This document shows, one piece after another, positions 1-64,000 of a stretch of 64,000 nucleotides of DNA. Both the position numbers and the translations under genes were made by a program. Under the pieces are notes generated by a model. The model saw only the letters and a program-made list of their open reading frames with translations. It did not search any database and had not been told where the DNA came from. This DNA comes from Brachybacterium subflavum (lineage in GTDB: Bacteria; Actinomycetota; Actinomycetes; Actinomycetales; Dermabacteraceae). The stretch covers positions 418,897 to 482,896 of the forward strand of contig NZ_VIGP01000002.1 of NCBI RefSeq assembly GCF_009299795.1, in the 5' to 3' direction. Every line of letters begins with the position of its first letter. Within the stretch, counting starts at the first letter, position 1.

Positions 1-618
1 CTCCTCGAGCCGACGGGTGATCTCCAGGGAGTGCAGGGTGTTCTTGTCGAGGTCGTGGCCGGGGTCGATGATGATCCGCTCGCGCGGGATCCCGGCCGCC
101 TCGGCGCGTGCGACCTGGTCCAGCAGGGTCGCGCGGACCTCTTCCACCACGTCCTCGTAGTGCGCGGCGGGCTTCTCCTCGCGGGGCCTGCCGGCGCTGT
201 GGCAGAGGATCACGTGCGCGCCGCCCTCGGCGACGGCGCGCGCCATCTCGGGGTCGGTCAGGCCGCTGGTGTCGTTGATGACGGCGGCGCCGGCCTCGAG
301 GGCCGCTCGGGCGACGGCGGCGCGGTTGGTGTCGACCGAGACGATCACCTCGGGATGCGACGCGGCCAGCCGCTCGATCACCGGGACCACGCGCTCGATC
401 TCCTCCTCGACCGAGACCGCGGGACCGCGCCCGAAGGGCACGCCGCCGATGTCGATCCAGTCGGCGCCGCGCTCGACCGCGCGCACGGCGCTCTCGACAG
501 CTTGGTCGAGCGCGAAAGTGCGGCCCCTGTCGTAGAAGGAGTCCGGGGTGCGGTTCACGACCGCCATCACCGCGACACCATCGGTCAGGTCCATGCAGCG
601 AAGGCCGCTGGGGCGCAT
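1..618 (-). CDS. FolP2-type dihydropteroate synthase homologue (partial)
   Basis: The reverse strand reads open for 206 codons from an ATG at 618 to the left edge, so the C-terminus is missing. An AGGTGG Shine-Dalgarno precedes the start. The protein has the DHPS TIM-barrel signatures: VNRTPDSFYDRG near residue 22, SVDTNRAAVARAAL, AAVINDTSG and a late IIIDPGHDLDKNT. Classical FolP reads VNVTPDSFSDGG at the first motif. The Arg/Tyr version seen here, together with DPGHD-KNT, matches the second actinobacterial DHPS-like paralogue (FolP2), which is thought not to be the main folate enzyme. The domain call is firm; the biological role is not known from sequence. The divergence from classical DHPS makes folate synthesis an unsafe assumption. 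Confidence 0.85.
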   Translation of the reverse strand, partial: MRPSGLRCMDLTDGVAVMAVVNRTPDSFYDRGRTFALDQAVESAVRAVERGADWIDIGGVPFGRGPAVSVEEEIERVVPVIERLAASHPEVIVSVDTNRAAVARAALEAGAAVINDTSGLTDPEMARAVAEGGAHVILCHSAGRPREEKPAAHYEDVVEEVRATLLDQVARAEAAGIPRERIIIDPGHDLDKNTLHSLEITRRLEE

Positions 619-700
619 CCGTCCACCTTTCTCGTCGGGCGGGACGCCGACTCATCCGTGGGGGCCAACCATACGGACACCTCGGACGATGGCGCCGCGA

Positions 701-1825
701 TCACATCCACCGGCTGCGCTTGAACACGACGTACAGGACGACCGCGAGCCCGAGCATCAGCCCCAGCGCCATCGGATACCCGAAGGCCCAGTGCAGCTCC
801 GGCATGTCGTCGAAGTTCATGCCGTAGATCGCGCCGATCAGGGTCGGGGCGAAGAGGATCGCCGCCCATCCGGAGATCTTCTTCATGTCCTCGTTCTGCC
901 GCTGCGCGACGAGCGTCGCGTTGACGTCCAGGATCTGCGCGAGCGCATCGCGGAGGTCGCGGACCCGGGACGTATAGCGCGAGAGATGGTCCGAGACGTC
1001 GTCCAGGTACGCCCGGAGCTCCTCGGGGATGTCGTACTTCTCGAACCCTCCCTGCAGGGAGGCGACGACATCGCTCACGGAGGCGATCGTCTGCTGCATG
1101 TCGATGACCTCCTGGCTCAGTCGGTAGATGCGCTCGGCGACGGCCGCATCCCCGCTGAAGACCTGCCTCTCGATCTGCTCCTTGTCGATCTCGAGGCCGC
1201 GCAGCACGTGCCCGTAGTCGTCGACGATCGTGTCGAGCACCCGGTACAGGACCGCCTCAGGACCGAGGGACAGCAGGTCGAGGCCTCCGAGCAGCGAGCG
1301 CTCGCGCCGGGTGGCGGCGAGGGGATGACCGTCGGCGAGCGAGGGCTCCTCGTTTCCGTCGAGCCACCTGCCGTCCTGGCACAGCAGGGCCACGGCGCCC
1401 GCCCGCACGAGCAGGTGGAACTCGGAGAACTCGACCTCCTCGGTCTCGTCGATGTACCGCGCGGAGCGCATCACCAGGAACAGCACGTCCCCGTAGCGCT
1501 CGAGCTTCGGGCGCTGATGCCCGTTCAGCAGATCCTCGACCAGGAGGGGGTGCAGCCCCCACGCCTCCTCGAGCTCGGCCACGTCCTCGCGGCTCGGGTC
1601 CGCGTAGAAGAACATCACCATCCGGTCCGGGGACGAGTGCGAGAACTCGAGGGCATCGGCCACGGACGTCCCCTCGGGCGGCGCCGACGGCACCCCGCGG
1701 GAGACGTACCGGATCATCGGTCCGGCGCCGCCCGCGGCGACCCCGGCGGCTCGGGCGTCGCCACCCCGCCGGCCCGCGCGCTCCGGGCGGCGGACTCGGG
1801 GCAGACCATGACGTGGTGCGGGCAT
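701..1825 (-). CDS. corA: CorA-family divalent metal ion transporter
   Basis: Probable Mg2+/Co2+ channel of the CorA family in the cytoplasmic membrane. The long N-terminal cytoplasmic domain includes a WGLHPLLVEDLLNGHQRPK segment typical of the family, followed by charged helices. Two membrane helices lie at the extreme C-terminus, and the YGMNFDDMPE loop between them carries the diagnostic GMN selectivity motif. The protein ends in a basic tail (KRSRWM). The start at 1825 has a GGAGGA site 5-7 nt upstream. An internal ATG at 1717 would remove a 36-residue Arg/Ala-rich leader and fits the usual family N-terminus better, but has a poorer ribosome site, so the start is uncertain. It is transcribed towards the FolP2-like gene. 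Confidence 0.92.
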   Translation of the reverse strand: MPAPRHGLPRVRRPERAGRRGGDARAAGVAAGGAGPMIRYVSRGVPSAPPEGTSVADALEFSHSSPDRMVMFFYADPSREDVAELEEAWGLHPLLVEDLLNGHQRPKLERYGDVLFLVMRSARYIDETEEVEFSEFHLLVRAGAVALLCQDGRWLDGNEEPSLADGHPLAATRRERSLLGGLDLLSLGPEAVLYRVLDTIVDDYGHVLRGLEIDKEQIERQVFSGDAAVAERIYRLSQEVIDMQQTIASVSDVVASLQGGFEKYDIPEELRAYLDDVSDHLSRYTSRVRDLRDALAQILDVNATLVAQRQNEDMKKISGWAAILFAPTLIGAIYGMNFDDMPELHWAFGYPMALGLMLGLAVVLYVVFKRSRWM

Positions 1826-1987
1826 GGGGGTTCCTCCGCTTCCATGGAAGGGCTCGGGAGCTCGATCACTCGTCCGGCTCGTCGTCGACGCCTCGGGCTG
1901 TGGACATCGTAAGTGGGCGATGACGGTTCGCGGGCCGGGGTGCGGCGCGGGGCAGCATGGTCACCGCTGGGCAGTCGGCCGACGCGC

Positions 1988-2683
1988 TCAGCGCCTCTCC
2001 GCGTCGGCAGCGACGATCCAGTTGCGGAACTCGACCCCGAAGTGCCGGAGGTGGTGCTCCAGGACGTCGGCCGAGCACTCGGTGGGCAGGTAGACCGTCA
2101 GACGCGCACTGAATCCCTGGGCCGTGTCACCGAACTGCGTCAGCACCCGTCCCACGACGGTCCCGTCCTCGAGGAACAGGTTCGAGGCCATCCGGTGCGG
2201 GAACTCCGACTCGTTCTGGAGCTCGGCCGCCTCGCTCGTCCACCCGAGCGCGTTGCTCCCCCAGCCGCCCATGTAGAACGAGCAGACGTGCGGGCCGATG
2301 TTCTCGACGACCAGGACGGTGCCGTCGGGCTGATCGGCCATCACATAGTGCTCCGGGTGCGCGGCCAGGAGCGCCCGCTCGTCGTCGAACGCCGTGGACA
2401 TCCAGGACATGAACTCGCCGGCGGTGAGCCCGTCCACCTCGAGGACCGTGGTCCCCGCGTGGAAGCGGCCGTCGGACGCCCGGGCCGCCTGACGCAGATA
2501 CGCGTTGCCCTCCTCGATGTCGTCCCCGAGGAGCGCGAGCAGACCGTCGCGCCCCAGCCGATCCCGATACCGGGCGAGCGCGCGCTGCGCAGAGAACCGC
2601 TCGAAGTCGTCGAGGCTGCCGGGTCCCTCGGGACCGGCGGCGAGCGTGATGGTCATCGGCGGGAGCGCGAGGAGCTCGTCCAT
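1988..2683 (-). CDS. Conserved hypothetical protein, divergent from a TetR regulator
   Basis: A 231-residue soluble protein with no recognised domain. It begins MDELLALPPMTITLAAGPEG and has a Trp/Met-rich middle (FMSWMSTAFDD) and an aromatic HVCSFYMGGWG segment. There is no signal peptide or membrane helix. A longer reading frame extends upstream, but only the ATG at 2683 begins the conserved-looking part and it lies just after a purine-rich GAGAGAAG. The gene is divergent from the TetR regulator at 2867, with an imperfect 20-bp palindrome between them. That arrangement makes it a plausible target of that regulator. Function unknown. Confidence 0.7.
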   Translation of the reverse strand: MDELLALPPMTITLAAGPEGPGSLDDFERFSAQRALARYRDRLGRDGLLALLGDDIEEGNAYLRQAARASDGRFHAGTTVLEVDGLTAGEFMSWMSTAFDDERALLAAHPEHYVMADQPDGTVLVVENIGPHVCSFYMGGWGSNALGWTSEAAELQNESEFPHRMASNLFLEDGTVVGRVLTQFGDTAQGFSARLTVYLPTECSADVLEHHLRHFGVEFRNWIVAADAERR

Positions 2684-2800
2684 GGTCTGTCTTCTCTCGG
2701 AGTGCGGGGAATGCTGGGAGCGCTGCGGTGCTGCGGGCGCTGAAGTGCTGCGGGCGCTGAGGTGCTGCGGGCACCGCGGCCCCTGCGAGCACTGGATGAA

Positions 2801-2820
2801 ATGCGAATCTTGATTCACAT
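2801..2820. promoter_or_regulatory. Imperfect 20-bp palindrome, candidate TetR operator
   Basis: ATGCGAATCT followed by TGATTCACAT forms a dyad with 8 of 10 pairs matched and a perfect GAATC-TT-GATTC core. It lies in the divergent region between the hypothetical gene (start 2683) and the TetR gene (start 2867), in a short AT-richer patch next to a possible -10 (TATTGT, 2820-2825). Size, symmetry and position fit an operator for the adjacent TetR protein. That assignment is inference. Confidence 0.5.
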
Positions 2821-2866
2821 ATTGTGCGCTCGCCCCGGCACTGTCAATGCGCGGGGCCTCGGTAGC

Positions 2867-3514
2867 ATGCGAGAGATGACGGACACCACCGCTCACGGCC
2901 CCTCGATCCGCGAGCCGCTCCAGGCGCGGAGCGCGGCCACCCTGGCCCGCACTCTGGAGGCCGCCGAGGCTCTCGCCCTCGAGGTGGGGCTCGAGAAGAT
3001 GACGATCGCCGCGGTCGCGGACCGTGCGGGGATCTCGGTGGGCTCCGTCTACCGCCGCTTCGACGGGAAGGCGCAGCTCGTCAGCACCCTCACGGGCAGG
3101 ATGCTGGATCAGCGCCGCGACCAGGTCGCCGCCCGCCTGCGGGAAGCGGGCCCCTCTCTGGCCGACGTGCTGACCCGCTACGCCCACGCCCTCATGGAGG
3201 CCTTCGCGGACTCCCACGCGCTGTTCCCCGACCTGCTGACGGTCCGCGAGGCGGATGCGGAGGACCACGGAGCGCGGACGATCTCCGAGATCCGCGCGAT
3301 CCTGCGGGACGCGGCCGCACCGCACGCCCACGAGATCCGACGATCGGACACGGCCGAGGCCCTCGACGCCGTCGCCGGCACTCTCCTCGCGGCGTGCTTC
3401 CACAGCTTCGTGAGGCCCGACGCGCTCCTTCCGCACATGACCCGCGACGACTTCGCGCAGGAGATCAGCGCGATGGCGATCGCCTACCTCCGCACGCCCG
3501 ACGGCTTCAGCTGA
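2867..3514 (+). CDS. TetR/AcrR-family transcriptional regulator
   Basis: The N-terminal helix-turn-helix is clear: EKMTIAAVADRAGISVGSVY followed by RRFDGKAQLV, the usual TetR recognition region. It is followed by an all-helical ligand/dimerisation domain of about 130 residues ending SAMAIAYLRTPDGFS. Two in-frame ATGs lie close together (2867 and 2876) and neither has a strong Shine-Dalgarno; 2867 is used here. The gene is divergent from the hypothetical gene at 2683 across a palindrome at 2801-2820, so autoregulation and control of that neighbour are likely. The ligand cannot be told from the sequence. Confidence 0.9.
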   Translation: MREMTDTTAHGPSIREPLQARSAATLARTLEAAEALALEVGLEKMTIAAVADRAGISVGSVYRRFDGKAQLVSTLTGRMLDQRRDQVAARLREAGPSLADVLTRYAHALMEAFADSHALFPDLLTVREADAEDHGARTISEIRAILRDAAAPHAHEIRRSDTAEALDAVAGTLLAACFHSFVRPDALLPHMTRDDFAQEISAMAIAYLRTPDGFS

Positions 3515-3623
3515 GCGCGACGTCTCCCCGCTCGCACGATCGCGAGGAGAAGACCGGACAGCCCTCCGTCTCTGCCACGCCGGACGCTCGGCCCCAGTGC
3601 ACCTCGCACGATTCCGGCTCCGG

Positions 3624-3679
3624 GGTGCTCGGCACTCGGTGCTCGGTGCTCGGTGCTCGGTGCTCGGTGCTCGGTGCTC
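3624..3679. repeat. 7-bp tandem repeat (GGTGCTC)x8 upstream of the HAD gene
   Basis: Eight consecutive 7-bp units are present, seven identical to GGTGCTC and the second changed to GGCACTC. They end 14 bp before the ATG of the HAD hydrolase gene and occupy the region where its leader, promoter spacing or ribosome site should be. The unit is not a multiple of three and lies outside a confident gene. Slippage would change spacing rather than a protein. Confidence 0.9.
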
Positions 3680-3693
3680 GATAGTCTCGGCGC

Positions 3694-4431
3694 ATGCTGC
3701 TCCTCATCGACCTCGACAACACGCTCATCGACCGCGACGGCGGCTTCGCGCGCTGGGCGGAGGGCTTCGTGGAGGACCTCGGAGGCGATCAGGAGGATCT
3801 GAGCTGGCTGCTGGCAGCGGATGCTCACGGCTACGAACCGCGCCGCACACTCGCGGACGGACTGCGTGAGCGGCTGGGGACGAGCATGCCCGCGGAGGAG
3901 CTCGTGATGCACCTGCGACGAGGCCACCTCCCCTTCATCTCCCCCTATCCCGGCGTCGTCGAGGAGCTGCAGCGCCTGCGCACGCGCGGCGTTCCCGTCG
4001 TCGTCGTCACCAATGGGCGCACGGATCAGCAGTCCCGGAAGCTCGAGCTGACCGGCATCGGCGAGCTCGTCGACCACGTCGTGATCTCCGAATCGGTCGG
4101 GGTGAAGAAGCCTTCCGCAGGGATCTTCGCGGCAGCGCTCGACGGCCTCGGGCTCCGCGAGGAGGCGGGGACCGTATGGATGATTGGCGACCATCCTGAC
4201 GCGGACATCGCCGGAGGGCGCGCCGCGGGATGCGAGACCGGGTGGGTGCGCCACGGCAGATCATGGGAGGACCAGGAGCACACCTGGCAGCCCACCGTGC
4301 AGGCCGAGACCACGCTCGAGGTGCTCCGGCTCATCGCAGAGGACCCCGAGCCTGCCGACCTCACCGGGCGGGCAGGGCGCACGGGGCAATCGCAGACCCT
4401 GGAGCGCCAAGCGCACCCGGGGCACCCATAG
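3694..4431 (+). CDS. HAD-superfamily hydrolase
   Basis: A 245-residue cytosolic phosphatase-type protein. HAD motif I is DLDNTLIDRD at residues 6-15, with catalytic Asp6 and Asp8. Motif II is VVVVTNGRTDQ, motif III the Lys of VGVKKPSAGIF, and motif IV is GDHPDADIAGG. The helical cap between motifs I and II indicates a C1-type (GS-HAD) enzyme, similar to phosphoglycolate-phosphatase or YjjG-like proteins. The substrate cannot be assigned. The C-terminal 30 residues (Gly/Arg/Gln-rich) look unstructured. No clear Shine-Dalgarno precedes the ATG; instead a 56-bp 7-mer tandem repeat lies immediately upstream, which may affect expression. It converges on the gene ending at 4563, with a long hairpin between. 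Confidence 0.88.
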   Translation: MLLLIDLDNTLIDRDGGFARWAEGFVEDLGGDQEDLSWLLAADAHGYEPRRTLADGLRERLGTSMPAEELVMHLRRGHLPFISPYPGVVEELQRLRTRGVPVVVVTNGRTDQQSRKLELTGIGELVDHVVISESVGVKKPSAGIFAAALDGLGLREEAGTVWMIGDHPDADIAGGRAAGCETGWVRHGRSWEDQEHTWQPTVQAETTLEVLRLIAEDPEPADLTGRAGRTGQSQTLERQAHPGHP

Positions 4432-4480
4432 TTCCTGGAGCGCCACGAGCACCTGGAGCGAAGTCTCGCGCGGGGGCGAG

Positions 4481-4550
4481 CACTACGCGTAGCAGGAGGT
4501 CGGGTGACCCTCGAATATGCACGTGACCCGACCTCCCACTACGTGTAGTG
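4481..4550. repeat. Long intergenic hairpin between convergent genes
   Basis: Left arm 4481-4505 and right arm 4526-4550 pair over 25 positions with three mismatches around a 20-nt loop. Each arm also contains its own short palindrome (CTACGCGTAG on the left, near-palindromic CTACGTGTAG on the right). It lies between the convergent HAD and hypothetical genes, so a two-way terminator without a U-tract is the simplest reading. It belongs to a group of similar-looking hairpins elsewhere in this window. Confidence 0.8.
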
Positions 4551-4562
4551 ACCGGGGGCGCT

Positions 4563-4850
4563 TCAGCCCTTCTCGCCGACGCTCTCGATGAGGCGCCAGA
4601 CCTCCGCCTTCGCCTCCTCGGCGCGGGCCGTGCGCGGATCGTCCTCGGTGAGTTCGCGGCGGCAGTCCTTCACGAGCTCCTCGACCTGCAGGGCTGCGTC
4701 CTCGGCGCGGCCTTCGCGGGCGCAGGCGATCGCGAGCTCGGCGCGCACGTCGATCACGGCGGCATCGAAGGCGTTCGGGGCGTCGGGACCCGCGAGCATG
4801 GACGCGAGGCGTGGGTAGAGCTCGGCCGTGGTGGGACTCGGCATGGTCAT
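4563..4850 (-). CDS. Small conserved-looking hypothetical protein upstream of the hemA tail
   Basis: A 95-residue acidic helical protein beginning MTMPSPTTAELYPRLASML. It consists of amphipathic helices with Ala/Glu repeats reminiscent of a TPR-like hairpin, but no domain is certain. A GGAGGA site precedes the ATG at 4850; a second in-frame ATG at 4844 is also possible. It lies 54 bp downstream of hemA on the same strand and could be co-transcribed with it. No function is assigned. Confidence 0.7.
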   Translation of the reverse strand: MTMPSPTTAELYPRLASMLAGPDAPNAFDAAVIDVRAELAIACAREGRAEDAALQVEELVKDCRRELTEDDPRTARAEEAKAEVWRLIESVGEKG

Positions 4851-4904
4851 CGGGTCCTCCGGTTCAGGGGGATCGGACGGGTCTCAGTGGTGACCGCGGT
4901 CGAC

Positions 4905-6449
4905 TCAGTGGTGCCCGTGGCCGACCTGCTCGAGGAACGCCTGCTGCTGGGCGGGCGTGAGCGGGCAGGCCGAGGGGTTCTGGCGCACGTTCTCCTGGAC
5001 GCCGATGCGGGCCAGTCGCGCGAGGGCCTCCATCGTGTCGGCGGTCGGGGCCGCGGCGGGCTCGGTGGCCGCGGCAGGCTCGGTGGCCGCGGCTCCCTCC
5101 TCCGGCGCCCCGGGCGTCTCCCCCGTCAGCAGGGCGCCTTCGCGCACGGCCTCCGGGGGGACGGTGCGGTCCAGGCGCACCCAGGGGCTCGCGAGGTGGT
5201 CGCCCTCCTCGGGGGCGTCGGCCTCTCCGAGGTCGACGCCGAAGATGGTGTGGAAGGCCTGCACGAACTTCTCGGCGTCGCCCTGCTCGGCGAGTTCGCG
5301 GGCGCGGGCCGTGGGCGAGTGCATGACCTTGGCGAGGATGCGGCGGATCGACCTCTCGACGTCGTCGGCCTCCTCGCCCTTGCCGCCGCGGCGCAGCCGC
5401 GCGACCTCCGCGTCGGTCGCCTCGCCGAGCGAGCGGCGCAGCGCGGCCATCGCCGGGTCCACGCGCCGGTACTCCTGGCGGGCGGTGAACTGGGCGACGC
5501 CGTCGGCGATGATCTGCCGGGCCGCCTCGAGCACGGGGGCGGCCTCCTCGTCGATCTCGATGGTGAGGTCGGAGAGGTCCAGCACGCGCACGTCGTTCAG
5601 GTGGCGCACCAGGGGGTGCAGGTCGGAGTGCAGGGCGAGGTCGAGGATGAGGGTCGGGCCGACGTCCCGGAAGTGGTCGGGGAACAGGCTCGTGCCGCGG
5701 CCGGAGCAGGCGAGCACGAGGTCCGCCTCGCGGATCGCGGTCCCGAGCTGGTCGGCGCGGATGGCCTCGATGCCGTGGCGCTCGGCGAACCCGAGGGCGC
5801 GCCCGGAGCCGGAGTGCACGCGCACCCGGCCGGCGCCGCGGCGGGTGAGGTCGGCGACGCCCAGGCGCGCATAGGCGCCGGTGCCGATGACCAGCACGTC
5901 CTTGTCCTGCAGCGGGCCGATGAGGCCGACGGCATGGTCGAGCGCGATCGCGACGCCGGAGCGGCCGGCAGCGCCCACCGGGGTGCGGGAGGCGACGCGC
6001 TTGGCGAAGCGGAAGCCGATCTGGAAGAGGTCGTTGAGCTGCGCGGTGGTGTGGCCGGCTCCGCGGGCCCCGTCGAAGGCCGCGCGCACCTGGCCGGCGA
6101 TCTCCGCCTCACCGAGGACGACGGAGCGCAGCCCCGCGGTGACCTCGTAGAGGTGCTCGGCGACGGGCGCGCCCATCGCGGTCTCGAAGCACACGGAGAC
6201 CAGTTCGGCGTCCAGGCCGCTGGTCTCGCTCACCGCCTCGACGACGAGCTCGAGGCCGTCGTGGAAGCGCTGGGTGTCGAGGTAGACCTCGAGGCGGTTG
6301 CAGGTGGACATGACCACCCAGCCGTCGAGCGGGCCGCCGTCGGCGTTGAGGTGATCGATGACCTCGGGGAGGTCGGCCGCATCGCGGGTCAGCACGTCCA
6401 GCACCCCGAGATCGAGGTGCTCATGGGTGGCACGGACGGCGGCGAGCAT
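4905..6449 (-). CDS. hemA: Glutamyl-tRNA reductase
   Basis: First committed step of C5 haem synthesis: NADPH-dependent reduction of glutamyl-tRNA(Glu) to glutamate-1-semialdehyde. The catalytic cysteine is in MSTCNRLEVY (Cys50). It is followed by the GLRSVVLGEAEIAGQV signature, a Rossmann stretch DVLVIGTGAYARLG and a C-terminal dimerisation region. The ATG at 6449 gives the family N-terminus; longer in-frame extensions upstream look non-coding, and a GTG one codon earlier is possible. The tail is longer than usual. It holds an 18-bp-unit repeat (AATEPA-type, near 5050-5090) and ends in HGHH. The gene faces away from the rest of the haem cluster, with hemE starting 143 bp away on the other strand. 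Confidence 0.95.
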   Translation of the reverse strand: MLAAVRATHEHLDLGVLDVLTRDAADLPEVIDHLNADGGPLDGWVVMSTCNRLEVYLDTQRFHDGLELVVEAVSETSGLDAELVSVCFETAMGAPVAEHLYEVTAGLRSVVLGEAEIAGQVRAAFDGARGAGHTTAQLNDLFQIGFRFAKRVASRTPVGAAGRSGVAIALDHAVGLIGPLQDKDVLVIGTGAYARLGVADLTRRGAGRVRVHSGSGRALGFAERHGIEAIRADQLGTAIREADLVLACSGRGTSLFPDHFRDVGPTLILDLALHSDLHPLVRHLNDVRVLDLSDLTIEIDEEAAPVLEAARQIIADGVAQFTARQEYRRVDPAMAALRRSLGEATDAEVARLRRGGKGEEADDVERSIRRILAKVMHSPTARARELAEQGDAEKFVQAFHTIFGVDLGEADAPEEGDHLASPWVRLDRTVPPEAVREGALLTGETPGAPEEGAAATEPAAATEPAAAPTADTMEALARLARIGVQENVRQNPSACPLTPAQQQAFLEQVGHGHH

Positions 6450-6592
6450 CACTCCATGGTAGGCCCGGGCAGCTCCGGGACCGGTGAGGTGTTGACCACC
6501 CCGGGACCTTCCTCCCGCGGGCCGTCCTCGGGGTGGGGGCACAATGGCAGAGCACGGCGATCGTGCACGTCAGAGCCACTTTTCACGACAGG

Positions 6593-7792
6593 ATGTCAGA
6601 TCAGATGAGCCCCGCCCCCGCCGCCCGTCCGGGCACTGCGCAGGCTCCGCAGGCCACCGCGCAGGACACCCCGACCCTGGTGCGCCGGCTGCGCGGAGAT
6701 GCCGTCGACCCCGCGGCGCCCGCATCCGTGTGGTTCATGCGCCAGGCCGGCCGTTCCCTGCCCGAGTACCGGGAGGCCCGCGAGGGCACCGGCATGCTCG
6801 AGGCCTGCCTCATGCCGGAGCTCGCCGCCGAGATCACCCTGCAGCCCGTGCGCCGCCATCGTGTGGACGCGGGCATCTTCTTCTCCGACATCGTGGTGCC
6901 CGCGAAGATCGCCGGCCTCGCCGTGGAGATCGTGCCCGGCCGCGGCCCCGTCTTCGACCACCCGATCCGCACGGTCGCCGACATCGACGCCCTGCCCCCG
7001 ATCGACGACTCCCTCGAGGCGTCGCTCGAGCCGATCCGCGAGGCCGTGCGCCTGGTGACCGCCGAGCTCGGCGCGACCCCGCTGATCGGCTTCTGCGGCG
7101 CCCCCTTCACCGTCGCCTCGTACATGGTCGAAGGCGGCCCGAGCCGCGACCACCTGCGCACCCGCGCCCTCATGCGCGAGGATCCCGACGCCTGGGACCG
7201 CCTCGCGGGCTGGGTCGCCGAGCTCTCGGGCCGATTCCTGCGCGCCCAGGTGACCGCGGGCGCACAGGCCGTGCAGCTGTTCGACTCGTGGGTGGGCGCG
7301 CTCTCGGCAGAGACCTACCTGGCCCATGTCCAGCGGCATTCGGCGGCCGTGCTCGGCGCTGTCGCCGATCTCGACGTGCCGCGGATCCACTTCGGCGTGG
7401 GCGCGAGCCACCTGCTGCGCGAGATGCACGCGGCCGGCGCGACCACGATGGGCGTCGACCACCGCATCGCCCTCGACCAGGCCGTCGACCTCCTCGGCGA
7501 CGGCGTGCCCGTGCAGGGCAACATCGACCCCGCCGTCCTGTTCACGGGGGCCGACGCCCGCTACGCGGAGGCCGACGCGGTCCTCGCCCGCGGCGCCTCC
7601 GCGCCCGGCCACGTGGTGAACCTCGGCCACGGCGTCCCGCCCGACACCGATCCCGGCGTCCTCACCGACCTCGTCGCATATCTCCATGAGCAGTCCTCGC
7701 CTGCCCGTGAGCAGTCCTCGACCGCGCGCGAGCAGTCCTCGGCGCGCCCGACCCCGAGCATCCCGAGCACCCGGGAGGCCGACGCGCTGTGA
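6593..7792 (+). CDS. hemE: Uroporphyrinogen decarboxylase
   Basis: Decarboxylates the four acetate side chains of uroporphyrinogen III to give coproporphyrinogen III in the cytosol. The WFMRQAGRSLPEYR signature holds the substrate-binding arginines, and GFCGAPFTVASYMVEGG, LFDSWVGALS and GNIDPAVL follow in family order. ATG 6593 directly follows AGG; ATG 6605 is an alternative start with better spacing. The C-terminus carries a three-copy 21-bp repeat (EQSSxAR) not expected in the enzyme core. The stop overlaps the GTG of hemY by 4 nt, so translation is probably coupled. It is the first gene of the plus-strand haem operon. Confidence 0.95.
   Translation: MSDQMSPAPAARPGTAQAPQATAQDTPTLVRRLRGDAVDPAAPASVWFMRQAGRSLPEYREAREGTGMLEACLMPELAAEITLQPVRRHRVDAGIFFSDIVVPAKIAGLAVEIVPGRGPVFDHPIRTVADIDALPPIDDSLEASLEPIREAVRLVTAELGATPLIGFCGAPFTVASYMVEGGPSRDHLRTRALMREDPDAWDRLAGWVAELSGRFLRAQVTAGAQAVQLFDSWVGALSAETYLAHVQRHSAAVLGAVADLDVPRIHFGVGASHLLREMHAAGATTMGVDHRIALDQAVDLLGDGVPVQGNIDPAVLFTGADARYAEADAVLARGASAPGHVVNLGHGVPPDTDPGVLTDLVAYLHEQSSPAREQSSTAREQSSARPTPSIPSTREADAL
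7688..7750 (+). repeat. 21-bp in-frame tandem repeat in the hemE 3' end
   Basis: Three adjacent 21-bp units beginning GAGCAGTCCTCG encode EQSSxAR-type heptapeptides, just after the conserved end of the HemE fold (LVAYLH). The unit is a multiple of three, so copy-number change would keep the frame open into the overlapping hemY start. Confidence 0.9.
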
Positions 7793-9240
7793 GCACCCGT
7801 GTCCTCGTCCTCGGCGGAGGTCTCGCCGGGCTCCTGGCCGCGCGCAGGCATGCGCGCGGCGGGGCCCGCGTCACCCTCGTCGAGCGCCGTGAGGACGTGG
7901 GCGGCGCCGTGCGCGGCGTCGACCTGGGCGGACTCGTCGTCAACGCCGGCGCCGAGGCCTACGGCACCGCCTCCGGCGCGGTCGACGCCCTGCTCCGGGA
8001 CCTCGGCCTCGACGGGAGCGTCGTGAGCCCCCGCACCGGGCTCGGCTCCCGCGTGGTCTCCGAGGCCGGCGCGCTCGTCTCCCCGCCCGGCGGCCTGCTG
8101 GGCATCCCCGGCGATCCGCTGTCCCGCGAGGTGCGCACGGTGCTCGGCACGACGGGTGCGCTGCGTGCCTGGGCCGAGCGCCTGCTGCCCGCCTCATACG
8201 GCCTCGCCGACGGCGTGAGCGTCGCCGAGTACGTGCGGCGCCGCATGGGCGACCGCGTCGCGGAGCGCCTGGTCGCCCCGATCATCGGCGGCGTGCACTC
8301 GGCCGATCCGCACGCCCTCGAGCTCGCGTGCGTGCTGCCGCGCCTCGAGGAGACCGTGCGCGAGACGGGGTCCCTCGCCGCGGCCGTGCGCCGCCTGCGC
8401 CCGCAGGCCCGCGCCTCCGCGGGCACGGCCGTGCGGGCCCTCGATCCGACGATGGCGCTGCTGCCCGGGGCTCTGGCCGATGACCTGCTCTCCCACGGCG
8501 GCACGATGCTCAGCGGCACCCGTGCGGTCGGCGTGCGCCGCGGGTCGACCCGTCGGGCCGACGGCACAGACGTCGACGCCGCCTGGCAGGTGCGCCTGGA
8601 CGGCGTCCACGCCGGCACCGTGGCCGCCGACCGCCTCGTGATCGCGACGGACCCCGGCACCGGCCACGACCTGCTGCTGGGTGACGGGGCCGACGAGGCC
8701 CTCGCCGGGATCGCCCGCGCGATCCCCCGCAGCCCCGCCGTCGCCGTGAGGCTCGTGCTGCTGGCGCTCGACGCTCCCGCGCTCGACGCCTTCCCCTCGG
8801 GCACGGGGGCCCTGGTCGCACCCGGCACTCGCGGGATCCGCGCGAAGGGCCTCACCCACGCGAGCGCGAAGTGGGAGCACGTGGACCGGGCCGCGCGCGA
8901 GCGCTTCGGGCCCCACGCCCACGTGCTGCGCCTGTCCTACGGGCGCCCCGGCGAGGTGCTGCCCGGGGACGACGCCCTCACCGACGAGCAGGTCACCGAC
9001 CTCGCCCTCGCCGACGCCTCCGCGATCCTCGGCACCGCGCTCGCCCGCGAGCATCTGCGGGCCGCACGCACCGTGACCTGGCGGCGCACCATGCGGCAGG
9101 CCCGTCCGGGCCACCGCGCAGCCCTCGAAGACCTCGACCGCATCCTCGGCAGCGCAGCGCTGCCGCTGGAGCTGACCGGCGCATGGCGCGCCGGGACGGG
9201 GCTCGACGCCCTCGTCCGACACGATGGAAGGACATCATGA
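7789..9240 (+). CDS. hemY: FAD-dependent coproporphyrinogen III/protoporphyrinogen oxidase
   Basis: Six-electron oxidation step of haem synthesis. With hemQ next door, the natural reaction is most likely coproporphyrinogen III to coproporphyrin III (CgoX role). The N-terminal dinucleotide-binding motif is VLVLGGGLAGLLAARRHA followed by an acidic end (LVERREDVGG), typical of the HemY/MAO fold. GGVHSADPHALEL is the usual mid-protein substrate-domain motif. A GTG start overlaps the hemE stop and the gene's own stop overlaps the hemQ ATG (ATGA), so it is embedded in a coupled operon. Length 483 aa is normal for the family. Confidence 0.93.
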   Translation: MSTRVLVLGGGLAGLLAARRHARGGARVTLVERREDVGGAVRGVDLGGLVVNAGAEAYGTASGAVDALLRDLGLDGSVVSPRTGLGSRVVSEAGALVSPPGGLLGIPGDPLSREVRTVLGTTGALRAWAERLLPASYGLADGVSVAEYVRRRMGDRVAERLVAPIIGGVHSADPHALELACVLPRLEETVRETGSLAAAVRRLRPQARASAGTAVRALDPTMALLPGALADDLLSHGGTMLSGTRAVGVRRGSTRRADGTDVDAAWQVRLDGVHAGTVAADRLVIATDPGTGHDLLLGDGADEALAGIARAIPRSPAVAVRLVLLALDAPALDAFPSGTGALVAPGTRGIRAKGLTHASAKWEHVDRAARERFGPHAHVLRLSYGRPGEVLPGDDALTDEQVTDLALADASAILGTALAREHLRAARTVTWRRTMRQARPGHRAALEDLDRILGSAALPLELTGAWRAGTGLDALVRHDGRTS

Positions 9241-10001
9241 GCAGCGAAGACACCCACCAGACCCCGTCGGCCCCCGCGGCGGGCACAGTGCCCGCCCCGT
9301 CGACCGCCTCGGCTCCGTCGGCCCCCACCGGCGGAGACACGGTCCGGTACACCTCGTACACCGTGTTCACGCGCGCCGAGGCGGCCGACGCCCCGCGCGA
9401 GCAGGTCGCGGCGGAGATCGAGAATGTCGTTGCCGCGATCGAGGCCGAGGGCACCGTGGTGCGCGGCATCTACGACGCGTCGCTGTTCCGCGCCGAGGCC
9501 GACCTGATGCTGTGGATGCACGCCGAGACCCCCGAGGCCCTGCAGGACGCCCTGCGCCGCTTCGAGCGCACCCGCGCCGCCGAGGGCCTGGTGCGCTCGT
9601 GGTCGGCCGTCGGCGTGCACCGCGAGGCCGAGTTCTCCCGGTCCCACGCCCCGGCCTTCCTCTCCCCCTCCCGCACTCCGCAGCAGTGGGTCACGGTCTA
9701 CCCCTTCACCCGCTCCTACGAGTGGTACCTGCTGCCCGACGAGGAGCGCCGCGACATGCTCATCGAGCACGGCACGCTGGGCCGCACCTACCCGCAGGTC
9801 CACGCGAACACCGTCGCCGCCTTCGCGCTCGGCGACTGGGAGTGGCTGCTGTCCTTCGAGTCCGACGACCTCCACGATCTCGTCGACATGATGCGCGCCC
9901 TGCGCTACACCGGCGCTCGCCTGCACGTGCGCGACGAGCTGCCCTTCCACGTGGGCCGACGCCTGGCCGCCGCCGACGACGTCGCCGCCATCCTCGTCTG
10001 A
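9237..10001 (+). CDS. hemQ: Coproheme decarboxylase (chlorite dismutase family)
   Basis: Last enzyme of the coproporphyrin-dependent pathway, converting coproheme to haem b with H2O2. The chlorite-dismutase-like fold is seen from about residue 35. The catalytic tyrosine lies in VYPFTRS (Tyr155) and the proximal haem histidine in EHGTLGRTY (His178), the positions expected for actinobacterial HemQ. The first 33 residues are a Pro/Ala/Ser-rich tail that looks unstructured. The ATG overlaps the hemY stop by 4 nt. Presence of hemQ, with no hemN/hemF/hemJ seen in the cluster, marks the Gram-positive route ending through coproheme. Confidence 0.95.
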   Translation: MSSEDTHQTPSAPAAGTVPAPSTASAPSAPTGGDTVRYTSYTVFTRAEAADAPREQVAAEIENVVAAIEAEGTVVRGIYDASLFRAEADLMLWMHAETPEALQDALRRFERTRAAEGLVRSWSAVGVHREAEFSRSHAPAFLSPSRTPQQWVTVYPFTRSYEWYLLPDEERRDMLIEHGTLGRTYPQVHANTVAAFALGDWEWLLSFESDDLHDLVDMMRALRYTGARLHVRDELPFHVGRRLAAADDVAAILV

Positions 10002-10077
10002 TCCCCTCCAGCACCCACCCGATTCCCTTCCGCCCCGGCCGCCCCGCCGGGGCATCGACTGCGACCCGGAGGTCACC

Positions 10078-11391
10078 ATGACCGAGCACCCCGCATCTCT
10101 CCCCCAGGACGTCCCCTACGACGCCATCCTGTTCGCCTCCTTCGGCGGGCCGGAGCAGCAGGAGGACGTGGTGCCGTTCCTGCGCAACGTCACCCGCGGG
10201 CGCGGGATCCCGGACGAGCGGCTCGAGGTCGTCGGCGAGCACTACCGCAAGCTGGGCGGGCGCTCCCCGATCAACGACCAGAACCGCGACCTGATCACCC
10301 GCTTCGAGCGGGCGCTCGCCGCGGCCGGCATCGACCTGCCGGTCTACTGGGGGAACCGCAACTGGGCGCCGTTCACGAGCGACGTGGTCGGGCAGATCAG
10401 CGCCGACGGGCACCGCCGGGTGCTCGCGGTCGCCACGAGCGCCTACTCCTCCTACTCCTCGTGCCGCCAGTACCGCGAGGACTATGCGAAGGCGCTGGTC
10501 GCGAACGATCTCGTGGGCGAGATGGAGATCCAGAAGATCCGCGCCTACTTCGACCATCCCGGCTTCCTCGAGCCCGTGCGCGACGGGGTGCGCGCGGCGA
10601 TCACGCAGATGCGCGACGCCGGCCACGACGCCTCCCGCACCCGCGTGCTGTTCTCCACGCACTCGATCCCGCACGTCATGTCCAGCGCCTCCGGCCCCGC
10701 CGAGAAGGACGCGGCCGACCCGTCGGCGGGCGATGTGGGCGGCTGGTACGTCGCCCAGCACCTCGCGGCGTGCCGCTGGGTGATGGAGCAGCTCGCGGGG
10801 GCCGACGGGGGCTCGGCCGACGCGGACCGGGCCGACGGCGGGCCGACGGCACCCGCCGCGCCCGACTGGGAGCTGGTCTACCAGTCCCGCTCGGGCGCTC
10901 CGCACGTGCCGTGGCTCGAGCCCGACATCAACGACCGCCTGCAGGAGCTCCGCGAGCACGACGAGGCCGACGCGGTGATCGTGGTCCCGATCGGCTTCGT
11001 CACCGACCACGTCGAGGTCGTCTGGGACCTGGACACCGAGGCCGCCGAGACCGCCGAGGAGCTCGGCCTGGCGTTCACGCGCGTGGCGACCTCCGGGACC
11101 GACGAGCGCTTCGTCGAGGGCCTCGTGGACCTCGTACGCGAGCATGTCGAGCCCGGTCACAGCCCCCGTGCGGTCACCGGCTTCGGCGTTGTCGAGGACA
11201 CCTGCGGCGCCCTGTGCTGCCTGAACGGCTCGGCGCACGCCCGCCCCGTCCCCGTCGAGGGCGCGGCCCTGGACACGGTCGAGCAGATCGCCCGCGCCAT
11301 GCAGGCCGACGAGCAGATGCGCGCGCTCATCGCCGAGGAGCAGGCCGCGCACGCCGGGCAGTCCCGCACGGGCTCCGAGGTGCCGGCGTGA
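10078..11391 (+). CDS. hemH: Coproporphyrin ferrochelatase
   Basis: Inserts Fe2+ into coproporphyrin III (CpfC role in this pathway). Ferrochelatase signatures seen are FASFGGPEQQEDVVPFL at the start, YWGNRNWAPF, the catalytic histidine in LFSTHSIP, and VPIGFVTDHVEVVWDLD. The C-terminal DTCGALCCLNG cluster gives three of the cysteines expected for the [2Fe-2S] centre common in actinobacterial enzymes. An Ala/Asp/Gly-rich insertion (around residues 240-260) looks low-complexity. A strong GGAGGT site precedes the ATG. The 76-bp gap from hemQ is the widest in the front half of the operon. The stop overlaps the GTG of hemC. Confidence 0.95.
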   Translation: MTEHPASLPQDVPYDAILFASFGGPEQQEDVVPFLRNVTRGRGIPDERLEVVGEHYRKLGGRSPINDQNRDLITRFERALAAAGIDLPVYWGNRNWAPFTSDVVGQISADGHRRVLAVATSAYSSYSSCRQYREDYAKALVANDLVGEMEIQKIRAYFDHPGFLEPVRDGVRAAITQMRDAGHDASRTRVLFSTHSIPHVMSSASGPAEKDAADPSAGDVGGWYVAQHLAACRWVMEQLAGADGGSADADRADGGPTAPAAPDWELVYQSRSGAPHVPWLEPDINDRLQELREHDEADAVIVVPIGFVTDHVEVVWDLDTEAAETAEELGLAFTRVATSGTDERFVEGLVDLVREHVEPGHSPRAVTGFGVVEDTCGALCCLNGSAHARPVPVEGAALDTVEQIARAMQADEQMRALIAEEQAAHAGQSRTGSEVPA

Positions 11392-12443
11392 GCGCCGACG
11401 GGGCCCCTGTGCTGCGCGTCGGCACCCGGGGCTCCGACCTCGCTCTCGCCCAGTCCGGCCAGATCGCCGGGCGCGTCGCGGGCGAGGACCGCGTCGAGCT
11501 CGTCCGGGTGCGCACGCACGGGGACGTCGACCGCACCAGTCCCCTCGCGCAGATCGGCGGCACCGGCGTGTTCGTCACCGCGGTGCGCGAGGCCCTGCTG
11601 GCCGGGGAGGTCGACGCCGTCGTCCACTCCGCGAAGGACCTGCCCACCGCGCCCGTCCCCGGCATCGTGATGGCCTGCGTGCCCGAGCGCGAGGACCCCC
11701 GCGACGCACTCTGCGCCCGCGACGGCCTGGCCCTCGAGGCGCTCCCGCGGGGCGCGAAGGTCGGCACCGGCTCCCCGCGCCGCGCCGCCCAGCTGCGCCG
11801 CGCCCGCCCCGATCTGGAGGTCGTGGGCATCCGCGGGAACGTCGAGACGCGGCTCGCCCGCGCGCTCGGCGAGGACGCGGACCTCGACGCCGTGGTGCTC
11901 GCCGCCGCCGGCCTGCTGCGGCTCGGCCGCGGCGAGGTCATCAGCGAGCTGCTGAGCCCCGACCTGCTGCTGCCCGCGCCCGCCCAGGGCGCGCTGGCCG
12001 TCGAGTGCGCCGAGACCTCCGCAGGCGCCTGGTTCGAGCCCGGCATGCGTGCGGCCGACCACGCCCCGACCCGCGCGGCCGTCGCCGCCGAGCGCTCCCT
12101 GCTGCGCACCCTCGAGGCCGGCTGCTCGGCGCCCGTCGGCGCCCTGGGCACGATCGCGGGCGCAGATGCCTCCGAGGGACCCGTGCTCACCCTGCGCGGG
12201 CTCGCGATCTCCGAGGACGGCGTCCAGGTTTTCGAGGGCACCCGCAGCACGCCCGTCGACCTCGCCGACCCGGCTGCCCTCGAGGCCGACGCGGTGCGCC
12301 TGGGGCAGGATCTCGCCGCCGATCTCCTCGACGCCGGTGCCGCCCGCGTGCTGAGCACCGCCGGAGGCGACGCCGCGGGGCCGAGCACTGCAGGGGGCGA
12401 CGCCGCGGAGCCGAGCACCGCAGAGGGCGACGCCGCATCGTGA
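11388..12443 (+). CDS. hemC: Porphobilinogen deaminase (hydroxymethylbilane synthase)
   Basis: Polymerises four porphobilinogens to hydroxymethylbilane. Family motifs are RVGTRGSDLALAQS, VHSAKDLPT, GTGSPRRAAQLRRARPDL and IRGNVETRL. The dipyrromethane cofactor is attached to the cysteine in LEAGCSAPVGALG. The GTG start overlaps the hemH stop (GTGA) and the stop overlaps the hemD GTG. The last 30 residues are three copies of a 30-bp repeat (PSTAxGDAAx) beyond the normal C-terminus. Length 351 aa includes that tail. Confidence 0.95.
   Translation: MSADGAPVLRVGTRGSDLALAQSGQIAGRVAGEDRVELVRVRTHGDVDRTSPLAQIGGTGVFVTAVREALLAGEVDAVVHSAKDLPTAPVPGIVMACVPEREDPRDALCARDGLALEALPRGAKVGTGSPRRAAQLRRARPDLEVVGIRGNVETRLARALGEDADLDAVVLAAAGLLRLGRGEVISELLSPDLLLPAPAQGALAVECAETSAGAWFEPGMRAADHAPTRAAVAAERSLLRTLEAGCSAPVGALGTIAGADASEGPVLTLRGLAISEDGVQVFEGTRSTPVDLADPAALEADAVRLGQDLAADLLDAGAARVLSTAGGDAAGPSTAGGDAAEPSTAEGDAAS
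12351..12440 (+). repeat. 30-bp tandem repeat x3 forming the HemC tail
   Basis: Three adjacent 30-bp units (12351-12380, 12381-12410, 12411-12440) differ at only a few bases and encode ten-residue Ser/Thr/Ala/Gly/Asp repeats. They run right up to the overlapping hemC stop/hemD start, so in-frame copy change would be tolerated. Confidence 0.92.
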
Positions 12444-13300
12444 GCAGGGACCGCGTCCTCCTCCCCCGCCCCGAGGGGCGCGGGGACGACCTGACCGACC
12501 TCCTCGAGATCGCCGGCTACGACGTGGTGCGGGCGCCCTTCGTCCGCATCGAGCCCGCTCCTGCCGCGGACCTCGCCCCCGCCCTCGACCGCCTCGCCGG
12601 CGGCGCCTACGACCTGCTGGTCATCACCAGCCCCGCGACCGTGCGCTCGCTCGTCGCCGCAGGCCTGCAGGTGCCCGCAGGCACCGAGGTCGTCGCCGTC
12701 GGCGGCGCGACGGCCCGCGCACTGCACGAGGCCGGCCTCGAGGTCGACCTGGTCGCCGAGGGATCCGGTGCCGCACTCGTCGAGGCGGTGCGCCGTCATC
12801 GGGGGGCCGGGGGCTCACCGGACCAGAATCCGGCCGTTCCCGCACCCGCTCCCGCGCCGCGCGTGCTGCTGCCCGCCTCGTCGGCCGCCGCCCCGACCGT
12901 CCGCGAGGGCCTCGAGGGCGTCGGCATGCGGGTCGAGCAGATCGACGCCTACCACCCGCAGCACGCACCCCTGCCCGCGGAGGTCGAGCGCGACCTGCCC
13001 GGCGGCGGCTTCGACGCGATCGTGCTGACCAGCTCGATGATCGCGCGCCGCGCCGCTCAGATCGGCGTGCACCCGCGCACCGCCGTCGTCGTCATCGGCC
13101 GCCCCACCCAGGGGGCCGCCGTCGACGCCGGACTCCGGGTCGACGCGCGCGCCGAGCACCCCGACGCACCCTCGCTCGCGCGCGCCGTGCACCTCTCGCT
13201 CACGCCCGAGACGACCACTCCCCAACCCGCCAGCCTCGACAGCCTCACCGGCTCCACGAGCTGGACCAGCCCGACCAGCCCCGCCGCCCCGAAGGAGTGA
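12440..13300 (+). CDS. hemD: Uroporphyrinogen-III synthase
   Basis: Closes and inverts ring D of hydroxymethylbilane to give uroporphyrinogen III. The family diverges strongly, but the bilobed pattern is visible: VLLPRPEGRGDDL at the start, LLVITSPATVRSL and VAVGGATARALHEAG in lobe one, then RVLLPASSAAAPTVREGL, DAYHP and AIVLTSSMIAR in lobe two, where S/T-rich loops bind substrate. The position between hemC and hemB supports the call. The GTG start overlaps hemC. The C-terminal 30 residues are Thr/Ser/Pro-rich and probably disordered. Confidence 0.88.
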   Translation: MSRDRVLLPRPEGRGDDLTDLLEIAGYDVVRAPFVRIEPAPAADLAPALDRLAGGAYDLLVITSPATVRSLVAAGLQVPAGTEVVAVGGATARALHEAGLEVDLVAEGSGAALVEAVRRHRGAGGSPDQNPAVPAPAPAPRVLLPASSAAAPTVREGLEGVGMRVEQIDAYHPQHAPLPAEVERDLPGGGFDAIVLTSSMIARRAAQIGVHPRTAVVVIGRPTQGAAVDAGLRVDARAEHPDAPSLARAVHLSLTPETTTPQPASLDSLTGSTSWTSPTSPAAPKE

Positions 13301-13307
13301 CACCCCG

Positions 13308-14372
13308 ATGACCTCCATCGACCCTGATCAGCGCGTCGCCGACTACCGCGCGCAGCTTCCCGCCCGCCTCTCGCCGGCCCGTCGGCCCCGCCGCCTGCGC
13401 ACCACCGAGGCCATGCGCTCCCTGGTGCGCGAGACCACGCTGCGGCCGTCGGACCTGGTCCTGCCGATGTTCGTGCGCGAGGGGATCGACGCGCCCGTGC
13501 CGATCACCTCGATGCCCGGGGTCGTCCAGCACACCGAGGACTCCCTGCTCGAGGCGGCCCGCGAGGCCGCCGACCGCGGCGTCGGCGGGATCATCCTGTT
13601 CGGCGTCCCCGCGACGAAGGACGCGGTGGGCTCCGCCGCGAGCGACCCCGACTCCTTCGTGAACCGGGCGATCGCGCGCCTCGCCGAGGAGATCGGCGAG
13701 GACCTCGTGATCATGGCCGACCTGTGCCTGGACGAGTTCACCGACCACGGCCACTGCGGCGTCCTGGACTCCCGCGGCCGCGTCGACAACGACGCCACCC
13801 TGGTGCGCTATCGCGAGATCGCGCTCGCGCAGGCCCGCGCGGGCGTCCACATGATCGGCCCCTCGGGGATGATGGACGGCCAGATCGCCGCGATCCGCGA
13901 CGCCCTGGACGAGGCCGGCTTCGAGGACGTCTCGATCTTCGCCTACAGCGCGAAGTACTCCTCGGCGTTCTACGGCCCGTTCCGCGAGGCCGTCGACTCC
14001 TCTCTCGAAGGCGATCGCCGCACCTACCAGCAGGATCCCGGCAACGGCAGGGAGGCCCGCCTCGAGGTCGAGCTCGACGTCGACGAGGGCGCGGACCTGG
14101 TGATGGTCAAGCCCGGCATGCCCTACCTCGACGTGCTCCGCGACATCGCCGACTCCTCCCCCGTGCCCGTGGGCAGCTACCAGATCAGCGGGGAGTACGC
14201 GATGATCGAGGCCGCGAGCGCGAACGGCTGGATCGACCGCGACCGCGCCATCATGGAATCGCTGCTCGGCTTCAAGCGCGCCGGCGCCTCGATGATCCTC
14301 ACCTACTGGGCCTCCGAGGTCGCCGGCTGGATCCGCGACGGCCTACCCGCCCACCTGCGCCCGTTCCTCTGA
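13308..14372 (+). CDS. hemB: Delta-aminolevulinic acid dehydratase (porphobilinogen synthase)
   Basis: Condenses two 5-aminolevulinates to porphobilinogen in an octameric cytosolic enzyme. The N-terminal [20 protein letters not shown] and the two active-site lysine regions ([15 protein letters not shown] and [10 protein letters not shown]) are clear. The metal site reads [14 protein letters not shown]: first and third cysteines of the zinc triad are kept but the middle one is Asp. That suggests a mixed or Mg-dependent metal site, so zinc should not be assumed. GGAG lies 10 nt before the ATG, 7 nt after the hemD stop. Confidence 0.95.
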
Positions 14373-14466
14373 GAGCCCACCCTGCCGCCGGCTCGGGCAC
14401 CGCTCGATGTCCCGGCGCCGCCTGCACTCCCCCACCCGTCCGCACTCCCCGAAGGAGACAGCACCC

Positions 14467-15897
14467 ATGACCCTGGACGAGACGACCTCCCAGTCCCTCT
14501 TCGACCGCGCCAAGCAGGTGATCCCCGCCGGCGTGAACTCGCCCGTGCGGGCCTTCGGCTCCGTGGGCGGCACCCCGCCGTTCATCGCCTCGGCCTCCGG
14601 TGCGCTGCTCACCGACGCCGACGGCCACGAGTACGTGGACCTCGTCGGCTCCTGGGGTCCGATGATCCTGGGCCACGCGAACCCGCGCGTGGTCGACGCC
14701 GTGCGCGAGGCCGCCGGCCGCGGGCTCTCCTTCGGCGCCCCGCAGACCGGCGAGGTCAGTCTCGTCGAGGAGCTCGTGCGCCGGGTGCGCCCGCTGCAGA
14801 AGGTGCGCCTGGTCAACTCCGGCACCGAGGCCACCATGAGCGCGCTGCGCGTGGCCCGCGCCGCCACCGGCCGCGACGTCGTCGTGAAGTTCGCCGGCTG
14901 CTACCACGGGCACGTCGACGCCCTCCTCGCCGAGGCCGGCAGCGGCGTCGCGACCTTCGCGATGCCCGGCTCCGCAGGCGTCACCGAGGGCACCGCGCGT
15001 GACACGATCGTGCTGCCCTACGGCGACCGCGACGCCGTGGCCTCGCTGTTCGCCGAGCGCGGTGGGGAGATCGCCGCGATCATCACCGAGGCCGCGCCCG
15101 CGAACATGGGCGTGGTCACCCCGCCGGAGGGCTTCAACGCCTTCCTCGCCGAGACCGCCCACGCCGCCGGCGCCCTGCTGATCACCGACGAGGTGCTCAC
15201 CGGCTTCCGCGCGAGCGCCGAGGGCTACTACGGCATCGACGGGCCGACGGCGGACGGTGCGGGCTCAGCCGCCGGTGCAGGCTCGGCCGACGGTGCGGGC
15301 TCGGCCGGCGGTGCGGGCTCGGCCGCCGGTGCGGGCTCGGCCGGCGGACCCGGATCCGGTCCGGTCGGCGGCTCGGACTGGGCTCCCGATCTCATGACCT
15401 TCGGCAAGGTCATCGGCGGCGGGCTCCCGGTGGGCGCCTTCGGCGGCCGCGCCGACCTCATGGACCTGCTCGCGCCGCTGGGACCCGTCTACCAGGCGGG
15501 CACGCTCTCGGGGAATCCGCTCGCCACGGCCGCGGGCCTCGCGACCTTCGCCGGGCTCGACGATGCCGCCTACGCGCGGCTCGCACGCACCTCCTCGACC
15601 CTGCAGTCGCTCGTGGCCGACGCCCTCACCACCGCGGGCGTCCCCCACACCATCCAGACCGCCGGCACCCTGTTCTCCGTGTTCTTCCGCGACCAGCCCG
15701 TGACCTCCTACGAGGACGCGAAGGACCAGGACACGGCCGCGTTCGGCCGCTTCTTCCACGCACTGCTCGAGGGCGGCGTCTACCTGCCGCCGTCGGCGTT
15801 CGAGGCCTGGTTCGTCTCCACCGCGCACGACGAGCGGATCGTCGACCGCATCGCCCGGGCCCTGCCCGCCGCGGCGCGCGCGGCAGCGCAGGGCTGA
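14467..15897 (+). CDS. hemL: Glutamate-1-semialdehyde 2,1-aminomutase with a repeat insertion
   Basis: PLP enzyme converting glutamate-1-semialdehyde to 5-aminolevulinate. Typical motifs are [52 protein letters not shown] and the PLP lysine in [19 protein letters not shown] (Lys314). An unusual Gly/Ala/Ser insertion of about 40 residues (roughly 262-305), built from an 18-bp DNA repeat, separates YYGID from WAPDL just before the PLP lysine. In most family members these segments are nearly adjacent. ATG 14467 follows GAAGGAG; an upstream in-frame ATG at 14407 lacks support. It is the last gene of the haem operon. Confidence 0.94.
15250..15357 (+). repeat. 18-bp tandem repeat x6 inside hemL
   Basis: Five clean 18-bp units and a degenerate sixth each encode A-[DAG]-G-A-G-S. 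They insert a flexible Gly/Ser/Ala linker into the aminomutase between the conserved YYG and PDL segments. The length is a multiple of three, so the reading frame is preserved. Confidence 0.92.
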
Positions 15898-15930
15898 GCT
15901 GTCGCGCCGGGCGCGTCGGGCTGACCCGGT

Positions 15931-15990
15931 CGGCCGAACTCACTGGGCGGAGCGGGCCGGCCGAACTCACTGGGCGGAGCGGGCCGGCCG
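15931..15990. repeat. 27-bp direct repeat x2 downstream of hemL
   Basis: Two perfect 27-bp copies starting CGGCCGAACTCACTGGGCGG (15931-15957 and 15958-15984), plus a 6-bp start of a third, lie 33 bp after hemL. They are in no credible gene. Function is unknown. Confidence 0.88.
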
Positions 15991-16071
15991 TCCGGTCGCG
16001 AGGGCGGCCGTACTGTGCGTCGCCGTGTGTCCCGCAGGTGGCATGGCGCGGGGCTCTCTGCGCACCATGGA

Positions 16072-16100
16072 TGCGCGTCGTTCCCGAAGGACGACGCGCA
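16072..16100. terminator. Perfect 10-bp hairpin, candidate hemL-side terminator
   Basis: Arms 16072-16081 and 16091-16100 (TGCGCGTCGT and its complement) pair perfectly around a 9-nt loop. The hairpin lies 175 bp after hemL and 87 bp before the tRNA-like gene. No U-tract follows. It may end the haem transcript, but this is inferred from position only. Confidence 0.5.
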
Positions 16101-16186
16101 CGGCCGCCGACGCCAGTCCTGTGCGTCGGTCGTCTCGCCGAGTTCCCTGGTCGGCCTGCACAGGGAGCCCGGCCTGCGGGCCGTCC

Positions 16187-16260
16187 CGCTCCGTAGCTCA
16201 GCCCGGTAGAGCAGCTCCCCCATAAGGAGCGTGTCGCAGGTTCGAATCCCGCCGGAGTGT
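16187..16260 (+). tRNA. tRNA with CAU anticodon (Met/Ile2-type), unusual features
   Basis: The 74-nt stretch folds as a cloverleaf: acceptor CGCTCCG/CGGAGTG (one G-U), D-stem GCTC/GAGC, anticodon stem GCTCC/GGAGC, loop CCCATAA and T-loop TTCGAAT. The anticodon CAU lies at 16221-16223. Oddities are C at position 33 instead of the near-universal U, an A-C mismatch in the T-stem (GCAGG/CCCGC), no encoded CCA, and U as discriminator. It could be a real but divergent tRNA or a decaying copy. Which amino acid it carries cannot be told from the anticodon alone. Confidence 0.65.
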
Positions 16261-16330
16261 CCGCCGTCGGCCCGGATCACCACCCACCGTGGCGAGGTTC
16301 CGGACGCCTCGGCCGCCGGAGAAGCCGGAC

Positions 16331-16658
16331 CGACCCCTTGAGTGCTGCGTAGTGGTCGTTCTGAGCGCTCATAACGACCAGTACGCAGCACTGTTCGGAT
16401 CGACACCGGGTACTCAGCACTGCACCGGCCAGCTCCGATCCCGGCCCGCCCCGGCCCCAACGCCCCGTTGAGTGCTGCGTAGCGGTCGTTCTGAGCGCCC
16501 TGAACGACCATTGCGCAGCACTGTTCGGATCGACACCGGGTACTCAGCAATGCACCGGCCAGCTCCGATCCCGGCCCGCCCCGGCCCCGACGCCCTGTTG
16601 AGTGCTACGAAGCGGTCGTTCTGAGCGCCCTTAACGACCATTGCGCAGCACTGTTCGG
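16331..16658. repeat. 130-bp tandem repeat array, each unit with a 20-bp hairpin
   Basis: Units start at 16331, 16461 and 16591 with an exact 130-bp period; the third is cut short. Each contains a hairpin: arms 16341-16360/16373-16392, 16471-16490/16503-16522 and 16601-16620/16633-16652, with 12-nt loops. The first hairpin has a single mismatch. Copies 2 and 3 have several changed positions, some kept paired as G-U. The array follows the tRNA-like gene and precedes the GTG of the next gene by about 240 bp. Confidence 0.88.
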
Positions 16659-16702
16659 GCCGACTCCCGATCCGCAGCACTGTTCGGGCCGACTCCCGAT
16701 CC
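16645..16702. repeat. 29-bp direct repeat x2 at the end of the 130-bp array
   Basis: Two 29-bp copies beginning GCAGCACTGTTCGGGCCGAC follow one another (starts 16645 and 16674). The first copy begins inside the third hairpin's right arm. A shorter degenerate echo (GGGCCGATTCCCG) follows near 16715. From there to 16895 nothing further is recognised. Confidence 0.85.
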
Positions 16703-16895
16703 CGAGCTCGGTTAGGGCCGATTCCCGGCCGTACCCCTCATCGCCGCGTCCCATGCCCTGGTCCTGCGATGCGATGCCCTCCCGGAGTCGACGTCGGGAG
16801 ACATGCCATCCCTCCCGTTCCGGGGCCAGCGCGCGACCATCACCGCGCGGCGCCGCCACCACCGCGTGCGGAGCCGTGACGCGTAGCCTTCACCG

Positions 16896-17285
16896 GTGGA
16901 CATCAACCCGTACGACACCCGCCAGCGGATCCTGCAGGCGCAGGACCAGGTGCAGGTCCAGCGGGAGGTCGCGCCGGACGCGGAGCTCGCCGGATGTCCC
17001 GGCTGCCCGTACTTCTGGACGTGCCCGGTGCCGCATCGCGGCGAGGAGGTGCGTCCGCCCCGGGAGATCCACCTCGAGGACGTCACCGAGGAGATCGGCG
17101 AGCGCCGTCCCTTCCGTCCGCACGACGAGTCCGACATCGGCTGGACCGACGTCTGGGTCGAGGACGAGGACTCGGACGGAACCGCACACCCGATGCACGA
17201 CGGGCCGATCGCCCCATCGGAGGACGCGGACGACGAACCCACCCCGCGCCGCCGCTGGTGGCAGCGTCGTCCGCGGCGAGGCTGA
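16896..17285 (+). CDS. Hypothetical acidic protein with a CxxC...C motif
   Basis: A 129-residue protein starting at GTG 16896. The first 30 residues form a charged helix (ILQAQDQVQVQREVA). A cysteine group GCPGCPYFWTCPVPH at about residues 33-47 (C-x2-C-x5-C-x3-H) could bind zinc or an Fe-S cluster. The middle is acidic and the end is basic and Trp/Arg-rich. No family is recognised. Codon bias matches neighbouring genes, which supports that it is real. Confidence 0.65.
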   Translation: MDINPYDTRQRILQAQDQVQVQREVAPDAELAGCPGCPYFWTCPVPHRGEEVRPPREIHLEDVTEEIGERRPFRPHDESDIGWTDVWVEDEDSDGTAHPMHDGPIAPSEDADDEPTPRRRWWQRRPRRG

Positions 17286-17409
17286 GTCTCCGCGGGGCCC
17301 GCGCCGCGGCGCCGGGTCCAGCAGCTCGGCGCGGAAGTCCGCGCCCCGGATCAGCGACTGTTGGGGGAGCGCCGCGGACCCAGCGCCGCTGACTCACAGC
17401 TCCGCGGAC

Positions 17410-19464
17410 TCAGCGCCGCGGGGGCTTCCTGTGGAGGCCCTTCGGCGGCGCGAGGGGGCGCTGCGGCAGGCTGCGCACCGGCCCGTAGCGGCCCTCCTTC
17501 TCGGCCTCGGCGGAGCGCTGGTGTCGGCCCTGGGGTCCGCCATCGCGCGGCGAGCTGGTCACCCCGATCCAGCTGAGGTCGTCGGCCGCGCTGTCCTCCC
17601 GACCGTCGGCCCTGGAGTCGGCCGCACCGCTGTCGGCATCGGCTCTGCCGGCGCCCCAGCCATCGGCCTCACCTGCTGCCCCGCCATCGGCCGCAGCATC
17701 GACCCGGCCAGTCGCCCTGCCGTCGGCGCCCCGGCCCGGCGCGCTGCGCCGCCGGGTGACCCGGCGGATCCTGCGCACCGCGCCGTCGGGCGAGCCGATC
17801 TCGACGAGCTCCCTGCTCGCCGACAGCGCGAGCACCGCGAAGGGGAGGAAGCAGCCGATCACGAGCGCTGCGCCGCCGGAGGCGTCGGCGGGCATGAGGG
17901 CGAGCGCCACGGTCAGCACGCCGATCGGCACCGCCCAGAACCAGACACCGGGGCGGCGCAGGGCGACCGCGATCACGCCCAGCAGCAGCACGGCCACGAC
18001 CCGCAGCGGCGACTCGACGAGCAGCCGCAGGCCCGGGGTCCCGTCGAGGACCGAGCCGACCGCGCCGGGCGCTCCGTCGTCCGCGGAGCCCGGCAGGTTC
18101 TGCCTGCCGTGGGCGAAGGGGTCGAAGGTGTCGGCGACCTCCAGCAGGATGCCGTCGGCCGCGAGTCCGGGACGGTTCTGGGCGAGGTGCCACCAGATGT
18201 CGGGGAGCTGCTGCGCCTGCGCCGCGCTGACGGTGTCGTTCTCCGCCTCGAGGAGCCTCGCGGGCGCGCCGGGCGCGTAGCGGTCGGGCAGGGCGTCGAC
18301 GTCGAAGATCTTCCCGAGCGCGTCGGTGTCCTCCGCGGATAGCGCGTCGGGATCCTCGCGCAGCGCGAGGGCGATGCTCTGCGCCTGCAGCCCGTGCTGG
18401 GCGACCGGGTCCTCGGTGCCCAGCATGCCCTGGGAGGCCCCCAGGCGCGTGCCCACCAGGACCACGAGCAGCGGCACGACGAGCGCGACCAGCACCGCGC
18501 GCCAGGCCTCGCGGCCGCGGCGCACGATCACCGCCATCACCAGCATCACGATCACCAGGGGCGTCGCGAGCGCGGAGCAGCTGAGCAGCAGCAGGGCGGC
18601 GAGCGCCCACTCGAGCACGCGCCCGCCGCGGATCTGCTCGCGCGAGTGGACGTGGTCGAGGGCGAGCGCGAGGAACCAGCACAGGGAGGCCGCGCCGAGC
18701 GCTGCGGCAGAGAGCGACAGGGACCAGAGCGCGATCGGGACGCCGCCGATCACGAGCACCGCGAGCGCGAGGGCGCACAGGCCGTCGCTGCGCACCCAGC
18801 GTCCGAGCAGCGCCGCCGCCCGGCCCAGGGCCGCGAGCACGACGGCCAGCTGGGCCAGGACCAGGACGCCGAGACCCGCCCCGATGCCCCCGGTGAGGAG
18901 GCGGCCGATGGCGAGCACGCACTCGAACGCGACGATCACGAGCGGACTGCGGTGGCCGGACATGGCCTCGCCGCGCAGGGAGCCGGCCCGGAGGTCGCTG
19001 TCCGCCCACGCTCCGCCCCCGCCGAGCACCTCGCCCAGCAGGACCGGCGACCAGATCACGAGCAGCAGCAGGGCGAGGCGCCACCAGCTGCCCAGCAGCC
19101 AGCGCGCGGCCCGTGCGATCCGGGAGGGCCGGCGGGAGGGACCTGCGGTCATCTCGCCGGCGCGCTCCTCGGCACGGGCGAGCGTGAACCGCAGGAGGCC
19201 GCCGACGACGGTGAGCAGGGCGGCGTACATGACCGCGGTGTAGATCAGCAGGCCCACGACGAGCTTCGTGTGCGCATCGAAGGCACCCAGGAACAGCAGG
19301 TGCTCGCCCTGGTCATCGAAGGGATGACGCGCGATCCAGCCCATCGTCGCGCACACCGTGAGGGCGCAGACGACCAGGATCGGGACGGCGACGGCGCCGA
19401 ACTTCTGGACACCTCGCAGTGCGCGATCCACGCTCTGCACCCCCTCTGCTCGTCCTGCGTTCAT
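17410..19464 (-). CDS. Large polytopic membrane protein, possibly GT-C-like
   Basis: A 684-residue protein with about a dozen hydrophobic helices. The first (PILVVCALTVCATMGWIARH) is followed by the extracytoplasmic motif HPFDDQGEHLLFLG, an acidic loop after TM1 like those of GT-C glycosyltransferases. A long external loop near residues 385-500 contains QQLPDIWWHLAQNRPG, and the C-terminal 120 residues are a charged cytoplasmic tail rich in Asp/Ala/Gly. Its neighbours are a pyruvyltransferase and a flippase-like protein on the same strand, so a role in assembling an envelope polysaccharide is likely. No specific family is certain. Confidence 0.7.
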   Translation of the reverse strand: MNAGRAEGVQSVDRALRGVQKFGAVAVPILVVCALTVCATMGWIARHPFDDQGEHLLFLGAFDAHTKLVVGLLIYTAVMYAALLTVVGGLLRFTLARAEERAGEMTAGPSRRPSRIARAARWLLGSWWRLALLLLVIWSPVLLGEVLGGGGAWADSDLRAGSLRGEAMSGHRSPLVIVAFECVLAIGRLLTGGIGAGLGVLVLAQLAVVLAALGRAAALLGRWVRSDGLCALALAVLVIGGVPIALWSLSLSAAALGAASLCWFLALALDHVHSREQIRGGRVLEWALAALLLLSCSALATPLVIVMLVMAVIVRRGREAWRAVLVALVVPLLVVLVGTRLGASQGMLGTEDPVAQHGLQAQSIALALREDPDALSAEDTDALGKIFDVDALPDRYAPGAPARLLEAENDTVSAAQAQQLPDIWWHLAQNRPGLAADGILLEVADTFDPFAHGRQNLPGSADDGAPGAVGSVLDGTPGLRLLVESPLRVVAVLLLGVIAVALRRPGVWFWAVPIGVLTVALALMPADASGGAALVIGCFLPFAVLALSASRELVEIGSPDGAVRRIRRVTRRRSAPGRGADGRATGRVDAAADGGAAGEADGWGAGRADADSGAADSRADGREDSAADDLSWIGVTSSPRDGGPQGRHQRSAEAEKEGRYGPVRSLPQRPLAPPKGLHRKPPRR

Positions 19465-19555
19465 TGTTCCGCACTTCGCACAGGGAACGGGGAGGACACG
19501 GCGCTCATCAGCGGGACCGTTTCCGCCCGGCGCCTCAGCGCGCGCCCGCGGCCTG

Positions 19556-20806
19556 TCAGCGCGCGCCCGCGGCCTGCCTCTCGCGCACGAGGTCGGCGAT
19601 GAGGTCCGCCTGGGCGAGCGACCGTCGCTTGACCTCCGGCAGGTGCGCGTCGAGCCTGCTCTGGATGTCGTCCCGCTGCTCCGAGAGGTCCTCGAAGCGC
19701 GACCAGAGATGATCGGGCGTGAGCTGGTCGTGGCCGAACGCCCACTCCTCGAGGTCGAACATCTCGAGCACCTCGCGGTACTTGTGGCTCCAGCCGATCA
19801 CGAGCGTGGGGACGGCCATCGCGAGCGAGGAGACCATCGCGTGGAACCGGCTGGCGACGAAGAGGCTGCAACGGCCGATGAGGCAGCGCAGCTGCTGGGA
19901 GCTCAGCTCGGTCCCGACGAACAGCAGGTCCTGCCCGGGCTTCAGCCGGCGCGCGATCATGCGGCACAGGGGCAGGTCGTTGTTGTGGGTCTTGTCGGTG
20001 CCGGTGCGCACGCTGTGGGGCACCAGGAGCACCTTGCGGCCGTCGCGGCGCAGGCGCTCGATGAAGCCGACCATCTGGGTGAGGTATGAGCCCTCGCCGT
20101 GGCGCGCATCCACCTTCTTCTGCAGCACCACGCTCGGGCACACGCCCACCACGTCGCCGTCCTCGAAGAAGGAGAGGTCCACGCGGTCCTGGAGCTGCTG
20201 GCCCTCGGGGCCGTCCATCTCGAGGCTGAAGGCGTAGTCGGCGCCGGCGACGAGGTTCTGCAGGCCCAGCTTCTCGGCGTGCTCGTGCGTGATGCGCCCG
20301 CGGGTGACCAGGGTGCGCACGCGGGGCAGGAGGATCTTGGAGACGATCCGGTTGATCGGGTTGGCGAACGGGCCGACGGCCTGCGCGCACTTCACGACGG
20401 GGGTGCGCAGGTTCAGGGCCGGGAGGATCGAGGCGACGTTGTAGAGCAGGAACTTCTCGCGGCCGTCGGTGAAGGTGATGCCGCCCTGGTCCAGAAGCAC
20501 CGCGGAGTCGGCGAGCGCGCGGATCGCGCGGTGGCGGCGCAGCAGCGGACGGGCGAAGGGCAGCAGCCGATGCGCGAGGGCGAGGGCGTTGATCGTGACG
20601 CCGAGGGTCTTGGGGTCGGCGGGGACGACCTCGAGGTTCGGGGAGTGGTTCTGGGCGCGGTCCTCGGCCGGGTACATGCTCAGCAGCGTGAAGTCGACCT
20701 CGCCCAGGCGCTCGGTGAGGGTCTGGACGGCGCTCTCGAGCATGGCGGCGGCGCCCTTGTTGCCGGACAGCGCGGAGCCGATGATCGTGATGCGGGGCGT
20801 GCTCAT
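19556..20806 (-). CDS. Polysaccharide pyruvyl transferase family protein
   Basis: A 416-residue cytosolic enzyme of the CsaB/WcaK family, which transfers pyruvate from PEP to sugars of wall polymers or exopolysaccharide. Supporting features are the N-terminal IIGSALSGNKGAAAMLES, LLDQGGITFTD, KCAQAVGPF, and the C-terminal FVASRFHAMVSSLAMAVPTL with the family's RFH motif, then GWSHKYREVLEMF. The ATG at 20806 has GAGGAG upstream and overlaps the previous gene's stop by 4 nt. It is third in a four-gene minus-strand set. Confidence 0.88.
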   Translation of the reverse strand: MSTPRITIIGSALSGNKGAAAMLESAVQTLTERLGEVDFTLLSMYPAEDRAQNHSPNLEVVPADPKTLGVTINALALAHRLLPFARPLLRRHRAIRALADSAVLLDQGGITFTDGREKFLLYNVASILPALNLRTPVVKCAQAVGPFANPINRIVSKILLPRVRTLVTRGRITHEHAEKLGLQNLVAGADYAFSLEMDGPEGQQLQDRVDLSFFEDGDVVGVCPSVVLQKKVDARHGEGSYLTQMVGFIERLRRDGRKVLLVPHSVRTGTDKTHNNDLPLCRMIARRLKPGQDLLFVGTELSSQQLRCLIGRCSLFVASRFHAMVSSLAMAVPTLVIGWSHKYREVLEMFDLEEWAFGHDQLTPDHLWSRFEDLSEQRDDIQSRLDAHLPEVKRRSLAQADLIADLVRERQAAGAR

Positions 20807-21909
20807 GGGCGGGTCTCCTCGGGAAGGGTGCGTCGGACGATCAGGTGGACGAGGGCGACGATCGCGTCGCCGATGGTGGCCAGCAGCCGGGCGAGCAGGC
20901 TGATGACGATGGCTTCGGGGGCGGGCACGTACTGGCTGAGGATCAGCACGATCACGGCCTCGCGCACGCCCAGGCCGCTGGGCACGAGGATCGCGAGGAT
21001 CCCGATCGCGCCGGCGAGGGCGTAGGCGGCGGCGAAGGGCAGCCACTGGGCGGGGCCGATGTCGCTGATCGTGTGCGCGATCAGCACGAAGCCGATGCCG
21101 TTGACGATGCGCGGCAGCACGAACTCGAGGGAGGAGATCAGGGCGCGCGGCCCGCTGAGGAAGAACTCGGCGGGAACGGGCCTCTTGAGCACTCTGCGGG
21201 CGGGGAGGTCGATGATCCGCCGGAAGGCCGGGGCGTACAGCACGATCCCGGCGGGGATCAGCACCAGCAGGGGCGCGAGCAGCAGGGTCGCGTTCGACCC
21301 GAAGATCCCCGGGCCCAGGCCGATCAGCAGGATCACGGCCGCCGGGACGATCGAGGCGATCTGCAGGAACACGTTCTCGTACACGAAGCTGATGACGATC
21401 AGCGTGCGGCTGATCCCCTTCTTCCCGGCCCACATCACCTTGTTGGCGACCGAGCCGACCTGTCCGGGGATGTACTTCAGCACCCAGGACAGGCACTGCA
21501 CGGCGATCGCCTCGCGGGCGAGGACCTGGGCCGACGGGTCCAGCCAGCGCACGATCCGCCCCCAGGCGGAGCCCGTGACGACGACGGCCAGGGCGAAGCA
21601 GAGGGTCGCGGGGATCCACAGCCACGAGAACCCGAGGTGCTGGGCGCGCACCTCGGCCCAGTTCGCGATCAGCGAGCGCGCGAACAGCCACCCCACGACG
21701 CCCACCACGAGGATCGTGACGATCCAGCGCAGCACCCGCCGACCGCGGGACCTGCGGCCCGGCGCGGGGGCGTCGTCCGCGCGGGCGCCGACGGCGTCGC
21801 CGACGCCGACGGTCTCGCCAGCGTCGACGTCGTCGACGGTGTCGCCAGCGTCGACGCCGTCGTCGGACGAGGACGCGGAGCCGGGGGTCATCGGACGGCC
21901 GGGTGTCAT
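20803..21909 (-). CDS. Lysylphosphatidylglycerol synthase TM-region/flippase-like membrane protein
   Basis: A 368-residue integral membrane protein. After a 55-residue acidic Asp/Ala/Gly/Val-rich cytoplasmic tail with short internal repeats, it has eight or more helices. Family motifs are CLSWVLKYIPGQVGSVANKV and ILVPSGLGVREAVIV (PSGLGVRE), which define the AglD/MprF-flippase-like family. Such proteins move or modify lipid-linked substrates. It starts 1 nt after the nitroreductase stop and overlaps the pyruvyltransferase start, so it is co-transcribed. A second ATG at 21891 is an alternative start. Confidence 0.85.
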   Translation of the reverse strand: MTPGRPMTPGSASSSDDGVDAGDTVDDVDAGETVGVGDAVGARADDAPAPGRRSRGRRVLRWIVTILVVGVVGWLFARSLIANWAEVRAQHLGFSWLWIPATLCFALAVVVTGSAWGRIVRWLDPSAQVLAREAIAVQCLSWVLKYIPGQVGSVANKVMWAGKKGISRTLIVISFVYENVFLQIASIVPAAVILLIGLGPGIFGSNATLLLAPLLVLIPAGIVLYAPAFRRIIDLPARRVLKRPVPAEFFLSGPRALISSLEFVLPRIVNGIGFVLIAHTISDIGPAQWLPFAAAYALAGAIGILAILVPSGLGVREAVIVLILSQYVPAPEAIVISLLARLLATIGDAIVALVHLIVRRTLPEETRP

Positions 21910-21910
21910 C

Positions 21911-22987
21911 TCAGGAGTTGAAGCGGCGGAAGGTGTCGAGCTCCTTCTTCGCCGAGAAGGGCACGAGCCCCTCCTGGTGGGAGTAGCCGAAGGCGATGAG
22001 CATGACGACGCGGTCGCTCGTGTCCAGGCTCAGGCGGCGCTGCATCTTCGCCTCGAGGGGCTCGAAGTCGGGCCAGTTGATGACGCTCGAGCTCAGCCCC
22101 AGGGTCTCCAGCCCCAGCATGAACTGCATCGCGGCGAGCGAGCTGTCGACGTAGATGGCGTGGCGGTCGCGAGGGCTGAAGTACGACTCGAGCTTGCCGA
22201 CCACGACGGCGATCGCGGGGACGTTCTCGGAGTAGCCGGCGGTGCCGAAGGGGATGCCGGCGATCTCGCGGGCGAGGGCCGGATCGTCGAAGACCCGGAA
22301 CTCGTAGGGGATGCGATTGCAGGCCGTGGGCGCCTGGCGCGCGAGCAGGAGCGCCCTGTCGATCTTCTCGCGCTCGACGGGACGCTGCTCGTACCAGCGC
22401 ACGCTGCGGCGCTGCATGACGAGCTTCTCCAGCGCGTCGTAGTCGATGTCGCTCAGGGTCTCCTTGGCGTGGGGGATCTTGCCCGTGGGCTCGAGGCTGT
22501 GCTCTGCGGCCTCGAAGCGCGCGCGGGCGGCCTCGACGGTGCGGTCGGTGCGCGCGGAGACCCGGAAGTACTCGCCCAGGACGTCGTGGGCCCATTCGAG
22601 CTCCGCCTGGTCCATGGTGCCGGGGGCGGTGAGCGCCTGGCGCACGGCCTCCTCGTAGAACTCGAGGGTCTCGGTGATGTAGTCGCGGGCGAAGGTCTCG
22701 CGTCGCGGCCGCATGATCAGGCCCTTCTCGAGCCGGTGGATGTTGCGTCGCAGCTCGACGTGGGTGACGCGATCGCGCCGCTTGTTGCGGTAGTAGTTGC
22801 GCCGCCCCCGCAGCACGGCCGTCTGCTCACGATTGAAGGTCAGGACGCTGAGCACGAAGAACAGATGGGTGAGGATCCGGCTCGACCCGAAGACCTCGAG
22901 GAACGCCCTGTTGACGGTCTCGTAGACCTGTCGGATCCAGGTGATCGCCAGCAGGTCCTTGGCGATCCTCTTCAGCGTCTTCAGCAC
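21911..22987 (-). CDS. Nitroreductase-family protein, polysaccharide-cluster type
   Basis: A 358-residue protein with a helical N-terminal half and a C-terminal FMN-dependent nitroreductase domain. The domain includes MQRRSVRWYEQRPV, ALLLARQAPTACNRIPYEF, then SLAAMQFMLGLETLGLSSSV and MLIAFGY. This architecture is found beside polysaccharide pyruvyl transferases in some envelope polymer clusters. It is first in the minus-strand operon. The substrate is unknown. Its start is divergent from the GT-C-like gene at 23282. Confidence 0.82.
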   Translation of the reverse strand: MLKTLKRIAKDLLAITWIRQVYETVNRAFLEVFGSSRILTHLFFVLSVLTFNREQTAVLRGRRNYYRNKRRDRVTHVELRRNIHRLEKGLIMRPRRETFARDYITETLEFYEEAVRQALTAPGTMDQAELEWAHDVLGEYFRVSARTDRTVEAARARFEAAEHSLEPTGKIPHAKETLSDIDYDALEKLVMQRRSVRWYEQRPVEREKIDRALLLARQAPTACNRIPYEFRVFDDPALAREIAGIPFGTAGYSENVPAIAVVVGKLESYFSPRDRHAIYVDSSLAAMQFMLGLETLGLSSSVINWPDFEPLEAKMQRRLSLDTSDRVVMLIAFGYSHQEGLVPFSAKKELDTFRRFNS

Positions 22988-23281
22988 GGGCAGGACTCCA
23001 GGTCTCTTGTCGGGTCGAGCGGTCGCTCCCGGCGCGGCCGATCAGGGGCGCGCGAGAGGCGGGAGCGCACCTCGGCGCCCCGAACTCTACCGTCGCGCCC
23101 GGCGCGTTCGAGGCTGCGGCAACTACCGCTGACGACTTCGCGAACACACGGTGTCATCCGGGATAACAGCAGGTGACGAGCCCAGTTCAGCGGCGAACGC
23201 GGCACGGGCGGACGACCGCCCTGACGTAGGCTGGCGCCGACGCCGACCCCCTCTCATCCCCCTCGACGGAGGCCCCCACCC
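22988..23281. other. Divergent intergenic region (294 bp)
   Basis: This region separates two divergent envelope-gene transcripts. It contains short dyads around ATCCGGGAT (about 23157) and a possible -10 (GTAGGCT) about 50 bp before the GTG at 23282. No gene or strong operator is seen. Confidence 0.5.
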
Positions 23282-25186
23282 GTGCCCACCCACGCGCCGG
23301 TCCGCCCGACGGCCGATCCGCCGCCGCTCGCGCTGCGGGAGCACAGCGAGGACGACTCCGACCTGCACCCCGCCCGTGGCCGGGACACCGGGAGCGGAGG
23401 AGGCTCCGGCACCGATGCCGGCTCCGGCACCGATGCCGACTCCGGCTCCCGGACCTGGTGGATACTCGCCGCGCTCGCCCTCGCGGTCTTCGTCACCCTG
23501 CACCTCGAGGTCGCGCGCAGCGCCGTCGCGCCGCGCACGCCGTGGGACGAGATCCACCCCCTGCAGATCGCGCGGATGCTCGCGGGCGATGACACCGTGG
23601 CCCCGCTCTCCGGCAGCGGCTACTACCCGGGATGGGCGATCCTGCTGACGCCGGTCTGGTGGTTCACGCAGGACCCCCCGACCGTGTACCGGGTCGCGAT
23701 CATCCTCGGGCACGTGATCGCCGCGGCGACCCTCGTCCCCCTCACGCTCATCGGCCGACGGCTGCGGCTGAGCACCCCGCAGGCTCTCGCGGCCGCTGCG
23801 CTCGTCATGTGCCTTCCCGGACGCGTCGGCGCCGCTGACTACGCGATGAGCGAGCAGCCGCTGATGCTCTTCTGCGCATGCGCGGCACTCGGCGCCCTCG
23901 CCCTCTGGAAGCGCCCGACGTGGTGGGCCCTGGCCGGCTTCGTGGCCTCCGTGGCCGCCGCGTACCTCACGCACACGCGCGCCCTGGCACTGGTCCTGAC
24001 CGCCGTGGTCTGGCTGCTCTTCTTCACGCGACGGAGCATCGTCAAGGCGCTGGTCGGGCTGGCGCTGCTCGTCGTCTGCTGGCGCGGCGTGGGCCTGATC
24101 AGCTCGGCGATCAACGGCCGGATCCTGATCGCGGGGCCGAACAAGTCCGATCTGGCCGGAAAGGCCCTCTCCCAGGCGGAGCCGGGGCTCATCGTCCGCC
24201 TGCTGTCGAACCAGGCATGGGAACAGGTGGTGGGCACGGCCGGCCTGTTCGCACTGGGAGTCGTCGTCATCGTGCTCTGGACGCTGCGCGAGCTGCGCAC
24301 CCTGGACCTGGGACCGGGCGCGTTCCTCTTCGGCCTCACGCTCTCCACCGTCGCCGTGAGCGTGCTGTGGTGGAACCGGCCCAGCATCCTCTGGGACGCG
24401 GACTACGTGCGGCTGGACGCGTGGCTGTACTCCCGCTACATCGACCACGTCGCGACTCTCGTCGCGCTCGTCGCGCTCTCCGTGCTCATACGGCGCGTGA
24501 GCGGGGGGATCATCGCGATCGCGCTGGCGATCTTCGCGGCCGGCGCCGCGGTCGTCGTCTTCTGGGTCGCGCCGCACGTACCGCTGTGGGGGGTGATCTC
24601 CACGAGCTCCTCGGCGATCAACAGCTGGCAGGGAATGTTCCCCGACGAGCCGTTCCATCGGCCCCTGACCCCCACCTTCACGAATGCGAACAGGTTCTGG
24701 GTGTGGGCCTCGCTGAGCGGCCTGATCGCCCTCGGCGCCCTGCTCCTGCTGCGGCGCGTGCCCCGCACCGTGTTCGTCGTCCTGCTCGTGGCGGCGACCG
24801 CCCTGTCGCTGACCGGGAACCTCGATCAGCGCCGCAGCCCTCCGACGCGCATCCAAGCGACCCTCGCCGACGTGGACCGCGCCGCGGGCAGCGACCAGCC
24901 GCTGCCCGTGGACATGGATTTCTCGTGCGAGAGCCCGGCGCTGACCAAGCACCAGATGCTCAACTGGGCCGGCTTCTGGTACGCCCCCCGCGAGGTGCGT
25001 CTGGCCGATCCGCCCGACGGCGAGCCCTTCCGGTCGGACCTCGTCGTCTCCTGCCCGGACGGGTCCACGATGAAGCCGATCGGCGCACGGCTCGTCAAGG
25101 GCGGTCCGAACTACAGCTTCCGCCTCTGGGTTCGCCCCGGGCAGCTCCAGGACGAGCTCGACCGGGCAGGGATGCTCAAGGACTGA
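23282..25186 (+). CDS. Polytopic membrane glycosyltransferase-like protein (GT-C type)
   Basis: A 634-residue protein starting at GTG 23282 behind GACGGAGG. After a 55-residue cytoplasmic tail with a Ser/Gly/Asp repeat, about 11 membrane helices follow. The first external loop contains TPWDEIHPLQIARML and GSGYYPGWAILLTPVWWF, with acidic residues where GT-C enzymes place their catalytic Asp/Glu. A C-terminal extracytoplasmic domain of about 120 residues (CESPALTKHQMLNWAGFWY) has two cysteines that could form a disulphide. It probably uses a polyprenyl-phosphate sugar, but donor and acceptor are unknown. It is divergent from the pyruvyltransferase operon. Confidence 0.75.
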   Translation: MPTHAPVRPTADPPPLALREHSEDDSDLHPARGRDTGSGGGSGTDAGSGTDADSGSRTWWILAALALAVFVTLHLEVARSAVAPRTPWDEIHPLQIARMLAGDDTVAPLSGSGYYPGWAILLTPVWWFTQDPPTVYRVAIILGHVIAAATLVPLTLIGRRLRLSTPQALAAAALVMCLPGRVGAADYAMSEQPLMLFCACAALGALALWKRPTWWALAGFVASVAAAYLTHTRALALVLTAVVWLLFFTRRSIVKALVGLALLVVCWRGVGLISSAINGRILIAGPNKSDLAGKALSQAEPGLIVRLLSNQAWEQVVGTAGLFALGVVVIVLWTLRELRTLDLGPGAFLFGLTLSTVAVSVLWWNRPSILWDADYVRLDAWLYSRYIDHVATLVALVALSVLIRRVSGGIIAIALAIFAAGAAVVVFWVAPHVPLWGVISTSSSAINSWQGMFPDEPFHRPLTPTFTNANRFWVWASLSGLIALGALLLLRRVPRTVFVVLLVAATALSLTGNLDQRRSPPTRIQATLADVDRAAGSDQPLPVDMDFSCESPALTKHQMLNWAGFWYAPREVRLADPPDGEPFRSDLVVSCPDGSTMKPIGARLVKGGPNYSFRLWVRPGQLQDELDRAGMLKD

Positions 25187-25346
25187 GAACGGGGCGCGGC
25201 TGCGCCGGGCGATCCCGATCCTCGCCCGTCGGCCACCGGCGGTCGCGGGACCGCGGCCGCGCGACCGTGAGACGATCTCCCGGAATGCCCGACCTGACCG
25301 GCCCCACGACCCGCTCGCCGGACACCGCCAGACAAGGACACCGCAC

Positions 25347-26024
25347 ATGCGCAGCACTCTCTTCGACGCCTCGAACCAGGAGAAGCAGACCCAGGAGCGC
25401 TGGGTCCTGCAGTCCTCCAAGATGCTGCGCTGCGCCCTGCAGCCGCAGGCCCCCGAGATCATCGCCGCCCAGGGCGTGATGGTCGCCTACCAGGGACAGA
25501 TGGACTTCTCGTACCAGGGCTCCGGCGGCGGCATGAAGCTGCTGAAGAAGATGACCACGGGCGAGGGCGGGAACCTCATGCGCGTGCGCGGCCAGGGCGA
25601 GGTGTTCTTCGCCCGTCGGGCCGACGAGATCTTCCTGATCCAGCTCGAGGGCGATGCGCTCACCCTGAACACCCGGAACCTTCTGGCCTTCGACTCCTCG
25701 ATCCAGTGGGACATCCGGGGCACGGGCGGTGCGGGCTTCATGGCCGGCGGTCTGTTCAACCTGTTCCTGCAGGGCCAGGGCCTGGTCGCCGTGACGTCCG
25801 ACGGCCCGCCGATGCTGCTGGACTGCTCGCAGCAGCCCACGTACGTGGACCCGCAGGCGGCGGTGTGCTGGTCGGCGAACCTCACCCCGCAGATCAAGAA
25901 CGACTTCAAGATGGGCTCGCTCATCGGCCGCGGCTCCGGCGAGTCCTTCCAGCTGGGCTTCCACGGCTCGGGCTTCGTCGTGGTCCAGCCCTCCGAGGGC
26001 GCGCCGGTCACGACCGGCTCCTGA
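25347..26024 (+). CDS. AIM24 family protein
   Basis: A 225-residue soluble beta-rich protein. The segments SKMLRCALQPQAPEIIAAQG and GQGEVFFARRADEIFLIQLEGD, the glycine-rich GTGGAGFMAGGLFNLFLQGQG and GLVAVTSDGPPMLL follow AIM24/TRAP-like order. Bacterial AIM24 proteins have no settled function. The gene is preceded by a 160-bp gap with an inverted GC-rich stretch and appears to be monocistronic. Confidence 0.88.
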   Translation: MRSTLFDASNQEKQTQERWVLQSSKMLRCALQPQAPEIIAAQGVMVAYQGQMDFSYQGSGGGMKLLKKMTTGEGGNLMRVRGQGEVFFARRADEIFLIQLEGDALTLNTRNLLAFDSSIQWDIRGTGGAGFMAGGLFNLFLQGQGLVAVTSDGPPMLLDCSQQPTYVDPQAAVCWSANLTPQIKNDFKMGSLIGRGSGESFQLGFHGSGFVVVQPSEGAPVTTGS

Positions 26025-26180
26025 GACCGGGGCCTGAGACCGCCTCCTGTGGCCGGGGCCGGCGGCCGGCCTGCTCCGGAGACCGGGGCCGACGGCCGGC
26101 GCCCGCGCGCCGGGACCGACGCCCGGGGGCGCGGCGCCCGCCCCGTGATTCCTCCTTCCCACGTGCGCACCGCGCGCGCT

Positions 26181-26197
26181 AGTGTGTGACCCACACT
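26181..26197. promoter_or_regulatory. Inverted repeat just upstream of the Gfo/Idh gene
   Basis: AGTGTG-N5-CACACT is a perfect 6-bp dyad ending 18 bp before the ATG at 26216 and next to its AAGGAGG ribosome site. It could be an operator or a small leader hairpin. No adjacent regulator is available to assign it to. Confidence 0.4.
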
Positions 26198-26215
26198 TTG
26201 TTTCAAGGAGGAAAT

Positions 26216-27499
26216 ATGTCGTTCACCCTGGGCATCGTGGGCATCGGCCAGTTCGGCACCCACTTCGCCGAGCTCTTCAGCGCCCACCCCGACATCTCCG
26301 CGGTCTACGCCGTGGACTCGGTGCCCGAGCGCATCGACGCCATCGAGCAGCGCGAGCGGAACCCCGTGCGCTTCGCCGGGCGCTTCTCGAGCGTGGAGGA
26401 GCTGCTGGCCTCCGACGTCGACGCGGTCGCGATCTTCACCCAGCGCTGGACGCACGGGCAGATCGCCATCCAGGCGCTGCAGGCCGGCAAACACGTCTAC
26501 TCGGCGGTGCCGATGGCGATCGAGGAGGAGGAGATCCGCGAGATCACCCGCCTCGTGCAGGAGACGGGCCTGGTCTACATGATGGGCGAGACCAGTCAGT
26601 ACAACGCCGCCGTGGTGCTGGCCCGGCGGATCGAGCGCTCGGGCGCCTTCGGCGAGGTCTTCTACGCCGAGGGCGACTACGTCCACGACATGGACCTCGG
26701 CTTCTACGACGCCTACAAGTACTCCGGCGGCGACGCCTGGAAGTCCACGGCCTCCTACCCGCCCCTGCTCTACCCCACCCACTCGATCGGCGGCATCCTG
26801 GGCGTCCTCGAGGACCGCCACGCGGTCTCCGTCTCGGCCATCGGCCGCCCCGACACCCGCGGCGACGGCGTCTTCGACAAGGACGTCTCGATGTTCGACA
26901 ACGACGTCTCCAACGCCTTCGCCCTGTTCGAGATGGACAACGGCGGCGCCTTCCGCACCAACGAGCTGCGGCGCGTGGGCTACCCCAGCCACAAGCGCGA
27001 GTCCCGCTTCCGCTTCTTCGGTGAGGCCAGCAGCTTCGAGGAGACCGTCGACGTCACCTACTGGCACGACAAGAAGACGGTCCTCGAGGTCACCGACCTC
27101 ATCCGCACCTCCTCGACGATGAGCCTCGAGGACCCCCGCCTGAAGGACGTCTCCCCCACCCTGCGCGACGCCTTCGTCGCGGGCGCTGCGCGCTCCCACC
27201 ACCAGGACCGCCTGCCCTCTGAGTTCCAGGGCAAGCCCAACGGTCACGAGGGCGCCCACCACTTCCTGGTCGACGACTTCGCGCGCGCGGTCGCCGGCGG
27301 GAAGCAGCCGATGGTCAACGCCTGGCAGGCGGCCCGCTACACCCTGCCCGGGATCATCGCCCACCAGTCGATGCGCGAGGGCGGCGCGCGCCTGGAGATC
27401 CACGACCTCGGCGACTGCCCGCTGCCGGTCCAGGATCTCGACGCCGACCAGCCGACCCTCGACGAGGCCGGCCTCGAGGCGCTGCTCTCGGAGGTCTGA
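26216..27499 (+). CDS. Gfo/Idh/MocA-family NAD(P)-dependent oxidoreductase
   Basis: A 427-residue cytosolic dehydrogenase. The N-terminal Rossmann motif is LGIVGIGQFGTHFAELF. It is followed by DVDAVAIFTQRWTHGQIAIQ and AGKHVYSAVPMAI, where the usual EKP motif is replaced by SAVP. The C-terminal alpha/beta domain contains GGDAWKSTASYPPLLYPTHS with the family's conserved Tyr/His region. A strong AAGGAGG ribosome site lies 5 nt before ATG 26216, and a 13-bp-stem terminator follows the stop. It stands alone, so the substrate (a sugar or cyclitol derivative) is a guess. Confidence 0.85.
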   Translation: MSFTLGIVGIGQFGTHFAELFSAHPDISAVYAVDSVPERIDAIEQRERNPVRFAGRFSSVEELLASDVDAVAIFTQRWTHGQIAIQALQAGKHVYSAVPMAIEEEEIREITRLVQETGLVYMMGETSQYNAAVVLARRIERSGAFGEVFYAEGDYVHDMDLGFYDAYKYSGGDAWKSTASYPPLLYPTHSIGGILGVLEDRHAVSVSAIGRPDTRGDGVFDKDVSMFDNDVSNAFALFEMDNGGAFRTNELRRVGYPSHKRESRFRFFGEASSFEETVDVTYWHDKKTVLEVTDLIRTSSTMSLEDPRLKDVSPTLRDAFVAGAARSHHQDRLPSEFQGKPNGHEGAHHFLVDDFARAVAGGKQPMVNAWQAARYTLPGIIAHQSMREGGARLEIHDLGDCPLPVQDLDADQPTLDEAGLEALLSEV

Positions 27500-27512
27500 G
27501 CGGGTCAGGGCA

Positions 27513-27550
27513 GGCGGCCCGGAGCGTGATCCCGCTTGCTCCGGGCCGCC
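27513..27550. terminator. Intrinsic-type hairpin after the Gfo/Idh gene
   Basis: A perfect 13-bp GC-rich stem (27513-27525 with 27538-27550) around a 12-nt loop, 14 bp after the stop at 27499. There is no U-run, as is common for actinobacterial terminators. Confidence 0.75.
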
Positions 27551-27672
27551 AGGGTCTGCAGGTCAGTGATTTTCGCGTATAGGCTGGTGCGTAAATCGAG
27601 ACCAACGGCGACGCCGCTCTCGCCGGACGCGCGCAGCGCCCGCGGGCGCTCGCCCCGGGAACCCGAGGTGCG

Positions 27673-29160
27673 ATGACCACGAACCAGCCTTCCGCCCAGC
27701 CCCTGCGACTCGCCGTGATCGGCTCCGGCCCCGCCGGCGTCTACGCCGCCGAGACGCTGCTGCGCTCACCGCAGGTGAAGTCCGGCGAGCTCGAGGTCCA
27801 GTGCGACCTCTTCGATGCTCTGCCGACCCCCTTCGGGCTGATCCGCTACGGCGTCGCCCCCGACCACCCGCGCATCAAGGGCATCATCACCGCCCTCCAC
27901 CGCATCCTCGACCGCGGCGACATCCGCTTCCTGGGCGACGTCGAGTTCGGCACCGACCTCACCGCGGCCGAGCTGCGCGAGCGCTACGACGCGGTCATCT
28001 TCGCCACCGGCGCCCTCAAGGACGCCGAGCTGAACATCCCCGGCATCGACCTCGAGGGCTCCTACGGCGCCGCCGACTTCGTGGCCTGGTACGACGGCAA
28101 CCCGGACTACCCGCGCACCTGGCCGCTCGAGGCCGAGCAGGTCGCCATGATCGGCAACGGCAACGTGGCGCTGGACGCGGCACGCATGCTCGCGAAGTCG
28201 GCCGACGAGCTGCTGCGCACCGAGATCCCCGAGAACGTCTACGAGGGCCTGGCCTCCGCGCGCACCACCGACGTGCACGTCTTCGGCCGCCGCGGCCCCG
28301 CGCAGTCGAAGTTCACCCCGCTGGAGACCCGCGAGCTCGCCCACCCCCGCGGCGTGCAGATCGTCATGGACCCGGCCGACTTCGCGATGATCACCCCCGA
28401 GGAGCGCGAGGCCATCCGCGCCGACCGCCGCCGCGAGCAGGTGTACGCGACGTTCGAGGGCTGGCTGCACGAGCAGCAGGAGCGCGAGGCGAAGGGCCAG
28501 GAGCCCACCGACTCGCACGGCGGCCCCGTGCAGCGCCGCCTGCACCTGCACTTCTGGCACAAGCCCGTCGAGGTCGTCGGCGAGGACGGCCACGTCACCG
28601 GCATGCGCTTCGAGCGCACTCGCCTGGATGCGGACGGGAACATGGAGGGCACCGGCGAGCTCGTCGACTACGACCTCCAGGCCGTCTACCGCGCGATCGG
28701 ATACTTCGGCTCCGAGCTGCCCGGCGTCCCCTACGACGAGGCGCGCGGCGTCATCCACAACTCCGCCGGTCGCGTCACCGAGTCCGACGGCGAGGTCATC
28801 CCCGGTCTCTTCGCCAACGGGTGGATCAAGCGCGGACCCGTCGGCCTCATCGGCGCCACGAAGTCCGACGCCGCGGAGACCGTCGGGAGCCTGCTCGAGG
28901 ACCTCGAGGCGGGCAGCATCCCGTCGGCCCCAGACCGCGACCCCGACTCGATCCTGCGACTGCTCGAGGACAAGGGCGTGGAGTTCACGACCTGGCAGGG
29001 CTGGACCGCGCTCGAGGAGCACGAGATCGGCCTGGGCGCCGCCGTCCAGGACAGCGAGGGCAACCCGCGCCCGCGCGTGAAGGTCGTGCCCCGCGAGGAG
29101 ATGGTGCGCGTCGCCCGCGAGGGCCAGCGCGCGCACGAGAGCGCCTCGGCCGACGCCTGA
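27673..29160 (+). CDS. fprA: Ferredoxin/flavodoxin--NADP+ reductase, adrenodoxin-reductase type
   Basis: FAD enzyme passing electrons between NADPH and ferredoxin. The FAD-binding motif is LAVIGSGPAGVYAAETLL, followed by FGLIRYGVAPDHPRIKGI, a hallmark of the FprA/adrenodoxin reductase family. The NADPH domain shows QVAMIGNGNVALDAARML and HVFGRRGPAQSKFTPLE. The C-terminal NGWIKRGPVGLIGATKSDA completes the FAD site. Length 495 aa is slightly longer than mycobacterial FprA. GAGGTG precedes the ATG. A TATAGG -10-like box at 27578-27583 lies about 90 bp upstream. An electron donor for P450s or Fe-S assembly is plausible; no partner ferredoxin is in the window. Confidence 0.93.
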   Translation: MTTNQPSAQPLRLAVIGSGPAGVYAAETLLRSPQVKSGELEVQCDLFDALPTPFGLIRYGVAPDHPRIKGIITALHRILDRGDIRFLGDVEFGTDLTAAELRERYDAVIFATGALKDAELNIPGIDLEGSYGAADFVAWYDGNPDYPRTWPLEAEQVAMIGNGNVALDAARMLAKSADELLRTEIPENVYEGLASARTTDVHVFGRRGPAQSKFTPLETRELAHPRGVQIVMDPADFAMITPEEREAIRADRRREQVYATFEGWLHEQQEREAKGQEPTDSHGGPVQRRLHLHFWHKPVEVVGEDGHVTGMRFERTRLDADGNMEGTGELVDYDLQAVYRAIGYFGSELPGVPYDEARGVIHNSAGRVTESDGEVIPGLFANGWIKRGPVGLIGATKSDAAETVGSLLEDLEAGSIPSAPDRDPDSILRLLEDKGVEFTTWQGWTALEEHEIGLGAAVQDSEGNPRPRVKVVPREEMVRVAREGQRAHESASADA

Positions 29161-29322
29161 GGGCGGTGCGGCTGACATCGAAGCCGGGTCCCACTGCACC
29201 CCGGCCCTGTGCCACGCAGCGCATCCCGAGAACCTCCGACCCCAGCGCGTCCCGGGACTCCGGGGCGCGCTGCCGTCTCTGACGGACCTCACAGCTCCTC
29301 GACAGCCACGGGAATGCCCAGC

Positions 29323-29356
29323 GCCCTATAGTGGAATGGTCATTTCACTACAGGGC
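29323..29356. promoter_or_regulatory. 15-bp-arm palindrome upstream of the MDR gene (operator A)
   Basis: Arms 29323-29337 and 29342-29356 pair at 13 of 15 positions around 4 nt. The left arm contains CTATAGTGGA, whose TATAGT can serve as a -10. The same CTATAGTGGA and a CTACAG right half recur at 31718-31740 between the TetR gene and the DUF1304 gene. This suggests a shared repressor. Confidence 0.65.
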
Positions 29357-29443
29357 GGTCGTCACCGAACCCCGGACGTCGCATCACGCCGTCGCACCGG
29401 AGCTCTCCGCCGCGACGCCGCCCGCTGATCCAGGAGGTCCGCC

Positions 29444-30421
29444 ATGCGCGCCGTCACCCATCAGTCCTACGGAGAGCCCACCGACGTCCTCGACGTCACC
29501 GAGGTCGCCGAGCCCTCACCCGCTGCCGGCGAGGTGCTCGTGCGCATGCTGCTCAGCCCGATCCACAACCACGACCTCTGGACCGTGCGCGGCACGTACG
29601 GCGTGAAGCCCGAGCTCCCGGCCCGCGCCGGGACCGAGGCCGTCGGCGTCGTCGAGCAGCTCGGCGAGGGTGTCACCCAGCTGGCCCTGGGCCAGCGCGT
29701 GGTCGCGACCTCGCAGCTCGGGGTCTGGGCGGAGCGCTTCACCGCGCCGGCCACCTCGCTGATCCCCGTGCCCGAGAACCTGCCCGATGAGGTCGCCGCC
29801 CAGCTCGCAGCGATGCCCTTCAGCGCGATCTCGCTGCTGCAGCGCCTGGACCTCGAGCCCGGCCAGACCCTCGTGCAGAACGCCGCCAACGGCGCCGTCG
29901 GCCGTCTCGTCGCGCAGTTCGCGCGCGCCCGCGGCATCAACGTGGTGGGCCTCGTGCGCCGCTCCGCCGGTGTCGAGGAGCTCGCCGCCCAGGGCATCAC
30001 GGGCGTCGTCGCGACCGATGAGGAGGGCTGGGAGGATCGCGCCCGCGCCCTCATCGGCGACTCCACCGCCCGCGTCGGCATCGACTCGGTCGGCGGCGAG
30101 GCCGCGGGCCAGGTGCTCTCGCTGCTGGCCGACGGCGGGCGGCTCGTCGTCTTCGGCGCGATGGCGGCCCCGGTCATGTCGATCCCCTCGGGTCCGGTGA
30201 TCTTCCGCGACCTGCACATCGAGGGCTTCTGGGGCGCCCAGGTCTCCAAGGACATGCCGGCCGAGGAGCGCGGAGAGCTGTTCCGCGAGATCATCACCCG
30301 ACTGCTCGACGGCTCCGTGACCCTGCCGGTCGCCGCGACCTACTCGCTCGAGGACGTGCGCGAGGCGTCCGCCGCGAACTTCGACGCGGGCCGCGTCGGC
30401 AAGGTGCTGCTGCGCCCCTGA
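29444..30421 (+). CDS. Zinc-independent MDR/quinone oxidoreductase-like protein
   Basis: A 325-residue medium-chain dehydrogenase/reductase without the catalytic zinc ligands (VRMLLSPIHNHDLW in place of a GICGTD segment), like quinone or enoyl reductases. The nucleotide-binding loop is TLVQNAANGAVGRLVAQFA, and GGRLVVFGAM follows. AGGAGG precedes the ATG. The upstream palindrome matches a site beside the TetR/Ohr group 1.3-2.3 kb away, so it probably belongs to an oxidative or electrophile stress regulon. It converges on ohr across a perfect-palindrome terminator. Confidence 0.88.
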   Translation: MRAVTHQSYGEPTDVLDVTEVAEPSPAAGEVLVRMLLSPIHNHDLWTVRGTYGVKPELPARAGTEAVGVVEQLGEGVTQLALGQRVVATSQLGVWAERFTAPATSLIPVPENLPDEVAAQLAAMPFSAISLLQRLDLEPGQTLVQNAANGAVGRLVAQFARARGINVVGLVRRSAGVEELAAQGITGVVATDEEGWEDRARALIGDSTARVGIDSVGGEAAGQVLSLLADGGRLVVFGAMAAPVMSIPSGPVIFRDLHIEGFWGAQVSKDMPAEERGELFREIITRLLDGSVTLPVAATYSLEDVREASAANFDAGRVGKVLLRP

Positions 30422-30467
30422 TCGCAGCAGGTGCGTCGCCCCCCCCCCACGGCCGACCCCGCGCACG

Positions 30468-30505
30468 GAAGAGCCCGCCGGGAGGATCCTCCCGGCGGGC
30501 TCTTC
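30468..30505. terminator. 38-bp perfect palindrome, bidirectional terminator
   Basis: Every position pairs about the GGATCC centre (19-bp arms). It lies between the convergent MDR (stop 30421) and ohr (stop 30539) genes and would form a strong hairpin in either transcript. A run of ten C residues (30439-30448) lies on its MDR side. Confidence 0.85.
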
Positions 30506-30538
30506 GATGATGCGGCGACGTTCAGTCGTCGTCGCCGA

Positions 30539-30961
30539 TCAGTCGTCGGCGACGGTGACGTTCACGGGGATGTTCCCGCGGGTCGCGTTGGAGTACGGGC
30601 ACACCTGGTGCGCGGCATCTGCCAGGGCCTGTGCGGTGTCGTGGTCGAGCTCGGGGATGACGACCTCGAGGTCGACGGCGAGGGCGAAGCCGCCCTCGTC
30701 GTTGCTGCCGATGCTCACGCGCGCGCCGACGCTCGAGCCGTCGATCGAGACCTTCTTCTGGCGGGCCACGGCCTGCAGCGCCGAGTGGTAGCAGGCTGAG
30801 TAGCCGGCGGCGAAGAGCTGCTCGGGGTTCGCTCCCTTGCCGGAGCCGCCCATGGCCGTCGGGACGGCCATGTCGAAGGCGAGGTCCGATCCGGAGACCT
30901 CGACGTGACCGTCGCGACCGGCGCCGGTGGCGAGCGCCTCGGTGGAGTAGAGAGGCTTCAT
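30539..30961 (-). CDS. ohr: Organic hydroperoxide resistance protein (Ohr/OsmC family)
   Basis: A thiol peroxidase that reduces organic hydroperoxides. The 140-residue protein has both reactive cysteines: Cys57 in FAAGYSACYHSAL and Cys121 in HQVCPYSNATRGN. The N-terminal YSTEALATGAGRDGHV and SGKGANPEQLF are typical of Ohr rather than general OsmC. It is followed upstream on the same strand by a TetR gene in place of the usual OhrR (MarR) partner. The 62-bp gap to that gene suggests an operon or local control. Confidence 0.95.
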   Translation of the reverse strand: MKPLYSTEALATGAGRDGHVEVSGSDLAFDMAVPTAMGGSGKGANPEQLFAAGYSACYHSALQAVARQKKVSIDGSSVGARVSIGSNDEGGFALAVDLEVVIPELDHDTAQALADAAHQVCPYSNATRGNIPVNVTVADD

Positions 30962-31023
30962 GGTGGGTTCCTTCCGTCGGGTGCTGCGGTGGACCTGCGG
31001 GGTCGGGCCGACGAGCGGTGGGC

Positions 31024-31632
31024 TCAGTCGACCGACGCGAGCAGGGGTGTGCGGGCCGCGTCGAGGGAGCTGCGTGCGGCGCTCCGGTCGACCCGGCTCA
31101 TGACCAGGGCCGCGATGAGCGCGGAGACGCTGGTCTCGGTGAGGCGCTCGCGCTCGGCGGCGGAGGCCTCGGGGAAGCGGGCGGCGACGCCGGCGCCGAA
31201 GGCGCGCACGAGCTCGGCGCGGTAGGAGGCGATGACCTCGCGCACCGCCTCCTCTCGCGCGATGCCGGCGCAGGCGGAGTTCACGAGAAGGCAGCCGTCG
31301 GGCAGGGACGACTGATCCCCCTCCCCGCCATCCCCGATCTCCTCGCCCAACAGTCGGGCGGCGGCACCGAGGTAGTCGGCGAGCGCATGAGGGCTGGGGC
31401 GCTCGGCGAGCAGCGGGGCGAGGCCCGGGCGGACCACCTCGTCGAGGTAGTTCGCGATCGCGGCCTCGAAGAGTCCGCGTTTGGAGCCGAAGGCGTGGTA
31501 GATGCTCGAGGCGTTCAGCCCCGTGGCCTGCTGGATCGCACTCATCGAGGCGCTCTCGAAGCCCTCGCGCCAGAAGAGCGAGCGCGCGGCGCGCACGACC
31601 TCGACGGTCTCGAAGGTGGCGGTGCGTCCCAT
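31024..31632 (-). CDS. TetR-family regulator next to ohr
   Basis: A 202-residue repressor-type protein. The helix-turn-helix reads SMSAIQQATGLNASSIYHAF followed by GSKRGLFEAAI. The C-terminal domain has PDGCLLVNSACAG, with a Cys in a motif common to TetR proteins that sense electrophiles or oxidants; that property is inferred. ATG 31632 is preceded by GGGAGGGAG; the longer in-frame extension to 31731 crosses the operator and is unlikely. It lies between ohr and the divergent DUF1304 gene, with the CTATAGTGGA motif in its upstream region. Confidence 0.88.
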   Translation of the reverse strand: MGRTATFETVEVVRAARSLFWREGFESASMSAIQQATGLNASSIYHAFGSKRGLFEAAIANYLDEVVRPGLAPLLAERPSPHALADYLGAAARLLGEEIGDGGEGDQSSLPDGCLLVNSACAGIAREEAVREVIASYRAELVRAFGAGVAARFPEASAAERERLTETSVSALIAALVMSRVDRSAARSSLDAARTPLLASVD

Positions 31633-31717
31633 CTGCTGGCTCCCTCCCGGATCGGACTGCGGCGGCGGCGCGCGGCCGACCGTGCGGCGCCACCCTTCCT
31701 GTGGCGCTGTCGTCAGT

Positions 31718-31740
31718 CTATAGTGGAGCAAGCGCTACAG
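31718..31740. promoter_or_regulatory. Operator/promoter B between TetR and DUF1304
   Basis: CTATAGTG-N7-CGCTACAG repeats both halves of the palindrome at 29323-29356 with a shorter spacer (7 rather than 12 nt between halves). TATAGT within it can serve as a -10 for the DUF1304 gene. The location is 86 bp upstream of both the TetR start (31632) and the DUF1304 start (31825), so one site could control both. Confidence 0.6.
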
Positions 31741-31824
31741 AAAAGCCCCGCTGGTCACTCGGCCACTCCTCACAGCTCACTTCCCACAGACCGCTCCCCC
31801 CGTCACTCCCCACCGGAGGTCCCC

Positions 31825-32214
31825 ATGCTCGTCATCGGTCTCGTCCTCGCCGCACTCGCAGCGCTCCTGCACGTGTTCATCTTCTGGCTCGAATCGCTGG
31901 CCTGGGGCAGCGAGCGCGCCCAGGGGGTCTTCGGGGAGCAGACCGCGCAGGAGATCGCGGCGACGCGCCTGCTCGCCTTCAACCAGGGCTTCTACAACCT
32001 GTTCCTGGGCGTCCTCGCGCTGCTCGGCGTGCTGCTGACCGCCCTCGGAGCGGAGTCGGTGGGCCCCGCGCTGGCTCTCGCGGGCACCGGGTCGATGCTC
32101 GGCACGGCGCTCGTGCTGGGCCTCGCCTCCCCCGCGCACCGCGGAGCCGCCGTGCGCCAGGGTGCGCTGCCGCTGCTCGCGGTCGTCGTGCTGGTTCTCG
32201 CGCTCGCGATCTGA
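31825..32214 (+). CDS. DUF1304 family membrane protein
   Basis: A 129-residue protein of four membrane helices. It begins with a helix ending HVFIFWLESLAWG, a conserved charged/aromatic start of DUF1304, followed by RLLAFNQGFYNLFLG, another family hallmark. GGAGGT precedes the ATG. DUF1304 genes often accompany stress regulators; here it is divergent from the TetR gene over a shared operator-like motif. The biochemical role is unknown. Confidence 0.88.
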   Translation: MLVIGLVLAALAALLHVFIFWLESLAWGSERAQGVFGEQTAQEIAATRLLAFNQGFYNLFLGVLALLGVLLTALGAESVGPALALAGTGSMLGTALVLGLASPAHRGAAVRQGALPLLAVVVLVLALAI

Positions 32215-32294
32215 GGACCGCACTGCGGGCGGAGCCGCATAGCAACGCGCGGGCCGACGCCGCGCCTCAGGCGCCGTGCCTCAGGCGCCGCGCC

Positions 32295-33266
32295 TCAGAA
32301 GACCGGCCGACCCCCGGTGACGCCGAGCACCGTGCCCGAGACGTACGAGGCCTCGGCCGGGCTCGCGAGGAACACGTAGGCCCCCGCGCACTCGGCGGGC
32401 TGGCCCGCGCGGCCCAGCGGGGTGTTCCCGCCGAAGGCCGTGTAGTCCTCGCTCGCGCGGGTGGCCACGTTGAGGGGGGTCCAGATCGGCCCCGGGGCCA
32501 CGGCGTTCACGCGGATGCCCTTCCCGCCCAGGTCGGCGGCGAGATTCACGGTGAGGTTGTTGATCGCGGACTTCGTCGCGGCGTAGTCCATGAGCGGCAC
32601 GGAGGGGTCGTAGGACTGGATCGACGTGGTGTTGATGATCGAGGCGCCCTCCCGCAGATGGGGCACGGCCTCCTGGGTGATCCAGAACATCGACTCGAGG
32701 TTCGTCGCCAGCGTGCGGTGAAGACGCTCGGAGTCGATGCCCTCGATGCCGCGCGGCTGGGCACGACCCCACTGGAACGCGGCGTTGTTCACGAGCACGT
32801 CGAGCCGCCCGAGCTCCTCGACCGTGCGGGTGATCAGGGAGCGGGCGTGTGCCTCCTCGCGGATGTCACCGGGCAGCAGCAGGACTCGTCGGCCCGCGTC
32901 CTGGACCCAGCGGGCGGTCTCCTCCGCATCCTCCTGCTCCGCGTCCATGAAGGAGAGGGCGACGTCGGCCCCTTCGCGCGCGAAGGCGATCGCGACCGCG
33001 CGGCCGATGCCGGAGTCTCCCCCGGTGATCAGCGCGACCAGGCCCTCGAGCCGGTCATGACCGACGTAGGACTGCTCGCCGTGGTCCGGCACGGGGTCCA
33101 TGGCATCGGTGAGCCCGGGAGGGTCCTGGTCCTGGGCGGGGAACGAGGGCTCGCCGCCCTCCGTGCCGAGCTCGCGGGCCCGGGCGGCGACGGGGCTGCG
33201 CACGCTTCCCTCCCCGGCGACCTCCGCAGACGTCCCAGGGCTGCTGTTCGTGTCCGTCTCGGACAT
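32295..33266 (-). CDS. SDR-family oxidoreductase (YghA/GsiB-associated type)
   Basis: A 323-residue short-chain dehydrogenase with a long 75-residue leader (contains PDHGEQSYVGHDRLEGLVAL) typical of the YghA-like glucose/stress dehydrogenases. The cofactor motif is ITGGDSGIGRAVAIAFA, then LDVLVNNAAFQWG. The catalytic Ser is in INTTSIQSY and the Tyr/Lys pair in YAATKSAINNL. A strong AAGGAG precedes ATG 33266. It lies beside the stress-related group but has its own promoter region. The substrate is not known. Confidence 0.9.
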   Translation of the reverse strand: MSETDTNSSPGTSAEVAGEGSVRSPVAARARELGTEGGEPSFPAQDQDPPGLTDAMDPVPDHGEQSYVGHDRLEGLVALITGGDSGIGRAVAIAFAREGADVALSFMDAEQEDAEETARWVQDAGRRVLLLPGDIREEAHARSLITRTVEELGRLDVLVNNAAFQWGRAQPRGIEGIDSERLHRTLATNLESMFWITQEAVPHLREGASIINTTSIQSYDPSVPLMDYAATKSAINNLTVNLAADLGGKGIRVNAVAPGPIWTPLNVATRASEDYTAFGGNTPLGRAGQPAECAGAYVFLASPAEASYVSGTVLGVTGGRPVF

Positions 33267-33347
33267 ATCGGCTCCTTCCGTCGATAACCCTCCACCGTAT
33301 GCCCGGCGGGTCGGCGCGTGAAGGGCGGAGGGCCGGGTCGCCCCGTC

Positions 33348-33373
33348 GGGCCGACGGGCCGACGGGCCGACGG
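33348..33373. repeat. 8-bp tandem repeat (GGGCCGAC)x3+
   Basis: Three or more copies of GGGCCGAC lie in the 168-bp divergent gap between the SDR and DLH-like genes, about 60 bp before the ATG at 33435. Confidence 0.75.
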
Positions 33374-33434
33374 GACCAGCATCGCTGCCCTTCGGGGACG
33401 AGAACTGTCCGCAGTCGCCGCTAGCCTTCCGGAC

Positions 33435-34031
33435 ATGTCGCGGATCATCCTGTTCCACCATGTCCTGGGCCTGACGCCGGGCGTCGAGGCCGTCGCGTCG
33501 GCGCTGCGCGAGGGCGGCCACGAGGTCACGACGCCCGACCTCTTCGAGGGCCGCACCTTCGATGACCTCCCCGCGGGCCTCGCCTACGTCGGCGAGATCG
33601 GGGACGACGAGCTGCTGGAACGCGCGGAGCGCGCCAGCGCGAAGTTGCCGGCGGACGTCGTGCTCGCCGGGCTCTCGCTCGGCGCCGTCCCCGCGCAGCA
33701 CCTGCTGCAGACCCGCCCGGGCGCGTCCGCGTGCCTGCTCCTGCACTCCTTCGTCGATCCGTCGTTCCTGCGCGGCACCTGGCCCGAAGACGTGCCGGTG
33801 GACGTGTTCGCGATGGACCACGACCCGTTCTTCGTGGGCGACGGCGATCTCGAGGCCGCCCAGGCCTGGCAGCGCGAGCACCAGAACCTGCGGATCCACC
33901 TCTACCCCGGCGACGGGCACCTCTTCAGCGAGCCCGCGACCTCCGACTTCGACGCCGAGACCACCAGCGCGGTGATCGCGGATGCGCTCGCGGCGCTCGA
34001 GCGGATCGACTCCGCGGACGCTGAGCGGTGA
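33435..34031 (+). CDS. Dienelactone hydrolase-like alpha/beta hydrolase
   Basis: A 198-residue cytosolic hydrolase. The family start is RIILFHHVLGLTPGVEAVA, followed by TTPDLFEG. The nucleophile elbow is GLSLG (Ser81), where true dienelactone hydrolase has Cys, so a serine hydrolase is expected. The acid is likely in MDHDPFF and the histidine in YPGDGHLFSEP. The stop overlaps the next gene's GTG by 4 nt, making a two-gene unit with a GNAT. The substrate is unknown. Confidence 0.87.
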   Translation: MSRIILFHHVLGLTPGVEAVASALREGGHEVTTPDLFEGRTFDDLPAGLAYVGEIGDDELLERAERASAKLPADVVLAGLSLGAVPAQHLLQTRPGASACLLLHSFVDPSFLRGTWPEDVPVDVFAMDHDPFFVGDGDLEAAQAWQREHQNLRIHLYPGDGHLFSEPATSDFDAETTSAVIADALAALERIDSADAER

Positions 34032-34657
34032 GCACGCCGCCCGTCGGCCTCACGCGCGCGACCTGGCCGCCGCCGGGCTGCACGATCGTGCCGCTCGGCC
34101 CATCGACCTGGGACCCGTTCGCCGAGCTCATCGAGCGCAACCGCGGCATCTTCGGCGGCTGCTGGTGCATCGGCTACCACCCCGAGTGCGGGCAGCGCAT
34201 CGACCACCGCGCCACCAAGCGCGAGCGCGTGATGGCGGATGCAGCCCATGCCGCCCTCGTCCTGGATGCCGACGGCCTCTGCCAGGCGTGGGCGCAGTAC
34301 GGATCACCCGAGGAGCTCGCCGGCATCAAGCACAAGCGGGCCTACGACAAGGAGCCGCCACCGCTCCCCGACTGGCGCCTGACCTGTGTCTACGTCGACC
34401 CGAAGCATCGTGGGCGGGGGCTCGCGCGGTTCGCGGTCGAGGGCGCGCTCGACCTCGTGGCGTCCGCGGGAGGCGGCACCGTCGAGGCGATCAGCGAGAC
34501 GACCGTCGGCCGCTCGGCGCAGGGCCGCTTCCTGTTCACCGCGACCGCGGAGCTCCTCGAGGACCTCGGCTTCGCGAGGGTCCGCCAGGTCGGCAAGCAC
34601 GCCTGGATCCTGACGCGCACCGTCGCTCCGGCGCCGTCATCCGCGGGTCGGCCCTAG
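34028..34657 (+). CDS. GNAT-family N-acetyltransferase
   Basis: A 209-residue protein starting at GTG 34028. The acetyl-CoA motif A is VYVDPKHRGRGLARFAVEGA (Q/R-x-x-G-x-G/A form). The region IFGGCWCIGYHPECG with three cysteines and KHKRAYDKEPPPLPDW are distinctive of an uncharacterised GNAT subgroup. It is coupled to the DLH-like hydrolase upstream. Its TAG stop overlaps the TAG of the opposite-strand aminotransferase within a single CTAG. Confidence 0.85.
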   Translation: MSTPPVGLTRATWPPPGCTIVPLGPSTWDPFAELIERNRGIFGGCWCIGYHPECGQRIDHRATKRERVMADAAHAALVLDADGLCQAWAQYGSPEELAGIKHKRAYDKEPPPLPDWRLTCVYVDPKHRGRGLARFAVEGALDLVASAGGGTVEAISETTVGRSAQGRFLFTATAELLEDLGFARVRQVGKHAWILTRTVAPAPSSAGRP

Positions 34658-35865
34658 CGCCGGATCGAGGCCAGGTGGTCGGCGATGCGGTCGACGGCGT
34701 CGGAGAGCAGGCCGACGTCCGGCAGGGTCACCAGGCGGAAGTGGTCGGCGACCGGATAGTTGAACCCGGTCCCCTGCGTGACCAGCAGCTTCTTCGATCT
34801 CAGCAGGTCCATGGCGAACTGCTCGTCGCTCTCGATGTCGTACATCTCGGTGTCGATCTTCGGGAACATGTAGAGCGCGCCCTGGGCCTTGACGACGGAG
34901 ACCCCCGGGATCTCGCTGAGCCCGTCGTAGGCCACGTCGCGCTGGTCGCGCAGGCGCCCGCCGGGCAGCAGCAGCTGGTCGATCGACTGGTAGCCGCCGA
35001 GCGCCGTCGCCACCACGTGCTGGGCAGGGACGTTGGGGCACAGGCGCATGTTCGAGAGCACGTCGAGGCCCTCGATGAAGTTCTCGGCGTCGTCCTTCGG
35101 CCCGTACAGCGCCATCCACCCGGCGCGGAAGCCGGCCACCCTGTAGGCCTTCGAGAGCCCGTTGAAGGTGATGGTCAGCAGGTCGGGCGCGAGGGCGGCG
35201 ACATGGGTGTGGACGGCGTCGTCGTAGAGGATCTTGTCGTAGATCTCGTCGGCCAGGATCAGCAGGTCGTGCTTGCGCGCGACCTCGACGATCTCCTTCA
35301 GCACGTGCTCGGGGTAGACCGAGCCGGTGGGGTTGTTGGGGTTGATGACGACGATCGCCTTGGTGCGCTCGGTGACCTTGTCGGCCAGGTCAGAGACATC
35401 GGGCCACCAGTTCTGCTCCTCGTCGCAGCGGTAGTGCACGGCCTTCCCGCCCGCGAGCGAGACCGACGCAGTCCACAGCGGGTAGTCGGGGCTGGGCACG
35501 AGCACCTCGTCGCCGTCGTCCACAAGGGCCTGGCAGGTCATCTGGATCAGCTCGCTGACCCCGTTGCCCAGGTAGATGTCGTCGAGCTCCATCCCGGGCA
35601 TGCCCTTGGTCTGGTAGTACTGCGCGACGGCGCGGCGGGCCGAGACGATCCCCTTGGAGTCCGAGTAGCCCTGCGCGGTGGGCAGGGTGCGGATCATGTC
35701 GACGAGGATCTCGTCGGGCGCCTCGAAGCCGAACGGGGCGGGGTTGCCGATGTTCAGCTTGATGATCTTGTGGCCCTCTGCCTCCATGCGCGCTGCCTCT
35801 GCGGGGATCGGCCCGCGGATCTCGTAGCAGACGTCGCGCAGCTTGGAGGACTGGGTGAGGATCAT
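34654..35865 (-). CDS. Alanine/valine-type pyridoxal-phosphate aminotransferase
   Basis: A 403-residue class I aminotransferase of the AlaT/AvtA type, making alanine from pyruvate. Motifs are KLNIGNPAPFGFEAPDEI, AQGYSDSKGI, GNGVSELIQMTCQAL, INPNNPTGSVYP, LADEIYDKILYDD, and the PLP lysine in FNGLSKAYRVAGFRAGWM. AGGAG lies 7 nt before ATG 35865. It converges on the GNAT gene with a 4-bp CTAG encoding both stops. No paired regulator is seen. Confidence 0.92.
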   Translation of the reverse strand: MILTQSSKLRDVCYEIRGPIPAEAARMEAEGHKIIKLNIGNPAPFGFEAPDEILVDMIRTLPTAQGYSDSKGIVSARRAVAQYYQTKGMPGMELDDIYLGNGVSELIQMTCQALVDDGDEVLVPSPDYPLWTASVSLAGGKAVHYRCDEEQNWWPDVSDLADKVTERTKAIVVINPNNPTGSVYPEHVLKEIVEVARKHDLLILADEIYDKILYDDAVHTHVAALAPDLLTITFNGLSKAYRVAGFRAGWMALYGPKDDAENFIEGLDVLSNMRLCPNVPAQHVVATALGGYQSIDQLLLPGGRLRDQRDVAYDGLSEIPGVSVVKAQGALYMFPKIDTEMYDIESDEQFAMDLLRSKKLLVTQGTGFNYPVADHFRLVTLPDVGLLSDAVDRIADHLASIRR

Positions 35866-36048
35866 CGTTCGGCTCCTAGGGCTCAGGGCCCGGTTCGCGG
35901 CCGGCAGCGCGGCCGCAGCCCCGCGGGCGCGAGGCTGCGGCCAGGGTATCGCCGGCGGCCGGGCCCGCAGCACGCGCGTCTCACGAGGTGCGCTGCGGGA
36001 CCCCTCTCCTTTCACTCCGCTCGCAGCGGCCACGCCGCTCACGACCCT

Positions 36049-36104
36049 CGAGTGGTACGAAATCGTTGCCATGGCGCGCGATGGCAACGATTTCGTACCA
36101 CTCG
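36049..36104. repeat. Perfect 24-bp inverted repeat in a divergent intergenic region
   Basis: Arms 36049-36072 and 36081-36104 are exact complements around the loop GGCGCGCG. The element lies between the divergent aminotransferase and sugar-ABC promoters, where no gene ends, so a simple terminator role does not fit. It is related in sequence to the hairpin at 39935-39991 on the other side of the ABC operon. Confidence 0.93.
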
Positions 36105-36219
36105 CGGTCCGCCCGCAGTCGCGTCCGCGCTCGTCCCCGCACTCGCGTCCGAGCTCGCGTCCGCGCTCCTGTCCGAGCTGGGCCCACGGCACCCCGCGGA
36201 CGCGACTGGTGGTCGCCTC

Positions 36220-36262
36220 TTGACGCGGGCGCTCCCGCCATTTAGTTTCGTCGCGTAAGTAA
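36220..36262 (+). promoter_or_regulatory. Sugar-ABC promoter overlapped by a ROK/XylR-like operator
   Basis: TTGACG (36220-36225), 17 bp, then TAGTTT (36243-36248) makes a good sigma-70-type promoter about 290 bp before the permease gene. The -10 lies inside the dyad TTAGTTTCG-N3-CGTAAGTAA (36242-36262, 7 of 9 pairs), which resembles operators of ROK/XylR repressors (TTAGTTT...AAACTAA). The ROK gene at 40163-41431 is the obvious candidate regulator. Confidence 0.65.
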
Positions 36263-36537
36263 TCGGGTGTCGAGGTCGACTCCCCGGAACCGCCGATGCC
36301 GTCGCAGAACGCTCGCGCATCGGACGTCACCACCAGCCGCACGACGGTCCGAGCCGTCCGCACCCGCACAGCCCGCATTCGCACAGCCCACCCCCGCACA
36401 GCCCGACCCGCACAGCCCGCCCCGAACAACCCATCCGGGCCTCCCGCCCGGGCATCCCGCCTCCGCACCACCGTCGGGATCGCGGGTCCGGGCGTCGGCC
36501 GAGGGCCCCGCCCGTCGCCGCCCACGAGAGGACAACG

Positions 36538-37449
36538 ATGTCTGCCGCATCCACAGCCGGGCCTCCGCCCGCACGACGCAAGCACCGGGACGACACCCGC
36601 CTGGCGCTGCTGTTCATCCTGCCGGCGAGCGTCGGCCTGCTGGTGTTCCTCGTGTGGCCGCTACTGACGGGCCTGTACTACTCGCTCACCGAGTACTCGA
36701 TCCTCACGCCCCCGAAATGGGTGGGCCTCGAGAACTACACGAACATGCTCAGCGACCCCGTGTTCTGGAAGTCGCTGCGGGTCACCGTGCTGTACGTCGT
36801 CATCAACATCGCCGTGCAGACGGTCCTCGCGCTCCTCATCGCCGTGCTCATGCAGCGCCTCACGCAGAACACGTGGCTGCGCTCGCTCGTGCTCACCCCG
36901 TACCTGGTCTCCAACGTGGTGGCCGCGATCGTGTTCCTCTGGCTGCTGGACTCGCAGCTGGGCATCGTGAACCTGATCCTGCAGGGCATCGGCTTCGACC
37001 CGGTCTCCTTCTGGGCCAACGAGAAGTGGGTGATCCCCACGATCGCGCTGGTCAACGTGTGGCGGCACATGGGATACACGGCCCTGCTGCTGTTCGCGGG
37101 CCTGCAGTCGATCCCCGAGCAGCTCTACGAGGCGGCGCGCACCGAGGGCGCCGGCGAGTGGCAGCTGTTCCGCCGCATCACCCTGCCGCTGCTGCGGCCC
37201 ATCCTCGCGCTCGTGCTGATCATGTCGATCATCGGCAGCTTCCAGGTCTTCGACACCGTCTCGGTGACCACGCAGGGCGGTCCGTCGGACGCCTCGAAGG
37301 TGCTGCAGATGTACATCTACGAGAACGCCTTCGGGCAGTACCAGTTCGGGTACGCCTCCGCGCTCTCGGTGGCGCTGCTGGTGATCCTCATGGTCATCAC
37401 CTTCGCCCAGTACTTCCTGACCCGTGCCGGCCAGTCGGACCTGGACTGA
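36538..37449 (+). CDS. Sugar ABC transporter permease (MalF type)
   Basis: A 303-residue membrane component of a carbohydrate uptake (CUT1) importer, with six helices after a short charged N-terminus. The EAA loop that contacts the ATPase is EAARTEGAGEWQLFRRITLP, and TQGGPSDASKVLQMYIYENA near the end is typical of MalF/UgpA-like permeases. GAGAGGA precedes the ATG. It is the first gene of a permease-permease-binding protein operon. There is no ATPase gene in the operon, so a shared MsiK-type ATPase elsewhere in the genome is expected. Confidence 0.92.
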   Translation: MSAASTAGPPPARRKHRDDTRLALLFILPASVGLLVFLVWPLLTGLYYSLTEYSILTPPKWVGLENYTNMLSDPVFWKSLRVTVLYVVINIAVQTVLALLIAVLMQRLTQNTWLRSLVLTPYLVSNVVAAIVFLWLLDSQLGIVNLILQGIGFDPVSFWANEKWVIPTIALVNVWRHMGYTALLLFAGLQSIPEQLYEAARTEGAGEWQLFRRITLPLLRPILALVLIMSIIGSFQVFDTVSVTTQGGPSDASKVLQMYIYENAFGQYQFGYASALSVALLVILMVITFAQYFLTRAGQSDLD

Positions 37450-37461
37450 GAGGACGCCCAG

Positions 37462-38472
37462 ATGAGCACCGCCACTCCCGCCGTCGGCCCGTCGGCCGGC
37501 TCCCCCGCCGGCACCGCCGGCACCGCCGGCACCGCGCCGACCGGCGCCCCCGAGGGCCCGTCGGCACCGTCCGCCTCCGAGTCCGCGCGCCGCCGCCGGC
37601 CCCTGTCGCCCGGGCGGATCCTCGCCTGGATCGTCATGATCGTGATCCTCCTGGTGACGCTGTTCCCCTTCTACTGGATGCTGCGCACGGCGCTGTCCTC
37701 GAACACGGCGCTGGCGACCGACCCGACCAGCCTGCTGCCGGTGGACTTCTCGCTCGGCGGCTTCGAGCGCGTGTTCGGGCTGCAGGACGTGGAGACCGCG
37801 GTCTCCCAGGGCGGCTCGGGCGCGTCGATCAACTTCTGGCGCTACCTGCTGAACTCGGTGATCGTCGCGACCGTGATCACCGTGGTGCAGACCTTCAGCT
37901 GCGCGATGGCCGCCTACGCCTTCTCACGCCTGCGCTGGAGGGGCCGCGAGACCGTGTTCCTCATCTTCCTGGGCGCGATGATGATCCCGCAGATCTTCAC
38001 GCTGCTGCCCAACTTCATCCTCATCAAGAACCTGCATCTGGTGGACACGCTCCTGGGCATCATGCTGCCCACCCTGTTCATCTCGCCGTTCGCGATCTTC
38101 TTCCTGCGCCAGTTCTTCAACAACATCTCGCGGGAGGTCGAGGAGGCGGCGCTCATCGACGGCGCCTCGAAGCCGCGCGTGTTCTTCACGCTGATCCTGC
38201 CGATCAGCTCCGCGCCGCTGGCGACGCTCGCGCTGCTGACGTACATGACGGCGTGGAACGAGTACTTCTGGTCGCTGATGGTCTCCTACACGGACTCCTC
38301 GCGCGTGCTCACCGTCGCGCTCGGCGTCTTCCGCGCACAGTCGCCCCAGACGGGCACGGACTGGGCGGGGCTGATGGCCGCGACGCTGGTCGCGGCGGCG
38401 CCCATGCTGATCCTCTTCGTGCTGTTCGCGAAGCGGATCGTGAACTCCATCGGCTTCAGCGGGATCAAGTGA
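37462..38472 (+). CDS. Sugar ABC transporter permease (MalG type)
   Basis: A 336-residue partner permease. A 50-residue cytoplasmic Gly/Thr/Ala/Pro-rich leader with a GTAGTAGTA repeat precedes six helices. WMLRTALSSNTALATDP and the EAA loop VEEAALIDGASKPRVFFTLI are family signatures, and the end FAKRIVNSIGFSGIK is typical of MalG. It begins 12 nt after the MalF-type gene and ends 11 nt before the binding protein, indicating one operon. Confidence 0.92.
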   Translation: MSTATPAVGPSAGSPAGTAGTAGTAPTGAPEGPSAPSASESARRRRPLSPGRILAWIVMIVILLVTLFPFYWMLRTALSSNTALATDPTSLLPVDFSLGGFERVFGLQDVETAVSQGGSGASINFWRYLLNSVIVATVITVVQTFSCAMAAYAFSRLRWRGRETVFLIFLGAMMIPQIFTLLPNFILIKNLHLVDTLLGIMLPTLFISPFAIFFLRQFFNNISREVEEAALIDGASKPRVFFTLILPISSAPLATLALLTYMTAWNEYFWSLMVSYTDSSRVLTVALGVFRAQSPQTGTDWAGLMAATLVAAAPMLILFVLFAKRIVNSIGFSGIK

Positions 38473-38483
38473 GGGACGCACCC

Positions 38484-39869
38484 ATGACACGCACGACACC
38501 TCGTTCCCCCGGCCGCGCGCTCAGCCGTCGGTCCCTGCTCGGCGGCACCGCCGCCCTCGGCGCCGCGGCCGCGACCGGCGCCCTCGCCGGCTGCTCGGGC
38601 GACGCCGCCGCGAGCGGCACGACGCGGCTGGACTACTGGCTGTGGGACGCCAACCAGCTGCCCGGCTACTCCCAGGCGATCGACCTCTTCATGGAGCGCA
38701 ACCCCGACCTCGACGTGCGCATCACGCAGATGGGCTGGGACGACTACTGGACCAAGCTCACCGCGAGCTTCGTCGCCGGGGCCGGGCCCGACGTCTTCAC
38801 CGACCATCTGGGCCGGTATCCGGAGTTCCTCACGCTCGACGTGATCGTGCCCCTGGACGACTTCGATCCGATCGCCGCGATCCCCGACGACCAGTACCAG
38901 CCGGGCCTGCAGGAGCTGTGGACCGGGCAGGACGGCAAGCGCTACGGCCTGCCCAAGGACTACGACACGATCGCGCTGATGTACGACGCGAAGACGCTGG
39001 AGGAGGCGGGCCTCTCCGCCGACGACCTCGAGGGCCTGGACTGGAACCCGCAGGACGGCGGGAGCTTCGAGAAGGTCCTCGCGCGTCTGGCGAAGGACAC
39101 CAGCGGCAAGCGCGGGGACGAGAAGGGCTTCGACCCGAAGAGCGTCGCCCGCTACGCGCTCGCGGCCGACCCGGCCACCGACTACGTCGGCCAGACCACC
39201 TGGTCGCCCTTCGCCTTCTCCACCGGGTGGACGTTCACCGACGAGAAGACCTGGGGCACCCGCTTCAACTACGACGACGAGGACTTCCAGGCGACCCTGG
39301 ACTGGTTCTTCGGTCTCGTGGACAAGGGCCTGCTCGCGCCCTTCGGCCTGTTCGGCGACTCCAGCCCCGCCGAGACCCAGATCCAGGGCGGCAAGGCGGC
39401 CGTCGCCCTCGCCGGCTCGTGGATGATCGGCACCTATGCGGGCCTCGAGGGCGTGGACCTGGGCATCGCTTCCCTGCCGTCCGGGCCGATCGGGCACCCG
39501 ATGTCGATGTTCAACGGCCTGGGCGACTCGATCTCCTCGCAGTCGGAGCACAAGGAGGACGCCGCGCGCCTGGTGGCGTTCCTGGGCTCGGACGACGCCC
39601 AGGAGATCATCGGTTCGCGCGCCATCGTCTTCCCCGCCTCCGACGCCGGCACCGCCGCCGCCGTGAAGGCCTACGAGGACAAGGGCCTGGACGTCTCCCC
39701 GTACACGGATCGCGTGAAGAAGGGCGAGACGGGGCTCTACCCGCTGGTCGAGAACGCCGCCCAGATCATGTCGATCATGCAGCCGGCCTTCGACGACCTC
39801 TGGATGCGCAAGACCAAGGCCGACTCCTTCACCGCCTACAACGACAAGGTCAACGCCCTGTTCGAGTGA
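38484..39869 (+). CDS. Sugar ABC transporter substrate-binding lipoprotein
   Basis: A 461-residue extracytoplasmic binding protein. The signal contains SRRSLLGGTAALGAA (a Tat-like twin-arginine) and a lipobox LAGC; the lipidated cysteine is about residue 37. The mature protein follows the family-1 binding fold: LDYWLWDANQ, AGAGPDVFTDHLGRYPEF, GLPKDYDTIALMYDAKTLEEAG and ALAGSWMIG. The sugar is not predictable; a disaccharide or oligosaccharide is usual. It is last in the operon and is followed by the long hairpin at 39935. Confidence 0.92.
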   Translation: MTRTTPRSPGRALSRRSLLGGTAALGAAAATGALAGCSGDAAASGTTRLDYWLWDANQLPGYSQAIDLFMERNPDLDVRITQMGWDDYWTKLTASFVAGAGPDVFTDHLGRYPEFLTLDVIVPLDDFDPIAAIPDDQYQPGLQELWTGQDGKRYGLPKDYDTIALMYDAKTLEEAGLSADDLEGLDWNPQDGGSFEKVLARLAKDTSGKRGDEKGFDPKSVARYALAADPATDYVGQTTWSPFAFSTGWTFTDEKTWGTRFNYDDEDFQATLDWFFGLVDKGLLAPFGLFGDSSPAETQIQGGKAAVALAGSWMIGTYAGLEGVDLGIASLPSGPIGHPMSMFNGLGDSISSQSEHKEDAARLVAFLGSDDAQEIIGSRAIVFPASDAGTAAAVKAYEDKGLDVSPYTDRVKKGETGLYPLVENAAQIMSIMQPAFDDLWMRKTKADSFTAYNDKVNALFE

Positions 39870-39934
39870 AGGGCGGGGCGCGGCGCGACTCCACGGCCCC
39901 TCGGTTCCGCGCTGGACGCACGGACTGGACGCAC

Positions 39935-39991
39935 CGAGAGGTGAGAAGTCGTCGTCATAAGGGCGGTTTGACGACGTCTTCTCACCTCTCG
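39935..39991. repeat. 23-bp inverted repeat after the sugar-ABC operon
   Basis: Arms 39935-39957 and 39969-39991 pair at 22 of 23 positions around an 11-nt loop. It lies between the convergent binding-protein and ROK genes, as a terminator might. Its arms align with those of the hairpin at 36049-36104 (18 of 24 positions in the left arm), and all six left-arm changes are compensated in the right arm. Confidence 0.9.
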
Positions 39992-40133
39992 CGGGCGCCT
40001 CATGCATTCCTTCGACGCCGCATCTCGCGCCGGCGACCTGTCGTCATGGCTCCATCAGGAGCCGATGGTGTGCCGCCCGAGCTCGCCGCGGCGCCGCTCT
40101 GACCTCACCGCCCGCGCTGGGCCCGAACCCGCA

Positions 40134-40152
40134 GCCGCCGTCGTGCGGCGGC
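40134..40152 (-). terminator. Small hairpin after the ROK gene
   Basis: GCCGCCG-TCGTG-CGGCGGC is a perfect 7-bp stem, 10 nt beyond the ROK stop on the minus strand. It is a likely terminator for that gene. Confidence 0.55.
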
Positions 40153-40162
40153 GCGCCGCCTC

Positions 40163-41431
40163 TCAGGCGTCGTCGCGCCCGCCGATGAACCGGCGCAGGG
40201 CGATCACGGCGGCGCCGCGGGTCCAGTCGTCGAAGTCGGCGGGGAGGAAGCGCACGAGCACGTCGCGCTGGACGCGGGCGAGGTGGGCGCGCAGGGCGAC
40301 GTCGAACTCGTCGCCCACGCGCAGGAGGTCCACGGCCTCGCCGCCCAGGATCAGGGCGTCCGGGTCGAGCACGCCGACGAGGCCGGCGCCCGCGACGGCG
40401 ACCGCGTGGGCGACATCGGCGGCGACCTCGAGGGCGGCCGGATCACCGGCACGGGCCGCGCGCACGAGGGCATCGAGCCCGTGCGCCTCCGATGCCCCGG
40501 GGGCCCCGCCGGCGCCGACCCCACTGTCCGGCTCCGACACCCCGGTGACACCGCGCTCCCGCGCCGCGTCGAGGATGTGCGCGGTGCTCGCGACCTGGCG
40601 CAGCAGCACGCCGCGGCCGTCGCGGGTGATGGTGGGCAGGGTGCCGGTGAGGCCGGCGAGATGGGTGCGGCCGCGGTGGACCTCGGCGTCCTCGACGCTG
40701 CCGACGCCCACGCCCGCGCCGATGGTGATGACGGCGAAGGACCGGTGGCGTCGGCCGATGCCGAACCAGGCGTGGCCCTCGAGCAGGGCATGGAAGTCGT
40801 TGCTGACCGTCACCGGCAGGCCCAGGCGCCCCTCGAGGTCGGCGCGCAGGTGGACAGGTTCGCTCCAGCTGAGCATGGCGGAGGAGGCGACGGTGCCGTG
40901 GTCATCGACCTGCGCGCCGATGCCCACGCCGATCCCGGCCACCCGCGGATGGGCGGCGAGCAGCGGTTCGCACAGCTCGAGGGCAGTCGCGATGATCGTG
41001 GCCGGCTCGACGTCGTCGAGCTCCCTGCTGACCTCCTCGAGCGCCGTGCCGCGCACGGTGACGACGGCGGCGTAGACGCTCTGGGCGGTGATCTTCACGC
41101 CGATGAACACAGCGTGGTCCTCGTCGACGTCGAGGGGCTGCTGAGGGCGTCCCTTGGTCTGCATCTGCGGGGGCAGCTCGCGCAGCAGACCGTTCTCGAG
41201 CAGCTCGCGGGTGACGCGGGTGAGGGTCGGCCCCGAGAGCCCCAGCAGCCGCGCGAGGTCGGTGCGGGCGTGCGGGCCGTAGCGGACCAGGTGCTCGTAG
41301 ACCTCGCCGGCGGTCGCGGAGCAGGGGGCGCTCGGCGGCACATGGCCCGCGGCCGCGCCTTCCGCACCCGGCGCGCCTACCGCGTCCGCCGCGCCCGGCG
41401 CGCCCGGCGCCGACTCTCCCCCGCTGTCCAT
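40163..41431 (-). CDS. ROK-family transcriptional regulator
   Basis: A 422-residue sugar-responsive repressor candidate. After a 35-residue Ala/Gly/Pro-rich leader, a winged helix (TDLARLLGLSGPTLTRVTRE, then LLENGLLREL) is followed by a ROK sugar-kinase-like domain with VFIGVKITAQSVYAAVV, GIGVGIGAQVD, VTVSNDFHALLEGHAWFG and ITIGAGVGVG. The usual ROK zinc motif CxCGxxGCxE is absent; the equivalent stretch reads TRDGRGVLLRQVAST. It sits next to the sugar ABC operon, whose promoter carries a ROK-like palindrome, so it probably controls that operon. Confidence 0.88.
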   Translation of the reverse strand: MDSGGESAPGAPGAADAVGAPGAEGAAAGHVPPSAPCSATAGEVYEHLVRYGPHARTDLARLLGLSGPTLTRVTRELLENGLLRELPPQMQTKGRPQQPLDVDEDHAVFIGVKITAQSVYAAVVTVRGTALEEVSRELDDVEPATIIATALELCEPLLAAHPRVAGIGVGIGAQVDDHGTVASSAMLSWSEPVHLRADLEGRLGLPVTVSNDFHALLEGHAWFGIGRRHRSFAVITIGAGVGVGSVEDAEVHRGRTHLAGLTGTLPTITRDGRGVLLRQVASTAHILDAARERGVTGVSEPDSGVGAGGAPGASEAHGLDALVRAARAGDPAALEVAADVAHAVAVAGAGLVGVLDPDALILGGEAVDLLRVGDEFDVALRAHLARVQRDVLVRFLPADFDDWTRGAAVIALRRFIGGRDDA

Positions 41432-41512
41432 GTCCTCAGGGTACGGAACGCGCCGGCCAGAAGCTGCCTGATCTCCCCGTCCCGGCCTGCTCCCCTCCGC
41501 AGCCCGTCCCGC

Positions 41513-42418
41513 TCACACCCCCGCGATCCTGCGGTCCGCCCACTCCGTGACCCGCCGGGCCAGCGCGAGGTCGTTCGCCGCGTCCGAGCGGCGCAGCAGC
41601 GTCGGCCGCCCGCGGTTGCCCATCGGCCCGTCGGGGCCGACGTAGGACCCGTGCGGGAGGGGCTGGGTGACGGCGAACAGGACGGATTCCGCGCCACGGG
41701 CGGCGGGCATCGCGATCGGCCGGGTGACCTCGGTGACCAGGGTGTCCAGCGCGGCGGAGCCGGTCGCGTTCTGGATGTTCGTCAGCACCCATCCGGGATG
41801 CGCGATCTGCAGGTCGACCGCCGTTCCGCGCAGGGACTCGGCGAGGTCGAGCGCCCACAGCATCGCCGTCAGCTTCGAGCGACCGTAGGAGGCGGAGATG
41901 CTCCAGCGGCCGCCCGCGAAGTCCATGTCCGTCAGGTCGATGCGTCCCGTCTTGTGGGCGTGGGAGCCGACGAGCACGATCCGCTCGCGCACGAGCGGCT
42001 GCAGCAGCGTGGTGAGGAGCCGGGGTGCGAGGGCGTTGACGGCGAGCGCCCGCTCGAACCCGTCGGCCGTCTCCTCGCGCCGTCGGAGGACAGTGCCGGC
42101 GCCGTGCACGAGCACGTCGATGCCGCGATCGCCGACGGCCTCGGCGATCGCCGAGGCGCCCTCGCGCACCGACGCCATCGACGCGAGATCGAGCCGGACG
42201 AGCCGGACGGCGTCCTCCCGGCCGGTCTCCCGGGCGATGCGCTCGCGCACGACCTCGCCCTTGGCCGGTGTCCGCACCGGCAGGACCAGGTCGGCGCCCC
42301 AGCGGGCGAGCTGCAGCGCCGCCTCCCGGCACAGTCCGTCGCTGCCGCCCGTGAGCACGACCAGCCGGCCGCTCAGGTCCGGCGCGTGCAGATGCTCCCA
42401 CCCCATGACTGTTCGCAT
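41513..42418 (-). CDS. SDR-family oxidoreductase (retinol-dehydrogenase-like)
   Basis: A 301-residue short-chain dehydrogenase. The cofactor motif is LVVLTGGSDGLCREAALQLA (variant TGGxxGL). Further motifs are DVLVHGAGTVLRR and a catalytic Ser/Tyr/Lys set in VLVGSHAHKTG and ISASYGRSKLTAMLWALDL, and AHPGWVLTNIQNATG is typical of the atypical RDH-like subgroup. ATG 42418 is used; 42406 is an alternative. It is divergent from the M3 peptidase gene, only 40 bp away. The substrate is unknown. Confidence 0.87.
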   Translation of the reverse strand: MRTVMGWEHLHAPDLSGRLVVLTGGSDGLCREAALQLARWGADLVLPVRTPAKGEVVRERIARETGREDAVRLVRLDLASMASVREGASAIAEAVGDRGIDVLVHGAGTVLRRREETADGFERALAVNALAPRLLTTLLQPLVRERIVLVGSHAHKTGRIDLTDMDFAGGRWSISASYGRSKLTAMLWALDLAESLRGTAVDLQIAHPGWVLTNIQNATGSAALDTLVTEVTRPIAMPAARGAESVLFAVTQPLPHGSYVGPDGPMGNRGRPTLLRRSDAANDLALARRVTEWADRRIAGV

Positions 42419-42458
42419 CCGCCCACGGTAGACGCACACCCCACATAGGCTGGTCACC

Positions 42459-44543
42459 ATGCCCTCCACATCCGACGCCGACGTCACCGCCACCACCGAG
42501 ACCGCCGCCGCCGACCTCACCGGCAACCCCTTCGCCGGCCCCTCGACACTTCCCTACGGCCTGCCGGACTTCGCCGCGATCCGTCCCGAGCACTTCCTGC
42601 CGGCGCTGCGCGCGGGGATCGCCGAGCAGAAGGCTCTGATCGCGCAGGTCGCGGCCGAGGCGGAGCCGCCGACGTTCGACACCGTGATCCGCCCGCTCGA
42701 GGAGGGCTCACCCCTGCTGCAGCGCGCCCTGCCGGTCCTCTTCCACCTGCTGGGGGCCGACGGCACCGAGGAGCTGCAGGCCATCGAGGCGGAGATCGTG
42801 CCCGAGCTGACCGCCCTCGAGGACTCGGTGTGGCTGGACGGGCGGATCTTCGCGCGGGTCGAGGCCCTCGAGCGCGACGCCGACGCCCAGGATCTGAGCC
42901 CCGAGGAGCGCCACGTCCTCGAGCGCACCCGTCTGCGCTTCGAGCTGCGCGGCGCCCAGCTGGATCCGGCGCAGAAGGCGCGGCTCGGCGAGGTCAACCA
43001 GGAGCTCTCGTCCCTGCAGACCCGCTTCACCCAGCAGACGAAGGCCGACCTCCACGACGCGGCCGTGCTGGTGACCGACGAGGCGGAGCTCGCGGGCCTC
43101 GACGACTCCCAGAAGGAGGCCGCGCGCCTCGCGGCCCAGGACGCAGGGAAGGACGGCTGGCTGCTCACGCTGATCCTGCCCACGATGCAGCCGCTGCTGG
43201 CCTCTCTCACCGACCGCACGGTCCGCGAGCGCCTGTACACCGCGTCGATCGGGCGCGGCACCGAGACCTGGGACCTGGCGAAGAAGATCGCCCGGCTGCG
43301 CGCGGAGAAGGCGCATCTGCTGGGCTTCGCCGACTTCGCCGAGCTCGCGGTCGCCGACCGCACCGCGAAGACCCCGTCGGCCGTCGAGGAGTTCCTCGCG
43401 CAGATCGCCGGGCCCGCGGTGCGCAACGCCGATCGCGAGGCGGGGCGCCTGGCCGCGAGGGCCGCGCGCGACGGCATCGACGAGCTCGCCCCGTGGGACT
43501 GGTCGTTCTACTCGGAGCTGATCCGCGCGGAGGAGTTCGCGGTCGACCAGGCCGAGCTGCAGCCCTACTTCGTGCTGGACCGCGTGCTCGAGGACGGCGT
43601 GTTCCGCGCCGCCCACGATGTCTACGGGCTCTCCTTCGCGCGCCGCGAGGACCTCACTCCCCCGCACCCGCTCGCCCGGATCTGGGAGGTGAGCAGGGAG
43701 GACGGCTCCGCCGTCGGCCTGTTCATCGGGGACTACTTCACCCGTCCCACCAAGCGCGGCGGCGCCTGGATGAACACGCTCGTGGACCAGTCGCGGCACG
43801 ACGGCACGCTGCCGATCGTCATGAACACGATGAACGTGTCCCGGCCCGGCGAAGGCCGGCCGGCGTTCGTGACCCTCGACGAGGTCGGCACGATGTTCCA
43901 CGAGTTCGGGCATGCCCTGCATGCGCTGCTCTCGGACGTGGAGAACTCGTTCGTGGCCGGCACGGCCGTCGCCCGCGACGTCGTCGAGTTCCCCAGCCAG
44001 GTCAACGAGATGTGGGCGCTGCGGGAGGGCATCGTCGAGCACTACGCCCGGCACGTGGAGACCGGCGAGGTCGTCCCGGCGGAGCTGCTCGAGAAGGTCC
44101 GCGCGGCCGAGCAGTGGAACGCCGGTTTCCGCACCCTCGAGCACGTGGCCGCGGTGACCCTGGACTGGCGCTGGCACCGCCTGAGCGAGGACTCGCACAT
44201 CGGCGACCCGCACGCCTTCGAGGCCGCGCAGCTCGAGGACGCCGGGCTCGCGCATCCGCTGATCGCCCCGCGCTACCGCACCGGCTACTTCCAGCACACG
44301 TTCTCCGGCGGGTACGCCTCCGGCTACTACTCCTACCTGTGGGCCGAGGCGTACGACGCCGACGCCGTCGCCTGGTACGAGGAGCAGCTCGCCGAGGGCA
44401 TCTCCCCGCGCGAGGCGGGCCGACGGTTCGCCTCCGGCATCCTCTCGATCGGCGGCTCGCGCGACCTGCCCGAGGCCTACCGGGCCTTCCGCGGCCGCGA
44501 CCGCGACGCGCGCTTCCTGCTCGAGCGCCACGGGCTCGTCTGA
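42459..44543 (+). CDS. dcp: M3-family peptidyl-dipeptidase/oligopeptidase
   Basis: A 694-residue cytosolic zinc metallopeptidase that degrades peptides. The zinc motif HEFGHALHALLS is at residues 481-492 (His481, Glu482, His485), with the third ligand Glu in the following VEFPSQVNEMWA helix. LPYGLPDFAAIRPEHFLPAL at the N-terminus and FSGGYASGYYSYLWAEAYD near the C-terminus are typical of Dcp/OpdA. Length is normal. No signal peptide is present. It may be coupled with the hypothetical gene 33 bp downstream. Confidence 0.95.
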   Translation: MPSTSDADVTATTETAAADLTGNPFAGPSTLPYGLPDFAAIRPEHFLPALRAGIAEQKALIAQVAAEAEPPTFDTVIRPLEEGSPLLQRALPVLFHLLGADGTEELQAIEAEIVPELTALEDSVWLDGRIFARVEALERDADAQDLSPEERHVLERTRLRFELRGAQLDPAQKARLGEVNQELSSLQTRFTQQTKADLHDAAVLVTDEAELAGLDDSQKEAARLAAQDAGKDGWLLTLILPTMQPLLASLTDRTVRERLYTASIGRGTETWDLAKKIARLRAEKAHLLGFADFAELAVADRTAKTPSAVEEFLAQIAGPAVRNADREAGRLAARAARDGIDELAPWDWSFYSELIRAEEFAVDQAELQPYFVLDRVLEDGVFRAAHDVYGLSFARREDLTPPHPLARIWEVSREDGSAVGLFIGDYFTRPTKRGGAWMNTLVDQSRHDGTLPIVMNTMNVSRPGEGRPAFVTLDEVGTMFHEFGHALHALLSDVENSFVAGTAVARDVVEFPSQVNEMWALREGIVEHYARHVETGEVVPAELLEKVRAAEQWNAGFRTLEHVAAVTLDWRWHRLSEDSHIGDPHAFEAAQLEDAGLAHPLIAPRYRTGYFQHTFSGGYASGYYSYLWAEAYDADAVAWYEEQLAEGISPREAGRRFASGILSIGGSRDLPEAYRAFRGRDRDARFLLERHGLV

Positions 44544-44576
44544 ACCGCACGCCCGAAGACCCCAGGGAGCTCTGCC

Positions 44577-45293
44577 ATGCTCGACCCCATGACCCAGGAC
44601 CAGCAGGCCGCCTCGGCCACGGAGAACCCGACCGCGCCGACGATCTTCACCGCCTACGAGATCGACAACATGCTCACGCTGAGCGACACGAGGTCGGCGG
44701 AGATCACGCGCGACCAGCTCGGCATCCCGGGCGTGCCGGGCTCCGGGCCGGCGACCGAGCACGTGACCGCGGCGGTCAATGCGGGGCTGCGGGCCCGCGG
44801 GATGCTCGTGCGCCGCGGCGGCGAATGGGTGCTGGGCCCGCAGGGCGAGCTCGTGGCGACCACCCTCACCACGGCCGACCGCTGGCTCGGGATCGCCCTC
44901 GCGCAGGACGCGGGCATGCGCGCGGCCTTCGTCGTGAAGGCGGGCGGCAGCGTCCTCATGCTCACGCAGGACGACCTGGACTCCTTCCAGGTCACGTCGC
45001 TGAGCGGGGCCGACGGGCGCTCGGCGGGCGATGTGCCGAAGGCCGTCGCCCGGGTCGCCACGACGTTCCTGCGCCGGGGCGCCGGGCACACCGTCAGCCT
45101 GCGCCGCACCGACATCGCCGACCCGGACTCGACGACGCCGCTCATGCTGCACGTCGAGGGCGACGGCTCCTGGCAGGCGGGCCACCTGCCGTTCACCGAC
45201 GACGGCGTGCTCTCCGCCTCGCCGATCGCGCTCACCGAGGTCGAGTCCGCGATCGCCGATCTCTGGGAACGCGGGGAGAGCGGCGGGCGATGA
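44577..45293 (+). CDS. Hypothetical protein downstream of dcp
   Basis: A 238-residue soluble protein with GGGAG before the ATG at 44577; ATG 44589 is also possible. It starts with a disordered Thr/Ala/Gln-rich stretch, then alternating helices and strands (VRRGGEWVLGPQGELVATTL, VVKAGGSVLMLTQDDLDSF, DGSWQAGHLPFTDDGVLSAS). The general shape resembles ESX-secretion-type EspG-like folds, but the similarity is too weak to claim. It is probably co-transcribed with dcp and ends at a perfect palindrome terminator. Confidence 0.7.
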   Translation: MLDPMTQDQQAASATENPTAPTIFTAYEIDNMLTLSDTRSAEITRDQLGIPGVPGSGPATEHVTAAVNAGLRARGMLVRRGGEWVLGPQGELVATTLTTADRWLGIALAQDAGMRAAFVVKAGGSVLMLTQDDLDSFQVTSLSGADGRSAGDVPKAVARVATTFLRRGAGHTVSLRRTDIADPDSTTPLMLHVEGDGSWQAGHLPFTDDGVLSASPIALTEVESAIADLWERGESGGR

Positions 45294-45310
45294 CCCTCAC
45301 GCGCGCCTGA

Positions 45311-45328
45311 GCCTCACGCGCGTGAGGC
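45311..45328. terminator. 18-bp perfect palindrome between convergent genes
   Basis: GCCTCACGCGCGTGAGGC forms a 7-bp stem with a GCGC loop, between stops at 45293 (+) and 45331 (-). It is a likely shared terminator. Confidence 0.65.
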
Positions 45329-45330
45329 CC

Positions 45331-45741
45331 TCACCCGCGCCGGGAGCGCATCGCCCTGCGCTGCTGCACGTGCGGATCTGAAGCCAGCGCCTGGTACTGC
45401 GCGGAGCCGACCGGCACGAGGGCGACACGGCCCTCGGCGTCGTGGTGGATGCCCCATCCGTACTTCTTGGGCAGCGGTGAGGCACGCAGGCAGGCCTGCG
45501 ACCTCGCGAAGAACGCCTCACGCGCCGCGGGTCGCTCCCCCGCGTCGAGTGAGCGTCGGGCGGCGTGGACGTCGAACAGGACGTCGTCGCTGGTGAACTC
45601 GTAGGGGTGCCCGGAGATCAGGGCGAACTGGAGCGCCGCGATGGTCGGGGAGCCGTTGCCCAGGGGCGACTGCTCGGCCGTCGCGGCCGGGCAGTCCTCC
45701 GCCACTTGGATGAAGGTGTCGACGTAGTTGGTGGATCCCAT
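45331..45741 (-). CDS. DUF6157 family protein
   Basis: A 136-residue soluble protein with the family's characteristic segments: NYVDTFIQVAEDCPAATAE at the start, TIAALQFALISGHPYEFTSD, DVLFDVHAARRSL, then FARSQACLRASPLPKKYGWG and IHHDAEGRVALVPV. The function of DUF6157 is not known. It appears to be monocistronic, with a weak ribosome site before ATG 45741. Confidence 0.88.
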   Translation of the reverse strand: MGSTNYVDTFIQVAEDCPAATAEQSPLGNGSPTIAALQFALISGHPYEFTSDDVLFDVHAARRSLDAGERPAAREAFFARSQACLRASPLPKKYGWGIHHDAEGRVALVPVGSAQYQALASDPHVQQRRAMRSRRG

Positions 45742-45833
45742 GTGTCGATCATGCCCCTCGGGAGGTCGCGGCCTCTCGGACGAACGCGACAGTCCCTGCC
45801 CGCCTGCGCCCGCCTGTGCGTCGATACACGTCC

Positions 45834-46427
45834 TCAGCCGACGCCCGGCGCTGTGGCCTCCCGCGCCCGTCGGCGAGCGCGCACCCGCGACCAGATCCGC
45901 AGCGCGCGGTAGATGAGGTACCCGCCGGCCAGCAGCGCGATCACGGCGATCACGCCGGCGACGACGGGCAGGGCGACCGCGAGCACGCCGACCACGAGCG
46001 CGGCGACGTCCTCGGTGCCGGAGACCGCGACGTTCGAGACGGGCTCGGGCGAGGTGTTCACGACAGCGCGCGTCGCGGCCTTCGCGCCGTGGGCGCCGAG
46101 GGACGCGAGGACGCCGATGATCGCGAGCACGACCGCGTGGTTCGTGTCGGTCTCGCCGCCCAGCAGGTAGCCGATGGCGCCGCCCGCGACGGGCCGCACG
46201 ACGGTGTGGACCACGTCCCAGAACGAGTCGAGGAAGGCGATCTTGTCCGCCGCGAAGTCGACGAGCAGCAGCACGGCGGTGATGACCAGGACGTCGGGCC
46301 GCTGCAGGACCTGAGGGATGTCGTCGATGCCCAGGAACCGTCCGCTCATGCCGAGCAGGAACAGCATGAGGTACGGGCGCAGGCCGCTCACCCAGCCCGA
46401 CCCGAGCGTCATCATCAGCGCTTCCAT
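45834..46427 (-). CDS. DUF4126 family membrane protein
   Basis: A 197-residue protein (from ATG 46427) with about five membrane helices. Family segments are LGSGWVSGLRPYLMLFLLG, PDVLVITAVLLLVDFAADKI with FLDSFWDVVHTVVRPVAGGA, and ALVVGVLAVALPVVAGVIAV, ending in an Arg-rich cytoplasmic tail. A GTG at 46457 would add 10 residues. Neither start has a clear Shine-Dalgarno. It is divergent from the hypothetical gene at 46486. Function unknown. Confidence 0.85.
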   Translation of the reverse strand: MEALMMTLGSGWVSGLRPYLMLFLLGMSGRFLGIDDIPQVLQRPDVLVITAVLLLVDFAADKIAFLDSFWDVVHTVVRPVAGGAIGYLLGGETDTNHAVVLAIIGVLASLGAHGAKAATRAVVNTSPEPVSNVAVSGTEDVAALVVGVLAVALPVVAGVIAVIALLAGGYLIYRALRIWSRVRARRRAREATAPGVG

Positions 46428-46485
46428 GAGCGACAGCGTAGGCGACGGCCGCGTCACGGCCGGCGCCCGGGCCTACCCTGGAGAC

Positions 46486-47118
46486 ATGTCTTCGACGCCC
46501 TCACCCCGCTTCCGCCGCCCCGCTCCGCTGTTCGCGGCGCGCGCGGCGGAGATCCCGGGCGCGCCCGATCCGCAGCTCGCGACGGACCTCGGCCACGAGA
46601 GCGCCCGCGCGCTGCTGGACGGGGTGTATCGCAGCACCGACCCGGCGGTCGTCGAGCGGGTGCTGCACCTGGTGGAGACCGAGGGCCTGGACGATCTCGC
46701 CTCGCTGTGGTCCGGCTCCCCGGCGCAGACCCTGCCCGGCGCGCTGTGGCGCCTGTACGTGCTGCACACATGGGCGCGGCGCAACGCCCACGACGTGGTG
46801 CGCCGCTACCGCGAGGGGACGCACACGATCCCCGGTCTGCGCTATCTCGCGGGTGTCGCGGAGCCGCCGGACATCGACCAGGTCCGCGCCACGCTCGACG
46901 AGATCCTGCGCGGCGCCTTCACGGGCGACCTGCCGATCGCGCTGGGCCGCGCCGGGGCGGTCGCGGTGCTGTGCGCCCACGGCACCGCGCACCTGGCCGA
47001 CCGCGAACAGACCTCCGAGCAGCAGCACGCGATGACGACGCAGGCGTCCCGTCTGCTCTCCACCGGCGAGGAGCTCACCGAGGCCGCGCGCATGGCGGAG
47101 GCCGGCACCCTGAGCTGA
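46486..47118 (+). CDS. Hypothetical soluble helical protein
   Basis: A 210-residue protein with GGAGAC directly before ATG 46486. It is mostly helical (ALWRLYVLHTWARRNAHDVV, DIDQVRATLDEILRGAFTGD, IALGRAGAVAVLCAHGTAHL), with no signal peptide, membrane helix or catalytic motif that I recognise. It is divergent from the DUF4126 gene, and a 315-bp non-coding gap follows. Codon use is native. Confidence 0.7.
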   Translation: MSSTPSPRFRRPAPLFAARAAEIPGAPDPQLATDLGHESARALLDGVYRSTDPAVVERVLHLVETEGLDDLASLWSGSPAQTLPGALWRLYVLHTWARRNAHDVVRRYREGTHTIPGLRYLAGVAEPPDIDQVRATLDEILRGAFTGDLPIALGRAGAVAVLCAHGTAHLADREQTSEQQHAMTTQASRLLSTGEELTEAARMAEAGTLS

Positions 47119-47433
47119 CGCCGGGCTCGGCCCGCCCGACGTCGGCGTCCCCGCCTGACGCCAACCCAGGCCCCGGCCGCCCTCGGCCGCATTCCCGTAT
47201 CCGGCCCGTCCGTCTCGATCCCCACATCCCTGAGACCCGTGATGCGTCGCGGGTTGCCGATGTCCTACGATGGGACGCGCGTCGGGCCGCGGTTGCCCCG
47301 GGCTCCAACATTCGCCGCTTCGAGCGGCCTTCGCGCCGTCAGGCGCACCCGGTCCGGCGCGCCTCAGCTCCGGGCGGGTGGCGTCTTCGCCCCCGCCCGC
47401 ATCCGTGCCGACCCGCCCTTGCGAGGAGACGTC
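47119..47433. other. Non-coding gap before the DUF47-PiT operon
   Basis: 315 bp without a credible gene. It presumably carries the promoter of the phosphate operon; a TACGAT -10-like box is at 47266-47271 without a good -35. No clear PHO-box-like direct repeat was found. Confidence 0.5.
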
Positions 47434-48060
47434 GTGGCGTTCCGCTTGTTCTCCCGTCGCTTCGAGAGCTCCCTGCACGACCTCTTCAACGATCTCGCGC
47501 AGGTGCTGGTCGCCGGGGCGGAGATCCACTCGCGCACCCTCGGCCAGTCCCCGCGCGACCGGGCCCGCAGCGCCCCGCGCCTGCACGAGCTGGCGAGCGA
47601 CTCCTCGCAGCTCTCGCACCGGATCGCGAACCGTCTGGCGGACTCGCTGATCACCCCCTTCGAGGCCGACGCCCTCCACGACCTCGCGCTGACCATGTCC
47701 GACCTCATGTACTCCCTCGAGCGCACCGCGGAGCTCTCGGCGTCACGGGGCGCCACGGCCGTGCCCGACGTGCTGCTGGAGGCCGCGCAGCTCATCGAGC
47801 GGGGCTGCGAGCTGACGGTCGAGGCGGTCTGGAAGCTGCAGGCGGTCAAGGAGCTCGAGGGGTACGCGCAGGAGATGCGGCGCCTGCGCCGCCACGGCGA
47901 CGGCCTGGCCCTGCGCGCCCGCACCGAGGTCTACGCGCGCGGCGGCGCGGCGGCGGATCTGCTGCGCGAGCGCGACCAGGTCGAGAGCGTCGAGGCGAGC
48001 CTGCGGCTGCTGGACGAGCTGGGACGCACGGCGGACCTTCTGCGCGTCAAGGCACCGTAG
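47434..48060 (+). CDS. DUF47 (PhoU-like) accessory protein of a PiT transporter
   Basis: A 208-residue cytosolic all-helical protein, starting at GTG 47434 after GAGGAGAC. RLFSRRFESSLHDLFNDLAQ begins the DUF47 fold, followed by PhoU-like helices with acidic metal-binding patches (LHELASDSSQLSHRIANRL, ITPFEADALHDLALTMSDLM, ERDQVESVEASLRLLD). Family members regulate or accompany low-affinity phosphate transporters. The PiT gene starts 9 nt downstream, so the pair is an operon. Confidence 0.88.
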   Translation: MAFRLFSRRFESSLHDLFNDLAQVLVAGAEIHSRTLGQSPRDRARSAPRLHELASDSSQLSHRIANRLADSLITPFEADALHDLALTMSDLMYSLERTAELSASRGATAVPDVLLEAAQLIERGCELTVEAVWKLQAVKELEGYAQEMRRLRRHGDGLALRARTEVYARGGAAADLLRERDQVESVEASLRLLDELGRTADLLRVKAP

Positions 48061-48068
48061 GCCCGCCG

Positions 48069-49091
48069 ATGCTCTCGCCCTTCTTCGTCGCGGCGGTGTG
48101 CCTGGCCCTGGCCATGGCCTACGTGAACGGCCTGCACGACGCCTCGAACGCGGTCTCCACCACGATCGCCACGCGCGCGATGTCCGAGCGCGCGGCCCTG
48201 GTCCTCGCCGCGGTCCTCAACCTGCTGGGCTCCCTGCTGGGGCTCGGCATGTCCCTGACCGGGACCCGGTGGGCGCTGGACCTCGCGGGCCTGGAGTCCC
48301 TCACCCACGGAGACGTCCACGGCGACCCGCTGGTGCCGCCGATGCTCGTGGGCGTGGCGCTCGCCGTGATCTGCTGGTCGGTTCTCACGTGGGCGCTCGG
48401 AATCCCCTCCTCGACCTGGCAGGCGATGCTCGGCGCGGCCGCCGGCGCGGCTCTCGCGATGGGACTGCCGGTGCCCTGGCTCGCGGCGCTCGCGCTGATC
48501 GTTCTGCCCCTGGTGGTCGCGCCGGTGGTCAGCGGTGTCGCCTCCTACGGGCTCGCCCGCGGGATCCGCCGCCTGGGAGCGGAGGACCGCATCAGCATCG
48601 GGACCCTGCAGTTCCTGCAGACCCTCTCCGCCGGTGCCGTCGCTACCGCCCACGGCTTCTCCGACTCGCGGATCTCGATGGCGCTGATCGTGCTTGCGGC
48701 CTCCTACCAGGGCATCGACATGGCGGACACCCCTGCCGCGCTCTCCGCGATGGTCGCCGTCTCGCTCGCCCTCGCGCTCGGGACGCTGGTGGGCGGGCAT
48801 CGCATCATCCGCACGCTCGCGCGCCGTCTGACGAACCTGGCGACGGTCCAGGGCTTCGCCGCCGAGGCGGTCGCCGCGATCGTGGTGCTCGTGGGCGCGA
48901 GCGGCACCGGCACTTCCTTCTCGACCTCGCAGTCGCTGACCTCGAGCGTGGTCGGCTCCGGCCTCGCACTGGGCCCGCGCCAGATCCGCTGGAAGCTGTT
49001 CGGCGGGATCCTGGGCATCTGGGTCGCGACGCCGATCGCGTGCCTGGGGCTGGGCGCGATGTGCACGCTGCTGGTGCACCGCCTCACCTGA
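48069..49091 (+). CDS. pit: PiT-family inorganic phosphate transporter
   Basis: A 340-residue low-affinity phosphate permease with about ten membrane helices. The N-terminal signature is AYVNGLHDASNAVSTTIATR, a GxNDxxN-type motif. The internal repeat is AVATAHGFSDSRISMALIVL: it keeps the Asp but lacks the usual HGANDAQKxMG pattern, so the second half is divergent. Length is shorter than E. coli PitA but normal for the actinobacterial form. The partner DUF47 protein is encoded directly upstream. Confidence 0.9.
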   Translation: MLSPFFVAAVCLALAMAYVNGLHDASNAVSTTIATRAMSERAALVLAAVLNLLGSLLGLGMSLTGTRWALDLAGLESLTHGDVHGDPLVPPMLVGVALAVICWSVLTWALGIPSSTWQAMLGAAAGAALAMGLPVPWLAALALIVLPLVVAPVVSGVASYGLARGIRRLGAEDRISIGTLQFLQTLSAGAVATAHGFSDSRISMALIVLAASYQGIDMADTPAALSAMVAVSLALALGTLVGGHRIIRTLARRLTNLATVQGFAAEAVAAIVVLVGASGTGTSFSTSQSLTSSVVGSGLALGPRQIRWKLFGGILGIWVATPIACLGLGAMCTLLVHRLT

Positions 49092-49177
49092 GACTCCGCG
49101 TCCCCGCGCGCACCCTGCCGATGTTCGGGAGGCCTCGTTATCCTGTCCCGACCCGACGTCGCCTCACAGGAGGTCAG

Positions 49178-50089
49178 ATGCCCTCGCCCGACGAGCGCCC
49201 CGCCGCACGATCTCGCCCCAGCTACGGCCTGCCCGGTCCGACCCCGAACGGGTCCGATGGTCCCTCGGCCGACAGTGGGCGCCCGACGTACGGCCAGTCG
49301 GCGCCCGGTGCGCCGTCCGCGGGCACGACCGGTGGCGCGTCCTCCGCAGGCACGTCCCCCGGCGCGCCGTCCGCCGATGCGAGCGGCCCGGCAGGCGCCT
49401 CGGCTCCGTCGGGTCCGACGGGCTACGTGCTCCCTCCGAAGGGTCAGCGCGGCTCCGCCGGTGGTCCGGCGGGCTCCGCGGGCGGTCCGGCTGGCCCCTC
49501 GGGTCCGGCGTACGGGCCTGCGGCGTCCGGCGGGCCGACGGGCCCTGCGGGAGCGGCCGCGCCGACGCGCCGTCGCGGGAAGCTTCCGCTCATCCTGGGC
49601 ATCGTGCTCATCGTCATCGCGCTCGCCCTGGCGATCATCGGCCCGATCATCAGCGTGCGGAACGTGGTCTCGGCGATCGACGCGGACGGCAACGCCATCA
49701 CCGACGGCAAGGCCGAGGTCCCGCTGGACGAGTTCGACATGATCCTCGTGTACGTGCCGAGCGACGACTCGGGGACCGCCGAGTGCACGTCGTCGAGCCC
49801 CGGGGACTCCTCCGTGCAGACGGACACCGGCGGCGGCCAGTCCGTCACCTTCCCCAACGGCACCTCCTACGAGCAGCGCTCGGGGATCCTGGCGACCTCG
49901 GACACGACGGTGACCGTCTCCTGCACCGGCACGAGCTCGGCCGACGCGATGTACGTGGGCCCGATCAACGTGTGGGGCTTCGTGGTGCCGTTCTTCGGCG
50001 GCATCGTGCTGGGGCTGTTCATCGGGCTGATCGGCCTGGTCCTCACGATCGTGGGGATCGTGCTGATGGTGCGCACGCGTCGGGCATGA
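49178..50089 (+). CDS. Hypothetical membrane protein with a long Pro/Gly-rich cytoplasmic tail
   Basis: A 303-residue protein with AGGAGGT before ATG 49178. Residues 1-133 are low-complexity Pro/Gly/Ala/Ser with recurrent GGPAGxAGGPAG and PSAGTxxGA blocks. A first helix follows (LPLILGIVLIVIALALAIIG), then an external domain of about 110 residues containing two cysteines (TAECTSS, VTVSCTG) that could pair, and finally a double glycine-rich helix (FFGGIVLGLFIGLIGLVL). Its stop overlaps the start of the next membrane protein, so the two are probably made together. No family recognised. Confidence 0.75.
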   Translation: MPSPDERPAARSRPSYGLPGPTPNGSDGPSADSGRPTYGQSAPGAPSAGTTGGASSAGTSPGAPSADASGPAGASAPSGPTGYVLPPKGQRGSAGGPAGSAGGPAGPSGPAYGPAASGGPTGPAGAAAPTRRRGKLPLILGIVLIVIALALAIIGPIISVRNVVSAIDADGNAITDGKAEVPLDEFDMILVYVPSDDSGTAECTSSSPGDSSVQTDTGGGQSVTFPNGTSYEQRSGILATSDTTVTVSCTGTSSADAMYVGPINVWGFVVPFFGGIVLGLFIGLIGLVLTIVGIVLMVRTRRA

Positions 50090-50982
50090 TGCGCATGCCG
50101 TCCTCGCAGCCCGCCTCGCCCGCGCCCGACGCCTCCGACGCGAACCGGCATCAGCCGGAGTCGTCATGGCCCGGAGGGATCCCGCCCGTCGAGCCCCGGC
50201 CGCGCTCGTCCTGGCCGGGCGCGCCCCGCCCGGACGACGCCGCAGCGCAGGGTTCCCGCGATCCGAGCGGGTCCGGGGATCCTCGCGAGGCCCATGAGTC
50301 GTCCAGCCCCACCGGCTCCCGACCCCAGGCGCCCCAGCGCACCGCCTCCCGGCATGACGCGTCCCGTTCCGCCGGCACGTCGGGCGCCTCCCGCTCCGGC
50401 GCCTCCCGGGCCAGCGACTCCCGTCGGTCCGGTGCTTCCCGCTCCGGTGCTTCCTCATCCACCGCCGACGGCGCGAACGCGTCCTCCCGCAGGATCGCAC
50501 CCTCTCGCAGGGCGGCATCGCGCGAGGCCTCCCGGTCCACCGGCTCGCGGCGCGGGCCCGTGGACACGCCGCGCGCCTCGCGGGCGGTCGCGACGCTCGT
50601 GCTCGCGGTGCTCGCGGCGATCCTGGTGTGGGTGGTCGCGACCCCGATCGCCGGGCTCGACCTGCACGCCGGCGGCTGGTCCATCAGCCCCGGCGCGATC
50701 ATCCCCGCGGTGCTCGTGCCCGGGATCCTCGCCTGGGTGCTGCGCATCGCCTTCGAGCCCTCGCCCCGCGGGCCGCTGATCTGGACGATCATCACGGTCG
50801 TGGTGCTCGTGCTGTCCCTGCTCGGGCCGGTGGTGATGGGCGCTTCCGGTCCCATCCTGCTGGCGCTGCTGGCGATGCACGTGCTCGCGGGCGTCGTCGT
50901 CGTGGTCGGCCTGCGCGGCCCGCGCGGGACGGTGCACGTCTCCCGCACCCCACGCACCCAGGAGAGGGCCGAACCCCTCTAG
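50086..50982 (+). CDS. Hypothetical membrane protein with a disordered Ser/Arg-rich tail
   Basis: A 298-residue protein whose ATG overlaps the previous stop (ATGA). The first 165 residues are low-complexity Ser/Arg/Ala/Asp with SRSGAS-type repeats; the C-terminal part has four helices (VATLVLAVLAAILVWVVATP and others) linked by short loops. It ends in a charged tail. Together with the upstream gene it forms a coupled pair with disordered cytoplasmic tails. The SRSGAS region could be a phosphorylation target, but that is speculation. Confidence 0.72.
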   Translation: MMRMPSSQPASPAPDASDANRHQPESSWPGGIPPVEPRPRSSWPGAPRPDDAAAQGSRDPSGSGDPREAHESSSPTGSRPQAPQRTASRHDASRSAGTSGASRSGASRASDSRRSGASRSGASSSTADGANASSRRIAPSRRAASREASRSTGSRRGPVDTPRASRAVATLVLAVLAAILVWVVATPIAGLDLHAGGWSISPGAIIPAVLVPGILAWVLRIAFEPSPRGPLIWTIITVVVLVLSLLGPVVMGASGPILLALLAMHVLAGVVVVVGLRGPRGTVHVSRTPRTQERAEPL

Positions 50983-50988
50983 GAAGAG

Positions 50989-51762
50989 ATGAGCCCGATG
51001 ATGTCGACTCAGGATCTCTGGACCGCATGCCTGCTGATCCCCGCGCTCGTCCTCGGCATCATCGGGGCGCTGGCCTCTCGGCGCGGGCGCACGACCCTCG
51101 GCCTCTCCCTCCGCCACGGCGCCGTGACGGAGTTCCTCGCCGGCTGCGGCTTCTCGCTGCCCTTCGTGCTGGTGCTCATCGGGGTCATGGATCTCAGCGG
51201 CCTCGTGGACGGCCCCGAGTGGATCGGGGGCTGGGCGTCCGCGGCGGGGATCGCGGTGTACTTCCTGGTGCTGTTCCTGCTCGAGGAGATCGCGTTCCGC
51301 GCGCTGCTGATGACGGGGCTCGGCGTGCTGATCGGGCGCTCGGGCGCCTGGGTGATCACGGCGGCGGCGGTCGCGGGCGCCTACGCCTTCGCGCCGCACA
51401 CGGGCGTGCTGCCGGTGGCGGGCGCGATCATCACGAATCTGCTCACGGGTCTTGCGCGCTGGCGGACGGGCCGCATCTGGTGGGGATTCGGCCAGCGCTG
51501 GCTGTGGAATACGGCGGTGGTCGCCCTCGGCTTCACCGACAGCGGCTTCGCCCTCCAGGACGGCCTCATGCGCCAGCCGCTCGCGGGCCCGTCGTGGCTG
51601 ACGGGCGGAGGGTTCGGCCTGGAGGGCGGGGGCGTCGGCATCGCCTTCCTGGTGGTGATGATGCTCGGCGTCGCGCTGTTCGCCCGAGGACGCACGGGTC
51701 CCTGGCGGATCTCCGCCGCTCCGACGGGCTCCGCCGCGCCCACCCCCTCAGCACGCGCGTAG
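50989..51762 (+). CDS. CPBP-family (CAAX-like) intramembrane metalloprotease
   Basis: A 257-residue membrane protein with about seven helices. The CPBP motif EExxxR is seen in LFLLEEIAFRALLMTGLG; later conserved positions are AYAFAPHTG (His) and RWLWNTAVVALGF, where the canonical His is replaced by Asn-Thr. Family members include Abi-type and protein-processing proteases of unknown substrate. It is 6 nt after the previous gene and may share its transcript. The partial second motif leaves activity uncertain. Confidence 0.75.
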   Translation: MSPMMSTQDLWTACLLIPALVLGIIGALASRRGRTTLGLSLRHGAVTEFLAGCGFSLPFVLVLIGVMDLSGLVDGPEWIGGWASAAGIAVYFLVLFLLEEIAFRALLMTGLGVLIGRSGAWVITAAAVAGAYAFAPHTGVLPVAGAIITNLLTGLARWRTGRIWWGFGQRWLWNTAVVALGFTDSGFALQDGLMRQPLAGPSWLTGGGFGLEGGGVGIAFLVVMMLGVALFARGRTGPWRISAAPTGSAAPTPSARA

Positions 51763-51801
51763 CCCCGCTCTCCCACGTCCCCGTCGCCCCATACTGGGGG
51801 C

Positions 51802-52656
51802 ATGCCGGAACTGCCCGAGCTCGACGCCGCCGTCGCGCAGATCGACCGACTCCTCACGTCTCGTCGTCTGCACGGCGCGGACGTCGCCGCCATCAGCGTG
51901 CTGAAGACGGCGGACCCGCCGCTGGCCGATCTCACGGGCCGCGAGCTCACGGGAGTCGGCCGCCGCGGCAAGCACCTCCTGCTGGATCTCGAGGGGACCG
52001 TGCTGGTCATGCATCTGGCGCGCGCGGGCTGGCTGCGGCACCATGCGCAGGCTCCCGCGGGTGCGTCGGGGCCGCGCAAGGGTCCTCTCGCCGTGCGCAT
52101 GGTGTGGGACGACGGCTCCGCTCTGGACGTCACCGAGCAGGGCACCCGCAAGGCCGTCGCGCTGTGGGCCACCACGGCCCCGGAGGAGCTGGAGACCCTG
52201 GCCCGCCTGGGACCGGAGGCGGATGCGCTCGACGAGGCCGCGTTCGCGGATATCTGCGCCGGCACCCACGCGCACCTGAAGACCGTGCTCACCGACCAGA
52301 CCCTGATGGCCGGCGTCGGCAACGCCTGGTCCGACGAGGTCCTCCACACCGCGCGCCTCTCCCCCTTCGCCGCGGCCGACGGTCTGGACCGCGAGGCCGC
52401 CGAGCGTCTGCACGCGGCCCTGCGCGAGGTGCTGGATCGCGCCGCGGAGGGCCTTCGGGACCTGCCGCTGGACCGCATCAAGAGGGCGAAGACGTCGCTG
52501 CTGCGCGTGCACGGCAGGGCCGGGGAGGACTGCCCCGCGTGCGGGACGAGGATCGCGGAGGTCTCCTTCGCCGAGCGCTCCCTGCAGTACTGCCCCACGT
52601 GCCAGACCGGTGGTCGGCGTCTGAGCGACCGTCGGATGGACCGCCTGCTGCGGTGA
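51802..52656 (+). CDS. Fpg/Nei-family DNA glycosylase/AP lyase
   Basis: A 284-residue base-excision repair enzyme. The N-terminal MPELPELDAAV places the catalytic Pro2 and Glu3. The middle contains GVGRRGKHLLLDLEG and HLARAGWLR, with VGNAWSDEVLHTARLSP as the helix-two-turn-helix. The C-terminal zinc finger has four cysteines in CPACG and CPTCQTGGR. It resembles the Fpg/Nei2 group rather than classical MutM; the oxidised-base preference is not predictable. Two hairpins follow its stop. Confidence 0.92.
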   Translation: MPELPELDAAVAQIDRLLTSRRLHGADVAAISVLKTADPPLADLTGRELTGVGRRGKHLLLDLEGTVLVMHLARAGWLRHHAQAPAGASGPRKGPLAVRMVWDDGSALDVTEQGTRKAVALWATTAPEELETLARLGPEADALDEAAFADICAGTHAHLKTVLTDQTLMAGVGNAWSDEVLHTARLSPFAAADGLDREAAERLHAALREVLDRAAEGLRDLPLDRIKRAKTSLLRVHGRAGEDCPACGTRIAEVSFAERSLQYCPTCQTGGRRLSDRRMDRLLR

Positions 52657-52689
52657 CCACGGCTCCTCCCGGGCACCGTCCGAATCCGT

Positions 52690-52726
52690 CCCGGAACCCT
52701 CCGGGGCCCTCCCGGAGCCTTCCGGG
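52690..52726. terminator. Two tandem 6-bp hairpins after the glycosylase
   Basis: CCCGGA-N4-TCCGGG occurs twice (52690-52705 and 52711-52726), 34 bp after the stop and about 100 bp before pgm. They form adjacent small stems and may act as a terminator. Confidence 0.5.
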
Positions 52727-52826
52727 ATCGTGGACAGGCCCCATCTCACGCACCGGGCCCCGGGCCGCGGAGCCCAGCCGCGCTTCCTAGAGTGGACCGA
52801 TCGGACCAATCGAGGGAGAGATGATC

Positions 52827-54470
52827 ATGGCGCAGCATGAGCGAGCAGGTCAGAAGGCCCGCCCGGAGGATCTTGTCGACGTCGCGGAGCTCCTGGACGC
52901 CTACTACGACCTGCATCCGGATGCGAGCGATCCCGATCAGGCGGTCGTGTTCGGCACCTCGGGCCATCGCGGCTCGTCGCTGGACACGGCGTTCAACGAG
53001 GACCACATCGCGGCGACGACGCAGGCGATCGTGGAGTACCGGGCCGCGCAGGGGATCCGCGGCCCGCTGTTCATCGGCCGGGACACGCACGCGCTGTCCA
53101 CCCCGGCCTTCGACACCGCGCTCGAGGTGCTCGGCGGCAACGACGTCACCGTGCTCATCGACTCGCGCGATGCCTACACGCCCACCCCCGCGGTCTCGCA
53201 CGCGATCCTCGTGCACAACCGCGGCAAGGGCGGGAACGACGCGACCCGGGCCGACGGCATCGTCGTCACCCCCAGCCACAACCCGCCGCGCGACGGCGGC
53301 TTCAAGTACAACCCGCCGCACGGCGGACCGGCTGGCTCGGACGCGACCGGCTGGATCGCCGACCGCGCGAACGAGCTGCTGACGAGCGGCCTGAGCGGTG
53401 TGCGCCGGATCGAGCGCCAGCAGGCCCACGCCCGCGCCGAGCGCTACGACTACCTCAAGAACTACATCGACGACCTGCCCAGCGTGGTGGACCTCGATGC
53501 GATCCGCAGCGCGGGCGTGCACATCGGCGCGGACCCGCTGGGCGGCGCCTCGGTGGACTACTGGGCGATGATCGCCGAGATGCACGACCTGAACCTCGAC
53601 GTGGTGAACCCGAACGTCGACCCGCAGTGGTCGTTCATGACGCTGGACCGGGACGGCAAGATCCGCATGGACTGCTCGAGCCCGTGGGCGATGGCCTCGC
53701 TGCTCGAGGTCAAGGACCGCTACGACATCGCCACCGGCAACGACGCGGACTCCGATCGTCACGGCATCGTCACGCCCGACGGCGGCCTGATGAACCCCAA
53801 CCACTACCTCGCGGTCGCGATCCGCTACCTCTTCTCCCATCGGCCGGACTGGCCGGCGGGCGCGAAGGTCGGCAAGACGATCGTCTCCTCCTCGCTCATC
53901 GACAAGGTGACGGCGTCGCTGGGACGGGACCTGTTCGAGGTGCCCGTGGGCTTCAAGTACTTCGTGCCCGGCCTGATCGACTCCTCGGTGGGCTTCGGCG
54001 GCGAGGAGAGCGCGGGCGCGTCGTTCCTGCGGCGCGACGGCAGCGTGTGGACGACGGACAAGGACGGCATCATCCTGGCGCTGCTGGCCTCGGAGATCCT
54101 CGCCGTCACCGGGAAGACCCCGAGCCAGCTGCACGGCGAGCTCGTCGAGGAGTTCGGTGCGAGCGCCTACGCCCGCATCGACGCCCCGGCGAACCGCGAG
54201 CAGAAGGCGAAGCTCAAGAGCCTCACGCCCGACGCGGTGAGCGCGACCGACCTCGCCGGCGAGACCATCACCGACAAGATGACGGTCGCGCCCGACGGCT
54301 CCGCGATCGGCGGCCTCAAGGTCTCCACCGAGAGCTCGTGGTTCGCCGCGCGGCCCTCGGGCACGGAGGACGTGTACAAGATCTACGCCGAATCCTTCCG
54401 CGGCGAGGACCACCTCGCCGAGGTCCAGGAGGCCGCGAAGCAGGTCGTCGACACCGCTCTGGAGGACTGA
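52827..54470 (+). CDS. pgm: Alpha-D-phosphohexomutase (phosphoglucomutase)
   Basis: Interconverts glucose-1-phosphate and glucose-6-phosphate, feeding glycogen and envelope sugars. Seen are [15 protein letters not shown], the phosphoserine loop [18 protein letters not shown] (Ser150), the metal loop [23 protein letters not shown], and the C-terminal phosphate-binding ARPSGTED. The 547-residue length and order match bacterial Pgm type 1. Two ATGs are in frame: 52821 and 52827. The second is used because it gives the usual MAQHERAGQ start and better spacing from GAGGGAGAG. It is followed by a strong terminator. Confidence 0.95.
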
Positions 54471-54524
54471 CTCCGGGCCGACGCGGGTCGGCCGTGGGCC
54501 CGACTGCGGCCCGACGGAGCACCT

Positions 54525-54560
54525 GCAGCGCCCGCCCCGCGTACGTGGGGCGGGCGCTGC
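54525..54560 (+). terminator. 14-bp perfect hairpin after pgm
   Basis: Arms 54525-54538 and 54547-54560 pair perfectly around an 8-nt loop, 55 bp after the pgm stop. The downstream arm sequence (GGGCGCTGCTCGGTGTG) is immediately repeated once, hinting at a local duplication. Confidence 0.8.
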
Positions 54561-55053
54561 TCGGTGTGCGGCGGGCGCTGCTCGGTGTGGGGCCGCTCGC
54601 GCACTGGTCTCACGCGCGTGCGCGCGGGAACGGGATGCGGTTACCGTAGAGTCTTCAACTTCCGCCCTCCGCCTGCGGGGCCGGAGGTCACTGCGCATCC
54701 TGCTTCCCCCGGGGTTCCCCCGGTGCTCGGATGCGCTTCCCAGGGCGTTCCCCGCGATGAGCGCTCGTGCACACCGCCATTGCGCGATCGCCGGGAAAGA
54801 GGCAGGGTGGTAGTTGGCCAAGGAACAGTAACGAGTCGGCAAAGGGCACACGGAGCTTCCCCGCACATACCCCCCGAAACCGCCCGCCTGGTTGGCACGA
54901 ACATTGCTGACCTGCAAAGACGACGCAAGCCCCAGACTTCGCCCTCGCCATGTATCGTTCCGCAGAGCAATGACCCACACCACGTGGGAACCCCATCCGA
55001 AGACGGATCGTCGACCGGCGAGCCGCACAGAGTGACGCGAGGAGAGGAGGCGC
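54561..55053 (+). other. Long structured leader of the surface-protein gene
   Basis: About 490 bp of non-coding DNA, with GC content falling towards the right. A TAGAGT -10-like box at 54647-54652 would give a leader of about 400 nt. It contains stem CCTCCG/CGGAGG (54666-54671 with 54682-54687), an 8-bp stem GCGCATCC/GGATGCGC (54693-54700 with 54729-54736) and CCACGTGG near 54980. No known riboswitch pattern was recognised. It ends at the ribosome site before 55054. Confidence 0.45.
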
Positions 55054-56754
55054 ATGCGACGCACGACACCCGCACGCAGTGCACACGATGCACGGCGCCC
55101 TGTCCGCGCCATCCATCTGCGCGCCGCCTCAGTCGTCGCACTCGCCGCCCTCGGTGTGGGGGTCGCGCCTGCCGTCGCAGCGCCGCTCGAAGGCGCCGAC
55201 AGTCAGAGGGCCGTCGTGACGGCTGGTACGAGCAGTGATGCCAGCGACAACGGCGACGACGGCGGCAGCGAGAACGGCAAGCAGTCTTCGGACACTCAGA
55301 CAACCGATGGCTCTGAGTCCAGCGAGGACAAGTTGAACGACTCGGAAACAGACCCGCGCCCCGACAAGGGAGACGGCCAGTCGGCCTCCGACCCTGCCCC
55401 AGCCCCGACGGACACGGCGCAGTCACGAAACACCGGTGACAGTAAGACTCCCGCGGAAAGTACAGGCCCTCAGAGCGCGACGCTGGACCCATCCAGACTC
55501 GATCTCAACCGGAAGAGGACGACCGGGCTATCGCTCAAGGGGTTCACGCCGGGGACTGAGGTCTCGCTGAACACACCCGAAGGTGTGACAGCCGAGCCAC
55601 AGCAAGGTTTGACCGTTGACAAGGACGGTTGCCTGCACGTCACGCTCCAGGTCGATCCATCGACCGCAGCTGGCCCCTACAAGATCGAAGCAACCGATGG
55701 AAAGGGCCAAGAGGCGAGCGACACTCTGACGGTCGTGGCCAAGCATTCGATCAAGGTGGAGACAGTCGAGGCAGGCCGTGAAGCCCACATCACGGGCTCG
55801 GGGTTCCCTACAGAGGACCAAGTGACTGTGCAGGTGAACAAGACCGACAACCCCAAAAAGCGGATCGGCGATCCGGCGGAGCCGGATGTCAAGAATGGGG
55901 CGTTCACCAGCGACATCGAGATCCCTGCAGACACTGACCCAGATGGCAAGTACATCGTCACCGCAAAGACCGCCAGCGGGAAGATCACGGAGAGCGCCCC
56001 GCTCACCGTGACGGCCGCCGACCACGACAACGACGACTCAGAGGACCACAAGCCCGACGATCCGACTGCCACGGCCCCTGATCCTGAGGCCCCTACCGCT
56101 GAGAATCCGAGTGAGTCTTCCTCGGACTCTTCGTCCTCCAGCAGCTCGTCTTCATCCAGCTCGTCGTCCACTTCAAGCAGCTCGTCCTCCACAACGACAA
56201 CGTCGACCACTCCGTCGGACAGCGGCTCGCGTAGCCCCTCCACCACGTCCGAGGTCCCCCCGGCAACGAGCACGCGCGATCGCTCGAAGGAGATCGAGCT
56301 GAGCGCGCCGTCGGACGACACCAAGACCTCCGAGAAGCCGGAGAAGAAGGACACCGCCGAGAAGCCGACGAAGGACGAGGAGTCGGAGAAGGCCAAGGAC
56401 GAGGACAAGAAGACCTCGGACACGCCGCAGGAGACCTCCGACCAGCCGGTGTCCGATCAGCAGAGCGACACCACCGAGGCCGCCGCGACCATGGACGACG
56501 ACGACACCACCTCGAGCGGCCCCACCACCGTCACCACGGAGGACGACGGCGGCGGCCCCCTGGTGAAGCTCTTCAGCTCCATCGGCGGCGAGGACGCGAG
56601 CGGGATGAACCGCATCCGACAGGTGTTCGTGGCGACCCTGGGCGTCGCCTTCCTGACCGCCGCAGGATTCACCACCGCCTCGTGGCTGAGCCGCCGCAGC
56701 GGCACCCACAGCGCCCGCGCCGGCCTGCGCCAGCTGTTCCACCGCAGGCACTGA
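55054..56754 (+). CDS. Secreted, membrane-anchored Ser/Asp-rich surface protein
   Basis: A 566-residue protein. Signal peptide with cleavage after about residue 43 (VAPAVAA). An acidic Ser/Asp/Thr-rich region is followed by two beta-sandwich-like segments (TGLSLKGFTPGTEVSLNTPE and EAHITGSGFPTEDQVTVQVN). A serine run spans about residues 352-385, then a Lys/Glu/Asp-rich stretch. It ends with one helix (VFVATLGVAFLTAAGFTTAS) and a basic tail. There is no LPxTG. Base composition is clearly less GC-rich from the leader through about 56230, then normal. GAGGAGGCGC precedes the ATG. Confidence 0.85.
   Translation: MRRTTPARSAHDARRPVRAIHLRAASVVALAALGVGVAPAVAAPLEGADSQRAVVTAGTSSDASDNGDDGGSENGKQSSDTQTTDGSESSEDKLNDSETDPRPDKGDGQSASDPAPAPTDTAQSRNTGDSKTPAESTGPQSATLDPSRLDLNRKRTTGLSLKGFTPGTEVSLNTPEGVTAEPQQGLTVDKDGCLHVTLQVDPSTAAGPYKIEATDGKGQEASDTLTVVAKHSIKVETVEAGREAHITGSGFPTEDQVTVQVNKTDNPKKRIGDPAEPDVKNGAFTSDIEIPADTDPDGKYIVTAKTASGKITESAPLTVTAADHDNDDSEDHKPDDPTATAPDPEAPTAENPSESSSDSSSSSSSSSSSSSSTSSSSSSTTTTSTTPSDSGSRSPSTTSEVPPATSTRDRSKEIELSAPSDDTKTSEKPEKKDTAEKPTKDEESEKAKDEDKKTSDTPQETSDQPVSDQQSDTTEAAATMDDDDTTSSGPTTVTTEDDGGGPLVKLFSSIGGEDASGMNRIRQVFVATLGVAFLTAAGFTTASWLSRRSGTHSARAGLRQLFHRRH
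56111..56200 (+). repeat. Serine-codon tract within the surface protein
   Basis: A near-continuous run of serine codons (mixed TCN/AGC) encodes the Ser-rich spacer. Codon mixing argues against simple slippage. It marks the approximate point where base composition changes from low to high GC. Confidence 0.85.
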
Positions 56755-56834
56755 GCCGACCTGCCGTCGGCCCCTCCTCAGGCGGAGCGCGCCGGATCGA
56801 GCGGCGACCCCCGTCGGATCACCCGCAGCACGTG

Positions 56835-57410
56835 TCAGGCGCGGTGCGTCGGCGTCCGTCCCTCGCCCGTGCCCGCGCGCTTCTTCGCGCTGTCCAGGGC
56901 ATCCAACTGCACGCGCAGGTAGAGCACGAGCGAGGGCATCGCTCGGATCATCCCCAGGACCGTGCGGTCGAAGGCCTTCTCCCCCTCGTACCAGGGGTCC
57001 GGGACCGCCATGTCCTCCTCGCGGGCGTTCGCGGGGACGACGGGGTCGAACTGGCGCCACAGCAGCACGTCGGGACGCGGCTGCCCTTCGGGGATCTCAT
57101 CGACCTTGCGGCGCATCGTCGCCGCGTGCTCCGCGGTCATGGCGAGCACCAGGTCCCACTCGACCAGCTCGGACTGGTGCACGGTGCGCGCGGTGTGGTC
57201 GAAGGGCTCTTCGAAGCCCGCGCTCACCAGCGCCTTCACGGTGCGGTCGTCCATCGGCATGCCCTCGGAGTCCCAGCTGGTGCCAGCCGATCCCACCTCG
57301 ATGCGCCCGGCCAGGCCCTCCTGGAGCAGACCCTGGCGCAGGATGACGGCCGCTGCGGGGGAACGACACATGTTCCCCGTGCACACGGTCAGGACACGGA
57401 AATCAGCCAC
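56835..57410 (-). CDS. Low-molecular-weight protein-tyrosine-phosphatase
   Basis: A roughly 190-residue cytosolic phosphatase. The P-loop VCTGNMCRSPAAA carries the catalytic Cys (C10 from the start used here) and Arg, and the C-terminal acid is in VPDPWYEGEKAF. GTG 57410 gives the usual short N-terminus (VADFRVLTVCTGN). An ATG at 57449 would add 13 residues and has no better ribosome site. Such enzymes often regulate exopolysaccharide kinases, but no such kinase is nearby. The C-terminal tail is basic. Confidence 0.9.
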   Translation of the reverse strand: MADFRVLTVCTGNMCRSPAAAVILRQGLLQEGLAGRIEVGSAGTSWDSEGMPMDDRTVKALVSAGFEEPFDHTARTVHQSELVEWDLVLAMTAEHAATMRRKVDEIPEGQPRPDVLLWRQFDPVVPANAREEDMAVPDPWYEGEKAFDRTVLGMIRAMPSLVLYLRVQLDALDSAKKRAGTGEGRTPTHRA

Positions 57411-57583
57411 CTCGACATTGTGACAGCACGATGACGCCTGCGCGGGCATCCGGGGATATGGCAGGGTGGGAGCGATCCTGGGGTCGAGACTCTTCCAGTT
57501 CTCGCACCCCGCGCAGGTAGGATGCCTGACGGGTGAGCGCGGGACCGCTCGTCCCGACGCTGACCCACGAACCGGAGGAGACC

Positions 57584-58069
57584 ATGGTCGACATCATCCG
57601 TGCACGCGAGGACGACTGGTCGCTCGTCCGCGAGATCCGGCTTCGTTCGCTGAGCACCGATCCCGAGGCCTTCGGCCAGACCTGGGACCACGAGAGCACC
57701 TACGACGACTCCGCCTGGCGCGAGCGCATCGAGGCCGCCGCCTGGTTCCTCGCCGTCGAGAACGAGCAGCCCATCGCCGTGGTCGCCAGCCGCCACGAAG
57801 CGGACTCGCCCGAGAACGAGCGCGAGCTGCAGGCCATGTGGGTCACGCCCGAGGCCCGCAAGGGCGGCATCGCCCAGAAGCTCGCCCAGAGCGTCTGCTC
57901 CTGGGCCAAGGAGGACGGCGCCGACACGGTGACCCTGTACGTCGGCCCCGAGAACACCGGCGCCCGCAAGACCTACGAGGCGCTCGGATTCGCCGACACC
58001 GGCGACCGCTGGGAGGTCGTCGAGGACGATCCCCGCTCCTCCTGGATCAAGATGTCGCGCAGCGTGTGA
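57584..58069 (+). CDS. GNAT-family N-acetyltransferase
   Basis: A 161-residue protein. MWVTPEARKGGIAQKLAQSV is motif A, and VTLYVGPENTGARKTYEALG is motif B. N-terminal MVDIIRAREDDWSLVREIRL is typical of small GNATs. GGAGGAGACC precedes ATG 57584; an upstream ATG at 57533 is less likely. Its stop overlaps the next gene's GTG, so it is coupled with the DUF2183 protein. The acceptor substrate is unknown. Confidence 0.88.
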   Translation: MVDIIRAREDDWSLVREIRLRSLSTDPEAFGQTWDHESTYDDSAWRERIEAAAWFLAVENEQPIAVVASRHEADSPENERELQAMWVTPEARKGGIAQKLAQSVCSWAKEDGADTVTLYVGPENTGARKTYEALGFADTGDRWEVVEDDPRSSWIKMSRSV

Positions 58070-59142
58070 CACCCGCGCCACAGCCCTCGGGCCCGCAGCA
58101 GGCACGCCTGCAGCCGCACTGGTCGGCGCGGATCGAGAACGTCAAGAACGCTGCGGTCAGCCGCGTTCTCGACACCGTGGGCTGGGTGCTGCGGATCAAG
58201 CCGTTCACCGGCTTCGGCACCACCGGCCGCGTGCGGATCATCGCGCGCGTGCTGTGGGCCCGGCCGTCGGCCCCCTCCGACTACCACGACCAGCCCGTGT
58301 GGGACATGCGCTCGATGGCGGTGCGCGGCTGGCGCAGCTTCATCTCGCAGGTCGCGCCGCACCAGGACGTGCGCATCCACCTCGACGGGCGCGAGTACGC
58401 GGTGCGCTCGGACCGCTCGGGACTCGTGGACGTCGAGCTCGACTCGGACCTGCCGCCCGGCGTGCACATCGCCCGCATCGCGACCACGACCGAGAACACC
58501 GTGACCGCCGAGGTCCACGTCCACTCCCCCGACGAGGCGTTCGGCGTGGTCAGCGACATCGACGACACCGTGGTGGTCACCTGGCTCCCGCGGCCGTTGC
58601 TCGCCTTCTGGAACGCGTTCGTGATCCCGCAGACCTCCCGCCGCGCCGTCTCCGGCATGGCGATGCTCTACCAGCGCATCGCGCGCTGCCGCACCTCCGC
58701 CCCGTTCGTGTACCTCTCCACCGGCGCCTGGAACGTGTTCCCCGTGCTCCAGCGCTTCCTCTACAAGAACGGCTACCCCGACGGCCCGCTGCTGCTCACC
58801 GACTGGGGGCCCACGAACACCGGCTTCTTCCGCTCCGGCCGCGCCCACAAGGAGCGCACCCTGGAGACACTGGTCGAGCAGTTCCCCCGCGCCCGCTGGC
58901 TGCTGATCGGTGACGACGGGCAGCACGACCCGGCGATCTACGCGGCCTTCGCCCGCGCGCACCCCGAGAACGTCGCCGCCGTCGCGATCCGCGAGCTCAC
59001 CGAGCCCGAGCAGGTGCTCTCCAGCGGCCTGCGCGCCCGTCGCCACCCCGACCTGCCCGCCGACTCCCCCGTCGTCTGGGTCCAGGGGCCCGACGGCAAC
59101 GCCCTGCTCCACGGCCTGCGCCGCGAGGGCATCGTGCCGTGA
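58066..59142 (+). CDS. DUF2183/App1-like phosphatase-domain protein
   Basis: A 358-residue protein starting at GTG 58066. The catalytic-type motif SDIDDTVVVTWL (DxDxT) and following APFVYLSTGAWNVFPVLQRF and LLIGDDGQHDPAIYAAFA are HAD-like motifs of the App1 family, whose yeast member is a phosphatidate phosphatase. The N-terminal 80 residues form a charged helical region. It is translationally coupled with the GNAT upstream. A lipid phosphatase role is possible but not shown. Confidence 0.88.
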   Translation: MTPAPQPSGPQQARLQPHWSARIENVKNAAVSRVLDTVGWVLRIKPFTGFGTTGRVRIIARVLWARPSAPSDYHDQPVWDMRSMAVRGWRSFISQVAPHQDVRIHLDGREYAVRSDRSGLVDVELDSDLPPGVHIARIATTTENTVTAEVHVHSPDEAFGVVSDIDDTVVVTWLPRPLLAFWNAFVIPQTSRRAVSGMAMLYQRIARCRTSAPFVYLSTGAWNVFPVLQRFLYKNGYPDGPLLLTDWGPTNTGFFRSGRAHKERTLETLVEQFPRARWLLIGDDGQHDPAIYAAFARAHPENVAAVAIRELTEPEQVLSSGLRARRHPDLPADSPVVWVQGPDGNALLHGLRREGIVP

Positions 59143-59224
59143 GAGGCCCGCGCCCCCGCGTCGCACCCACCGACCGCCAGCCGCGCCCGCTGGCCCGAAT
59201 CCGCCGGGCAGAACCCGACCATGA

Positions 59225-59269
59225 CCAGGATCTATGACGGGATCCAGCCGTTTTCGTCATAGAACCTGG
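59225..59269. repeat. 15-bp inverted repeat between DUF2183 and GNAT genes
   Basis: Arms 59225-59239 and 59255-59269 pair at 14 of 15 positions around a 15-nt loop, 83 bp after the DUF2183 stop. It is similar in architecture to the other intergenic hairpins in this window. It may end the upstream transcript. Confidence 0.75.
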
Positions 59270-59364
59270 CCACGAACCGCCAGCCGACCATCGGCCTGCC
59301 AACGGCTGACCGCCAGCCGACCGACGCACTCCCGAACCGCATCCCGCAGGAGCTCCAGACCACC

Positions 59365-59910
59365 GTGTCCACCGCCGCCGCCACGCCCGCACCCGCCCCT
59401 CGCCCGGCACCGCCCGTGATCCGCGAGGCGACCCTTGCCGACGTCGAGGACATCGTCCGCGTCGTCAATCTCGCTTACCGCACCCAGGGCGGCTGGACCA
59501 CCGAGGAGCACCTCGTCGGCGGCGCCCGCACCGACGCCGAGGACGTGCGCGCGGCGATCGCCGACGACACGCACCTGCTCCTGGTCGCCGAGCGCGACGG
59601 CGCGATCATCGGCTGCTGCTACACCGATCGCCAGGAGGACAGCGCCGAGCTGGGGCTGTTCGCCGTCGACCCGACGGTGCAGGCAGGCGGCGTGGGCGGC
59701 GCACTCATGGAGGAGCAGGCGCGCCGCCGGGCCGACGAGGGCCTCGCCTCCCTGCACCTGCGGGTCCTCGAGTCCCGCCCGGAGCTGCAGGCCTGGTACG
59801 CCCGGCACGGCTTCGTCGAGACCGGCGAGGTGGTGCCCTTCGCGGGCGACGCCGCCGATCTCAAGGTGCCGGGGCTGGGCATGGCGGTGATGGTGCGGGC
59901 GCTCGCTTGA
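59365..59910 (+). CDS. GNAT-family N-acetyltransferase (intact copy)
   Basis: A 181-residue protein starting at GTG 59365 after AGGAG. VIREATLADVEDIVRVVNLA begins the fold; LGLFAVDPTVQAGGVGGALM is motif A, and ELQAWYARHGFVETGEVVPF is motif B. The last 61 codons are duplicated about 4 kb downstream at 63757-63940 with about 10 % difference, so this gene is the left border of the inserted aromatic-type island. The substrate is unknown. Confidence 0.88.
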   Translation: MSTAAATPAPAPRPAPPVIREATLADVEDIVRVVNLAYRTQGGWTTEEHLVGGARTDAEDVRAAIADDTHLLLVAERDGAIIGCCYTDRQEDSAELGLFAVDPTVQAGGVGGALMEEQARRRADEGLASLHLRVLESRPELQAWYARHGFVETGEVVPFAGDAADLKVPGLGMAVMVRALA

Positions 59911-60069
59911 GCGCGGCGGGCACGGTCGCCTCGAAGCGCCCTCGGTTACGTTCCGAGTCTCACGAAGGAGAATCGGAGTCTGCCCGGAAAGTTCGGTCCA
60001 GAGCCCGCCGTGAACGACGGCGTCCAGTGGCACCGCAGGATGCACGAGGCGATGTGCAGGGTCGGCGGA

Positions 60070-61065
60070 TCACGTCTGGCGCAGTTCGGGGACCATGACC
60101 TCCTCAACGGAGAATCGTCGCGAGAGTCCCTGCTCGTGGTGATAACGCAGGAACGTGTCAAGTGCCGTGCGGTTCGCGGCGACACCGTAGGCGAACGGGT
60201 CGTTGCCCAGCACGTCGACGTCACGGTCGGCGAGGCTGTTCGCCCAGGGAAGCAACTCGGTCGCGAAGTTGACGACCCTGCCGAGGGTCTGGCGTCGCAG
60301 CGCCTGATTCTTGGACGCTGTGCAGGCGCCGTACACGAGGCGCGCGATGCCGGGCCGCTCTTCGACGAGCTCGCGGCGGATCACGAGGACGTGGGCGGGC
60401 GGGAAGATTCCTGTGCGCCGGTAGTAGTCCTCTTCGACCCCGCGGTAATCGGGGAACAGTCGCGTAATGCTCGGAGAGCGTTCCAGGAAGGCGCGGGGCA
60501 CGTTGCCCGAGACGAGGGCGTCGAGCTGCCCTTCCTCGAGCATGCGGCCGAGGTCGGCACCCTGAGGGGCGGATTGCACGTCCACGCCCGCGGCGTGCCG
60601 CGCCGGCACGTAGTCGGCAGGTACCAGGGGCCTGTCAAGACCGCCGGTCGTCCAGTGCATGGTCTCGGGCCGGACGCCGTGCTCGTCGTGCAGGATCCCC
60701 TTCGCCCAGACACCGGCGTCGTGACCATACATGACGAACTCGCCGACCCGTTTCCCGGTCAGGTCTTCGGGGCGTGTGATGCCTGCGTCGGTGTTGATGA
60801 AGACCGCCGACTGTCGGAACAGACGCGCCGGGAAGATGGGCAGTGCCAGGAAGGGGTGCTCCTCGGTGTCGAGGGTCCGCAGAAAGTAGGTGAGGCCGAG
60901 CTCGGCGACGTCGAACTCCCGTCGCACGATGGCGCCTTCGAAAATCTCCGTTGCGAGTGTCGAGGTGGTGTACTGCACCGGACGGCCGTCGACTGTCACG
61001 CTCCCATCGATGAGGCCGCGGAGCTGGTCGTAAGGCATCGACCCGAAACGCAGCCGGCGGCTCAT
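60070..61065 (-). CDS. 4,5-dihydroxyphthalate decarboxylase-like protein (copy 1)
   Basis: A 331-residue protein with a periplasmic-binding-protein-like fold but no signal peptide, as in 4,5-dihydroxyphthalate decarboxylases. Family-type segments are FDVAELGLTYFLRTLDTEEH, FLALPIFPARLFRQSA, YGHDAGVWAKGILHDEHGV and the C-terminal FLRYHHEQGLSRRFSVEEV. The start overlaps the amidohydrolase stop (ATGA). A close paralogue lies at 61851-62852. The reaction is inferred from family only; substrates with an aromatic carboxylate are expected. Confidence 0.82.
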   Translation of the reverse strand: MSRRLRFGSMPYDQLRGLIDGSVTVDGRPVQYTTSTLATEIFEGAIVRREFDVAELGLTYFLRTLDTEEHPFLALPIFPARLFRQSAVFINTDAGITRPEDLTGKRVGEFVMYGHDAGVWAKGILHDEHGVRPETMHWTTGGLDRPLVPADYVPARHAAGVDVQSAPQGADLGRMLEEGQLDALVSGNVPRAFLERSPSITRLFPDYRGVEEDYYRRTGIFPPAHVLVIRRELVEERPGIARLVYGACTASKNQALRRQTLGRVVNFATELLPWANSLADRDVDVLGNDPFAYGVAANRTALDTFLRYHHEQGLSRRFSVEEVMVPELRQT

Positions 61066-61851
61066 CGCCGAATCCCCGCCCGGAGTTGTTCCCCGGTGTG
61101 AGGGGCGATCGCCGCGATGTGCGCCACCCGCTCCAAGTAGATAAGCACCAGCTCGTTCCAGTGACCTAGGACGATGCGCAGGCCGGAGTGGCGATCGAGG
61201 ACCCCGCTGAGCACAAGTCGCAGGAATTGCACGCCGGCGTCGTAATGCCAGCCGATGCCATGGGTCGCGAGACCGTTCGACACCGATGGGGAGAAGCCGT
61301 CGTAATAGGCGTCGCGCACCGCGGGCGGCGGCGACTGCGGGTGCAGGTGCAGGTGCAGCGGCACGTTCAACTCTTCTGCCGTCGCCCACAGCGGATCGAG
61401 GTTCGGGTCGTCGAGACCTGTGCTGTCGGTTCGGCCGTAGAGCATCGCACCGTCGAGCCCGCGAGTGCGCACTGCCCGCTCAAGCTCGGCAGCGGCTGCG
61501 TCAGGGCAGGCGGTGGCGAGCGACGCGAGGCCCTGGAAATGATCGGGGTCGACGTGCACGATCTCGGCAATCCTGTCGTTCACGAGGGGCTGCAGGGCAA
61601 GCGCTTCAGCGGGCGGAAGGTTCTGGGGTCCTGGCGTCGTGAGCGAGAGCACTTGCACGTCCACCCCCCGTCGCGGCCATCCGGTCGCGCCGCTCGTCCC
61701 CGACGTCGAGCAGCAAACGGGCGCTCTTGCCCTGGGTCGCGGGACCATAGGCGAGGTCGCGATGAAGGGGGTCGAGGCGCGTCCAAGCGTCGAGCACTTC
61801 CGGGACGACCAGGTGCTCCTCAAGCGCAATGATGCGCAGTGCGCCGTCCAT
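61062..61851 (-). pseudogene. Frameshifted, shortened amidohydrolase (ACMSD-like)
   Basis: The ATG at 61851 begins a normal amidohydrolase-2 start (RIIALEEHLVVPEVLDAW), but the frame breaks at a run of six G on the coding strand (plus-strand C6 at 61664-61669). With five G the frame joins VDVQVLSLTTPGPQ and continues through VPLHLHLHPQSPPP and LRIVLGHWNE to a stop at 61062. About 262 residues would result, some 70-80 short of the family's C-terminal end. The frameshift could be a sequencing error, but the missing C-terminus is separate. It is operonic with the decarboxylase-like genes. Confidence 0.8.
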
Positions 61852-62852
61852 CAGGTGTCCAGAAGGGACGGCGCGAAGATGTCCTCGCTCGTCAGGAGTG
61901 TCTGGGACAGGCCCTGCTCGTGGTGATAGCGGAGGAACGTGTCGATGGCCCTGCGGTTGCGCTCGACGCCGTAGGGCCACCAGTCCTCGCCCAAGAGAGC
62001 ACGGTTCTCGGCGAACAGCTCGCTGAACCACGGGGTGATCACGCCCATGTGCTGCTTGGTCGCCTGGTCGCGATACCACGATTGCACCTGCTCCTTGGCG
62101 GTCGCGTAGGCGTCATAGATCGCGCGAGCGACTTCGGGGTGCTCGGCGACGACCTCGCGACGGATCGCGACGACATGCATCATCGGGTGAATGCCGGTGC
62201 GCGTGAAGTACTCCCGTTCGACCTGCGGGTACTCGGGCCACAGTCGCCGGATGCCGGTCTTGTCGCCGTTCAGGAGCGCCTGCGGCACGTCGACTGACAG
62301 CAGTGCGTCGATCTGCCCGGATTCGAGCATTGCGGCAAGGGTTGCTCCATCGGGCGCGTGGGTGACGTCGACCCCCGCGGGCACGGGCTGTGGGATCCAG
62401 TCGAAGGCCCCCATCGGGAAGTCGGTGCCGCCGACGATCCAACGGATCTGGTCGGGCGTGACGCCGTACTCCTCCGCGAGGATCCCCTTCATCCACACGC
62501 CTGGGTCACTGCCCCACAGCGCGAACTCCCCCACAGTTCGACCGGCGAGTTCTTCGGGGCGCTCGATGCCGCTGCGCTCGGAGACGTACAGCGCCTCGTG
62601 CCGGAAATTGCGGTTGGGGAAGATCGGCAGCGCGACGAACGGCGAGGCGGCGGCGTCCCAGCTGCGCAGGAAATAGGTGAGGCCGTACTCGGCCACGTCG
62701 AGCTCACCCTGCGCCATCTGCTGGAAGGTATCGGAGATCAGTGGCGACGAGACGAATGTTGCCTCGACCCCCTCGATTCCGATCGCACCGTCGAACAGCG
62801 CGCGGGTGTGCTCGTAGCGGTAGCCGCCGATCGTCAGGGGTAGGCAGGTCAT
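61851..62852 (-). CDS. 4,5-dihydroxyphthalate decarboxylase-like protein (copy 2)
   Basis: A 333-residue paralogue of the gene at 60070. Matching segments are ELDVAEYGLTYFLRSWDAA, FVALPIFPNRNFRHEALY, WGSDPGVWMKGILAEEYGV and FLRYHHEQGLSQTLLTSEDI. Its stop shares one base with the amidohydrolase start. It is the first gene of the minus-strand operon and is divergent from the TetR gene across two palindromes, so it is probably repressed by that protein. The longer in-frame extension to 62993 crosses the operator and is rejected. Confidence 0.83.
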   Translation of the reverse strand: MTCLPLTIGGYRYEHTRALFDGAIGIEGVEATFVSSPLISDTFQQMAQGELDVAEYGLTYFLRSWDAAASPFVALPIFPNRNFRHEALYVSERSGIERPEELAGRTVGEFALWGSDPGVWMKGILAEEYGVTPDQIRWIVGGTDFPMGAFDWIPQPVPAGVDVTHAPDGATLAAMLESGQIDALLSVDVPQALLNGDKTGIRRLWPEYPQVEREYFTRTGIHPMMHVVAIRREVVAEHPEVARAIYDAYATAKEQVQSWYRDQATKQHMGVITPWFSELFAENRALLGEDWWPYGVERNRRAIDTFLRYHHEQGLSQTLLTSEDIFAPSLLDT

Positions 62853-62872
62853 GAGAGTCCTCGCATCCACTC

Positions 62873-62911
62873 GGATCGTTTCCGTGAACGATCGTTCACC
62901 AAAAACGATCC
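62873..62911. promoter_or_regulatory. Nested palindrome, operator 1 of the island TetR
   Basis: The perfect 16-bp dyad GTGAACGATCGTTCAC (62884-62899) is nested within outer arms GGATCGTTT/AAACGATCC. It lies between the divergent decarboxylase-like operon (start 62852) and TetR gene (start 62965). Its core TGAAC-N4-GTTCA recurs at 62936-62949. Confidence 0.8.
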
Positions 62912-62935
62912 ACCCGACGTCGCGTTGTGTCAAGA

Positions 62936-62949
62936 TGAACCTCTGTTCA
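62936..62949. promoter_or_regulatory. Second TGAAC-N4-GTTCA site, operator 2
   Basis: It repeats the core of operator 1 with spacer CTCT, just before the AAGGAGGA ribosome site of the TetR gene. Its position favours autorepression. Centre-to-centre distance from operator 1 is 51 bp, about five helical turns. Confidence 0.7.
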
Positions 62950-62964
62950 CCGAAGGAGGACGCC

Positions 62965-63594
62965 ATGCCCCGCATCACCGAGGCCCGTCGCACCGAGAAG
63001 CGAGCCGCGATCGTTGCCGCTGCGCGCAGATGCTTTTCTCGCGACGGCTTCCGTCAGACCTCGATGCCGGACATCGCCGCCGAGGCCGGCGTCTCGACCG
63101 GCGCGCCCTACCGCTATTTCGCGGGCAAGGACGAGCTCATCCTTGAAATCGCCGGCGACGCGTTCCGATTCATCTTCGAACCGCTGGAGCGAGCGGTCGA
63201 GCACGGCGACGCGCTCACCGTCTCAGAGCTCATCCGGGCCGCCGTCGCGCGCGCCGGCGAGAGCGCCGTTGTCGACCCGGCCGGACAGCCGGTGTCGATC
63301 GACGACCTTCTCCGATGCGCGGTGCAGGCCTGGGGTGAGCTACTGCGCAACGAGCGTCTGCGCGTCCATGCCCAGCATGGCTTCGATGCGATGCGCCGCA
63401 GCATGGCAACGTCATTACATCGGGGACAGGAGGCAGGCATCGTGCGCGAGGACCTCGACATCGATAGGACGACGCGCGTGGTGATGGCGCTCCTGCACGG
63501 CTACGTCCTCCAACGCACCGCTTTCGACCTCCAGGACCCCCACGGCTTCCTCGACGACGCCGACTTCGTGATCACAACAGTCGGATTGACATGA
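62965..63594 (+). CDS. TetR-family regulator of the island
   Basis: A 209-residue repressor-type protein. The HTH is SMPDIAAEAGVSTGAPYRYF followed by AGKDELILEIA. The C-terminal ligand domain includes DDLLRCAVQAWGELLRNERL and RTTRVVMALLHGYVLQRTAF. A strong AAGGAGGA lies before ATG 62965. It is divergent from the decarboxylase-like operon, with paired TGAAC-N4-GTTCA operators between. The inducer is probably an aromatic acid, by analogy with the genes it faces. Confidence 0.92.
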   Translation: MPRITEARRTEKRAAIVAAARRCFSRDGFRQTSMPDIAAEAGVSTGAPYRYFAGKDELILEIAGDAFRFIFEPLERAVEHGDALTVSELIRAAVARAGESAVVDPAGQPVSIDDLLRCAVQAWGELLRNERLRVHAQHGFDAMRRSMATSLHRGQEAGIVREDLDIDRTTRVVMALLHGYVLQRTAFDLQDPHGFLDDADFVITTVGLT

Positions 63595-63756
63595 CGGATC
63601 GACCCGCCATCACCGACCCGGAGCCGGTGTGAGCAGATGGGCGATCGAGCCCCCGGTGTGGTGGAGAGAGCCGCCTCCGGCGTTCGCGGGTGTGATGAGC
63701 GGTTCTGACGGACGGACGTTCAGCTCGCGGCGGGGCTTCCCCGCAATCGTTGGGCA

Positions 63757-63940
63757 CCGGGCCACTGAGGGCCTCGCGACACTGCACCTGCGGGTCCTCG
63801 AGTCCCGCACGGAACTGCAAGACTGGTACGCCCGGCACGACTTCGTCGAGACCGGCGAGGTGGTGCCCTTCGCGGGCGACGCGGCGAACCTCAAGGTGCC
63901 GGGGCTGGGCATGGCGGTGATGGTGCGGGCGCTCGCCTAG
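63757..63940 (+). pseudogene. 3' fragment of a GNAT gene (duplicate of 59727-59910)
   Basis: The fragment encodes the last 61 codons of a GNAT, including HLRVLESRTELQDWYARHDF and LKVPGLGMAVMVRALA, then TAG. It aligns without gaps to the end of the gene at 59365, at about 90 % nucleotide identity by eye (about 18 differences in 184). The 5' two-thirds are absent and the sequence upstream of 63757 is unrelated. It marks the right border of the island. Confidence 0.85.
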
Positions 63941-63950
63941 GCTTGACCCC

Positions 63951-64000
63951 ATGAGCAACGAGGCCTTCGCGCCCTCCCCCGACCGCTACGAGAGCACCGA
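63951..64000 (+). CDS. Start of a probable aldo/keto reductase (partial)
   Basis: An ATG at 63951 opens a frame encoding MSNEAFAPSPDRYESTE up to the window end. The Asp-Arg-Tyr start resembles YghZ/GPR-type aldo/keto reductases, which continue into a YRR-GRSGLKLP motif, but only 16 residues are visible. The ribosome site is weak. It lies 11 bp after the GNAT fragment, so it is probably the original neighbour of the GNAT gene before the island arrived. Confidence 0.45.
   Translation, partial: MSNEAFAPSPDRYEST

What the first reader, a model, noticed from the sequence alone, without database searches (positions are those of the whole stretch)
36049..39991. Two related hairpins flank the sugar-ABC operon and differ by fully compensated base changes
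Seen: the left arms at 36049-36072 and 39935-39957 (plus the adjacent T) share a CGAGNGGTNNGAARTCGT-type pattern, 18 of 24 positions. All six differences in the left arms are mirrored by complementary changes in the right arms; one further right-arm change leaves a single mismatch. Loops are unrelated (8 and 11 nt). Established: such covariation is the classic sign of a conserved structure (RNA hairpin or DNA cruciform) rather than a conserved sequence. Inference: a dispersed structural element is present, not a one-off terminator, because the 36049 copy lies between divergent genes where no transcript should end.
Basis: partly seen in the sequence, partly recalled or inferred. Interest (0 to 1): 0.78.

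Follow-up and report, generated by a model that had tools for sequence, protein, structure and literature searches.

The report
Nuclease genes bracketed by matching hairpins
The two hairpins belong to families of repeated DNA hairpins scattered through a Brachybacterium genome, each family sharing its sequence with hairpins beside one particular nuclease gene; that nuclease likely spreads and rewrites its own hairpins, which would be a counterpart of the known REP-transposase system built on an unrelated enzyme.

Summary
A covariance model gives 68 two-strand matches in this 3.99-Mb Brachybacterium genome, about 34 places. They fall into stem families: S1 (36049), S2 (39935) and S3 (16339-16654, three copies); a fourth, S4 (4478-4553), has 13 places. 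Each family also stands beside a different paralog of one nuclease type, with an AbiEi-like N-terminal and a Vsr/homing-endonuclease-like C-terminal domain. Of 82 such genes found by protein in this and related genomes, 24 have hairpins of one and the same stem on both sides; of 324 control genes, none. Different nucleases have different stems: 2 of 485 unit pairs below 60% protein identity share one. At one duf503-purL junction 19 of 29 readable genomes carry the nuclease (17 with both hairpins detected) and 7 carry one hairpin instead. The REP transposase family (Y1_Tnp) was found in 0 of 38 genus genomes. My reading is a REP/RAYT-like system with an unrelated nuclease. That the nuclease binds, cuts and spreads the hairpins is inferred; a terminator role is untested.

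The parts
36049..36104 (.). Hairpin of stem family S1 (24-bp perfect arms, 8-nt loop), between a divergent aminotransferase gene and the sugar-ABC operon; matching nuclease at G000:C22:66337-67308
   Evidence: orthologous hairpin in G037 (54 of 56 bases identical); no R2 hairpin in the corresponding gap of G035
39935..39991 (.). Hairpin of stem family S2 (23-bp arms, one mismatch, 11-nt loop), between convergent solute-binding-protein and ROK genes; matching nuclease at G000:C12:333327-334280
   Evidence: the orthologous site in G037 and G035 holds an S1-type hairpin instead
16339..16394 (.). Hairpin of stem family S3, first of three in a tandem array of about 130-bp repeats beside a tRNA gene; matching nuclease at G000:C12:623280-624191
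16469..16524 (.). Hairpin of stem family S3, second of the array
16599..16654 (.). Hairpin of stem family S3, third of the array, more decayed
4478..4553 (.). Hairpin of stem family S4; 13 places in the genome at E below 1e-5, two of them flanking the nuclease at G000:C12:539102
   Evidence: a hairpin was detected in 10 of 12 S4 loci looked at

Best explanation
The hairpins are dispersed copies of palindromes whose stem sequence also stands beside one AbiEi-Vsr-type nuclease gene per family, and that nuclease is predicted to recognise, cut and so likely spread and homogenise its own hairpins, as RAYT transposases are thought to do for REP elements. Shown here: families S1 to S4 each share their stem with hairpins beside a different nuclease paralog (both sides for S1 and S4, one side for S2 and S3). 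In this and related genomes, matched hairpin pairs bracket this gene type far more often than other genes, and different nucleases have different stems. The single hairpin and the hairpin-nuclease-hairpin unit are alternative occupants of the same gene-end site at the one junction examined. Inferred: the AbiEi-like domain binds the roughly 23-bp arms, the Vsr/homing-endonuclease-like domain cuts at or near them, and repair from another copy inserts or overwrites hairpins, and sometimes the whole unit. Arm-to-arm correction of this kind would produce the covariation. Untested: once in place between gene ends, the hairpins probably also stop transcription.
Against: No binding, cleavage or movement was observed. 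58 of the 82 protein-first genes lack a matched pair (49 of 82 have a hairpin on at least one side; 72 of 324 controls do), and the S2 and S3 nucleases show their hairpin on one side only. Most of the strong stem-nuclease correlation came from one orthologous locus; without it r is 0.41, and 6 of 11 unit pairs above 60% identity do not share a stem. Outside the order the association nearly vanishes: 1 of 30 PF18741 proteins (1 of 32 with two from the order). The one clear empty site (G037 L087:9926 against G000 L109) differs by roughly 175 bp, not by a clean hairpin with a target duplication. Most S1 sites examined are shared between species, so present-day insertion is slow or stopped. A Vsr-type nuclease without a strand-transfer activity is not known to me to move DNA on its own; host recombination must be invoked. 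Only the best of five structure models was confident (mean pLDDT 78.6 against 57-61).
Confidence: 0.63

Rival explanations
1. The hairpins are ordinary bidirectional transcription terminators of a high-GC genome: selection keeps only the fold, and the nuclease genes are merely insulated by terminators.
For: Many copies lie between convergent gene ends or just downstream of stops (17 of 45 places convergent, 17 co-directional, 4 divergent, 6 inside frames, 1 unclear; mechanical gene calls). At the duf503-purL junction the hairpin fills the short gap between converging stops.
Against: Insulating terminators need not share sequence, yet 24 of 26 nuclease genes with hairpins on both sides carry matching ones. 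Stems are shared genome-wide within a family. No T-run follows the copies printed (read by eye), and a terminator scan of 35800-40300 lists 3 sites, none at the two hairpins, though its loop limit of 8 excludes 39935. 36049 lies between divergent genes.
Confidence: 0.16
2. The hairpins are binding sites of the AbiEi-like domain: flanking copies autoregulate the nuclease gene and dispersed copies are a regulon or self-marks that restrain the nuclease; spread is not by the nuclease.
For: AbiEi antitoxins autoregulate through two 23-bp inverted repeats 3 bp apart (PMC7319586 passages); the arms here are about 23 bp with 8-11 bp between. The N-terminal fold and profiles are AbiEi-like.
Against: One of the two flanking hairpins sits at the 3' end of the gene, commonly within a few bases of the stop codon, an odd place for an operator. 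Dispersed copies lie mostly at gene ends, not promoters. It does not explain the tandem S3 array or the G037 doublets.
Confidence: 0.1
3. The palindromes are passive repeats kept perfect by replication template switching between arms (quasipalindrome correction); the nuclease link is historical.
For: Paired changes with few intermediates: L119 against its G037 ortholog differs at three fully compensated pairs plus one G.T pair. G.T pairs are not favoured in 11 transcription-oriented copies (8 G.T, 13 A.C).
Against: Does not explain matched pairs around nucleases with a different stem for each, or genome-specific dialects at sites shared between species.
Confidence: 0.09
4. The hairpins are classical REP elements moved by a RAYT (Y1 tyrosine transposase).
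For: Same layout as published for REP-RAYT: gene flanked by two palindromes, dispersed copies, co-evolution (PMC2817692 abstract, passages and Discussion).
Against: Y1_Tnp PF01797 hits 0 of 38 genus genomes while the same search rings in 5 of 14 control genomes; no GTAG-type head seen in the flanking bases.
Confidence: 0.02

Closest known systems
REP elements with RAYT transposases (REPtrons), PMC2817692, PMC3733652
   Same: Enzyme gene bracketed by two palindromes, one often right at the stop codon; dispersed copies in intergenic spaces; several families per genome each with its own enzyme; palindromy kept by compensated changes; some families clustered near the enzyme gene (8 of 9 S2 copies on the contig that holds the S2 nuclease).
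   Different: Enzyme is an AbiEi-Vsr-type fusion, not a Y1 HUH transposase (found in 0 of 38 genus genomes); no GTAG head; stems near perfect, about 23 bp; host is Actinomycetota; 7 to 14 copies per stem family were located here, where the RAYT paper speaks of over 100 REPs per genome.
Free-standing EDxHD/Vsr-type homing endonucleases (I-Bth0305I)
   Same: Predicted C-terminal domain matches the I-Bth0305I catalytic domain and Vsr.
   Different: Fused to an AbiEi-like domain; sits at gene ends with matched hairpins; cleavage target unknown.
Type IV toxin-antitoxin regulator AbiEi / Rv2827c
   Same: N-terminal half matches AbiEi by profile and fold; AbiEi binds 23-bp inverted repeats (PMC7319586, passages).
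   Different: One gene lies between the hairpins in the units read; a nuclease domain follows in the same chain.
DNA uptake sequences as inverted-pair terminators with species dialects (recalled, not checked by a call)
   Same: Genome-specific dialects and inverted repeats at gene ends.
   Different: Here single arms are rare: 4 found, all within about 250 bp of a hairpin; copies are tens, not thousands; linked to a nuclease gene.

Membership tests
REP/RAYT (REPtron) | Y1 tyrosine (HUH) transposase gene | tested here: not met
   PF01797 in 0 of 38 genus genomes at E 0.001; control rings in 5 of 14
REP/RAYT (REPtron) | GTAG/GGAG head 5' of the palindrome | tested here: not met
   no such conserved tetranucleotide in the flanking bases of the copies printed, read by eye
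REP/RAYT (REPtron) | enzyme gene flanked by two copies of the palindrome | tested here: met
   24 of 82 protein-first genes, 32 of 95 in all, against 0 of 324 controls
REP/RAYT (REPtron) | dispersed copies of the flanking palindrome in the same genome | tested here: met
   S1-S3 about 34 places together, S4 13
REP/RAYT (REPtron) | co-variation of palindrome with its enzyme | tested here: met
   Mantel r 0.41 over 32 units, 0 of 2000 permutations; 0.84 over 39 units that include 13 orthologs of one locus
Vsr/EDxHD homing endonuclease | fold of the catalytic domain | tested here: met
Vsr/EDxHD homing endonuclease | conserved acidic/histidine active-site positions | tested here: inconclusive
   D251, E262, H268, D277 invariant in 8 of 8 aligned proteins; not superposed on known active sites
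Vsr/EDxHD homing endonuclease | site-specific cleavage and homing | not testable with these tools
   needs purified protein
Type IV toxin-antitoxin (AbiE) | AbiEi-like antitoxin domain | tested here: met
Type IV toxin-antitoxin (AbiE) | AbiEii nucleotidyltransferase toxin partner | tested here: inconclusive
   one gene only between the hairpins in the 8 units aligned, and duf503 and purL as neighbours at the junction; no search for the toxin family was run
Known Rfam RNA families | match at gathering score | tested here: not met
   only a tRNA in the window
Intrinsic terminator | T-run after the hairpin | tested here: not met
   flanks by eye; scan of 35800-40300 lists 3 terminator-like sites, none at the two hairpins (loop limit 8); U-less termination cannot be tested here

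The most novel reading that the evidence does not exclude
A new class of mobile DNA in Actinomycetota: AbiEi-Vsr fusion nucleases that home into gene-end palindromes. The AbiEi domain reads the roughly 23-bp arms, the nuclease cuts, and repair copies either the hairpin alone or the whole hairpin-nuclease-hairpin unit. Each nuclease thereby rewrites its hairpins genome-wide into its own dialect, and rival families displace one another at the same junctions.
Probability: 0.48. Interest if true: 0.92.

Novelty: categorically new. Interest (0 to 1): 0.86.

Why it matters
REP elements and RAYTs are described as palindromes with a tyrosine transposase (PMC2817692). The same layout here, built on an unrelated nuclease, would mean that dispersed palindromes with a resident enzyme arose more than once. 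It would also suggest a function for actinobacterial proteins of the DUF559/MTES_1575 type, of which the 5 tested match no NCBIfam model. It offers a cheap direct test: does each nuclease bind and cut only its own hairpin? The paired changes that standard tools read as RNA covariation may here come from DNA-level copying, a caution for RNA-motif surveys.

Tried and rejected
Replication terminus. Hits in G014, G016 and G037 seemed concentrated away from coordinate 0, which suggested a terminus signal. I dropped it: S2 copies cluster on the contig of their nuclease (8 of 9 on C12, P about 1e-5 for a contig of 18.7% of the genome), which explains local clustering better; no origin or dif site was located.

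REP/RAYT. Rejected for lack of PF01797. Arms as ends of an ordinary transposon. In the 859 kb scanned with five arm queries, the only single arms with 4 or fewer mismatches were 4, all within about 250 bp of a hairpin. Clean insertion with target duplication. Not seen at the one clear empty site. RNA versus DNA from wobble counts. Over 101 copies G.T 60 and A.C 59, but orientation was arbitrary, so that count cannot decide; the oriented subset is small.

Hairpins at pairs of other genes. In G014, pairs also flank a methyltransferase-like and an acetyltransferase-like frame (names by eye), so a pair alone does not prove a nuclease unit; the census carries the claim. An early note said that other DUF559 paralogs are not near hairpins; that was true only of the R2 family and was overturned. 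An early note counted four compensated changes at L119; it is three plus one G.T pair. The first Mantel result (r 0.84) rested largely on 13 orthologs of the purL locus; with one representative r is 0.41. Breadth: 1 of 32 proteins. Literature listings without a relevant report: (0 papers); none of the listings showed DUF559-type nucleases linked with hairpins. The claim of no prior report rests on those searches of one open-access library and on recall.

Limits. The genome search scores only part of its candidates per genome, so copy numbers are lower bounds, and listings are capped. The G037 and G035 stretches were chosen because they hold hairpins, so 'shared by species' is biased upward. 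The dialect count used a stem filter that let one S3 copy in and missed one S1 copy in G000; the share stays 1 of 14. Control genes come from Brachybacterium stretches partly chosen for hairpins. Rows dropped: of 61 PF04480 rows, 51 were examined (9 of the 10 left out have frames of 1400 or more codons, 1 is short); of 37 genomes with an S1-nuclease homolog 30 gave loci; 3 of those loci, cut by contig ends, were left out (L262, L278, L284), and later rows for a gene already listed were not counted twice; one search used 39 of 49 units (5 not located by tblastn, 5 without a pair under its rules); one search read 30 of 41 genomes, one cut by a contig end; the 32 proteins are part of the listing.
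Full report
What was checked. Both hairpins exist as described. The window lies in a genome of 3.99 Mb, 25 contigs; the closest named records found with a neighbouring protein are Brachybacterium, and one relative used below (G035) has a contig of the same length as one of B. halotolerans MASK1Z-5, an identification by length only. Rfam has nothing here but a tRNA.

A family, not a pair. A covariance model from three copies read on both strands (R1) found further copies in the genome. On 27 own-genome copies, 21 of 23 stem pairs have changes on both sides, 94.2% of cells pair (76.8% after shuffling), covariation score 0.503 against 0.187, and sliding the register destroys it. A second model (R2) gave 68 matches over two strands in the genome, about 34 places, of which I read 30; six genus relatives gave 35-78 matches and the other 31 gave 0-15 (26 of 38 genomes with any match). 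Stems fall into S1 (as at 36049, 14 copies read), S2 (as at 39935, 9) and S3 (as at 16339-16654, 7). A fourth family, S4 (4478-4553), has 13 places.

Sites are old, stems are not. G037 is 88-94% identical over aligned stretches. Seventeen of 27 own hairpins had both flanks in the G037 stretches fetched, and 17 of these 17 sites hold a hairpin there; the other ten lacked flanks in what was fetched, and the stretches were chosen around hairpins, so this share is biased upward. Stems at the same sites differ: 39935 is S2 here but S1-type in G037 and G035. Within S1, stem positions 5-7 read AAG in 12 of 14 copies of G035, 11 of 19 of G037 and 1 of 14 here. At one site G037 has a doublet (AAG type and TGG type), this genome has a TGG type and G035 an AAG type. 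Some changes arose in place with pairing kept: L119 against its ortholog has three fully compensated pairs and one G.T pair.

The enzyme. A search of 297 genomes of the order with R2 (20 with a match at E 1e-6) turned up hairpin pairs about 1 kb apart. In the units read, one gene of about 290-330 codons lies between them. Its protein has an AbiEi-like N-terminal part and a C-terminal part like MTES_1575 and DUF559 (below Pfam cut-offs; AbiEi by PADLOC; no NCBIfam model). A model built on eight such proteins (mean pLDDT 78.6; the other four models 57-61) matches the I-Bth0305I homing-endonuclease domain and Vsr in its C-terminal part and AbiEi in its N-terminal part.

The pairing is general. 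A first test of 51 of the 61 PF04480 hits showed hairpins on both sides in 19 and matching stems in 18. The best homolog of the S1 nuclease in 30 genus genomes gave 12 and 11, and 23 further homologs 4 and 4. One run with equal criteria over 95 distinct genes, of which 82 were found by protein and not through a hairpin, gave 24 of 82 with matched pairs and 26 of 82 with any hairpin on both sides. Control genes of 200-450 codons in held Brachybacterium stretches gave 0 and 3 of 324. Fifty-eight of the 82 have no matched pair, so the link is frequent, not obligate. Orthologs are counted apart, so the P value (1e-18) is too small.

Each nuclease has its own stem. In 32 units with a matched pair, one taken from the purL locus, the two hairpins of a unit score 22-70. 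Hairpins of different units reach 20 in 2 of 485 pairs below 60% protein identity and in 5 of 11 above; Mantel r 0.41, 0 of 2000 permutations. An earlier run with 13 purL orthologs gave r 0.84, which overstates the trend.

One family, one nuclease, in the window's own genome. S1 brackets C22:66337; S2 lies 165 bp upstream of C12:333327; S3 lies 197 bp downstream of C12:623280, with two S3 copies downstream of its G037 ortholog; S4 brackets C12:539102; a further stem brackets C1:91923.

Unit and single hairpin trade places. At the junction of duf503 and purL in another genus (unnamed, g6), 30 loci of 41 genomes were read. One is cut by a contig end. Nineteen carry the nuclease, 17 of them with both hairpins detected. 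Ten carry no nuclease, and in seven of these a single hairpin of different stem sequence fills the same short gap. Whether those stems have nucleases of their own was not sought.

Mechanism. What is shown is association, a stem for each nuclease, and interchange at one junction. Inferred is that the AbiEi-like part binds the arms (AbiEi binds two 23-bp inverted repeats, PMC7319586, passages seen) and the Vsr-like part cuts, with host repair copying hairpins. This would account for spread, for dialects at shared sites, for the S1/S2 difference at 39935, and for arm-to-arm agreement. A terminator role would fit the preference for gene ends (17 convergent, 17 co-directional, 4 divergent, 6 inside frames and 1 unclear of 45 places, mechanical gene calls) but is untested; a pattern scan finds no T-tailed terminator at either hairpin.

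Known systems. The closest is REP-RAYT (PMC2817692: abstract, passages and Discussion seen; PMC3733652: passages). The layout is the same, the enzyme is not: Y1_Tnp is in 0 of 38 genus genomes. Searches for DUF559 or MTES_1575 with hairpins, palindromes or inverted repeats listed no report of this link. Beyond the order it is rare: 1 of 30 PF18741 proteins, or 1 of 32 with two from the order.

Noticed in passing
window 16187-16654: A tRNA gene is followed by tandem repeats of about 130 bp, each holding an S3 hairpin.
   Followed up: partly
window 30468-30505: A perfect 17-bp GC-rich hairpin with a 4-nt loop, not matched to the families described, looks like an ordinary terminator.
   Followed up: no
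L232 1589-4316 (G016): The nuclease matches in two pieces beside its hairpin, as if broken, with an IS30-like transposase frame (named by eye) just downstream.
   Followed up: no
L117 9598-13033 (G000) against L094 (G037): About 3.2 kb more in G000 than in G037 begins near an S1 hairpin, suggesting that hairpin sites may also attract other insertions.
   Followed up: partly
L083/L084 19351-21594 (G037, joined coordinates) and L102 18141 (G000): G037 has two S1 hairpins around a 637-codon frame where G000 has one hairpin and a short gap: possible gain or loss by recombination between hairpins.
   Followed up: partly
L156 19238-19319 and L162 9741-9798: Long hairpins of other stem sequences in Brachybacterium sp. 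EE-P12 and B. endophyticum, partners not sought.
   Followed up: no
L116 9337-10311 (G000) against L093 (G037): The flank holding the S1 nuclease gene aligns at 78% while the other flank of the hairpin aligns at 93%, as if the nuclease evolves faster than its neighbours.
   Followed up: partly
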